38,131 nt of DNA from Burkholderiales bacterium (GTDB lineage Bacteria > Pseudomonadota > Gammaproteobacteria > Burkholderiales > Thiobacteraceae). Location of the stretch: positions 1 through 38,131 of the forward strand of contig JADMJT010000112.1 of assembly GCA_018781585.1 (NCBI GenBank), in the 5' to 3' direction. Of the stretch, positions 1 through 38,131 are shown piece by piece. A program made the translations under genes and the position numbers. Positions within the stretch are counted from its first letter, which is position 1; every line of letters begins with the position of its first letter. The notes beneath the pieces are model-generated. The model worked only from the letters and a program-made list of their open reading frames with translations, had not been told where the DNA came from and searched no databases.

Positions 1-488
1 ACCGTGGCGCTGGGCACGGCGCGCTTCACGTTCTGTTCCGAGGTGGAGCCCTTGGCGGTGGCGATGCGTTTGCCTTCTAAATCTTTTAGAGACCGCAGCG
101 TGCCCTTGGGCGCGATGAATTTTTGCCCGGTTAAGAAATACGCGTGGCTAAAATCGATTTGCTGCGCGCGTTCGGGGCTTTTGGTCATGGTGGCGGCGAT
201 GATGTCGATGTTGCCGGAGACCAGTTGCGGGATGCGATTGGCCGAGGTGACTGGCTTCAACTCTAATTTCACGCCGAGCTTGGCGGCGATGGCGCGCACA
301 AAATCCACGTCGTAGCCGACGATGCTGCGGGTTTGGGCATCGACGTAGCCGAATGGCGGCAGGCTATCTTTGACGCCTGCCACTAATACGCCTTTGGCTT
401 TGATGTTGGCTAGGGTGTCGGCTTGGGCCATGGGTAGGCTCAATAGGGCTAGGGCGATTGCGGCTATCCAATGTTTGTAGTTTTGCAT
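1..488 (-). CDS. Polar amino-acid ABC transporter substrate-binding protein, C-terminal part outside window
   Basis: This is a periplasmic solute-binding protein of family 3 (the glutamate/glutamine/arginine type), which captures an amino acid and delivers it to an inner-membrane permease. The frame opens at an ATG at 488-486 and stays open to the window edge, giving about 162 residues. Residues 1-23 form a signal peptide (MQNYKHWIAAIALALLSLPM, cleavage near AQA). It is followed by the family's N-terminal lobe: LANIKAKGVLVAGVKDSLPPFGY, then GYDVDFVRAIAAKLGV, then NIDIIAATMTKSPERAQQIDFS. It lies downstream of the ATPase gene on the same strand, with palindromic repeats between them. The permease genes are presumably beyond position 1. 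The ligand cannot be decided from this half. Confidence 0.9.
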   Translation of the reverse strand, partial: MQNYKHWIAAIALALLSLPMAQADTLANIKAKGVLVAGVKDSLPPFGYVDAQTRSIVGYDVDFVRAIAAKLGVKLELKPVTSANRIPQLVSGNIDIIAATMTKSPERAQQIDFSHAYFLTGQKFIAPKGTLRSLKDLEGKRIATAKGSTSEQNVKRAVPSAT

Positions 489-533
489 CGGGTTATTCCT
501 TTTTTCAATCTGGAAAATATCTAGCACCACAGC

Positions 534-593
534 GTAGGGGTCGGGCATGCCCGACCCGATATATATACCGGGCGAGGCATGCCTCGCCCCTAC
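534..593. repeat. REP-like double palindrome bounded by GTAGGGG/CCCCTAC
   Basis: Two perfect 20-bp palindromes, at 538-557 (GGGTCGGGCATGCCCGACCC) and 570-589 (GGGCGAGGCATGCCTCGCCC), are separated by a short AT-rich stretch (atatatat). The whole unit is bounded by GTAGGGG at 534-540 and its inverse CCCCTAC at 587-593. The layout matches REP doublets (BIME-type elements) scattered in bacterial intergenic spaces. It sits between the ATPase and binding-protein genes of one transporter operon, so it may form stacked hairpins in the mRNA. Confidence 0.8.
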
Positions 594-610
594 AGACTCG
601 CATCCGGTTT

Positions 611-658
611 TGTAGCGCAAGCATCCTGCTTGCATGCCGGCAAGATGCCGGCGCTACA
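611..658. repeat. Second palindromic repeat type, TGTAGCGC...GCGCTACA
   Basis: TGTAGCGC at 611-618 is inverted as GCGCTACA at 651-658. Inside are two further hairpins: CAAGCA-TCC-TGCTTG (618-632) and GCCGGCA-AGA-TGCCGGC (636-652). The core differs from the 534-593 element but the architecture, two stems within inverted ends, is the same. It ends four bases from the stop codon of the ATPase gene, so transcripts leaving that gene fold here. No U tract follows, so I do not call it a terminator. Confidence 0.75.
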
Positions 659-662
659 TTGT

Positions 663-1430
663 TCAGTGCATGGGCGACAAAACTTGCTTCAAAAATTGTT
701 TCGCGCGGGGATGCGCCGGTTCTTGGAAAAACCGTTCCGGCGGCGCTTCTTCCACCACGCGGCCTTGATCCATGAATACGACGCGATGCGCGACTTCGCG
801 CGCGAAGCCCATTTCGTGCGTGACGACCATCATGGTCATGCCGTCGCGCGCCAGGTCTTGCATCACTGCCAGCACCTCGCCGATCATTTCCGGATCGAGC
901 GCCGAGGTCGGCTCGTCGAACAGCAATATCTTGGGGCGCATGGCCAGCGCACGCGCGATGGCTACCCGCTGCTGCTGCCCGCCCGAGAGTTGGTTAGGGT
1001 AGGCATCGCGCTTATCTGCGAGGCCGACGCGCTGCAATAGCGTTTGTGCCTGCTGCTCCGCCTCCGCTTCTGCCATGCGGCGCACTTTCATCGGGGCGAG
1101 GACGATGTTTTGCAGGACGGAGAGGTGGGGGTAGAGATTGAAGTGCTGAAACACGAAGCCGACTTCTGCACGCAGGCGATTGATATCGGTGGCGGGAGAA
1201 CTCAGGTCTTGGCCATCGACGACCAGGCGGCCCTGCTGGATCGGCTCCAGGCGATTCACCGCGCGCACCAGGGTCGATTTGCCGGAACCGGAGGGACCGC
1301 ACACCACCACGACCTCGCCCGGCATGACGCTCAAATTGATGTCGTCCAGCACATGCAAAGCGCCAAACCACTTGTGCACCCGCTCAAAGCAGATCATCGG
1401 CTCGCGCGGAGTTTGTTTGGATGTGGGCAT
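663..1430 (-). CDS. Polar amino-acid ABC transporter ATP-binding protein
   Basis: This is the cytoplasmic ATPase that powers amino-acid uptake (GlnQ/GltL/HisP family). Counted from the ATG at 1430, the 255-residue protein has Walker [10 protein letters not shown] (45-53), the Q-loop glutamine in [10 protein letters not shown], signature LSGGQQQR (148-155), Walker [15 protein letters not shown] and the switch histidine in VVTHEMGF. The open frame extends to 1481, but the extra 17 residues are unlike the family. An inner ATG at 1397 ([12 protein letters not shown]) is also possible, and neither start has a convincing ribosome binding site. The gene is followed on the same strand by the binding protein, which supports an uptake operon read ATPase first. 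Confidence 0.92.
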
Positions 1431-1493
1431 TGAGGGAGTATAGCAGCGGGGGTAATACCACTCACCACCCCCCCTCTGCAAACGCCCTTAGCG

Positions 1494-1630
1494 AGTCATT
1501 GCCCCACAAGGGGACGCCATCTGCTACGGGCTCTGTGCGGAGTCGTATGCGAGCGCAGCGAAGCAATCTTGCTTTCCGCACAATCAGGCACTTACAGATT
1601 GCTTCTGTCGCTGCGCTCCTCGCAATGACG
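1494..1630. repeat. Interspersed inverted repeat of the GCGAGGAGCGCAGCGA..AAGCAATCT type
   Basis: GAGCGCAGCGAAGCAATCT at 1551-1569 is inverted at 1596-1618, where the right arm carries four extra bases. Outer arms agtcattgc (about 1494) and gcaatgacg (1622-1630) extend the symmetry. The wording, GTCATTGCGAGGAGCGnAGCGAC..AAGCAATCT, is a very widespread bacterial interspersed repeat. It fills the space between the phosphoribosyltransferase stop and the ABC ATPase start. No protein-coding signal is visible in 1431-1648. Confidence 0.65.
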
Positions 1631-1648
1631 GGCTTTTTCAGTGGTTCC

Positions 1649-2278
1649 TTAAGCAGTCTGCTTCAGAATTTCAATCACTTCTTTATCTTCGATCTGCGGA
1701 AAATCGCGGTAAAACTGTCCTACCGCTCGAAAATCATACGGCGTTTCCAGGCACACCACTTCATCGCAATACCCTGCCACTTTCTCGATCGTATCGGGTG
1801 GCGCAACCGGCACGGCGCAAATCAGTTTAGCCGGGCGCTTGGCGCGCAATGAATGCAGTGCGGAAATCATGGTGGCGCCGGTGGCCAGACCATCATCCAC
1901 CACAATGACGATACGTCCGGCCGGATCGATCGGTGCTCGAATCGGGGTGTACTGGGCGCGGCGCTTGCGTAGGGTTTCCATCTGGCGTGATTTTTCCTGA
2001 TCGATGTAGCTCGGGGTGGCGCCGGCGGAAGCGGCGTACTCGCTGATATAGGTCCAACCCGATTCATCCATCGACCCAATGGCGAACTCCGGATTGGACG
2101 GTGCACCAAGTTTACGCACCAGCACCACATCCAATTCGCCTTGCAAGACATCGGCAATGCGCTTTGCCATTGGCACCGCGCCGCGCGGAATCGCCAGCAC
2201 AAGGGGGTGCTGCCCGCGATAAGGGCTGAGCTTCTCGGCTAGTTGGTCGGCCGCGTCGTTTCGGTCTCGGAATGCCAT
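1649..2278 (-). CDS. Phosphoribosyltransferase family protein (COG1926 type)
   Basis: This is a 209-residue type I phosphoribosyltransferase-fold protein. The diagnostic PRPP-binding loop is VIVVDDGLATGATM (about residues 124-137), two acidic residues followed by a GxATG loop. The N-terminal part, VLAIPRGAVPMAKRIADVL then DVVLVRKLGAPSNPEFAIG, matches the stand-alone predicted phosphoribosyltransferases often found in stress or hydrolase operons. The physiological substrate of that group is not settled. The gene starts about 30 bp after the stop of the GGDEF-EAL gene on the same strand, so it may be read from the same transcript. Nothing in the sequence links it to purine or pyrimidine salvage. 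Confidence 0.85.
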   Translation of the reverse strand: MAFRDRNDAADQLAEKLSPYRGQHPLVLAIPRGAVPMAKRIADVLQGELDVVLVRKLGAPSNPEFAIGSMDESGWTYISEYAASAGATPSYIDQEKSRQMETLRKRRAQYTPIRAPIDPAGRIVIVVDDGLATGATMISALHSLRAKRPAKLICAVPVAPPDTIEKVAGYCDEVVCLETPYDFRAVGQFYRDFPQIEDKEVIEILKQTA

Positions 2279-2308
2279 ATTCTAATAATGGTGACGGCGA
2301 TAGCGATT

Positions 2309-5188
2309 TCAACCCGAAATGCGTAATTGGCTGGGTGCGGTTTGACCCAGCAGCCGGATAAATTCCTCTGCCGGCACTGGCCTGCTGTACAGATAGCCCT
2401 GATAGAGATCGCAGCCGCGATCACGCAAGAAAGAGAGCTGCGCCTCCGTTTCCACGCCTTCCGCCAGTACGGTGAACCCAAGAATATGTGCCAACTGAAT
2501 AATGGCGGTTGCGATTTCCATGTCATCTCGATGGTGCGGAATATCGCGCACGAAGCTCTTGTCGATTTTGAGAATATCAAGGGGGAAACGTCGCAGATAG
2601 GAGAGTGATGAATAGCCGGTGCCGAAATCGTCGATGGCAAGCCGCACGCCCAGTGTTTTGAGCTGAATCAGCAGCGCTGCCGCATCGCCGCCTTCCGTCA
2701 TCAACGCACTTTCGGTGAGCTCCAACTCCAAGCGCTTTGGATCGAATCCGGTTTCATGCAGCACACCGAGAATCTGCCCAGCCAAATCGGGGTGGGCAAA
2801 TTGGCGTGGGGAGAGATTCACCGCTAAACGCAGCGCGGGCAAGCCGGCATCGCTCCACGCTTTGGCTTGCCGGCAAGCAGTACGCAATACGTGTTCGCCG
2901 AGCGCAATGATGAGCCCCGATTCTTCCGCAATGTGAATGAAGCGATCCGGCATGATCATGCCTGCTACCGGATCGACCCAGCGCACCAAGGCCTCAGCGC
3001 CGACGATACGGCCGCTGGCGATTTCGATTTGCGGCTGATAGTAGACTTGCAACTCTTCTCGCTCCAATGCACGTCGCAGCCGCGCCTCTAACGAGAGTCT
3101 ATCCTGTGTGGCCCGGGTAAGCGCCTCGGTGTAAAAACGATAGGTGTGACGCCCTTGATCTTTGGCCAAATACAAGGCGGCATCGGCATGCTGGGTGAGC
3201 TCTCTGGTCGTGGCGCCGTGATCGGGATACAGGCTGATACCGATACTGGCGCTGATGAAGACCTCGGCGCCGCTGTCGAGGCGGAAGAATTGCACGAGCG
3301 CGTCAATGATTTCCTGCGCGACGCGACCCGCGTCTTGCGGCTGCGCCAGCCGTTCCAATAGCACGACGAACTCATCGCCGCCCAGGCGCGCCAAGGTATC
3401 TTCCTCGCGTAGCCGCTGCCGCACCCGCTCCACCACTTTTTGCAACAATTCATCGCCCGCTGGATGGCCGAGGCTATCGTTCACATCTTTGAAGCGATCG
3501 AGATCGATGAGCAACAGCGCGACTTGCTCTCCTTGCTGGTGCGCGCCCTCCAATGCATGCTCCATGCGCGATTGAAACAGTAGCCGGTTGGGCAGCTCGG
3601 TCAAGGGGTCGTAATGCGCCAGCCGTTCCAGCCGCGCCTCGGTCTGCTTGAGCTGGCTGATGTCGGTGAAGACGCCCACATAATTGGTCACCGTATCCTG
3701 ATCATTGCGCACCGCGCTCAGGGTGGTCCACTGCGGATAGATTTCGCCGTTCTTGCGCCGGTTCCATATTTCTCCCTGCCAATGCCCGGTTTGTTCGATG
3801 CTGGCCCACATGCTTTGATAAAAGGGGCGGTCATGCCGACCGGATTGGAGCATGTTGGGGTTTTGACCCAGCGCTTCCTGCGCGCTATAGCCGGTTATCT
3901 CCTGGCAAGCGTAATTCACCGCGAGAATACGTGGCTCGGCACTGGTGATAATGACGCCATCTTGGGTGCTTTCGAAAACGGTGGCGGCCAAGCGCAACTG
4001 CTCTTCCGCTTCACGACGCTCGGTGACATCCATCACCACGCCGTCCAAAATGACGTCCCCATTGTTCAATTGCGTCGGGATAGATTCGATGTGCAACCAG
4101 TGGATGTGTCCATTCACCACGAACCGACCTTCCCAGGACAAGGGCTTCAGCTCACGCCGCGAAACTTCATGGCGGCGCATGAATTCCGCCATCTCTTCGG
4201 AATGCACTTGGGCGAAAGCGCGATCGACATCGGCCATCAGCACCGCTTGCGATAGATCGAGCATCTCGCAGAAACGCGGGCTCGCGTAGTCGAAAGCCAT
4301 AGCACCGGTTTTACGCATGCGGAAACGGTAGATGCCCACCGGGATGCGCGTCACCAATTCCTCGTAGCGATCCTGGCTGCGCTTGAGGGCGGCCTGTTCT
4401 CGCGTCAATGTGGCGCGGTGATAGGCGTTTTCCAGCGCGAACGGCAGTTTGTTCAAATAGCCGGGCTGCTTCACCAAATAGTCGGAGAACCCCAGGCGCA
4501 GCGCCTGCACCGCCAGCTCTTCGTTGCCCTGGCCGGTCACCAGCACCATGGGCAGCTCAATGCCGTGCTCCTGGCGCAGTATCTTGATCGCCTCCAGCGC
4601 GCTCAAGCCGGGTAGTTGGTAGTCGAACAACAAGACATCACAGGACGGCTCTTGCTCCGATGCCAGCAAGCGATCGAGCGCCTGGGCGGCATCTCCTACC
4701 ACTTCCAAATGGATATGCGGTGCGTACTGCACCAGATGGCGGCGGGTCAGATCCACGTCGAAGACATTGTGTTCGACATACATCACCCGCAGCAATCGTG
4801 TCTTGCGTGCGGCTTCTTCACAATGCCGTGCCACCGCCGCCTGCAAGATATGAGGCAAGCGTTGCAAGTAGTCCTCATGCTTAACGATGTAATCATCGGC
4901 TCCGGTTTTAAGCGCCGTCACGGCCACTTCTTGATCACCGGAGCCGGTCAGGATCACCACCGCCAACGGCAGGTTTCGTTCGCGAATCCAAGCCAGCAAA
5001 TCCAGCCCGCTACCATCGGGCAACCGTAGGTCGGACAGGATCAAATCGAATTCTTGCGGCGCCTTCAGGCGCTCGCAAGCCTGCGTCAGCGTCGGTGCAA
5101 TGTCGACTGTATAGCCGTCCTCGCGCGCCAAGTACTGCCGTACCAAATCCGCATCGGCCGCGTTATCCTCCACATACAGCACTCTCAT
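2309..5188 (-). CDS. Dual-receiver PAS-PAS-GGDEF-EAL protein (c-di-GMP turnover)
   Basis: This 959-residue cytoplasmic signalling protein can in principle make and break cyclic di-GMP under phosphorelay control. Domains in order: REC1 (1-120, phospho-acceptor D53, K103), REC2 (132-250, acceptor D189 in LLFDYQLPG), PAS (about 270-395), PAS (about 398-515), GGDEF (520-690) and EAL (700-950). The cyclase signature GGDEF (603-607) is intact, and an inhibitory-site RxxD (594-597) stands exactly five residues before it. The EAL half keeps EAL (732-734), LELTESALM, DDFGTGYSSL and LAEGVETEAQ, so both halves look catalytically competent. REC2 has H in place of an expected acidic residue (YVEHN). The start codon overlaps the previous stop as ATGA, implying translational coupling to the receiver and kinase upstream. 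Confidence 0.95.
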   Translation of the reverse strand: MRVLYVEDNAADADLVRQYLAREDGYTVDIAPTLTQACERLKAPQEFDLILSDLRLPDGSGLDLLAWIRERNLPLAVVILTGSGDQEVAVTALKTGADDYIVKHEDYLQRLPHILQAAVARHCEEAARKTRLLRVMYVEHNVFDVDLTRRHLVQYAPHIHLEVVGDAAQALDRLLASEQEPSCDVLLFDYQLPGLSALEAIKILRQEHGIELPMVLVTGQGNEELAVQALRLGFSDYLVKQPGYLNKLPFALENAYHRATLTREQAALKRSQDRYEELVTRIPVGIYRFRMRKTGAMAFDYASPRFCEMLDLSQAVLMADVDRAFAQVHSEEMAEFMRRHEVSRRELKPLSWEGRFVVNGHIHWLHIESIPTQLNNGDVILDGVVMDVTERREAEEQLRLAATVFESTQDGVIITSAEPRILAVNYACQEITGYSAQEALGQNPNMLQSGRHDRPFYQSMWASIEQTGHWQGEIWNRRKNGEIYPQWTTLSAVRNDQDTVTNYVGVFTDISQLKQTEARLERLAHYDPLTELPNRLLFQSRMEHALEGAHQQGEQVALLLIDLDRFKDVNDSLGHPAGDELLQKVVERVRQRLREEDTLARLGGDEFVVLLERLAQPQDAGRVAQEIIDALVQFFRLDSGAEVFISASIGISLYPDHGATTRELTQHADAALYLAKDQGRHTYRFYTEALTRATQDRLSLEARLRRALEREELQVYYQPQIEIASGRIVGAEALVRWVDPVAGMIMPDRFIHIAEESGLIIALGEHVLRTACRQAKAWSDAGLPALRLAVNLSPRQFAHPDLAGQILGVLHETGFDPKRLELELTESALMTEGGDAAALLIQLKTLGVRLAIDDFGTGYSSLSYLRRFPLDILKIDKSFVRDIPHHRDDMEIATAIIQLAHILGFTVLAEGVETEAQLSFLRDRGCDLYQGYLYSRPVPAEEFIRLLGQTAPSQLRISG

Positions 5189-5643
5189 GGCGATTTTTCT
5201 CCGTCGGCGCTGGAACGAAACGATTTATTCAGCACACGCCAGTAAAGTTCGACCTGCGCGGCCACTTCGATGAACTTATCGAAATCCACCGGTTTGACGA
5301 TGTAGGAATTCGCGCCAAGCAGATACGCTTTTTGCATATCGACGTCTTCACTGGATGTGGTGAGCACCACCACCGGGATGGCGCGCAAGGTGGGATGCGC
5401 CTTGAGTTGCCGCAGCACCTCCAGTCCATCCACCTTCGGCAGCTTCAAATCCAGCAGGATCAGTGCGGGCCAAGGTTCGCCCGATTCCCAATGGGGAATC
5501 CAACTCAAGGCTTCGGCGCCGTCGCGGGCCACATGCAGTGGATTGGTCAGCTTGCGCTTAGCAAAAGCGCGCAAGGTCAGATCCAAATCCACCGGATTGT
5601 CTTCCACCAACAAAATCGGCTGAGACGACAAATCAGGCTTCAT
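5185..5643 (-). CDS. Single-domain response regulator, Rcp1 type
   Basis: This is a 152-residue receiver with no output domain, starting at the ATG at 5643 (MKPDLSSQPILLVEDNPVDL). Acidic pocket E14/D15, acceptor D65 in LILLDLKLPKVDG, T95 and K117 (SYIVKPVD) are all present. The EDNPVD wording and the LPKVDGLEVL loop are typical of Rcp1-like regulators paired with phytochrome-style kinases. Its start codon overlaps the kinase stop (ATGA, 5640-5643), and its stop overlaps the start of the dual-receiver GGDEF-EAL gene. It probably shuttles phosphate between the kinase and that protein, or acts on another partner. The open frame runs further upstream to 5697, but that extension lies inside the kinase gene. 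Confidence 0.93.
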   Translation of the reverse strand: MKPDLSSQPILLVEDNPVDLDLTLRAFAKRKLTNPLHVARDGAEALSWIPHWESGEPWPALILLDLKLPKVDGLEVLRQLKAHPTLRAIPVVVLTTSSEDVDMQKAYLLGANSYIVKPVDFDKFIEVAAQVELYWRVLNKSFRSSADGEKSP

Positions 5644-8519
5644 ATCGGCAACTCCAGATAAAAGGTAGCGCCCTGCCCTGGCGTGCTTTCGGCCCAAACC
5701 CGGCCGCCCATGCGTTGCAGCGCACGACGCACGATCGCGAGCCCAATGCCGGTACCAGGAAAATCCTCGACGAGTTGCAAGCGCTGAAATATCTCGAAAA
5801 TGCGTTCGTGAAATTTCATATCGAAGCCGATGCCATTGTCACGCACCCAAAGAATACAGCTATGCGCTTCCCGGCGTATGCCTATTTCGATAGCAGGATG
5901 GAGCGCGTCGCGGGTGAACTTGAGCGCGTTGTCGAGCAGGTTGCGCAGCGCCATGGCCAAGCCATCCCGGTCGGCGGTGACCGCTTGGGGGGGAATGTCA
6001 ACCTTCATCGTCACGCCGCGCGCGGCGATTTCCTCAGCACGTTCGGCAATCGTCGTCTGCAGCAAACGCGGCAAATCTACCTGATCCGTTTGCAAGACGC
6101 GGCGCTCGATGCGGGAATAGGCCAGCAAATCCTCGATCAATCGCGCCATTTGCCGGGCGCCGTGGCGGATGTTGGCGAGGAAAGTGCGGCCTTCCTCGTC
6201 CAATTCGGCGGCGTGGGTTTCCAGCAGCAATTGGCTGTAGCCGTCGATGCCGCGCAACGGCGCTTTTAAATCGTGGGAAACGGAGTAGGCAAAGGTCTCC
6301 AACTCTTTGTTGACGGCCTGCAATTGCGCGGTGCGCTCAGTCACGCGCTGTTCCAGTACGACATTAAGTTGGCGCACCTCGTCCTCTGCCTGTTTGCGCG
6401 CGGAAATATCGTTGATGGAGGAAAAAATTGCCGATTCGCCTTCGAATTCGATGATGGCGGCGGAAAGCTGCGCCCAGAATGGCGCGCCATCCGCGGCACG
6501 CAAGTGCAATTCTTCATCGGTAACGGTGGTCTCACGCAACAGGCGCGCCAGAAAGCGATCCCGCTCCGTGGGATCCAGATAAAAATCGCTAGCGGGTTGG
6601 CCGATACCCTGTTCGCGCTTGATGCCGAATTGGGCTTCCGCGCGCCGGTTGCCATAGCGCAGGATACCGTCACGCAGGCGGGTAATCACCACCGGGAACG
6701 GCGCCGTTTCCAACAAAGTGCGGTAGCGCAACTCGCTCACCCGCAGCGCATCCTCCGCCAACTTGCGCTCGGTAATGTCGTGAAGCACGGCGATGCGCGC
6801 ATCCCGCCCTTCGAAGTTGATATCGTGAGAATAGGCGACGATATTGATCAGCGTGCCATCCTTGCGTAGGTGATGCCATTCGCCGACAAAAACGTGGCCA
6901 TGAAGCTGGGGGATCAAGGCGACGATCGCCGCTTTTTCCGGCTCAGGGTAGAGATCAGGCAGTAGCAGGGCCAGCGCCTCCTCGCGGCTGTAGCCGTACT
7001 GATTCATAAAAGCCTCGTTCACCGCCAGCAGCTTCAGGCTGGCGCGCTCGTACACCAGCATCGGCGCCGGGTTGCGCTCGAACAGCAGTCGGAAGCGCGC
7101 TTCGCTCTCGCGCAACGTTTGCTCTGACCGCTTGCTATGAATGGCGAGCGCCGCCAAGTTGGCGGCGATGCGCAACAATTTATCGTCGTTCGCACCGAGG
7201 TCGCGCGGCTCGGAAAAATACACTGCGAACGTGCCGAGCACGCGTGAATCGCTGGAAAGAATCGGTTCTGACCAGCAGGCGCGCAAATTGGCCTGAGCGG
7301 CAAGGTCTCGATAATTTTCCCACAAGGGATCGGTCGCAATGTCAGCTACCACGACGCGTTCGCCGCGAAACGCGGCGGTGCCGCATGACCCCACACCCTC
7401 GCCAATCTCGACACCATCGACCGCTTGATTAAAGAATTCTGGCAAGCCGGCCACCGCGCCCCGGCGTAAATGTTTGCCATCGGCATCGAGCAGCAACACG
7501 GAGCCAATCGCGCCCGGCAGCACACTACCGACGAGGTTCGTCAAACTCGCCAACACGGCGTCCAACGGCTCGTTCCTCACCAATGCTTCCAACACCAGGG
7601 CATTACCGCGCTGCATCATCTCCATTTGATGGCGCGCGCTGATGTCCTCAATCGTCGCGACGAACAACTCTACCGCTCCGCTCGTGCTGCGCACCGCCTT
7701 GACATCGATCGTGGCGTAAATAGTGGCCCCGTCTTTGCGCAGGAAGCGCTTGACCATCTGATAGCTGTCGCTTTCGCGTCTCAGCGCACGCTCGAAATGG
7801 GCAATATCAGCGGCGATATCGTCCGGGTGAGTTAATTCCGCCCAGGTCAGCTCCATCAATTCTTCACGCGTATAACCCAGCATTTCACACAAGCGATCGT
7901 TGACGTGCAACCAATGCTTGGTAACGGGCGAAGTAATGGCCATGCCGACGAAGGGCAAATCGAAAAACAATTTCAACAGCCGGTCGCTTTCAGTGGATTG
8001 CGCAATCAGTTTCTGGCGATGCACGCGCTGCTGCTGCCATCCCAAAAAGAGCGCCGCCCCAGCCACGGCGGCGACCATGGCTACTGCCACCGCACTCACC
8101 CAGAAGACCAGATACTTGAGCGGCACCCGCACCTCTGTATCGCCACGCCATTCGGCCATCCAGGCTGCGATCTGGTCGACATTTAATCCGGCATTGGCAG
8201 CCTGCCGTAGTTGCAAGTTGTAAAGGTGGACGATGCTGAAGCCGATCAGAAAGACGATGAGCAGGAGCACCAGTAACATTCCAACTAAGCCGCGGGCGGG
8301 TGGAAAGGAAGGCGCCGCCGCCTCCGTCCGGGCCCACGTTCGCAGTAATAGATGGAGCAACAAGGAGGTAACGGCGACAAAAACAAAACCTTTCAGTGTG
8401 CCGATCCAGCCGAGCAACAGCGGGTCTTGCACCGCGAGCGTGAGCAGCCGATCAGAGCCGAAGATCCAAAGCGCGGCGAAAGCCGCATAGGCCAGCACAA
8501 TTTTGAGGCGGTTTCGCAT
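5640..8519 (-). CDS. Membrane PAS/GAF hybrid-sensor histidine kinase
   Basis: This 959-residue sensor kinase has an N-terminal membrane region of about four helices (near 7-27, 37-60, 78-100 and 137-160), with a periplasmic loop of about 35 residues between the last two. A PAS domain (180-298), a GAF domain (305-462), and two more PAS domains (466-588 and 592-710) follow. Next come a coiled coil with the VTERTAQLQ motif, HisKA with phospho-histidine H749 (YSVSHDLKAPLRGIDGY), and HATPase (N-box NLLDNALKF, G1 DNGIGF, G2 GTGIGLAIV). The HisKA wording is the one found in phytochrome-like kinases, which fits the Rcp1-type receiver encoded next. No PHY domain or chromophore cysteine is evident. A GGGAGGGG Shine-Dalgarno lies upstream. 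The signal is unknown. Confidence 0.95.
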   Translation of the reverse strand: MRNRLKIVLAYAAFAALWIFGSDRLLTLAVQDPLLLGWIGTLKGFVFVAVTSLLLHLLLRTWARTEAAAPSFPPARGLVGMLLVLLLIVFLIGFSIVHLYNLQLRQAANAGLNVDQIAAWMAEWRGDTEVRVPLKYLVFWVSAVAVAMVAAVAGAALFLGWQQQRVHRQKLIAQSTESDRLLKLFFDLPFVGMAITSPVTKHWLHVNDRLCEMLGYTREELMELTWAELTHPDDIAADIAHFERALRRESDSYQMVKRFLRKDGATIYATIDVKAVRSTSGAVELFVATIEDISARHQMEMMQRGNALVLEALVRNEPLDAVLASLTNLVGSVLPGAIGSVLLLDADGKHLRRGAVAGLPEFFNQAVDGVEIGEGVGSCGTAAFRGERVVVADIATDPLWENYRDLAAQANLRACWSEPILSSDSRVLGTFAVYFSEPRDLGANDDKLLRIAANLAALAIHSKRSEQTLRESEARFRLLFERNPAPMLVYERASLKLLAVNEAFMNQYGYSREEALALLLPDLYPEPEKAAIVALIPQLHGHVFVGEWHHLRKDGTLINIVAYSHDINFEGRDARIAVLHDITERKLAEDALRVSELRYRTLLETAPFPVVITRLRDGILRYGNRRAEAQFGIKREQGIGQPASDFYLDPTERDRFLARLLRETTVTDEELHLRAADGAPFWAQLSAAIIEFEGESAIFSSINDISARKQAEDEVRQLNVVLEQRVTERTAQLQAVNKELETFAYSVSHDLKAPLRGIDGYSQLLLETHAAELDEEGRTFLANIRHGARQMARLIEDLLAYSRIERRVLQTDQVDLPRLLQTTIAERAEEIAARGVTMKVDIPPQAVTADRDGLAMALRNLLDNALKFTRDALHPAIEIGIRREAHSCILWVRDNGIGFDMKFHERIFEIFQRLQLVEDFPGTGIGLAIVRRALQRMGGRVWAESTPGQGATFYLELPI

Positions 8520-8540
8520 GTTGATACACCCCTCCCAAAC

Positions 8541-8573
8541 GCAATCGGGGTGAACGATGCCACCCCGAATTGC
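8541..8573 (-). promoter_or_regulatory. Strong hairpin in the leader of the histidine-kinase gene
   Basis: GCAAT-CGGGGTG (8541-8552) pairs with CACCCCG-A-ATTGC (8561-8573): twelve base pairs, one bulged base and an 8-base loop. It lies about 20 bases before the kinase start and next to its Shine-Dalgarno. No T run follows on either strand, so it is more likely a leader structure or protein site than an intrinsic terminator. Function is inferred only from position. Confidence 0.5.
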
Positions 8574-8619
8574 TTAGGACTTATGATAGTGTATTTTCCG
8601 CCGTGCACGTGATGCGAGA

Positions 8620-9735
8620 CTAGGTTTTATAACCCCAGAGCTTGGGTTTGTGGTTGAGCGTCACTTCGACTTTGGATTTGATCAGCACTTCCTTGATCGC
8701 AAATTCGGTATGCCCACAATCGCGTTTAGGGTACACATTGACCGATTGGCCGCGCGGATTGATAAAACTATAGACAATCGGCGCAGTCGGTGTGGGGCCG
8801 TGACGCGCCACTACCGCAATCTCGCCGTTGGCCAATTTGACGTAGCAGCCGGGTGGAAACACGCCCATTACCTTGATCAAGGTGTCGGTCATTTGACTAT
8901 CGAGTTGCTTGCCGCGCTGCGCATAGATCGCCTTAAACGCCGCATTGGCAGCTTGCCCGGAATGGTGAGCTTGCGTGGTTACCAGTGCGGTATAGACATC
9001 GGCCACTGCGATCAAACGTGCTTCGCGGCTAATGGCTTCATTCGCCAATTGCCGCGGATAGCCGCTACCGTCGAGCCGCTCATGATGCTGGGCGACCGCA
9101 TTGAGCCAAACCGAATCGGTCACTTCCAACTTTTGTAATACCACTACGCCCTGCTCGCAATGTGCTTGCATCTGCACCCGCTGCGCTGGTTCCAGCGGTT
9201 TGGCCAGGATGCTCAATTTATGCTGCAACACGAGCTTGCCGATGTTCATGCTAAGCGCGGCGTTGAGCAGTGAGAGCCGTTCTTCTGGCGGCCAGCCCAA
9301 TTGGCGCGCGACCAACTCGCACAAAATGGCGGTATGAAGCGGATGTGCGATGACATAACGCACATCGGGCCCGATAAATACCCAGGCCACACAGGCATCG
9401 CGGTCGATCTCGCAGGCCGCTTGGATGGTTTTGGCGACCGCCAGCGTGCGGCCGGCAAAATTCGGCTCCACTGACATGTACCCGAACAAGCGCTCCACCA
9501 CACCCGGCAAGGCATCCAGTAAGACAAACGGTGATTGTTTCGGAGGCTCGGGCGGTGGCTCGTCTTTTTCTTGCTTGGGGATAAATAAGCCATCGACGCA
9601 CAGCTCTTCTAATTGGCGATGCGAGTTCACCATCTCCCCCGCCTTGAGCAATAAGACGCCGTTGCGATCGTAAAGATTGCACGGGAGCGGTTTACCGAGT
9701 GGAAATTGCTCGGCGCGGATCACTTGGAGTTCCAT
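8620..9735 (-). CDS. Degenerate HD-GYP domain protein
   Basis: This 371-residue protein has a short N-terminal domain (1-60, CNLYDRNGVLLLKAGEMV, common in front of HD-GYP domains), a proline-rich linker (59-69) and an HD-GYP domain (about 105-300). Active members of the family hydrolyse cyclic di-GMP. Here HHE-x-LDGSGYP is intact (217-227), but the metal-binding HD pair is replaced by M163-N164 (AALSMNIGKL), and the later D of DVYDAL is T (DVYTAL). A normal hydrolase centre therefore seems unlikely; a c-di-GMP receptor or scaffold role is an inference. The start is the ATG at 9735 (MELQVIRAEQF) rather than the longer frame from 9816. It lies upstream of the kinase/GGDEF-EAL operon on the same strand, separated by about 100 bp, and is divergent from mfd. 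Confidence 0.88.
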   Translation of the reverse strand: MELQVIRAEQFPLGKPLPCNLYDRNGVLLLKAGEMVNSHRQLEELCVDGLFIPKQEKDEPPPEPPKQSPFVLLDALPGVVERLFGYMSVEPNFAGRTLAVAKTIQAACEIDRDACVAWVFIGPDVRYVIAHPLHTAILCELVARQLGWPPEERLSLLNAALSMNIGKLVLQHKLSILAKPLEPAQRVQMQAHCEQGVVVLQKLEVTDSVWLNAVAQHHERLDGSGYPRQLANEAISREARLIAVADVYTALVTTQAHHSGQAANAAFKAIYAQRGKQLDSQMTDTLIKVMGVFPPGCYVKLANGEIAVVARHGPTPTAPIVYSFINPRGQSVNVYPKRDCGHTEFAIKEVLIKSKVEVTLNHKPKLWGYKT

Positions 9736-9822
9736 AGCGCACTTTATAGATGGAATAGGGTAAATATCGGCATCGCGCGTTGACAACTTGAACCCGGGAA
9801 CCAGGCCGCTAGGCAATTAGCT

Positions 9823-9828
9823 TATAAT
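9823..9828 (+). promoter_or_regulatory. Possible -10 box of mfd
   Basis: A perfect TATAAT lies 18 bp before the mfd start codon and would give a leader of about 12 bases. I find no good -35 at 16-18 bp spacing: the TTGACA at 9780-9785 is 37 bp away. This is therefore only a candidate. Confidence 0.3.
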
Positions 9829-9846
9829 TCAGCCTTTTCGCCTGCC

Positions 9847-12800
9847 ATGCTGCTTGCCAACCTGCTTCCTGGCCCCCTCCCCGCTCCCGGCCAATTTCGG
9901 CGCTATTCCGGTCTGACCGGCAGCGCCGATGCGCTCGCTTTGGCCGAATTGGCGCAAGCCAAAAAGCCGATCCTGGTGCTCACCGCCTCGGCAGCCGATG
10001 CCCAACGTTTGAAAGATGAAATTCCCGCATTTGACCCCAGCCTATCGGTGCATTTGCTGCCGGACTGGGAAACCCTGCCCTACGATCAGTTCTCGCCGCA
10101 TCAGGATTTGATCTCAGAACGGCTGGCCACGCTGAACCAGATTAGCCACAATCAATTCGACATTGCGCTGGTGCCCGTGACCACCGCGCTGTATCGGCTG
10201 CCGCCGCTGGCTTTTCTCGCGGCGCATACTTTCTTTCTCAAGCAGGGCGAAAAGCTGGATGTGGACGGCTTGCGCAAACAGCTCACGCTGGCATCCTATA
10301 CCCACGTCACCCAAGTCCAGGCGCCGGGCGAATACAGCGTGCGCGGCGGGGTGATCGATCTGTTCCCGATGGGCAGCACGGTGCCCTACCGTATCGATTT
10401 GTTCGACAACGAAATCGACACCCTGCGCACCTTCGACGTCGATACCCAGCGCAGTATCTACCCGGTGAAAGAAGTACGGCTGCTGCCGGCGCGCGAGTTT
10501 CCGCTGAACGAAGCCGGTATCAGCTGCTTTCGCCAAAAGTTTCGCGATCTGTTCGAGGGCGATCCTTCTAAGCGCCGCCTGTATAAAGATGTGAGCAACG
10601 GTGTGTCGCCTCCCGGCATTGAGTATTACTTGCCCTTGTTTTTTGAGGCGACGGCGACGCTGCTGGATTATCTGCCGCCCGATCCGCTGCTGTGCCTGCA
10701 TCACGCGGTGCAGGATGCCGCGGATCAATTTTGGCGCGACACGCGCTCGCGCTATGAGCTATTACGCGGCGACCGCGATCGACCGCTGTTGCCGCCGGAA
10801 GATTTATTCTTATCCACCGATCAGTTGTTTGGGCAGCTCAAGGCCTACCCGCGCATCGAGTTAATCGAAGCGACTGAACTCCCCGCGCACACCGTCGCCT
10901 GCGGCACGACACCCTTGCCGCCGATTCATGTGGATCGGCGCGCGGAGCAGCCGCTTGCTCAATTACAAGGATTCCTCAGCCACTTCGAGGGCCGCGTGTT
11001 GATCGCGGCGGAGAGCCTGGGGCGGCGCGAGACCATGGCGCAGTTGTTTTCTGAGCAGGGCATTCACCCGGTGCTGTGCGATAACTATGCGACTTTTCAA
11101 TCCAGTGTGGATCGGATCATGCTCGCCGCGCTGCCGGTGAACCAAGGCTTTGTCCTGCCGAGCAACAAAATCGCGCTGGTCACCGAGAGCGAGCTGTACG
11201 CGCTACAAGTGCGCCAAGCACGGCTGCGTGAAGTGCGCAAAACCAGCTCGGAACATTTGCTGCGCGATCTATCCGAAGTGCGCGTGGGCGACCCAGTCGT
11301 TCATGAAGAGCATGGCATCGGCCACTATCTGGGTCTGGTTACGCTCGATTTGGGCGAAGGCGAGACTGAGTTTCTGCATTTGGAATATGCCGGCGGCGAC
11401 AAGCTGTACGTACCGGTGGCGAGCCTGCACCTGATCAGCCGCTACAGCGGCGGCGCACCGGAAACGGCGCCGTTGCATCGGCTCGGCAGCGGCCAGTGGG
11501 AAAAAGCCAAGAAGAAAGCGCGCAAGCAAGTACGCGACACAGCGGCGGAACTGCTCAATCTCTACGCCCAGCGTGCGGCGCGGCAGGGCTACGCGTTCCA
11601 GCTCAAGCCGCACGATTATGAAGCCTTCGCCGCCGGTTTCCCATTCGAGGAGACGCCGGATCAAGCCGCCGCGATCCAGGCGGTGATCGAAGACATGACA
11701 CAAGGTAAGCCGATGGATCGATTAGTGTGCGGCGATGTCGGCTTCGGCAAGACGGAGGTGGCGTTGCGCGCCGCTTTCATCGCGGTGGCCGATGGCCGTC
11801 AAGTGGCGATTTTGGTGCCGACCACGCTGCTTGCGGAGCAGCATTTCAATACGTTCTCAGACCGCTTTGGTGAATGGCCGGTGAAGCTGGCCGAGCTGTC
11901 GCGCTTTCGCTCTGCCAAGGAGCAGGCCGAAGCGCTCAAGGGTTTGAGTGAGGGTAAGATCGACATCATCATCGGCACCCACCGCCTGTTGCAGAAAGAT
12001 GTCGTGTTCAAGAATCTGGGCTTGGTGATCATCGACGAAGAACACCGCTTCGGCGTGCGGCAAAAAGAGCGCTTGAAAGCGCTGCGCGCCGAAGTGGATG
12101 TGTTGACGCTCACCGCCACGCCCATTCCGCGTACGCTGTCGATGTCGATGGATGGATTGCGCGATTTCTCGGTGATCGCCACTGCGCCGCAAAAACGCCT
12201 GTCGATCAAAACTTTCGTGAACCCCTTCAGCGATGGCCTGATCCGCGAGGCGGTGCTGCGCGAATTGAAGCGCGGCGGCCAGGTGTACTTCCTGCACAAC
12301 GAAGTAGAAACCATCCAAAACATGCATGAAAAGCTGGAGAAGCTCTTGCCGGAGGCGCGCATCAGCATCGCCCATGGCCAGATGCGCGAACGCGAGTTGG
12401 AGCATGTGATGCGCGACTTCTACCACCAACGCTTCAATGTGCTGCTGTGCACCACGATTATCGAGACCGGCATCGACGTGCCGAGTGCCAACACCATCAT
12501 CATGAACCGCGCGGATAAATTCGGCTTGGCCCAACTGCACCAGCTGCGCGGGCGGGTCGGCCGCTCGCACCACCAAGCTTATGCCTATTTGCTCACGCAA
12601 CCCGATACCGCACTCACCCCGGCCGCGAAGAAGCGTTTAGAGGCGATTCAGTTGATGGAAGATTTAGGGGTCGGCTTTCACCTGGCCATGCATGATCTGG
12701 AGATTCGTGGCGCGGGCGAGTTGCTGGGTGAGTCGCAAAGCGGCGAAATGCACGAAATCGGCTTCACGCTGTATAGCGAAATGCTCAATAGCGCAGTCAA

Positions 12801-13281
12801 AGCGCTGAAAGCGGGCAAGGAGCCGGATATGGACGCGCCGCTCTTTATCACCACCGAGATTAATCTGCATGCCCCTGCCCTCTTGCCCAATGACTACTGC
12901 GCCGACGTGCACGAGCGGCTGGTGATCTATAAGCGCCTGGCGAATTGCGGCACACAGGACGCGCTCGACGCCATGCACGAAGAACTGATCGACCGCTTTG
13001 GCCTGCCCCCGACGCAAGCCAAGACCCTGCTCGACACGCATCGCCTGCGCATCGCAGCCCAGCCGCTCGGCATCAGCCGCATCAATGCCCATACCGATGC
13101 GGTGACGCTACAATTCATCCCCAACCCGCCGCTCGACCCCGGCAGGATCATTCAGTTGATCCAAACCAAGAAGCACTACAAACTCGCTGGGCCGGACAAG
13201 CTCAAAGTGACTGTCGTAAGCCAAGACACGGCGCGGCGCGTGCAGGCAGTGCAGGAGATTTTTAAGGAATTAGCGGCATAA
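9847..13281 (+). CDS. mfd: Transcription-repair coupling factor
   Basis: Mfd removes RNA polymerase stalled at DNA lesions and recruits UvrA. The 1144-residue length is normal for the family. In order I see the UvrB-homology region (about 1-350, with LLPDWETLPYDQFSPHQDLISERL), the RNA-polymerase interaction (CarD-like) domain (about 475-560, VGDPVVHEEHGIGHYLGL), and the RecG-like translocase. The translocase has Walker A GDVGFGKTE, DEEH box IIDEEHRFGV, TATPIPRTLS, and a TRG-type region before GRVGRSHHQAYAYL. The C-terminal TRCF domain is also present. The gene is divergent from the HD-GYP gene, has no clear Shine-Dalgarno, and is followed 17 bp later by serB. Confidence 0.98.
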   Translation: MLLANLLPGPLPAPGQFRRYSGLTGSADALALAELAQAKKPILVLTASAADAQRLKDEIPAFDPSLSVHLLPDWETLPYDQFSPHQDLISERLATLNQISHNQFDIALVPVTTALYRLPPLAFLAAHTFFLKQGEKLDVDGLRKQLTLASYTHVTQVQAPGEYSVRGGVIDLFPMGSTVPYRIDLFDNEIDTLRTFDVDTQRSIYPVKEVRLLPAREFPLNEAGISCFRQKFRDLFEGDPSKRRLYKDVSNGVSPPGIEYYLPLFFEATATLLDYLPPDPLLCLHHAVQDAADQFWRDTRSRYELLRGDRDRPLLPPEDLFLSTDQLFGQLKAYPRIELIEATELPAHTVACGTTPLPPIHVDRRAEQPLAQLQGFLSHFEGRVLIAAESLGRRETMAQLFSEQGIHPVLCDNYATFQSSVDRIMLAALPVNQGFVLPSNKIALVTESELYALQVRQARLREVRKTSSEHLLRDLSEVRVGDPVVHEEHGIGHYLGLVTLDLGEGETEFLHLEYAGGDKLYVPVASLHLISRYSGGAPETAPLHRLGSGQWEKAKKKARKQVRDTAAELLNLYAQRAARQGYAFQLKPHDYEAFAAGFPFEETPDQAAAIQAVIEDMTQGKPMDRLVCGDVGFGKTEVALRAAFIAVADGRQVAILVPTTLLAEQHFNTFSDRFGEWPVKLAELSRFRSAKEQAEALKGLSEGKIDIIIGTHRLLQKDVVFKNLGLVIIDEEHRFGVRQKERLKALRAEVDVLTLTATPIPRTLSMSMDGLRDFSVIATAPQKRLSIKTFVNPFSDGLIREAVLRELKRGGQVYFLHNEVETIQNMHEKLEKLLPEARISIAHGQMRERELEHVMRDFYHQRFNVLLCTTIIETGIDVPSANTIIMNRADKFGLAQLHQLRGRVGRSHHQAYAYLLTQPDTALTPAAKKRLEAIQLMEDLGVGFHLAMHDLEIRGAGELLGESQSGEMHEIGFTLYSEMLNSAVKALKAGKEPDMDAPLFITTEINLHAPALLPNDYCADVHERLVIYKRLANCGTQDALDAMHEELIDRFGLPPTQAKTLLDTHRLRIAAQPLGISRINAHTDAVTLQFIPNPPLDPGRIIQLIQTKKHYKLAGPDKLKVTVVSQDTARRVQAVQEIFKELAA

Positions 13282-13298
13282 TCAAAGAAAGCACAGTC

Positions 13299-14129
13299 AT
13301 GCATCTCATCATCCAAGGCGCCAACGTCGAAACTGCCGACCTCAAGCAACTCGCCAAGCTGGCTGGCGCGAACAATATTGAGCAGATTTCGCCCAATGTT
13401 TTTCGCTTAGGCGCTGCCAGCCCCCATCCCGAGATCGAAGCGCTATGCGCGCAAACCCAGCTTGATTATGCGTTCGTGCCGGCAACACAAACGCTGGATC
13501 AAATCGGCTTGGTGGTGATGGATATGGATTCGACTTTGATCACCATCGAGTGCATCGACGAAATCGCCGACATGATGAACCTTAAACCCCAGGTGGCCGA
13601 GATCACCGAGGCCGCCATGCGCGGTGAACTGGATTTTGCGCAGAGCCTGACTAAGCGCGTGGCGCTACTCGCCGGGCTAGATGCCGGTGCCCTGCAGCGG
13701 GTGTATGACGAACGGCTGCGCCTCTCCCCCGGCGCGGATACATTGATCAAAGCCTTACAACAGCGCGGCATCAAAACTCTGCTGGTCTCGGGTGGGTTTA
13801 CATTCTTTACGGATCGGATGAAAACCCGGCTCAAGCTCGACTACAGCGCCTCGAATGTGCTGGAAATTGTCGATGGCAAGCTGACCGGCCGCGTGCTGGG
13901 CAAAATCGTCGACGCCCAAGGCAAAGCGGATTGGTTGAAGCAGGTGCGCGACGAGCTGGGTTTGCAGAAAGCGCAAGTAATCGGTATCGGCGATGGCGCG
14001 AACGATCTGAAAATGTTGGGCGAGGCCGGTATCAGCGTCGCATATCACGCCAAACCCATCGTGCGCACACAGACCCGCTACGCCATCAATTACGGTGGCC
14101 TAGATGCGATACTAAATTTGTTTGCGTAA
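13299..14129 (+). CDS. serB: Phosphoserine phosphatase
   Basis: SerB releases inorganic phosphate from O-phosphoserine, the last step of serine synthesis. This is a HAD-superfamily enzyme of 276 residues. Motif I is DMDST, with the nucleophile D75 and acid/base D77. The cap region begins TIECIDEIADMMNLK, motif II lies in LLVSGGFTFF, and motifs III/IV are in IGIGDGANDLKMLGEAG. The first 65 residues form a small ACT-like N-terminal region, as in proteobacterial SerB. It follows mfd by 17 bp on the same strand and is probably co-transcribed. Confidence 0.96.
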   Translation: MHLIIQGANVETADLKQLAKLAGANNIEQISPNVFRLGAASPHPEIEALCAQTQLDYAFVPATQTLDQIGLVVMDMDSTLITIECIDEIADMMNLKPQVAEITEAAMRGELDFAQSLTKRVALLAGLDAGALQRVYDERLRLSPGADTLIKALQQRGIKTLLVSGGFTFFTDRMKTRLKLDYSASNVLEIVDGKLTGRVLGKIVDAQGKADWLKQVRDELGLQKAQVIGIGDGANDLKMLGEAGISVAYHAKPIVRTQTRYAINYGGLDAILNLFA

Positions 14130-14250
14130 TTTCCCCAGCACGCCCTAACCACACCGTACTCAACTATAGAAATATTTGATCGGATATCGCTCAACCTTTT
14201 GCGGGGCTTAGCCGTTAAGCTATTCACAGGCGGCGAAATGGGTTTGTCGC

Positions 14251-14259
14251 AAGGAGGTG
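14251..14259 (+). promoter_or_regulatory. Near-perfect Shine-Dalgarno deciding the start of the small acidic gene
   Basis: AAGGAGGTG matches the complement of the 16S rRNA 3' end and stands an ideal distance (GGAGG to ATG 6 bp) before the ATG at 14264. It is the best ribosome binding site in the window and the main support that the 72-residue frame is translated. Confidence 0.85.
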
Positions 14260-14263
14260 TGAC

Positions 14264-14482
14264 ATGTTAATGATGAAAGACATGAGCACGGGCGAAGTCG
14301 ATTACATCGATGAATATGAGGAAGAAGCATTATCCTCCGGCTGGAATCCGGCAATTGCCGACTTGATCCACCGTGAAATCGATCACCACGAGATCACACA
14401 GGCGGAAAATACCATTCCGTCCGATCTGTCCGACGTGGATGTAAACGATTTTCTCGAAAAAATGTACGGCTATATAGATTAG
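14264..14482 (+). CDS. Small acidic hypothetical protein
   Basis: This is a 72-residue protein I do not recognise. It begins MLMMKDMSTGEVDYIDEYEE and is strongly acidic (many D/E, few K/R), with a histidine pair in HREIDHHEITQAE and an aromatic C-terminus (MYGYID). There is no signal peptide, membrane segment or cysteine. Translation is supported by the excellent Shine-Dalgarno, and an intrinsic terminator follows about 40 bp after the stop, so it looks like a compact, strongly translated unit. It sits between serB and dapA, with 134 bp upstream holding no clear promoter. A regulatory or inhibitor-like role would fit the size and charge, but this is speculation. Confidence 0.75.
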   Translation: MLMMKDMSTGEVDYIDEYEEEALSSGWNPAIADLIHREIDHHEITQAENTIPSDLSDVDVNDFLEKMYGYID

Positions 14483-14519
14483 TCCGCGCGCCGCCCCCGG
14501 CGCCCCGACGGGTCTAGCG

Positions 14520-14567
14520 AACGGCTGACCGAGCGGTTTTACTACCGCCGTCGGCCGTTTTTCTTTT
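14520..14567 (+). terminator. Rho-independent terminator after the small acidic gene
   Basis: AACGGCTGACCGAGCGG (14520-14536) pairs imperfectly with CCGCCGTCGGCCGTT (14545-14559) around a short T/A loop. It is followed by TTTTTCTTTT on the plus strand. The stem is GC-rich with a small internal mismatch and ends in a U tract, as expected. Confidence 0.75.
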
Positions 14568-14643
14568 CTGGGCTTCTTTATCCAAGCTTCTTTTCTGGCC
14601 CGCCCTCCCCGTGCTTGAGTTAAAATGGCCGTTTTTACGGATA

Positions 14644-15531
14644 ATGACGCGCATGATCAAGGGTAGCCTGGTCGCATTAGTGACCCCGATGCGTGAGGAC
14701 GGCAGCCTGGATTGGGACCGTTACCGCGCGCTGATCGAATTTCATATTTCCAACCAGACCGACGGCTTGGTCGTCGTCGGCACCACCGGCGAATCGCCGA
14801 CGGTGGATTTTGACGAACACTGTCAGTTGATCGAAGCAGCAGTGAAGACCGCGCGCGGTCGCCTGCCGGTCATCGCCGGTACCGGCGCCAATTCCACCAC
14901 CGAGGCGATTGCGTTAACCGCCAGCGCCAAAAAAGCCGGCGCCGATGCCTGCCTGCTGGTCGCCCCCTATTACAACAAACCGGGGCAAGAAGGCCTGTAC
15001 CGGCATTTCAAAGCGGTGGCCGAAGCAGTCGACATCCCGCAAATTATTTATAACGTCCCAGGGCGCACCGTCGCCGATATCGCGAATGACACAGCACTGA
15101 AACTGGCTCAAGTCCCGAATATCGTCGGCATCAAGGACGCTACCGGTAACCTGCAGCGCGGCACCGATCTGATTCTGCGCGCGCCCAAAGACTTCGCTAT
15201 TTACAGCGGCGACGACGCCAGCGCAGTCGCCTTGCTGCTGATGGGGGGGCATGGCGTGATCTCGGTCACCGCCAATGTGGCGCCAAAGTTAATGCACGAG
15301 ATGTGCGCCGCCGCCTTGGCGGGGCAACTGACAGCCGCACGCGCCGCCAACGCCAAACTGTTTGGACTGCACGAGAAGCTATTCGTGGAGGCCAACCCGA
15401 TCCCAGTGAAATGGTGCGTACAGCAAATGGGCTTGATCGCAGGCGGTATTCGCCTACCGCTCACCCCGTTGGACCCTAGCCATCACGAGACGCTGCGCCA
15501 GGCCATGCGCCAGGCCGGTGTGAACTCTTAA
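14644..15531 (+). CDS. dapA: 4-hydroxy-tetrahydrodipicolinate synthase
   Basis: DapA condenses pyruvate with aspartate semialdehyde, the first committed step to diaminopimelate and lysine. From the ATG at 14644 ([16 protein letters not shown]) the protein has 295 residues, the usual size. The Schiff-base lysine is K164 in VGIKDATGN, the catalytic tyrosine Y136 lies in IIYNVPGR, and the GTTGES motif is at 46-51. An ATG at 14653 gives an equally plausible start, whereas the frame from 14611 is too long. A TAAAAT box at 14621-14626 could be the -10 of its promoter but lacks a clear -35. It is followed by bamC. Confidence 0.97.
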
Positions 15532-15589
15532 GCAAGTTAATTGACCAACCCACCACGTTACACAAACCGAGGTTGGAAGGATGGAGCAT

Positions 15590-16726
15590 ATGAATAGCAG
15601 AACCAAACACCTAGCCCTTATCGCGCTCACGGCCAGCCTGTTGGGGGCTTGTTCCTCCTTATCGCTTGAGCAAAAGAAAATCGATTACAAATCCGCTGGT
15701 AAGGCCCCCTCGTTGGAAGTGCCACCCGATTTGAGTTCGGCCAACCAGGATGATCGTTTTGCCGTGCCGGATATCAACACACGCGGCACCGCTACCTATT
15801 CGGTCTATAACAAAGAGCGCGCAAATGCCCCGCAGCGCGAAGGCGCGAATCTGCTGCCTGAACTCTCCAACGCCCGCGTCGATCGTGCCGGCAGCCAGCG
15901 CTGGCTGGTGGTGAAAGCCAATCCGGACCAAGTCTGGCCAGTGGTGCGTGAATTCTGGCAGGAAAACGGCTTCATTATCAAAATCGAGAATCCAGAAGCC
16001 GGCATCATGGAAACCGATTGGGCGGAAAATCGCGCCAAGATTCCACAAGACTTGATCCGGAACACGCTAGGGAAGCTGTTGGATAGCCTTTACTCTACCG
16101 CCGAACGAGACAAATTCCGCACCCGGCTTGAGCCCAGCAAAGAATCCGGTTTTACTGAAGTTTACGTCAGCCATCGCGGTATGTACGAGGTAATCAAGGG
16201 CGGCGACGGCGGCACTCAAACCGTCTGGGAGCCGCGCCCGGCCGACCCGGAACTGGAAGCTGAATTTCTTCGCCGCTTGATGGTGCGCTTTGGCGTTGAA
16301 GATACACGTGCGAAAGCACAATTTGCCGGGGGCACGACTCAAGAACGCGCCAAACTCACTCGCCCTGTCGACGGCGGCGGCAGCTTAGCACTTTACGATC
16401 CATTCGACCGCGCTTGGCGTCGTGTGGGATTGGCTTTGGATCGCGTCGGCTTTACGGTAGAAGACCGTGATCGTTCGCGCGGCGTGTATTACGTGCGCTA
16501 CATCGACCCGGAACTCGATATCGAAAAACAGGAAAAGAAAGGCTGGTTCTCAAAACTGGCATTCTGGCGCGGCGACGATAAGAAAAAGAATCAAGAGCAA
16601 TATCAGATCCAAGTGACGGAGGCCGGAGACGGTAGCCAAGTCAAATTGCTGGCCAAAGACGGTGTCACGGATAAGTCGGAAACGGCGAATAAGATTCTCA
16701 CCTTGCTCTACGAGCAACTCAAATAA
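15590..16726 (+). CDS. bamC: Outer-membrane assembly lipoprotein BamC
   Basis: BamC (formerly NlpB/DapX) is a lipoprotein of the BAM complex, which inserts beta-barrel proteins in the outer membrane. The start at 15590 (MNSRTKHLALIALTASLLGAC) is preferred because GGAAGG stands 9 bp upstream; the ATG at 15581 abuts that site. A lipobox, LLGAC, places the lipidated cysteine at residue 21. An unstructured segment with LEVPPDLS follows, which is the part that lies on BamD in known structures. Two helix-grip domains come next (about 95-215 and 265-378). dapA followed by bamC is the order known from E. coli. Length is about 378 residues, slightly longer than the E. coli protein. Confidence 0.92.
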   Translation: MNSRTKHLALIALTASLLGACSSLSLEQKKIDYKSAGKAPSLEVPPDLSSANQDDRFAVPDINTRGTATYSVYNKERANAPQREGANLLPELSNARVDRAGSQRWLVVKANPDQVWPVVREFWQENGFIIKIENPEAGIMETDWAENRAKIPQDLIRNTLGKLLDSLYSTAERDKFRTRLEPSKESGFTEVYVSHRGMYEVIKGGDGGTQTVWEPRPADPELEAEFLRRLMVRFGVEDTRAKAQFAGGTTQERAKLTRPVDGGGSLALYDPFDRAWRRVGLALDRVGFTVEDRDRSRGVYYVRYIDPELDIEKQEKKGWFSKLAFWRGDDKKKNQEQYQIQVTEAGDGSQVKLLAKDGVTDKSETANKILTLLYEQLK

Positions 16727-17491
16727 ATGCGCTTTGCCTGCCTGGGGAGCGGCAGTGAAGGCAATGCTTTGGTGGTGGAGGTCGGCGCGTCCCGCGTTCT
16801 CCTCGACTGCGGTTTCAGCATCAAGGAAACCGTCGCCCGTTTAGCACGGCTTGGGCTTACCCCGGCTGATCTCAATGGAATCGTCGTTACCCACGAACAT
16901 TCCGATCATATTGGCGGTGTCACCCGCTTTGCGAACAAATTCAGTCTGCCCGTGTGGCTCACGCACGGCAGCCTCGCCTATCTTTCGAATTTGGATCAAA
17001 TGCCGCTGGATACCCGCGTGATCGACAGCCACGCTGCGTTCGCGGTGGACGGTCTTTACATTGAACCTTTTCCCGTCCCGCACGATGCGCGCGAACCGAT
17101 TCAATTTGTTTTTGGCGATGGTCAACACCGATTGGGCGTACTGACCGACACGGGCATGATCACGCCCCATATCGAGCAAATGCTCTCCGGCTGCGATGCC
17201 TTGGTGCTGGAGTGCAATCATGATGCCAATATGCTCGCCAACGGATCTTATCCCGCGAGCCTAAAGCAACGCGTCGGCGGACGGTTTGGTCACTTGGACA
17301 ATCACGCTGCCGCAAATCTACTGCGCAGCATTGATACCCAACAGCTTACTCATTTAGTTGCAGCGCATTTGAGCCAAAAAAACAATTTACCCGAATTGGC
17401 GCGCGCGGCGTTGGCAGAGGCACTCAACTGCGCTGAGAAGTGGATCGGCATCGCCGATCAAGCCTTGGGGTTTGAATGGAGGAGTATCTAA
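16727..17491 (+). CDS. Metallo-beta-lactamase-fold hydrolase, WalJ/YycJ-like
   Basis: This is a 254-residue zinc-dependent hydrolase. The metal motif HEHSDH is in VVTHEHSDHIGGV, with later ligands in LTDTGM, LECNHD and AAHLSQKN. The opening MRFACLGSGSEGNALVVEVG followed by LLDCGFSIKET is typical of the YycJ/WalJ group of cytoplasmic MBL-fold proteins, which have been proposed to act as nucleases. The substrate here is not known. The start codon follows the bamC stop directly (TAA then ATG), so translation is probably coupled. Transcription ends at the hairpin 20 bp downstream. Confidence 0.92.
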   Translation: MRFACLGSGSEGNALVVEVGASRVLLDCGFSIKETVARLARLGLTPADLNGIVVTHEHSDHIGGVTRFANKFSLPVWLTHGSLAYLSNLDQMPLDTRVIDSHAAFAVDGLYIEPFPVPHDAREPIQFVFGDGQHRLGVLTDTGMITPHIEQMLSGCDALVLECNHDANMLANGSYPASLKQRVGGRFGHLDNHAAANLLRSIDTQQLTHLVAAHLSQKNNLPELARAALAEALNCAEKWIGIADQALGFEWRSI

Positions 17492-17513
17492 GTTACGCGA
17501 GAAAACAGACAAC

Positions 17514-17542
17514 AAAAAAGCCGGCATGAAGCCGGCTTTTTT
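17514..17542. terminator. Bidirectional intrinsic terminator
   Basis: AAAAAAGCCGGC (17514-17525) and GCCGGCTTTTTT (17531-17542) form a perfect 12-bp stem with a 5-base loop. The A/T runs serve as U tracts in both directions. It serves the convergent MBL-hydrolase gene (plus) and the alanine-rich lipoprotein gene (minus). Confidence 0.92.
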
Positions 17543-17560
17543 GTTTACTACAAGAATTGC

Positions 17561-17851
17561 TTACTTCTTCGTTGCGTCTTTGGCAGCGTCAGCAGCACCT
17601 TTGGCAGCGTCAGCAGCGCCTTTGGCAGCATCGGCAGCACCAGCAGCAGCGTCGGCAGCACCAGCAGCAGCGGCAGCAGCCGGCGCGGCAGGAGCAGCAG
17701 CGTCAGCAGCAGGCATAGCAGGAGCAGCAGGAGCCGGAGCGGCAGGAGCAGCAGCTTCAGCCTTAGGAGCTTCAGCAGGCGCTTCGGTTTTGCCGCATGC
17801 AGCCAGCGACAGAGCAGCGATCAACGCGGCGAACAGAGCAGAGTGTTTCAT
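17561..17851 (-). CDS. Alanine-rich small lipoprotein of low complexity
   Basis: This 96-residue protein starts with a lipoprotein signal peptide (MKHSALFAALIAALSLAAC, lipidated C19). An Ala/Pro/Glu region (about 20-60) follows, then a regular alanine-rich tail in which GAADAAK is repeated (residues about 68-93), ending in two lysines. The tail would form an amphipathic helix. The gene has an AGGGAA Shine-Dalgarno, an extended -10 promoter and a perfect terminator, so it looks like an independent, well-expressed unit. Small alanine-rich lipoproteins of unknown role are common in proteobacteria. I cannot assign a function. The opposite-strand frame here is only a shadow of the GCA/GCC repeats. 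Confidence 0.8.
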   Translation of the reverse strand: MKHSALFAALIAALSLAACGKTEAPAEAPKAEAAAPAAPAPAAPAMPAADAAAPAAPAAAAAAGAADAAAGAADAAKGAADAAKGAADAAKDATKK

Positions 17852-17936
17852 TTATTTTCCCTTTTCCTAGTATGTAAGACAAACCCAAAATCAGAAATCG
17901 GTCAAACCTATATTTCGATCCCCGACCGACCGCGAA

Positions 17937-17945
17937 ATTATAGCA
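17937..17945 (-). promoter_or_regulatory. Extended -10 promoter for the alanine-rich lipoprotein
   Basis: The minus strand reads TGCTATAAT, an extended -10 (TGn then a perfect TATAAT), 86 bp before the lipoprotein start. No good -35 is present at the normal distance, which extended -10 promoters tolerate. It would give an untranslated leader of roughly 80 bases. Confidence 0.5.
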
Positions 17946-18097
17946 ACCTGGGAAAATAATACTAGCCCCTTTTTGTGGTTTTTTAAGGGCTTGCAGCGAC
18001 CTCAACGGCGCAACGGGAGGGGATTTTATGACGTCTAAGTTAGGTTGGGGATTGTGCTAGACTGCTCAGTCCAAATCTCACTTCCAGCAAAACCGCC

Positions 18098-19363
18098 ATG
18101 CCACGTCTCATGATCGCGCTATGGATTGTGTTTTTGAGCTTGTCGGGGTTGATCCCGCAAGGCGCACTGGCAGCCGATCAACTGGTGCGCGTGGGTGTAC
18201 TCGCCCATCGCGGCAAGGACGAAGCTTTAATAGCTTGGTCGCCCACCGCACGCTATCTTTCCAAAGAAATCCCCGGTCATAACTTTGTCATTGTGCCGCT
18301 CAATAATGATGACATCGGCCCAGCGGTGGAGTATCGAGATGTCGAATTTGTGCTCACTAACCCAGGATCGTATGCTGAACTGGAATATAGCTTCGGCATC
18401 ACGCGCATCGCCACGTTGAAAAGCAAAACGCCTCAGGGTGGCTATAGCGTGCTGGGCGCGGTGATCTTCAGTCGCGCCGACCGCGCAGATATACAGACCT
18501 TGGCTGACCTGAAAGGCAAGCACTTCATGGCGGTGCATGAGAATGCCTTTGGCGGCTGGTGGCTCGCCTGGCGCGAGCTCAAGCGAACCAATATCGATCC
18601 CTACAAAGACTTCAAGCGCTTGCAATTTGCCGGCTTTCCACAGGACGACATTGTTTTCGCTGTGCGCGATGGCAAAGCCGATGCCGGCACCGTGCGCACC
18701 GATTTGCTCGAAAGCATGGCGCTCGCCGGAAATATCAATCTCCAGGATTTCAAAATCCTGAATTCACAGCATGCAGAGGGCTTCCCTTATGCGCTCAGCA
18801 CGCCACTTTATCCTGATTGGGCCTTCGCCGTACTACGCCACACCTCGGAAAAACTAGCGCAACGCGTCACCATCGCGTTATTGAAAATGTCGCCCGGCGA
18901 CCCGGCTGCCAGCGCCGGTGGTTATGCAGAATGGACCGTTCCGCTTGACTATCACAGCGTGCAGCAATTGATGTTGGATTTGCGGGTCGGTCCTTACCGC
19001 AATTATGGCAAACTCACCTATTTGGACTTGCTCAAGCAATATTGGAGGTGGATTAGCGCCGCGCTCGCCATCATCCTTGCCTTGGCCGCGGCCTATGTCT
19101 ACGTGCTCCGTCTGAACCGTAAACTCTCCAGCACCATGAAGCATTTGGAACAAGAAATCGCTCAACGCCAGCGCATCGAACAAGACTTGCTTAAAACGCG
19201 CGATGCGCTAGAGCACCGCGTGGCGGAACGCACCACCGAGCTCGCGCGTATCAACGAAGAACTGGAATCTCGCGTGGCGCGTCGCACCGCCCAACTGCTC
19301 TCCGCCATGCAACGGCTGGAAACGGAAATGAAGGGCCAGCGCTCGTCGAGCGAAGCCGAATAA
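18098..19363 (+). CDS. PhnD-like periplasmic sensor with transmembrane helix and coiled coil, no kinase domain
   Basis: This 421-residue protein has a signal peptide (1-25, ending GALA) and a periplasmic PhnD/TtrS-type binding domain (27-310; VRVGVLAHRGKDEA, VEFVLTNPGSYAELE, DLKGKHFMAVHENAFGG, DGKADAGTVRTDLLE). One transmembrane helix (about 318-338) and a cytoplasmic coiled coil (340-410) with two ERTTEL/RRTAQL repeats follow. This is the input half of TtrS-like histidine kinases. The coiled coil is where HisKA would normally begin, yet the frame stops at 19363 and the next gene starts ten bases later, so no kinase remnant is present. It may be a receptor acting through a partner, or a truncated kinase that has been kept. 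A weak extended -10 (TGCTAGACT, 18055-18063) lies upstream. The ligand is unknown. Confidence 0.85.
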   Translation: MPRLMIALWIVFLSLSGLIPQGALAADQLVRVGVLAHRGKDEALIAWSPTARYLSKEIPGHNFVIVPLNNDDIGPAVEYRDVEFVLTNPGSYAELEYSFGITRIATLKSKTPQGGYSVLGAVIFSRADRADIQTLADLKGKHFMAVHENAFGGWWLAWRELKRTNIDPYKDFKRLQFAGFPQDDIVFAVRDGKADAGTVRTDLLESMALAGNINLQDFKILNSQHAEGFPYALSTPLYPDWAFAVLRHTSEKLAQRVTIALLKMSPGDPAASAGGYAEWTVPLDYHSVQQLMLDLRVGPYRNYGKLTYLDLLKQYWRWISAALAIILALAAAYVYVLRLNRKLSSTMKHLEQEIAQRQRIEQDLLKTRDALEHRVAERTTELARINEELESRVARRTAQLLSAMQRLETEMKGQRSSSEAE

Positions 19364-19373
19364 GCGGCTCGCC

Positions 19374-20942
19374 ATGCCGGATCCAAACATCGCTTTTTCT
19401 ACCCTTCTCGAACATCTCAAGCAGCCCGGACTTTACCCACATCCGGTCGATCAAGTCGCGCTGTTGGAAACCCACATCTCGGTCGTGCTCCTCGCCGGCG
19501 AATACGCATACAAACTGAAGAAACCCTACAACCTCGGTTTTCTCGATTTCACCACCCTGGAAGCGCGCAAATATTATTGTGAGGAAGAGCAACGTTTAAA
19601 CCAACGCTTCGCACCCAATCTATATCTCGGCGTGATCCCAATCACGGGATCGGTCGATGAACCGCACTGGGGCGGCAGCGGTTTACCAATCGAATACGCC
19701 GTCAAAATGCGCCGCTTCCCGCAGCAGGCACTGTTGTCCAACGTGCTGGCGCGCAATGAATTGCAAGCTACCCAACTCGATGCCCTGGCTTGCCGCATAG
19801 CGGCATTCCATCAAGCTGTTCCAGCCGCCACGATGGATCAAGGCGAGGGTCTGCCTGACACGGTACATGCTAGCGCGCGTCAGAATTTCGCGCAGATTGA
19901 ACCGCTGCTTGAGCACGCTGCACAGCGCGTACAATTGGCCCGCCTAGCGCAGACAACCGAAGCGCTATACACCACTGATACGGCGTTATTTCTGCAACGC
20001 AAGCGCGATGGCTTTGTGCGCGAATGCCATGGCGACTTACACCTCGGCAATATGATCATGCTCGAAGGCGAGATCGTGCCTTTCGATTGCATCGAGTTCA
20101 ACGCGGATTTTCGCTGGATCGATGTCATGAGCGAAATCGCTTTCTTGATCATGGATCTCGCCAGCCGCGGGCGGCCCGATCTGGGGTTCCGCTTCCTAAA
20201 CACGTATCTGGAGCAAACCGGGGATTTTGCCGGGCTCAAGGTATTGCGCTATTACCTGATGTTCCGCGCGATGGTGCGCGCCAAGATCGCCGCGATACGC
20301 GCCACGCAACAAGAAACGCAAACCACGACATGCACGCAAGCCTGGATGGAGTATCAGCACTACCTGGATTTGGCGGCGCGGGTGAGCAAACAGCAGCCAC
20401 CGCTACTCCTCTTAATGCGCGGCTTCTCAGGTTCGGGAAAAAGTACCGTAGCACGCGAGTTGGCGATGCATCTCCCGGCCATTCACGTGCGCTCGGATGT
20501 CGAGCGCAAACGCCTGTTCGGCTTCACCCCGCTGGCGCAATCGGACTCGGCGCTTGGAAGAGGGCTCTACACAGCAGACGCCACGCAGGCTACCTATGCT
20601 CGCCTAAAGGAAATCGCCCAGACGGTGTTGGATGCAGGTTTTCAGGTGGTGCTCGATGCAACGTTTTTACAGCACAGGCAACGCACGATGTTCGAAGAGA
20701 TGGGCAAACCCTTCCTCATCCTCGCTTGCGAAGCGCCGATAGAAGTACTGCGCACGCGGGTTGCGCTACGCCATGCCGCGAAAACCGATGCGGCGGAAGC
20801 CGATCTCGCCGTGCTGGAAAAACAATTGGCCTCGCACGAAGCACTCAGTGAAACCGAGCGTGTACATGCCATCATGCTCAACACCCTGCAACCGATCGCG
20901 GGTTTAACCTTGGCTGAGCAGATTCGTGCCCAGTTTAATTAA
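19374..20942 (+). CDS. Fusion of aminoglycoside-phosphotransferase-like and P-loop kinase domains
   Basis: This is a 522-residue cytoplasmic protein. Residues about 20-320 form an APH-like kinase domain (COG2187 type): the catalytic loop is HGDLHLGN (219-226) and the metal-binding aspartate is in VPFDCIEFN. Residues 343-522 are an AAA/zeta-toxin-like P-loop kinase domain (COG0645 type) with Walker A GFSGSGKST (350-358), HVRSDVERKRLFG and LDATFLQHRQR. Such fusions are widespread and usually annotated as bifunctional aminoglycoside phosphotransferase/ATP-binding protein. True antibiotic resistance is not implied and the substrates are unknown. The gene starts 10 bp after the kinase-less sensor on the same strand, with no clear Shine-Dalgarno, suggesting coupled translation. 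Its last 8 bases overlap the end of the convergent VWA gene. Confidence 0.9.
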   Translation: MPDPNIAFSTLLEHLKQPGLYPHPVDQVALLETHISVVLLAGEYAYKLKKPYNLGFLDFTTLEARKYYCEEEQRLNQRFAPNLYLGVIPITGSVDEPHWGGSGLPIEYAVKMRRFPQQALLSNVLARNELQATQLDALACRIAAFHQAVPAATMDQGEGLPDTVHASARQNFAQIEPLLEHAAQRVQLARLAQTTEALYTTDTALFLQRKRDGFVRECHGDLHLGNMIMLEGEIVPFDCIEFNADFRWIDVMSEIAFLIMDLASRGRPDLGFRFLNTYLEQTGDFAGLKVLRYYLMFRAMVRAKIAAIRATQQETQTTTCTQAWMEYQHYLDLAARVSKQQPPLLLLMRGFSGSGKSTVARELAMHLPAIHVRSDVERKRLFGFTPLAQSDSALGRGLYTADATQATYARLKEIAQTVLDAGFQVVLDATFLQHRQRTMFEEMGKPFLILACEAPIEVLRTRVALRHAAKTDAAEADLAVLEKQLASHEALSETERVHAIMLNTLQPIAGLTLAEQIRAQFN

Positions 20943-22251
20943 GTTGAATGCGCTGGCCCCAAGGGGTGGGCGCCTTGCCTTTGACGAGCCAAATCACGGG
21001 ACAGTGCGGTTCGTGTGAGGGGAAGTCGCCTTCCGCATCGGTAAAGTACACCACCAAATCGGGGTGCAGTTGGGCCTGTTCGAGCCACTCGAACGGCGGC
21101 TTGAAGCTGGTGCCGCCCCCGCCGGTGAGGTTTTTCGGCAAGGTCAGCGCCTCCCAAGCCTCGAATAACCAGGGACCGTTCGCGCACAGATGATCGTCGC
21201 AAGCATGCAAGGTAATGCGCGCGCGTAGCTGGCCTTTTAATACATCGACCTCGGACAAAAACTCGCCTAACTCCTCGTCACCGATTGAGCCGCTGGTGTC
21301 GATCACGACAAGCACGTCGATCATATTTGAGGACAGGCTGGGTAAGATGGCTTCCCCTTCGCGCCGCGACGGACGCTGAAAGCTGTAATCATCACGCGAT
21401 GCGACTTTCATGTAGCGCGCCAGCAACATGCGCCAGGGTAATTGCGGCTGCAGCAGGTGGTCCACCATGCGCGCCAGCGTTTGCGAAAGCTTGCCGGCTT
21501 GCGCCGCTTGTTGTGCGGCGGCGGCGAGGCGTTGTTGCCACTGCCGCCCCAGTTCTTCCTTCTCGATTTCGCTCAAGCCCTCGATTTGCGGCTGGTTGCC
21601 GGCACCTTGCTCCTGTTTGGCGGCTTGACCCGGCGACTCGCCTTGGCGCTGTTCTGGCGGCGGCTCCTGCCCTTCGCCTTGCCCCTGGCCTTCTCCGGCC
21701 GATTGTTCCGATTCCTGATTTTGCGGCGATTGCTGTTGATTCGGCTGGCTTTGCGTGCCGCTGCTCGAATCGTTGTCATACAGATGGCTATCGATGGTCT
21801 GCTCGGCGGTATCCGGTGGGATCAACGGATAAATTTCTTCCGCCGTCAGGCCGTGGTACTCCGGGTTCATCAGACAACCGGCGGGCGGCTTAAGCCCCTC
21901 ATCCCACAGCAGCAGGTTCACTGCATGGTCGCATGCGATATCCCAGCGCTTGAGTTCACGATGTTGACGCCGCGCGAAATGCGCCAGCGCGCAATGCATC
22001 GCATCGTGCGACAACATAAACTGCGTTTGCGCCAGGTTGAGATGTTGGATGAATTTCGGATTGTAGTAGAAGTAACGCGCGTCGGTACCGGTGGTGCGCA
22101 AGCGGTCATCCTGCACCGCCTTGAGCTCAAGATGCATGACCAGCGTACCCAGAAACGGTTTTTCCAGAATCAAGCGCGTGCGCGCAGCGGCAAGCTTGGT
22201 CTCGATTTGAGTCAAATCGGGTTCCATCTGAAGGGAAGGTGTTGCCGCCAT
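20935..22251 (-). CDS. VWA-domain protein with DUF2201-like N-terminal domain
   Basis: This 438-residue protein is the partner of the MoxR ATPase encoded just upstream. Residues about 15-145 resemble the putative metallopeptidase domain (DUF2201 N-terminal type). The helix usually carrying HExxH reads SHDAMHCALAH (H82, D83, H86, H91), so Glu is replaced by Asp. A Gln/Glu/Gly-rich low-complexity linker occupies 160-225. The C-terminal VWA-like domain (about 305-438) keeps the MIDAS metal residues DTSGS (318-322), a threonine in GGGGTSF and D405 in YFTDAEGD. MoxR/VWA pairs act as chaperone-like or metal-insertion machines in studied cases; the client here is unknown. There is a one-base gap to the MoxR stop, indicating coupling. 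Confidence 0.88.
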   Translation of the reverse strand: MAATPSLQMEPDLTQIETKLAAARTRLILEKPFLGTLVMHLELKAVQDDRLRTTGTDARYFYYNPKFIQHLNLAQTQFMLSHDAMHCALAHFARRQHRELKRWDIACDHAVNLLLWDEGLKPPAGCLMNPEYHGLTAEEIYPLIPPDTAEQTIDSHLYDNDSSSGTQSQPNQQQSPQNQESEQSAGEGQGQGEGQEPPPEQRQGESPGQAAKQEQGAGNQPQIEGLSEIEKEELGRQWQQRLAAAAQQAAQAGKLSQTLARMVDHLLQPQLPWRMLLARYMKVASRDDYSFQRPSRREGEAILPSLSSNMIDVLVVIDTSGSIGDEELGEFLSEVDVLKGQLRARITLHACDDHLCANGPWLFEAWEALTLPKNLTGGGGTSFKPPFEWLEQAQLHPDLVVYFTDAEGDFPSHEPHCPVIWLVKGKAPTPWGQRIQLN

Positions 22252-22252
22252 A

Positions 22253-23299
22253 TCACAATTCGTAAAGCATCAAATCGGTGACGGAGTTAGCCCATTCGGC
22301 GAACTCCGGCACGGCAAACAGTGGTTTACCGACCGAGCGATGCAAGTCCGTCACCAACATCACGCCCATCTCACGCTGCGGAAAACGCCGTGCGTATTGC
22401 AGGATATTGCCCAAGACCCGGTTTCCCTCCGGCGAGTCTTTTGCCAGTACCGCGCGGCGCACCAAGGCCGCTGCCACCCCATACTGCAAATCGATGCCAG
22501 GTGGCACATGCGACTCCTTACCCTGCACGATGCCGTCGATATCGGGTAGTTGATCCATGCTATCAACGAAGGCCTTGACCTCGATGCCGGCAGCGGGGCC
22601 GACGCAGGCTTGCAGCGCATCACGCAGCAATACCGGCATTTCAATAAACTTTTTCAGCGCACGGTGCGCGAATTCCCACGAGCGGGGTGAAGGGAACGCA
22701 ATCGGGTTATGTGCCGGATCGAAATTGAAGAGCAAGTCCGGGCGAAAACGCAGAAAACCGATAATACGTTCGTCGATACCACGGCCATGCGCCCAAGCCA
22801 CCCAATCATCCAACTGCGCTTCCACTTCATAGTGCGTGAAGCGGTTAGCCAGTGGCGCAGGCATGCTATAGGTCACGCCGCGATCGCCTTGGCGATTCCC
22901 GGCTGCGAATATCGCCCAACCATCCGGGATGAAATACTCACCCAATCGCCGATCCAATATCAATTGATATGCGGCAGTCGAGACCGTGGGCGCGGCGGAG
23001 GTGATCTCGTCCAAAAATAATATACCGGTCGGGCCATGGCGCTGTGCATCGGGCAACATGGAGGGAATCGCCCATTCCACCCGATCATTCAAGCGGAAGG
23101 GGATGCCGCGCAGATCGGTCGGCTCCATTTGCGACAAGCGAATATCGATCAGCGGCACGCGGTGCAGGTCGGCAATTTGCGCGATGATCTGCGATTTCCC
23201 GACGCCAGGTGGCCCCCACAGCATCACGGGGGTGTGTTGGCCAGTTAAAGTGCTATTGAATTCGCGTTCGAGAATCGCGGCGATATGAGTCGGTCGCAT
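22253..23299 (-). CDS. MoxR-type AAA+ ATPase
   Basis: This 348-residue ATPase is of the MoxR/AAA_5 class. Walker A is GPPGVGKS (29-36), Walker B is GILFLDEITSA (D97, E98), and the sensor-1 region contains WAIFAAGNRQGD. The segment HYEVEAQLDDWVAWAHGRGID belongs to the lid. It is the first gene of a two-gene unit with the VWA protein and probably remodels a client bound by it. It starts divergently from the Nudix gene across 167 bp in which I see no convincing promoter. The Shine-Dalgarno is weak. Confidence 0.92.
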   Translation of the reverse strand: MRPTHIAAILEREFNSTLTGQHTPVMLWGPPGVGKSQIIAQIADLHRVPLIDIRLSQMEPTDLRGIPFRLNDRVEWAIPSMLPDAQRHGPTGILFLDEITSAAPTVSTAAYQLILDRRLGEYFIPDGWAIFAAGNRQGDRGVTYSMPAPLANRFTHYEVEAQLDDWVAWAHGRGIDERIIGFLRFRPDLLFNFDPAHNPIAFPSPRSWEFAHRALKKFIEMPVLLRDALQACVGPAAGIEVKAFVDSMDQLPDIDGIVQGKESHVPPGIDLQYGVAAALVRRAVLAKDSPEGNRVLGNILQYARRFPQREMGVMLVTDLHRSVGKPLFAVPEFAEWANSVTDLMLYEL

Positions 23300-23466
23300 G
23301 CATTAGTCCAATGTGATTTTGACCACGCCCAAAGCCCTACAAAGGTTGGGAGAATGCGCTGCGTGGCGCGCGAAGTGTCGATTTTAAACGGATTCGCACG
23401 CGATCAGCACTATCATGCAGGGAGAAATTTTGATACCTTGCGGGGATCTCTTCCGATTTTCACTCT

Positions 23467-24006
23467 ATGAATTTTTGTAGCCATTGCGGTGGGCCAGTGG
23501 CGCTCAGGGTCCCCCCCGGTGATCATTTGCCGCGCTATATATGCCCGGCTTGCAGCACCATCCACTATCAAAATCCTAAAATGGTGGTGGGCACGATTCC
23601 GGAATGGGAAGATAAAATCCTGCTTTGTCGCCGCGCCATCGAACCCAAACATGGCTTATGGACGCTTCCCGCCGGGTTTATGGAAAACAGCGAAACCACG
23701 GCGCAAGGCGCCGCGCGCGAAACGTGGGAAGAAGCTTATGCGCAAGTAGAAATCCAGTCGCTTTATTCACTCTACAATTTACCGCACATCAATCAAGTGT
23801 ATTTGATGTTCCGCGCGAAATTGCTTAACCTCGATTTTGGCCCTGGTCCGGAAAGTTTAGAGGTCGCCTTATTTCGGGAGCAGGATATTCCGTGGGAAGC
23901 CCTTGCGTTTCGCACCATCGAAGCCACGCTCAAGGCTTATTTCGCCGATCGCCAAAGTGGCGGTTTTGGCTTTCACATGGGCGATATCACACCGCCGCCG
24001 AAATAA
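23467..24006 (+). CDS. Nudix hydrolase with N-terminal zinc ribbon
   Basis: This 179-residue protein hydrolyses a nucleoside-diphosphate-linked compound; the exact substrate is unknown. An N-terminal zinc ribbon has C4/C7 (CSHC) and a second CPAC pair near residues 26-29. The Nudix box runs from GFMENSE to ARETWEE and fits GX5EX7REUXEE, with T at the usually hydrophobic U position. The zinc ribbon plus Nudix layout recalls NudC-like NADH pyrophosphatases, but the protein is shorter and the SQPWPFPxS NADH signature is absent. The gene is convergent with fliR; the stop codons are only four bases apart and no terminator is visible. Confidence 0.9.
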   Translation: MNFCSHCGGPVALRVPPGDHLPRYICPACSTIHYQNPKMVVGTIPEWEDKILLCRRAIEPKHGLWTLPAGFMENSETTAQGAARETWEEAYAQVEIQSLYSLYNLPHINQVYLMFRAKLLNLDFGPGPESLEVALFREQDIPWEALAFRTIEATLKAYFADRQSGGFGFHMGDITPPPK

Positions 24007-24010
24007 TGAT

Positions 24011-24802
24011 CTAGCCGGCAGCCCGAAACAAACCAATCAGCTTCAAGCCATGCATTACGCCTTCTTCCAGTAAACGGGTAATCGGCGGCAGCAAATAGGG
24101 CAGCGCCATCAACAGCACGACAAACCCGGCGCTCAGCGTCAAGGGGAAACCAACCGCAAATAGATTCAACTGGGGTGCAGCGCGCGACAAAATGCCCATG
24201 GCGATATTGGCAATAAGCAACGCAGCCAGCATGGGCAACGACAGCATCAGCCCCACCATAAATATTTGCCCGCCCAACTCGGCGAATGCCTTGAAACCAC
24301 TCAGGTGCAGTGGTTCAGTCGAAATCGGCACAATTTGAAAACTCTGTACCAGTGCGGAAATCACCATCAAGTGCCCATTCATGGCCAAAAAAACCAGCAT
24401 CGCGAAAATACCGATGAACTGCGCCAACACCGGCGACTGTGCGGAATTTTGCGGATCGAAAAACACGGCGAAACCCAGACCCATTGTCAGCCCAGTCACA
24501 TGCCCAGACATCTCGATACTGCTCAAGACGACACGTATGGAAAATCCAAGCGCGAAGCCGATGAATAATTGTTGTACCGCCATGATGATGCCTTGCGCTG
24601 AAGTGAAGCTGACCGAAGGCGGCGCCTCCAAGAGCGGCGCAATCGTGAATGTCAGGATCAGCGCCAAGCCCATCTTGATTCGGCGTGGCAACGCGCGATG
24701 ACCCAACAGCGGCTCAGACAGCATCAGCCCAAGAATGCGCAGGAACGGCCAGATGAATAGGGCAAACCAGGCGTCCAATTGGCTGGAAGTAATACTGATC
24801 AT
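24011..24802 (-). CDS. fliR: Flagellar export gate protein FliR
   Basis: FliR is a membrane component of the flagellar type III export gate. This 263-residue protein has about six hydrophobic segments and the family wording WPFLRILGLMLSEPLLGHRALPRRIKMGLAL, split over two helices. It also has the LPMLAALLIANIAMGILSRAAPQLNLFAVGFPL signature of export-gate subunits near residues 183-215. It is the last gene of the cluster in the reading direction, 10 bp after fliQ; flhB and flhA do not follow, since a convergent Nudix gene lies next. Confidence 0.96.
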   Translation of the reverse strand: MISITSSQLDAWFALFIWPFLRILGLMLSEPLLGHRALPRRIKMGLALILTFTIAPLLEAPPSVSFTSAQGIIMAVQQLFIGFALGFSIRVVLSSIEMSGHVTGLTMGLGFAVFFDPQNSAQSPVLAQFIGIFAMLVFLAMNGHLMVISALVQSFQIVPISTEPLHLSGFKAFAELGGQIFMVGLMLSLPMLAALLIANIAMGILSRAAPQLNLFAVGFPLTLSAGFVVLLMALPYLLPPITRLLEEGVMHGLKLIGLFRAAG

Positions 24803-24812
24803 CGGGCGAAAC

Positions 24813-25082
24813 TTAGCGAATAAGTTGGGGGATGCTGGAGAAAAGTTCTCGCATGTAACTGGTCAGGGTGTCGATCATCCATGGCCCGGCGAGAATCAGT
24901 ACGATGAACATGACGATCAGCTTGGGAATGAAAGTCAGCGTCATTTCATTTATGGAGGTCGCTGCTTGAAAAATACTTACTAGTAAGCCGGTCACGAGCG
25001 CCGCCAACATCAGCGGGGACGCCACTAGAATCGTCATTTGCAGCGCTTGCTGCCCAATCGTCACCATGGTTTCTGGGGTCAT
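24813..25082 (-). CDS. fliQ: Flagellar export gate protein FliQ
   Basis: This 89-residue integral membrane protein has two helices (about 15-38 and 50-75), the normal size for FliQ. Its N-terminal half, MTPETMVTIGQQALQM, and the middle LVSIFQAATSINEMTLTFIPK are characteristic. It assembles with FliP and FliR into the export channel. It is 3 bp after fliP and 10 bp before fliR. Confidence 0.96.
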   Translation of the reverse strand: MTPETMVTIGQQALQMTILVASPLMLAALVTGLLVSIFQAATSINEMTLTFIPKLIVMFIVLILAGPWMIDTLTSYMRELFSSIPQLIR

Positions 25083-25085
25083 GAT

Positions 25086-25832
25086 TTACACGCCAAAACT
25101 GCGCACTAGGGAAGCCAGTAGCAGATTCCAGCCATCTACCAGCACGAATAGCATCAATTTGAAGGGTAATGAAATCAATACCGGGGATAGCATCATCATC
25201 CCCATCGACATCAGTACGCTCGCCACCACCATGTCGATAATCAGGAAGGGAATGAATACCAAGAAGCCAATTTGAAAAGCCGTTTTGAGTTCGCTTGTCA
25301 CGTAAGACGGGATCAGGATTTTCATCGGCACCGCTTCCGGCCCGGGTAAGGGCGGGTGATTCGCCAACTTCACGAACAACGCTAAGTCTTCTTGTCGTGT
25401 TTGCTTCAGCATGAACTGTTTGAGCGGCTCACTGCCTTTATTCAATGCTTCGTTAAAGTTGATCTTGTCCGCCATCAAAGGCAGATAAGCATCTTGATAA
25501 ATTTTATCCAGCGTTGGCGACATGATAAAAAAAGTCAGGAACAAAGCGATCCCAATCAGCACTTGATTCGGGGGCGATTGCACCGTACCCAGCGCTTGGC
25601 GCAGCAAAGAAAGCACGATGATGATGCGCATGAATGAAGTCATCATGAGCAACATGGACGGAATGAACCCCAATGCGGTGATGAGGATCAGCGTCTGAAT
25701 ACTGAGCGTGTAGGTGGTCGACCCGCCCGGTCCAGGCGCGCTGGAGAGCGCCGGTAAGCCCACTTGCGCCCACGCGATCATGGGCGCGAAACATAACATC
25801 ACGCACAGCCATGCCCGCGCTCGATACTTCAT
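25086..25832 (-). CDS. fliP: Flagellar export gate protein FliP
   Basis: FliP forms the core of the flagellar export channel. The ATG at 25832 is chosen because it overlaps the fliO stop as ATGA (25829-25832) and gives a cleavable signal peptide ([22 protein letters not shown]). The longer frame to 25868 would lie inside fliO. The 248-residue product has four membrane segments and the FliP signatures [27 protein letters not shown] (about 65-91) and [34 protein letters not shown], quoted across two helices. Confidence 0.96.
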
Positions 25833-26248
25833 GCACCACCCCGCTTGCGCCAAGCTTCTTTCAGCCATTCACCGAAGGCGGGCTGGTTGAGCATCGCCTG
25901 CGTGGTCTGTTCCGCATTGGGCGGTCGCGGCATGCTATGAACCGGTGATACATGGCCTGGGGCGACTCCGATGATCAGCCAGGTATCGTTCACTTCCACC
26001 AACACCAAGCGCTCGCGTGGCCCAATCATGACCCCGCCTATTACGCGCATCGCACCGCCGGGCCCCATCTGCGTTGGGCCGAAACGACGCATCAGCCAAG
26101 CACTGCCCGCAATCGCAGCGAGCACGATAACGAGCGCGATGAAAACTTGGAATAAACCGCCAAAAGAAGGAGTGCCCGGCAGCGCATCGACTGCATATGC
26201 AAAAGGCGGGAAAAGCAGAATGAGGCCGAACGTGAACCGAACATTCAT
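25829..26248 (-). CDS. fliO: Flagellar biosynthesis protein FliO
   Basis: FliO is a small membrane protein that helps assemble or stabilise FliP. From the ATG at 26248 ([19 protein letters not shown], a signal-like segment) it has 139 residues. One further transmembrane helix (about 33-53, [21 protein letters not shown]) is followed by a cytoplasmic domain with [30 protein letters not shown] upstream serves as Shine-Dalgarno; the frame extends 7 codons further only through a TTG. An unusual 121-bp gap with a palindromic repeat separates it from fliN. Confidence 0.9.
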
Positions 26249-26290
26249 AGCGAGCGCCCCTTCGAACAATGGAACTCGCTATGACCGTTT

Positions 26291-26350
26291 CCCTCTCTCC
26301 TCACTCTCTCCCGCAAGCGGACGAGAGGGACGCAGGCTCGCTTCGCGAGT
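26291..26350. repeat. Palindromic repeat between fliN and fliO
   Basis: ccctctctcctcactctctc followed by ccgcaagcgg and acgagaggga (26291-26330) is a degenerate form of the widespread CCCTCTCCC-GCAAGC-GGGAGAGGG type repeat, here with CCGC-AA-GCGG at its centre. A second small hairpin, CTCGC-TTC-GCGAG, follows (26338-26350). It interrupts an otherwise tightly packed operon and may affect fliO translation or mRNA stability. Confidence 0.55.
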
Positions 26351-26369
26351 TTCGCGTTATACACAGCGC

Positions 26370-26834
26370 TCATCGTTGCAGTTTGCGGACACGCTCCGAC
26401 GGCGTGATGATATCAGTGAGGCGAATGCCGAATTTATCATTCACCACCACGACTTCGCCTTGCGCCACCAGCGTGCCGTTGACCAGTACGCTCATCGGCT
26501 CACCCGCCAAACCATCAAGCTCCACAACCGAACCCTGGGCAAGCTGCAAGAGACTTCGGATGGCAATTTTGGTACGCCCTAATTCCACGGTGAGACTCAC
26601 CGGGATATCAAGAATCATATCCAGATTATTTGCAGCCGGCTGGCCAGTGGGTGCGCCGGTGGCATCAAATACCGGCATTTGTGCAGGTTGTGCGGGTTGC
26701 GCAGCTTGTTCCGCGAGCGCTGCGCCCCAATCATCAGCGGCGCCGCCAGCGTCGGGGCTAGCGGCGGCGGTATCCTGTTCGGTCATTGCGGCCGCCCAGT
26801 CATCCGCGGATATCTGATCCTTTTCTTCCGCCAT
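26370..26834 (-). CDS. fliN: Flagellar motor switch protein FliN
   Basis: FliN forms the lower C-ring and docks the FliH-FliI export complex. The 154-residue protein has an acidic, Ala/Gln-rich N-terminal extension (1-70) and the SpoA domain (about 72-150). In it, LDIPVSLTVELGRTKIAI, LAQGSVVELD, GEPMSVLVNGTLVAQGEVV and FGIRLTDII are all conserved. The extension, with two repeats of DDWAAAM/DDWGAAL, is longer than in short FliN forms. It lies 22 bp after fliM. Confidence 0.96.
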   Translation of the reverse strand: MAEEKDQISADDWAAAMTEQDTAAASPDAGGAADDWGAALAEQAAQPAQPAQMPVFDATGAPTGQPAANNLDMILDIPVSLTVELGRTKIAIRSLLQLAQGSVVELDGLAGEPMSVLVNGTLVAQGEVVVVNDKFGIRLTDIITPSERVRKLQR

Positions 26835-26856
26835 GCTCGCCTCCCGCTCGTTGGGG

Positions 26857-27831
26857 CTAAGTTTCCGCCGTATTGAGGAACCGCTTCACCTTGACCGCGT
26901 ATTGGCCATTCATCTCGCCATAATTACATTCCAGCACCGGCACGCCGCTGACTTCGGCGGTCAGGGTGTCGGGGATGTTGAGCGGGATGATGTCGCCAAT
27001 TTTCATCTCCATCACCTCGCGCAAGGTCAATGTCGTTTCACCCAGGCTGGTCACCAGATCAACTTGGGCGTCTTGCACTTGCTGCGCCATGAGCCGCAGC
27101 CAGCGATCGTCCACTTCCAGTCGCTCGCCCTGCATGCTGCTGGTGAGCAAGTCGCGGATCGGTTCGATCATAGCATAGGGCATACATACGTGGAAATCGC
27201 CACCGCCCTCACCCAGCTCGACATTGAAGGTGGTGACCACCACTACCTCGCTCGGGGTGGCCACGTTAGCGAATTGGGGGTTCATCTCTGAGCGCACATA
27301 CTCGAATTCGATCGGATGTACCGGATCCCAGGATTTTTTATATTCTTCCAAGGCCACATCCAGCATGCGCTGAATCACGCGCTGTTCGGTCGGCGTGAAA
27401 TCGCGCCCTTCCACCCGCATGTGAAACCGTCCGTCACCGCCAAACAAGTTATCCACCACGAGAAAGACAAGATTAGGATCGAAAATAAACAGCGCCGTGC
27501 CGCGCAGCGGTTTGAAGCGCACCAGATTCAAATTGGTTGGGACCACCAAATTGCGCACAAACTCACTGTATTTCAGGACTTTAACCGGGCTAACAGAAAT
27601 TTCCGCGCTGCGGCGCATGAAATTGAAGAGTCCGATACGGAACATGCGCGCAAAGCGCTCATTGATGATCTCGAGCGTAGGCATGCGCCCACGCACGATG
27701 CGCTCCTGCTTGCCGATATCGTAAGTACGAACACCGGCTTCATCTTGTTGCGGCCCTTCATCCTCGGCCTCGCCCAAGACGCCTTTTAATAGCGCATCGA
27801 CTTCGTCTTGGGAAAGAATTTCGTCGGACAT
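26857..27831 (-). CDS. fliM: Flagellar motor switch protein FliM
   Basis: FliM is the middle C-ring protein that binds phosphorylated CheY to reverse rotation. The N-terminal CheY-binding peptide is present (ILSQDEVDALLKGV, residues 5-18). The middle domain, with a conserved GGD-containing segment (NLFGGDGRFHMRVEGRDFTP), follows, and then the C-terminal SpoA-like domain (about 240-320). Length 324 is normal. It is 6 bp after fliL. Confidence 0.97.
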   Translation of the reverse strand: MSDEILSQDEVDALLKGVLGEAEDEGPQQDEAGVRTYDIGKQERIVRGRMPTLEIINERFARMFRIGLFNFMRRSAEISVSPVKVLKYSEFVRNLVVPTNLNLVRFKPLRGTALFIFDPNLVFLVVDNLFGGDGRFHMRVEGRDFTPTEQRVIQRMLDVALEEYKKSWDPVHPIEFEYVRSEMNPQFANVATPSEVVVVTTFNVELGEGGGDFHVCMPYAMIEPIRDLLTSSMQGERLEVDDRWLRLMAQQVQDAQVDLVTSLGETTLTLREVMEMKIGDIIPLNIPDTLTAEVSGVPVLECNYGEMNGQYAVKVKRFLNTAET

Positions 27832-27837
27832 GGCTTT

Positions 27838-28368
27838 CTATTGGATCACGAAGGAGGTGAAATAGACGCCAACCACACCATCTTTAGCGGGTTCCTTGGC
27901 ACGGATGATTTGATTGGATTGTGTAACGATGTCCGAGGAGAGTTTTTGCTTCCCCTCCACGGTCAACAACTCCTCCTGCGTCTTGTTCGAGAGCAGTAGC
28001 AGCAGGGCATTTCGAATCTCCGGCATGCGCAGTTTCACGGCTGCATCCGCTTTCGGATCCACGACTTTGAATTGCATCTCGACTTGGAGGAAATGGTCCT
28101 CTGCATTGATCTTTTTTAGATTGACGGTAAAAGTATCGATGCGAATAAAGATTGGCGGTTTTTCCGGTTCGTCCTGCTTTTGAGCAGCCGTCTTCGGATC
28201 ATGCGGTTTTTTACCTTTCAGAAACCACCAGGCCGCCCCCCCGCCACCGCCTCCTAGCAGCAATAGGGCGATGATTATGATGAGCAGTTTGCTTTTTTTC
28301 TTAGGCTTTGCTTCCGCTTCACCTTCCGGCGCCTCAGCCTCAGCTTCAGCTTGCTTTTTCTCTGCCAT
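27838..28368 (-). CDS. fliL: Flagellar basal-body protein FliL
   Basis: FliL is an inner-membrane protein that surrounds or supports the stator units. The 176-residue protein has a charged cytoplasmic N-terminus rich in Glu, Ala and Lys (1-26), one transmembrane helix (27-50, with a run of six glycines near its end) and a periplasmic domain. That domain includes FTVNLKKINAEDHFLQVEMQF and ends in VYFTSFVIQ. It is the first gene after a 326-bp gap with its own likely promoter. Confidence 0.95.
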   Translation of the reverse strand: MAEKKQAEAEAEAPEGEAEAKPKKKSKLLIIIIALLLLGGGGGGAAWWFLKGKKPHDPKTAAQKQDEPEKPPIFIRIDTFTVNLKKINAEDHFLQVEMQFKVVDPKADAAVKLRMPEIRNALLLLLSNKTQEELLTVEGKQKLSSDIVTQSNQIIRAKEPAKDGVVGVYFTSFVIQ

Positions 28369-28694
28369 CCGCCATCCCCATCACAAAATAAGCGCCACTG
28401 CAGGCGCTATCGGCTGATTTATAACCCGCAAAGGATTTAAAATCAAGTAGTTTGGAAAGAGTTTTATACCGGTTTGTCAGCTGTGAGGGGGATGTTTCAG
28501 CAAACACAAAAAGAAAGCTTATGTCACATCCCTTTCCCTGCCACAGCAGGAAAAACGTACCTTAAAAAGGTAGGGGCGCGAAGAACGCCTTGCAAGCGAT
28601 GTTGGCACTGGTAGCAGGCACGATATCGATCGGAGAATGGCTGGGTTTCCATTCTAGATCCTAGTGCGCGGCGAACGAACCGCGCTATCTAAAT
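28369..28694. other. Gene-free gap between fliK and fliL
   Basis: These 326 bp are the only long non-coding stretch within the flagellar cluster. I see a sigma70-like promoter for fliL (28418-28446, minus), a perfect 6-bp stem (AGCGCC-ACTGCA-GGCGCT, 28391-28408) in the predicted fliL leader, and a weak CCTGC/GCAGG hairpin near 28537-28552. No open frame with a good ribosome site was found. No sigma54 site passes the GG-N10-GC rule with a recognisable TTGC element. Confidence 0.6.
28418..28446 (-). promoter_or_regulatory. Sigma70-like promoter for fliL
   Basis: On the minus strand TTGATT (28446-28441) is followed by exactly 17 bp and then TATAAA (28423-28418): 4/6 and 5/6 matches at the ideal spacing. 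Transcription would start near 28411, about 43 bases before the fliL ATG. The class of promoter is read by eye only. Confidence 0.5.
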
Positions 28695-29780
28695 TTAAGC
28701 AAAAATATCCACCAAACCATTCCGTCCTGCTGTCATGGCGGAAAGGCTGCGCTCTGGCAATACCGCGCCAAGCGCAAGCTCGGGGACAACGCCCCCATGC
28801 TTCGCGTTGGATTTTTCTTGCCCTTCTCCTGCTTGTTGTTGCTGCTGGAAAGATTGCGAAGAGACATTGACGTTACCCAGCGTGAGCCCGCTTTCTCCCA
28901 GCATCTCACGCAACTTGGGCAGCGCCGCCTCGATCGAATCACGCACCGACGCATGGGCCGACACGAACATCGCCGTCGCTTGATCATTCGATACCGTGAT
29001 CCGGATTTCAACCGGGCCTAGGTTAGGGGGATTTAAACGTAACTCGGCAACTTGGTGCTGGTTCGTCGCAGCCCATGCCACGCGTTGCGAAAAGGCCGTA
29101 TCCCAGCCGGGGGTGCCCACTTTGATATCCACGGCCAAGGGCACAGGTGTGGTGGGTGTGGGTACATTGACCGGCGCCGATTCTGCCCGCGCCGACGTCG
29201 GCATTTGCGTGGGCATGAGCGGTATTTGTTTTGCTTCCGCCACCTCAAAACCCAAGACATGTTTCGGCAAGGCTTTGTCTGTAGCGGCAATTATTGCCGA
29301 CTCTTCCCCCGTTTTTGCCGCTGCGCTCAGCAATGCTGCCGGTTTGATCTCCGCAACCAGCGCTGTCTGCACGTTCGTTGTCGATATCAAATCTGGGAGC
29401 ATGCTCGCTGCTAAGGATAAGCGGTCGTCAGACTTGCCCTTTTCCCCCGCTACCACCGCTTTGTCCGCTGGATAGGCTCCAGGCAATTGCGGCAGAGGCA
29501 ATGCGGATAGAAACTCTGCCAACTGTTGCGTAGCTTGCTCGTCGGCTTTTGCGGGACTTATTTCGATTGCTGGCGCTTCTGCCGGAAGTGCTAGGGGCAT
29601 GCCCTCTGCGGCGCCCGGCGCCTCTGCATTCAGGTTCGGCGCGCTGATTTGCGCCGCCAATAGATCGGCGAAATTGCTTTCCGCCCCGCCTGTTGGCAAG
29701 GCATTTGCATTCGTTACCGGTAATTTCCCGCCGCTGTGGCTGGCCACCACGATATGGTTTGAAATCGGCAGTTGCTCCAT
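28695..29780 (-). CDS. fliK: Flagellar hook-length control protein FliK
   Basis: FliK is exported during hook growth and switches export specificity when the hook is complete. The start is the ATG at 29780 (MEQLPISNHIVVASHSGG), with GAGGGG 6 bp upstream; the frame extends six codons further only to a TTG. The 361-residue product has a long Ala/Pro-rich flexible ruler region and the conserved hook-length domain near residues 235-325. That domain includes VAELRLNPPNLGPVEIRI, AHASVRDSIEAALPKLREML and ESGLTLGNVNVSSQS. A Gln-rich patch follows. It has its own sigma54 promoter. Confidence 0.92.
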   Translation of the reverse strand: MEQLPISNHIVVASHSGGKLPVTNANALPTGGAESNFADLLAAQISAPNLNAEAPGAAEGMPLALPAEAPAIEISPAKADEQATQQLAEFLSALPLPQLPGAYPADKAVVAGEKGKSDDRLSLAASMLPDLISTTNVQTALVAEIKPAALLSAAAKTGEESAIIAATDKALPKHVLGFEVAEAKQIPLMPTQMPTSARAESAPVNVPTPTTPVPLAVDIKVGTPGWDTAFSQRVAWAATNQHQVAELRLNPPNLGPVEIRITVSNDQATAMFVSAHASVRDSIEAALPKLREMLGESGLTLGNVNVSSQSFQQQQQAGEGQEKSNAKHGGVVPELALGAVLPERSLSAMTAGRNGLVDIFA

Positions 29781-29827
29781 ACGTATCCCCTCAATCAATG
29801 CCAGCCTGATGCCGGCTTAGGGAATAG

Positions 29828-29843
29828 AGCAATTGCCATGCCA
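29828..29843 (-). promoter_or_regulatory. Sigma54 promoter upstream of fliK
   Basis: The minus strand reads TGGCATGGCAATTGCT against the RpoN consensus TGGCAC-N5-TTGCW. Only one of the 11 fixed positions differs and the GG/GC spacing is exact. It lies in the 95-bp fliJ-fliK gap, 48 bp before the fliK start, giving transcription from about 29817. Confidence 0.8.
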
Positions 29844-29875
29844 GAATCGCGAACGGCCCAAGGTCTGAAGATTCG

Positions 29876-30328
29876 CTACTCCTCCATGGTTTTTTTGAGC
29901 GCATGACTCTTGCGCGCATGTTCATCTTGCTCGCGCTGCTCGATCCGGCCTTCGCGTTCCACTTCCTTACGCTGATGCCGGGTTTTGAGGACGTCGTAGG
30001 TTTTGAGCTTGCGCCGCTCCTCCATCCAGGTGCGCTGGCCACTTTCCCAGCGCATCCTCGCGTGTTCGATTTCGACCAGCTGCTGTCGAATGGCAATATC
30101 CAATTTGTGCAGAAACACTTGAAAGTCGCGCATACGCGTCATGTCCACACCATGCGTTAGCGTGTTATGCAAGCGCTGGCGATATTCCGCTTGATAGGCG
30201 TACAACTGCTTGAGTTTATCCTCCTGCAACTGCCACTGCTGCTTGAGTGCGGCCAATTGCCGGGTCGCCGTGTCCACCCGGTTATTCGCTAGGTCATGCA
30301 GGGGCTGAAGTGAGAACTGGCGCGGCAT
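29876..30328 (-). CDS. fliJ: Flagellar export chaperone FliJ
   Basis: FliJ is a small coiled-coil protein that sits in the FliI ATPase ring and links it to the export gate. The 150-residue product is almost wholly helical and highly charged, with long heptad stretches. Examples are LHDLANNRVDTATRQLAALK, KLKQLYAYQAEYRQ and the lysine/glutamate-rich end HQRKEVEREGRIEQREQDEH. It follows fliI by 11 bp. Sequence conservation is low in the family, but size, context and heptads agree. Confidence 0.9.
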   Translation of the reverse strand: MPRQFSLQPLHDLANNRVDTATRQLAALKQQWQLQEDKLKQLYAYQAEYRQRLHNTLTHGVDMTRMRDFQVFLHKLDIAIRQQLVEIEHARMRWESGQRTWMEERRKLKTYDVLKTRHQRKEVEREGRIEQREQDEHARKSHALKKTMEE

Positions 30329-30339
30329 GGTTCAGTCCG

Positions 30340-31761
30340 CTAATGCTTGATGAGGTGTTCGAGTTGGAAGCAGCTATCGCCATAACCGGCACGCTCGCGC
30401 ATATTCTGCTGCAAGAAAGCTTCCAGGCGCGGATAGAGCGCGATCGCCTCATCCAATGCGGGATCGGAGCCACGCACATAAGCACCGACGCTGATCAGGT
30501 CGCGGCTGCGTTGGTAGCGCGAATAGAGATATCTGAAGCGGCGTACCCACTCCAATTGCTGGGGTGAAACGATTTCGGTAATGGCGCGGCTAATCGACAT
30601 TTCGACATCGATCGCCGGGTAGTGGCCTTGATCGGAAAGTGAGCGCGAGAGCACGATATGGCCGTCGAGAATCGCGCGTGCCGAATCGGCGATGGGATCT
30701 TGCTGATCGTCACCTTCGGTCAACACGGTATAAAAAGCCGTGATCGAACCCGTGCCTTCGCGCCCATTGCCGGCGCGTTCCACTAATTGCGGCAGTTTGG
30801 CGAATACGGAGGGCGGATAGCCTTTCGTCGCAGGCGGTTCGCCGATGGCGAGCGCCACTTCGCGCTGCGCCATGGCATAGCGCGTGAGCGAATCCATGAT
30901 GAGCAGCACATGTTTTCCCTGGTCTCGAAAATATTCTGCAATCGCAGTCGCATACGACGCGCCGTGCAAGCGCAGCAAAGGCGGCGTGTCGGCGGGAGCC
31001 GCCACCACCACCGAGCGCGCCAACCCTTCTTGGCCCAGGATATTCTCAATGAACTCCTTCACCTCGCGTCCACGCTCGCCGATCAGCCCGACCACGATGA
31101 CATCGGCGCTGGTATAACGCGCCATCATGCCCAGCAGAATGCTCTTGCCCACGCCGCTGCCGGCGAACAAGCCCATGCGCTGGCCGCGCCCCACGGTAAA
31201 CAAGGAATTAATGGCGCGTACGCCCACATCCAGCACATCGCGAATCGGCACGCGCGCCAGCGGATTAAAGGGACGGCTTTGCAGCGGCACACGGTTATCG
31301 GACAGTATCGGGCCCAAGCGATCCAGCGGACGGCCGGCGCCATCCACCACCCGTCCCAGGAGTTCTGGGCCCACGACCACTTGCCGTGCACGATCTTCCG
31401 CGCGGCGCTTACGCGTCATAGTGGCACGCGGCTTGGGCGTGGCGAGTTCGACCGATTCAATCGGGACCACGCGCGCGCCAGGCGTTAGGCCATAGACATC
31501 GGTAGAGGGCATGAGAAAAAGCCGGTCACCGGAGAAGCCGACGACCTCCGCATCAACCGACAGCCCACCCGGCAATTCCACAATACAACCCGATCCCACT
31601 GCAAGCTTGAGACCGACCGCCTCCATCACCAAGCCGGCTACTCGGGTGAGCCGGCCAGTGGAAATCCACGGCTTAACTGCACCCACCACCTCCTGGCAAT
31701 CGCTCACAAAATTGCGCCAGTGCTCGAGATGAACGTCCTGCTTATTTTCGCCAGGGAGCAT
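30340..31761 (-). CDS. fliI: Flagellum-specific export ATPase FliI
   Basis: FliI is the F1-beta-like ATPase of flagellar export. The 473-residue protein has Walker A AGSGVGKS (200-207), the GERGREV motif (228-234), Walker [12 protein letters not shown] and the arginine-rich [13 protein letters not shown] segment. Residues 108-128 (around [15 protein letters not shown]) form a strongly basic loop before [11 protein letters not shown]. The ATG at 31761 (MLPGENKQ) is preferred: it overlaps the fliH end by 20 bases, while the ATG at 31812 would overlap by 71 and add residues unlike the family. Confidence 0.96.
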
Positions 31762-32344
31762 CGGAACCCAATGCCGTGACGATACGCTGCCAACGGCTCT
31801 CCATATTGGCATCGATTTCGGTGGTACCCGTTTCTACACGACATCCGCCCCGTTCCATCTGCGGATCGTCCACCACCCGCCATACGCTTTCTTGGTACTC
31901 ATGCGCTAGCATACTGCGGACCAGCAGCGCGTCTTCTGGATGCAAGATCAACACAGGATTTTGATTGACTTGGGGCAGCGATTCGATTGCCTCGCGCACT
32001 ACGGCCAACACCAACTCAGGATTGACCGCCAAGGCCGAACGCACCATCTGACGCGCGATATCCAAGGCAAGATTCATGATCTCCTGCGCCATGGTGATTT
32101 CGAATTGCTGCATGGACTGATTCAATTCCGCCATGAGCGTTTGCATCTGCTGCGAAATTGTATGGCCTTCGGCGCGACCATCCTTCATGCCCGCCGCAAA
32201 ACCTTCTTGGTACGCTTGCTGCTGAATACGTTGAATTTCGTCAGCGGTAGGTAGCTTAACGCCGTCACTCGGTTGGTCGAAGGCGCTCAATTCCCAACGC
32301 TGGTAAGCGGAGAGTTGCTCCTTGGGGATGGATTTGGAAGACAT
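31742..32344 (-). CDS. fliH: Flagellar assembly protein FliH
   Basis: FliH binds and restrains FliI and docks it to FliN at the C-ring. The 200-residue product has an N-terminal region with [11 protein letters not shown] and the GxxxG-like segment [18 protein letters not shown] (52-69). A coiled coil (70-100) and the conserved C-terminal domain ([45 protein letters not shown]) follow. The last resembles the V/A-ATPase E-subunit stator, as known for FliH. It follows fliG by 24 bp. Confidence 0.94.
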
Positions 32345-32368
32345 GCGCGCTGAGGGGAGAGTAGCCGA

Positions 32369-33370
32369 TTAAACGAAGGCTTCTTCGCCCCTGCCACCCA
32401 GTGCGATTTGGCCTTCGTCCGCCAGGCGGCGCACGATCTTGAGGATTTCCTTTTGCTCCGCTTCCACTTCGGAAACGCGCACGGGCCCTTTTGCCTCCAA
32501 ATCCTCACGCAGCATCTCCGCCGCGCGCGTGGACATGTTCTTGAAGATTTTCTCGCGCAATTCCTCGGTCGTACCTTTGAGCGCAACGATCAGACTTTCC
32601 GACTGCACTTCGCGCAACAGCAACTGAATCGCGCGATCGTCAAGATCGTTCACATTATCGAAGGTGAACATTTCGTCTTGAATCTTCTGCGCGATTTCCG
32701 GATCGAAATCGCGCACCGTGGCGATCACCGAGGTCTCCAGCACCGCCGGCATGAAGTTAAGAATCTCCGCCGCCACGCGGGTGCCGCCCATCGCGGCCTT
32801 TTTGATGGTATTGCTGCTACCGGTCAGCAGCTTGGTCAACACTTCGTTCAAATCCTTGAGCGCCGTGGGTTGAATGCCATCCAGCGTGGCGATACGCAAG
32901 ATCACGTCATTGCGCAACCGTTCCACAAAAAAACCCAGCACTTCGCTCGCTTGATCCCGATCCAAATGCACCAAAATCGTCGCAATGATCTGCGGGTGCT
33001 CGTTTTTGATCAACTCCGCTACCGCCGCAGCATCCATCCATTTCAAGCTTTCGATGCCGGCGGTGTCACCGCCGTGCAAAATACGCTCGATCAGATTCGC
33101 GGCACGGTCAGAGCCCAATGCCTTGGTGAGTACGCTCTTGATGTACTCCGATGAATCGCCGCCGAGCCCCGTCTGGCTTTCCGCTTCCTGACGAAAATCG
33201 GTAAGCACCGCATCCACTTTGCTCCGTGACACATTCTGCAGCGCAGCCATCGCCGTGCCGAGTTTCTGCACTTCCTTCGGGCCGAGAAATTTGAACACTT
33301 CAGCCGCGCCTTCCTCGCCCAATGACATGAGCAGAATCGCGCTGCGCTCGATGCCGCTATCATTCGCCAC
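32369..33370 (-). CDS. fliG: Flagellar motor switch protein FliG
   Basis: FliG is the rotor protein that contacts the stator and generates torque. Length is 333. The middle domain has the EHPQ motif (KNEHPQIIATILVHL) and the FliM-contact region; a GGSN-like hinge follows. The C-terminal charged helix (KIFKNMSTRAAEMLREDLEAKGPVRVSEVE) carries the torque residues. The start codon is GTG at 33370, inside the last codons of fliF (11-base overlap), and is supported by AAGGAGTG 7 bp upstream and by homology (MANDSGIERSAILLMSLGEE). No ATG is available in frame nearby. Confidence 0.96.
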   Translation of the reverse strand: MANDSGIERSAILLMSLGEEGAAEVFKFLGPKEVQKLGTAMAALQNVSRSKVDAVLTDFRQEAESQTGLGGDSSEYIKSVLTKALGSDRAANLIERILHGGDTAGIESLKWMDAAAVAELIKNEHPQIIATILVHLDRDQASEVLGFFVERLRNDVILRIATLDGIQPTALKDLNEVLTKLLTGSSNTIKKAAMGGTRVAAEILNFMPAVLETSVIATVRDFDPEIAQKIQDEMFTFDNVNDLDDRAIQLLLREVQSESLIVALKGTTEELREKIFKNMSTRAAEMLREDLEAKGPVRVSEVEAEQKEILKIVRRLADEGQIALGGRGEEAFV

Positions 33371-34973
33371 CGACCCACTCCTTCACCACGTTTGCCACGA
33401 CTTTGGGATCTTGCTGCGCCATTTGCCGCGCGGCTTGTAAATTATCCTGATACTCCATGGTCGCGCGCGTTGGCGCCGCACCCGCCGCCGGCATTTCCGG
33501 CATCGGTGCTGGCGGCGGCGGGATGGCCAGTTGACGCAGAATCGGCATCAGTATCTTGAACACCAGGAACCAAATCAGCGCGGCGATCACCAGGAATTTA
33601 CCCACGCCCATGCCTGCGGCTTGCAAACGCGGACTCTCGTAGAAGGCAGGCTCTTCGAGTATCGTAGGTTCGGGCAAATTGAATGCAGCGTTCACCACAT
33701 TGAGACTATCGCCGCGCTTGGGGTCGAAACCCATCGCCTCTTTGACTAAATTATTGACCTGCGTCAACTCGGCCGTGGTGAGCGGGGTGACGCTCACCTT
33801 GCCGTCTTTGTCAGCACCCTTTTTATAATTCACCACGACTGCCGCCGACAAACGTTTGACTGCACCCACTGGCAGCTTGGTATGCTTGATCGTCTTGTCG
33901 AGTTCGTAATTCACTGTGGATTCCCGGCTGCCACCGCCAGCGGTTACGCCCGGCGGGCTTCCTGGTGCCCCGACCGCTCCACCCGGCGCGGTAATTGGCG
34001 CGGACGCTGCGCCCGGCGGCTGATTCGACAAGGCGCCCGGCACACCGCTTGCAGCTACACCTGCACCGCTTCCGCTATCGTTGATTTGTTGGCTGCGAAT
34101 GGCCGCCTCGAGGGGTACAGGATTGGGTTTATATGTCTCTGCGGTTTGCTCGGTCTGTGCAAAATCCAAGTCAGCCGTGACTTGAGCGCGCACATTATTC
34201 GCTCCTACGAGCGGCGCGATAATGGTCTCGATGCGCTTGACGAAGCTGGCTTCGATTTGATGTAAGTATTCAATCTGCGTCGGATCCAACCCCACCTTAC
34301 CGCCACTCACATCGGACGCCACCAGCAAATTTCCGTTTTGATCAACCACGGTAATATTTTGCGTCGGCAGATCGGGCACACTGGATGAGACGAGATGCAC
34401 GATGCCGCTTACCTGCGCCGGATCAAGCCGCTTGCCACCACCTAAATTAAGGAACACCGAGGCGGAAGGCTTTTGTTGATCGCGCAGAAACACCGAGGGG
34501 CGCGGAATGGCCAAGTGCACACGCGCACCCTGTACGGCAGACACCGCTTCGATGGTGCGGGTCAATTCACCTTCCAAAGCGCGCTGGTAATTCACCTGCT
34601 CCACAAACTGACTTACGCCGAGCTTTTGGTTATCCAGCAAATCGAAGCCGACGTTGCCCTTGGGGATACCCTGTGCGGCAAGTTTCAGCCGCACTTCATA
34701 CACCTTGTCCATAGGCACTTTGATCACACTCGTGCCTTCAGTCTTAAACGGCACATTCATCGTGCCCAAGGAATTGATCACCGCACCGCCGTCTTTATCC
34801 GACAGATTGGTATAGAGGATTTGATAGGTGGGGGTTTGGTACCAGAGGTAGCCGCCAAAAAATAGGGCGACGATGGCGGCAACGGCTATGATTAAGCCGA
34901 TTTTTTGACTATTGGTGAGCTGTCCAAAATTCTGTAATTGCGCAACCATTGAAGGCTGCGTTGCTACCGCCAT
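33360..34973 (-). CDS. fliF: Flagellar MS-ring protein FliF
   Basis: FliF builds the MS ring in the inner membrane. The 537-residue protein has transmembrane helix 1 (about 25-45), the ring-building motifs with YTNLSDKDGGAVI, and GVSQFVEQVNYQRALEGELTRTI (about 120-142). A Gly/Pro/Ala-rich periplasmic insert (about 300-350) and transmembrane helix 2 (about 452-472) follow. The C-terminal FliG-binding tail ends DPKVVANVVKEWVGGE. It is preceded by fliE with a 68-bp gap and overlaps fliG. Confidence 0.97.
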   Translation of the reverse strand: MAVATQPSMVAQLQNFGQLTNSQKIGLIIAVAAIVALFFGGYLWYQTPTYQILYTNLSDKDGGAVINSLGTMNVPFKTEGTSVIKVPMDKVYEVRLKLAAQGIPKGNVGFDLLDNQKLGVSQFVEQVNYQRALEGELTRTIEAVSAVQGARVHLAIPRPSVFLRDQQKPSASVFLNLGGGKRLDPAQVSGIVHLVSSSVPDLPTQNITVVDQNGNLLVASDVSGGKVGLDPTQIEYLHQIEASFVKRIETIIAPLVGANNVRAQVTADLDFAQTEQTAETYKPNPVPLEAAIRSQQINDSGSGAGVAASGVPGALSNQPPGAASAPITAPGGAVGAPGSPPGVTAGGGSRESTVNYELDKTIKHTKLPVGAVKRLSAAVVVNYKKGADKDGKVSVTPLTTAELTQVNNLVKEAMGFDPKRGDSLNVVNAAFNLPEPTILEEPAFYESPRLQAAGMGVGKFLVIAALIWFLVFKILMPILRQLAIPPPPAPMPEMPAAGAAPTRATMEYQDNLQAARQMAQQDPKVVANVVKEWVGGE

Positions 34974-35041
34974 AAGGGCCCTTCACGTGTTGAGCACTTA
35001 TCCCGCCAGCTGAATCACCGACAAGTCCGCACTCGAAATAC

Positions 35042-35359
35042 TTAAACCGGCATGCTCATAATCTGCTGATAGGCTTCTACCAGCTTGTTACGAACCTGCA
35101 CCATGGTTTGGAACGACACATCCGCTTTTTGCAGCGAAATGATTACGTCCTCGACATTCACGTTAGGCGCGCCTAGCTCCAGGGCTTGGGCCAACTTCTT
35201 CGCTTCCGTCTGGGCATTGCTCACCTGATCCAGCGAGGATTGCAACAACGCGGCGAAATCGCCCGGCCCACCCGTGGCTGGGGCAACAGGATTCCCCGCC
35301 GCCTGCGTGGAAGCAGCCTGCAACTGGCTTAGAAGCTGATCAATGCCTTTGGTATCCAT
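35042..35359 (-). CDS. fliE: Flagellar hook-basal body protein FliE
   Basis: FliE connects the MS ring and the proximal rod. The 105-residue length is standard. The conserved C-terminal part reads NVEDVIISLQKADVSFQTMVQVRNKLVEAYQQIMSMPV (about 67-105, matching residues across the D0-like helix). GAGGG lies 7 bp before the start. It is the first gene of the fliEFGHIJ unit under a sigma54 promoter and next to flrC. Confidence 0.96.
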   Translation of the reverse strand: MDTKGIDQLLSQLQAASTQAAGNPVAPATGGPGDFAALLQSSLDQVSNAQTEAKKLAQALELGAPNVNVEDVIISLQKADVSFQTMVQVRNKLVEAYQQIMSMPV

Positions 35360-35383
35360 AATTGGCCCTCAGCCAAAAACAAA

Positions 35384-35399
35384 TGCAAGAAGCGTACCC
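35384..35399 (-). promoter_or_regulatory. Sigma54 promoter upstream of fliE
   Basis: The minus strand reads GGGTACGCTTCTTGCA against TGGCAC-N5-TTGCW: GG, AC and TTGCA are matched with exact spacing. It lies in the 51-bp gap between flrC and fliE and predicts a start near 35374, about 15 bases before the fliE ATG. FlrC, encoded just upstream, is the obvious activator. Confidence 0.78.
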
Positions 35400-35410
35400 A
35401 CTCCAAGCAA

Positions 35411-36754
35411 CTAGCGCCCGGCATCCGGATCGATGCCTTCTTCACGTAAGCGTTGTAGCTTGTAGCGCAAGGTTCGTTCGCTCATGCCAAGCTGCTCGGC
35501 GGCCTGTTTACGCGAACCCTTTACCGCTGCCAACGTGTCTAAAATATGCGTCCGCTCCAACGACTTCATGTCATGTGGGCGGCTGGTATCGGCAACCGCT
35601 TGCACCGTCGGGGCGGCAATTTTTGCCGCTTCCGGCAAATGCAGGTGATCGACCTCAATCACGTTGCCGATTGCTAAAATCATCGCGCGCTGAATCACAT
35701 TCTCTAATTCGCGGATGTTACCCGGCCAAGTATAGCGCGTCAATCGCTCTTCCGCTTGTTTTGAAAGGGAAAGCCCGTATCGTCCGGTGGCAGTACCTAG
35801 GCGTCCGATCAGGTGCCGCGCCAGCGGCACAATATCTTGCACCCGTTCCCGTAACGGCGCGATGCGCAAGGGAAATACATTCAACCGGTAATACAAATCC
35901 TCACGAAAATGCCCTTCCGCGACCGCCTTTTCCATGTCCCGGTTGGAGGTGGCGATGACCCGTACGTCGAGCGCAATCGGTTTCTTACCCCCTACCCGTT
36001 CAACTTCACGTTCTTGCAGCACCCGCAACAGCTTGGCTTGCAGCGCCAAGGGCATTTCTGAAATCTCGTCCAATAGAATGGTGCCGCCGTTGGCTTGTTC
36101 AAACTTGCCCGCCTGCGCCGACTGTGCACCCGTGAAGGCGCCTTTTTCGTAGCCGAATAAGGTCGATTCGAGCAAATTGTCGGGAATCGCCGCGCAATTG
36201 ATGGCGACGAAGGCCAGGTCGGCGCGCGGTGAGTGGCGGTGCAGGAAGCGCGCCATGACTTCTTTGCCGCTGCCCGATTCTCCGCTGATCATCACCGTGG
36301 TACTAGAAGCCGCGACGCGCTGCGCAAGCGACAGAAGCTCACGCGATATAGCGTCCTGCGCAATCACATCGCCCGTGGCGTCGTAATGGGTCGTCAGCAT
36401 ATAGCGCGCGACTTGGGCCAGCAATTTGTTGGCATCGAACGGTTTGGTCAGGTAGTCGCACGCGCCGTCACGCATCGCTTCCACCGCCTTTTCAATCATG
36501 CCGTACGCCGTCATCAAAAGTACCGGCACATGAGGATAGACTGCTTTGATGCGCTTGAGCAGGGTGTGCCCATCCATGGGCTGCATCATCACATCAGATA
36601 CCACCAAGCCCACGGCTTGCTGCGCCATCAAGGCCAAGGCGGCCTCGCCGTCTTGCGCGCTGATTACGTGATAACCGGCCAACTTCAGCGTATCGCTTAA
36701 GGCCTCGCGTAAATCTTGATCGTCTTCAACAATGAGGATTGGGAGTTGATTCAT
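35411..36754 (-). CDS. flrC: Sigma54-dependent flagellar response regulator FlrC/FleR
   Basis: This 447-residue NtrC-family activator has a receiver (1-120, acceptor D54 in VVSDVMM, K104), an AAA+ domain and a C-terminal Fis-type helix-turn-helix (about 400-440, KQAAEQLGMSERTLRYKLQRL). In the AAA+ domain, Walker A is GESGSGKE (158-165), the sigma54-contact loop GAFTGA is 205-210, and Walker B is TILLDE. It is paired with the kinase gene 11 bp upstream and lies before two sigma54 promoters of flagellar genes. It therefore probably turns on the basal-body/export operons. The name rests on context and domain layout; FleR is the same role in Pseudomonas. Confidence 0.93.
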   Translation of the reverse strand: MNQLPILIVEDDQDLREALSDTLKLAGYHVISAQDGEAALALMAQQAVGLVVSDVMMQPMDGHTLLKRIKAVYPHVPVLLMTAYGMIEKAVEAMRDGACDYLTKPFDANKLLAQVARYMLTTHYDATGDVIAQDAISRELLSLAQRVAASSTTVMISGESGSGKEVMARFLHRHSPRADLAFVAINCAAIPDNLLESTLFGYEKGAFTGAQSAQAGKFEQANGGTILLDEISEMPLALQAKLLRVLQEREVERVGGKKPIALDVRVIATSNRDMEKAVAEGHFREDLYYRLNVFPLRIAPLRERVQDIVPLARHLIGRLGTATGRYGLSLSKQAEERLTRYTWPGNIRELENVIQRAMILAIGNVIEVDHLHLPEAAKIAAPTVQAVADTSRPHDMKSLERTHILDTLAAVKGSRKQAAEQLGMSERTLRYKLQRLREEGIDPDAGR

Positions 36755-36765
36755 GGACGCAAAGC

Positions 36766-37977
36766 TTACTCTATTTTCGCCGTCGGCAGACGCAGCGCAA
36801 ACTCGGCGCCGCTCCCCGGCGTGGATTGAACAATGATTTCGCCACCGTGCGCTTGCGCCACGCCGCGCACGATCGCCAAGCCGAGCCCGGTGCCGTCCGA
36901 ACGCGTTGTAAAAAAAGGATCGAACATGCGCTCCAGCATCGCCGACTCGATGCCCGGCCCGCTGTCACTCACGCGCAACCATACCTCTTCCCCGACTACT
37001 TCGCTCGCTAGGCTGACGTGGCCGCTTGCTGGGCTCCACTGCATGGCATTTTCCAGCAGATTCACCAGCGCACCGGTGAGCGCCTCGCGGCTGCCTGATA
37101 TATGCGCCTCGCCCGCCCCATGCCCCACTTGAAACACCAAGCCGCGCTCCAGCATTTGCGGCTCCATCACTTGGCGCAGATCTGCCAGTAAATCGGCCAC
37201 CTTGATCGGTTCGCGTCCGCCGGCCTCGCCGCGCACATACAGCAGCATGTCTTGGATCAGATGCTCTAAATAGGTCAGCCGCGCCACTACTTTTTCGGCA
37301 AAGCGCTTGCGTTCGGCCTCGGGCAGATGTGACTGGGAAAGCTGCGAGGCATAGAGCAGCGCGGTCGCCAGCGGGGTGCGCAATTGGTGGGCGAGCCGAG
37401 CCGCTACCTCACCCATCGCCGACAGCCGTTGATGCCGCGCCAACTCCAATTGCAGGGCATGCGCTTCTGTTATGTCGTGAAACAGCAAAATTTGGCCACT
37501 GGTACCCGGCAAAGCGCTGGTGGATAGCGCCAAGCGTCGCGGCTCGGCATGGCCCGTCGTAATCCACTCCTCCGAGTTATTGCTGGGGCGCAACGCGCAG
37601 GCTTGCACCACCGGCCACGCGCGACCGTCCAAGGCGTGTCCGAGCATGGCTTCCGCCGCCGGGTTGGCCTCAATCACATGATCGGATTCGTCCAGCACCA
37701 CCACCCCCGCCGGCAGCGCCGAATGCAAAGCCGTAAGTCGCTGCGACAAGGCTTCTTTTTCCAGGAATTGGCGTTTCAGCTCGCCATTGGCGATGGCGAG
37801 TTGCTGCGTCAAGCTCGCTACTTGATTTTGCAGGCCGGCATACGTGGCGGCCAGTTGCTCGGAAGCCAAATTGAAGAGCGAGAAAGCCTGCTCGAGTTCG
37901 CGAGGATCGATCGGCGTCTTGGAGTCCGACAAGCGCTTGGCCTTGGTTGAATTAAGTTGCCCGATTATAGCCAGCAC
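36766..37977 (-). CDS. flrB: Soluble flagellar sensor histidine kinase FlrB/FleS
   Basis: This 403-residue cytoplasmic kinase has no membrane segment. An N-terminal coiled coil (25-85), a PAS domain (86-175), and HisKA with H197 (AARLAHQLRTPLATALLYA) are followed by HATPase (NLLENAMQW, DSGPGI, GTGLGLAIV). This matches FlrB/FleS, which phosphorylate FlrC/FleR in response to early flagellar assembly. The start is uncertain: the frame opens with GTG at 37977, no ATG lies near, and an in-frame TTG at 37932 has AAGG 8 bp upstream. A possible sigma54 promoter overlaps the first codons of the longer form, which would favour the shorter one. Confidence 0.9.
   Translation of the reverse strand: MLAIIGQLNSTKAKRLSDSKTPIDPRELEQAFSLFNLASEQLAATYAGLQNQVASLTQQLAIANGELKRQFLEKEALSQRLTALHSALPAGVVVLDESDHVIEANPAAEAMLGHALDGRAWPVVQACALRPSNNSEEWITTGHAEPRRLALSTSALPGTSGQILLFHDITEAHALQLELARHQRLSAMGEVAARLAHQLRTPLATALLYASQLSQSHLPEAERKRFAEKVVARLTYLEHLIQDMLLYVRGEAGGREPIKVADLLADLRQVMEPQMLERGLVFQVGHGAGEAHISGSREALTGALVNLLENAMQWSPASGHVSLASEVVGEEVWLRVSDSGPGIESAMLERMFDPFFTTRSDGTGLGLAIVRGVAQAHGGEIIVQSTPGSGAEFALRLPTAKIE
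37958..37973 (-). promoter_or_regulatory. Weak sigma54 candidate over the flrB start
   Basis: The minus strand reads TGGCTATAATCGGGCA. TGGC and GCA fit the RpoN consensus with the correct GG-N10-GC spacing, but the AC and TT positions do not match. The same stretch contains TATAAT, so a sigma70 -10 is an alternative, without a good -35. flrBC homologues are sigma54-dependent in Vibrio. Confidence 0.3.
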
Positions 37978-37995
37978 GCAAGGAGCCTGCCGGGC

Positions 37996-38064
37996 TTATT
38001 TGGGCGCGCAGTGTGGGCACTTTAGGAAGCATGGCAGTTTCGCTGCGTTGCGATGTTTGGCCAT
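37996..38064 (-). CDS. Possible 22-residue cysteine-rich peptide upstream of flrB
   Basis: An ATG at 38064 preceded by AAAAGG at 7 bp opens a short frame, MAKHRNAAKLPCFLKCPHCA plus two residues, ending 18 bp before the flrB GTG. It is basic and has C12, C16 and C19 (CxxxC, CxxC). It is too short to judge by codon use. It could be a leader peptide, the tail of a decayed gene, or chance. Confidence 0.25.
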   Translation of the reverse strand: MAKHRNAAKLPCFLKCPHCAPK

Positions 38065-38080
38065 GGAATGGCCTTTTCTT
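38059..38080 (+). terminator. Possible weak terminator at the right edge
   Basis: GGCCAT-GGA-ATGGCC is a perfect 6-bp hairpin followed on the plus strand by TTTTCTT. The stem is short, and no plus-strand gene ends here in the window, so the call is weak. The same hairpin would cover the start of the possible 22-residue peptide. Confidence 0.25.
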
Positions 38081-38131
38081 CCGCTACCCGCCTTCCGTCA
38101 ATCCGCTTTTTGCCACCACGCATCTACTACT

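Follow-up and report, generated by a model that had tools for sequence, protein, structure and literature searches.

How does a membrane receptor signal if it carries no output domain of its own, and does the kinase gene directly behind it have a part in that? The window, the 38,131-nucleotide stretch of DNA analysed here, holds a gene for a PhnD/TtrS-like receptor that ends shortly after a cytoplasmic coiled coil. The reading frame of an APH-like/P-loop kinase fusion begins 10 bases past its end, as the initial annotation had stated, and the two had been proposed to form a new kind of receptor-kinase pair. We asked whether the receptor is complete as it stands, whether the pair holds together among relatives, and what the coil might do.

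Architecture of the receptor

Profile searches matched residues 33-268 to the phosphonate-binding family PF12974 (E 2.5e-33). The NCBIfam TtrS profile covered residues 31-359 only and scored 201.8 against a cut-off of 750, and domain profile searches found neither HisKA nor HATPase in the protein. An AlphaFold model (mean pLDDT 88) has a confident two-lobed binding domain, a single helix spanning residues 308-416, and then disorder. The binding domain, membrane helix and cytoplasmic coil first read from the sequence are borne out by the profiles and the model, and the signal peptide can be read directly from the sequence (Table 1). In a structure comparison, the nearest solved folds to the binding domain included HtxB, PtxB, ArrX, PhnD and AioX; the TM-score of ArrX against the receptor model, normalised to the target, reached 0.83. 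All five are binders of small oxyanions or phosphonates. A promoter scan, whose counts were near chance, gave no promoter-like site upstream of the receptor gene, and the window contains no Rfam family.

Table 1. Positions of the receptor, the neighbouring fusion and their parts in the window
Feature	Position	Strand	Basis
Output-less PhnD/TtrS-like receptor, 421 aa	18098..19363	+	ORF, domain profiles, AlphaFold, nine orthologues with the same end
Signal peptide, residues 1-26 (...GALA|AD)	18098..18175	+	direct sequence reading
Periplasmic binding domain, residues 28-300 (PF12974; PtxB/HtxB/ArrX fold)	18179..18997	+	profile, AlphaFold, fold comparison
Transmembrane helix, residues ~318-336	19049..19105	+	WISAALAIILALAAAYVYV within predicted helix 308-416
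First S-helix signature RVAERT, residues 374-379	19217..19234	+	motif scan; ERT signature per PMC1592074
Strongly constrained terminal helix, residues 379-412	19232..19333	+	dN/dS 0-0.07, same-genus species
Second S-helix-like signature RVARRT, residues 392-397	19271..19288	+	R and T invariant in 9/9 orthologues
Variable, disordered tail, residues 413-421	19334..19360	+	orthologue alignment, dN/dS, AlphaFold
Two-domain APH-like + P-loop small-molecule kinase; neighbour, probably no functional part	19374..20942	+	profiles, alignment, structure
APH-type catalytic loop HGDLHLGN, fusion residues 219-226	20028..20051	+	H219, G220, D221, H223 and N226 invariant in 30 sequences
Walker A GFSGSGKS, fusion residues 350-357	20421..20444	+	G350, G353, G355 and K356 invariant in 30 sequences

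The two ERTxEL-type repeats that the initial annotation had noticed in the coil are S-helix signatures. Their R-T units stand 18 residues apart in all nine members of the receptor group. The first unit reads RVA[ED]RT in eight orthologues and KVAERT in one; in the second, E is replaced by R or H, and R and T are retained throughout (9/9). Every member has two such units, whereas almost all output-bearing relatives have at most one in the matching stretch; this comparison is a simple motif count, and the few extra matches in the output-bearing relatives fall inside other domains.

With an ERT signature whose R and T are conserved, set in a long coil, the receptor resembles the published S-helix (PMC1592074). 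That element, however, almost always sits between two signalling domains (PMC1592074), whereas here two tandem units stand at the very end of the protein: only the remaining helix and a short variable tail follow the second one, and there is no second domain for the coil to connect. We conclude that an S-helix with nothing behind it is a real oddity of this locus.

The adjacent kinase fusion

Perhaps the next gene supplies the missing output? Its domain content is as first described. The protein matches APH (5.6e-6) and AAA_33 (1.2e-32), its predicted structure combines an APH/choline-kinase-like domain with a gluconate-kinase-like P-loop domain, and an HGDxHxxN loop and a Walker A motif are present in the one polypeptide. 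The lack of an evident ribosome site at its start was also correctly noted, but it tells little, because 8 of the 15 window genes tested, the receptor gene included, have no Shine-Dalgarno match either (a simple motif count, in which dapA was scored at a mis-set start). A translational frameshift joining the two reading frames is unlikely, since their frame relation differs between species (10 versus 12 bases).

We then compared the neighbourhood in the nine genomes with the receptor. The two genes abut in the same direction, 10-12 bases apart, in four of them (the window genome, G004, G005 and G007). The sister genus again has both within about 2 kb and in the same direction, but typA, on the opposite strand, separates them. 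G001 and G006 have the two genes on different contigs. No fusion was found in G003; there a convergent DUF2201 gene directly faces the receptor gene, 28 bases away. Most genomes of the family are drafts in many contigs, and "absent" and "different contig" carry that uncertainty. typA is single-copy and lies on another contig in the window-genus genomes where it was found, and therefore a rearrangement on either side explains the contact between receptor and fusion. In the loci that we read, no gene is conserved beside the receptor across both genera, and no partner sensor kinase or regulator gene adjoins it.

The fusion is also at home elsewhere. It was found in 39 of 100 relatives, and 31 of these 39 carriers belong to other families, where we found no intact output-less receptor. 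Among the best matches are copies on plasmids of Variovorax, Cupriavidus and others (43-45% identity). The window's copy is an ordinary member of the stand-alone APH-like + AAA_33 fusions, 43-65% identical to those elsewhere, and is distinct only by its position beside the receptor in four species. A literature search found no paper describing this two-domain family. One copy (G029:C1:254633-255973) has an internal TAA.

The APH fold belongs to the eukaryote-type S/T kinase superfamily. The paper on the S-helix reports that it never occurs upstream of eukaryote-type S/T kinases (PMC1592074). Despite the shared direction and close spacing in both genera, then, it is very unlikely that receptor and fusion are one system in which the coil controls a small-molecule kinase. 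The proposed coupling does not survive the comparison: the two genes touch in only four of nine genomes, most genomes that carry the fusion do not belong to the family, and the output-less homologues share no conserved neighbourhood with it. Most likely, the fusion is functionally unrelated, and its place directly behind the receptor arose in one subclade. An apparent new-system gene pair in one genome can dissolve once the synteny of its relatives is read.

Other features of the surroundings were noted. A DUF2201 metallopeptidase/VWA gene and a MoxR-like AAA ATPase gene (window 20935-23299, minus strand) flank the fusion in both genera, and this pair is a steadier neighbour of the fusion than the receptor is. 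A small lipoprotein-like reading frame (...LAACGK...; 17561-17851, minus strand) consists almost entirely of Ala/Pro/Asp/Lys repeats, and a terminator-like hairpin of 15 pairs lies behind it (17511-17545).

Age of the missing output domain and selection on the stub

Is the lack of an output domain a recent accident of this genome? Among the genomes searched, ten belong to the window's family; orthologues of the receptor are present in nine of them, the remaining genome being 66% complete. The nine proteins stop after the same helix, their ends differing by a few residues. In a binding-domain tree they form one clade (support 100/100) nested among output-bearing receptors. The relatives outside the family carry histidine kinase (HisKA), GAF-GGDEF, GAF-HD-GYP, SpoIIE or LuxR outputs. 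Closest in the tree, at about 40-48% identity, are PhnD-like receptors with GAF-HD-GYP (L073, L074, L076), GAF-GGDEF (L101) and SpoIIE (L103, L104); all of these bear an output domain, and ours bears none.

TtrS-type kinases with a PhnD-like sensor include tetrathionate and thiosulfate sensors (PMC5408782). Our receptor shares their PF12974 domain, signal peptide and membrane helix, but it has no HisKA or HATPase_c, and none of the nine orthologues extends into such a domain. Nor does the tree group it with histidine kinases in particular: HisKA-bearing receptors are not specially close to the nine-member clade. Because the relatives outside the family carry several different outputs, the missing part is not specifically a kinase, and the description of the protein as stopping exactly where HisKA should begin goes further than the data. 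The description as kinase-less, on the other hand, is correct: since all nine family orthologues are output-less, no close relative has a full histidine kinase here.

Two of these architectures with a PhnD-like domain were noted in passing. L103 (120-2042) and L104 (1411-3375) have a SpoIIE-type phosphatase output, and L117 (1333-2832) joins the domain to a membrane helix and a LuxR-type HTH, as a membrane-bound one-step regulator.

The 10 bases after the receptor hold no output-domain remnant, as first reported, and none was seen in relatives where other genes come next. Searches of three overlapping sets, namely 100 relatives, 399 genomes from the order and 398 from the phylum, yielded no other intact output-less member. 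Short frames in G415 and G422 looked like a second output-less group, a candidate that we rejected: the first is a full-length kinase with a frameshift, and the second probably is too. These loci (L146 on G415:C2 and L116 on G422:C5) appear to be broken PhnD-PAS-kinase receptors, through real decay or an error in sequencing. For the HD-GYP architecture, which the search covered, gene fission with the output encoded elsewhere was likewise rejected: G000 and G006 gave no more than HD domains that lack GAF and show 28-42% identity over the HD part, and G008 and G009 gave no match.

We next measured selection on the cytoplasmic stub. In same-genus pairs, dN/dS was 0-0.07 for residues 379-412 versus 0.05-0.10 for the binding domain, and this segment lay below the binding domain in the pairs where a value could be computed; estimates on 34 codons are rough, and dS approaches saturation in several cases. 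Between genera (window versus L038) the order is reversed, at 0.14 for the segment versus 0.07 for the binding domain, and within the sister genus the values are 0.16 versus 0.12. The nine-residue tail varies freely between more distant species. Over the comparisons, dN/dS was 0.05-0.12 for the binding domain and about 0.07-0.16 for the whole receptor. Hence, within the genus, the last 34 residues of the helix are among the most constrained parts of the receptor, and the cytoplasmic stub is under selection.

The shared end, the dN/dS values and the binding-domain tree together reject a recent truncation. Outside the family, every one of the closest relatives is longer, as would be expected if the receptor were the decaying remnant of a full sensor; that reading is nevertheless extremely improbable, being contradicted by the selection data and by an end held in common by nine species, and the broken copies look different, with a frameshift in G415 and probably in G422. 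We conclude that the receptor genuinely lacks an output domain and that this state is old.

How the coil may be read

What, then, is the stub kept for? Because it is among the best-preserved parts of the receptor, the protein probably signals through a separate partner. The explanation that we favour, and to which we give roughly even chances, takes the protein for an orphan receptor spanning the membrane, which another protein, encoded separately, reads in trans. The ancestor shared by one betaproteobacterial family would have lost the output domain, or never had it, and selection would have kept the receptor since. A small oxyanion, the probable ligand, would close the binding domain. The change would pass via the membrane helix to a parallel dimeric coiled coil and alter the pitch or register of that coil, and a docking protein encoded separately would read the exposed coil. 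Parts of such a mechanism have precedents: AioX and ArrX, two binding proteins with this fold, each serve as first component in a separate signalling system (PMC5908839), and in the general stress response a partner protein, RsbT, activates the phosphatase RsbU (PMC12143880). A more specific version, a "split receptor" in which the output domain was lost, the S-helix doubled and a dedicated docking protein came to read the tandem end in trans, is put forward tentatively, and we would lean against it.

Several points count against reading in trans. Coiled coils can be conserved for dimerisation alone, and residues 379-412 are less constrained than the binding domain between genera. Searches of neighbouring genes and for similar coils gave no candidate docking partner; the 12 other matches in the coil search were mostly weak, and the two that we read were ordinary, generic sensor kinases.

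Could the receptor instead be read from the periplasmic side? Like AioX with AioS, it might use its periplasmic or membrane part to pass the signal laterally to a full-length histidine kinase that is a separate protein. Its structural neighbours include ArrX and AioX (PMC5908839), with which it shares the binding-protein fold, and the genome holds sensor kinases with a similar coil. However, aioX is co-transcribed with its kinase gene (PMC6011840), whereas no kinase gene lies alongside ours. AioX and ArrX also differ from our receptor, which spans the membrane and has a cytoplasmic coil, and a purely periplasmic contact would leave the constraint on the cytoplasmic end unexplained. We regard this explanation as rather unlikely.

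Mixed dimers with other coil-bearing sensors, which the receptor would dampen or tune, are a further way in which the coil might act. Other proteins of the genome share the coil motif, among them L003/L089 (E 9e-9) and a histidine kinase of the window (5640-8519; E 9e-7). The shared motif is, however, the common S-helix pattern, the two proteins read lack the receptor's binding domain, and nothing links the loci, which makes mixed dimers a distinctly poor prospect.

The receptor might also be a membrane-anchored binding protein and nothing more, serving scavenging or transport, with a helix that merely dimerises. Its binding domain is well conserved across the comparisons given above, and its gene is isolated, without signalling neighbours. 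Such a protein would have no obvious need for so constrained a cytoplasmic helix, about 80 residues long. No PhnE permease scored above the TIGR01097 cut-off in the nine genomes, and a phosphonate importer or a plain transport role is therefore disfavoured; we hold a simple anchored binder to be unlikely.

S-helices are thought to relay signals between two domains of one protein. A receptor that, throughout a family, ends in two S-helices maintained by selection offers a natural way to ask whether a second protein can receive the signal from such a coil.
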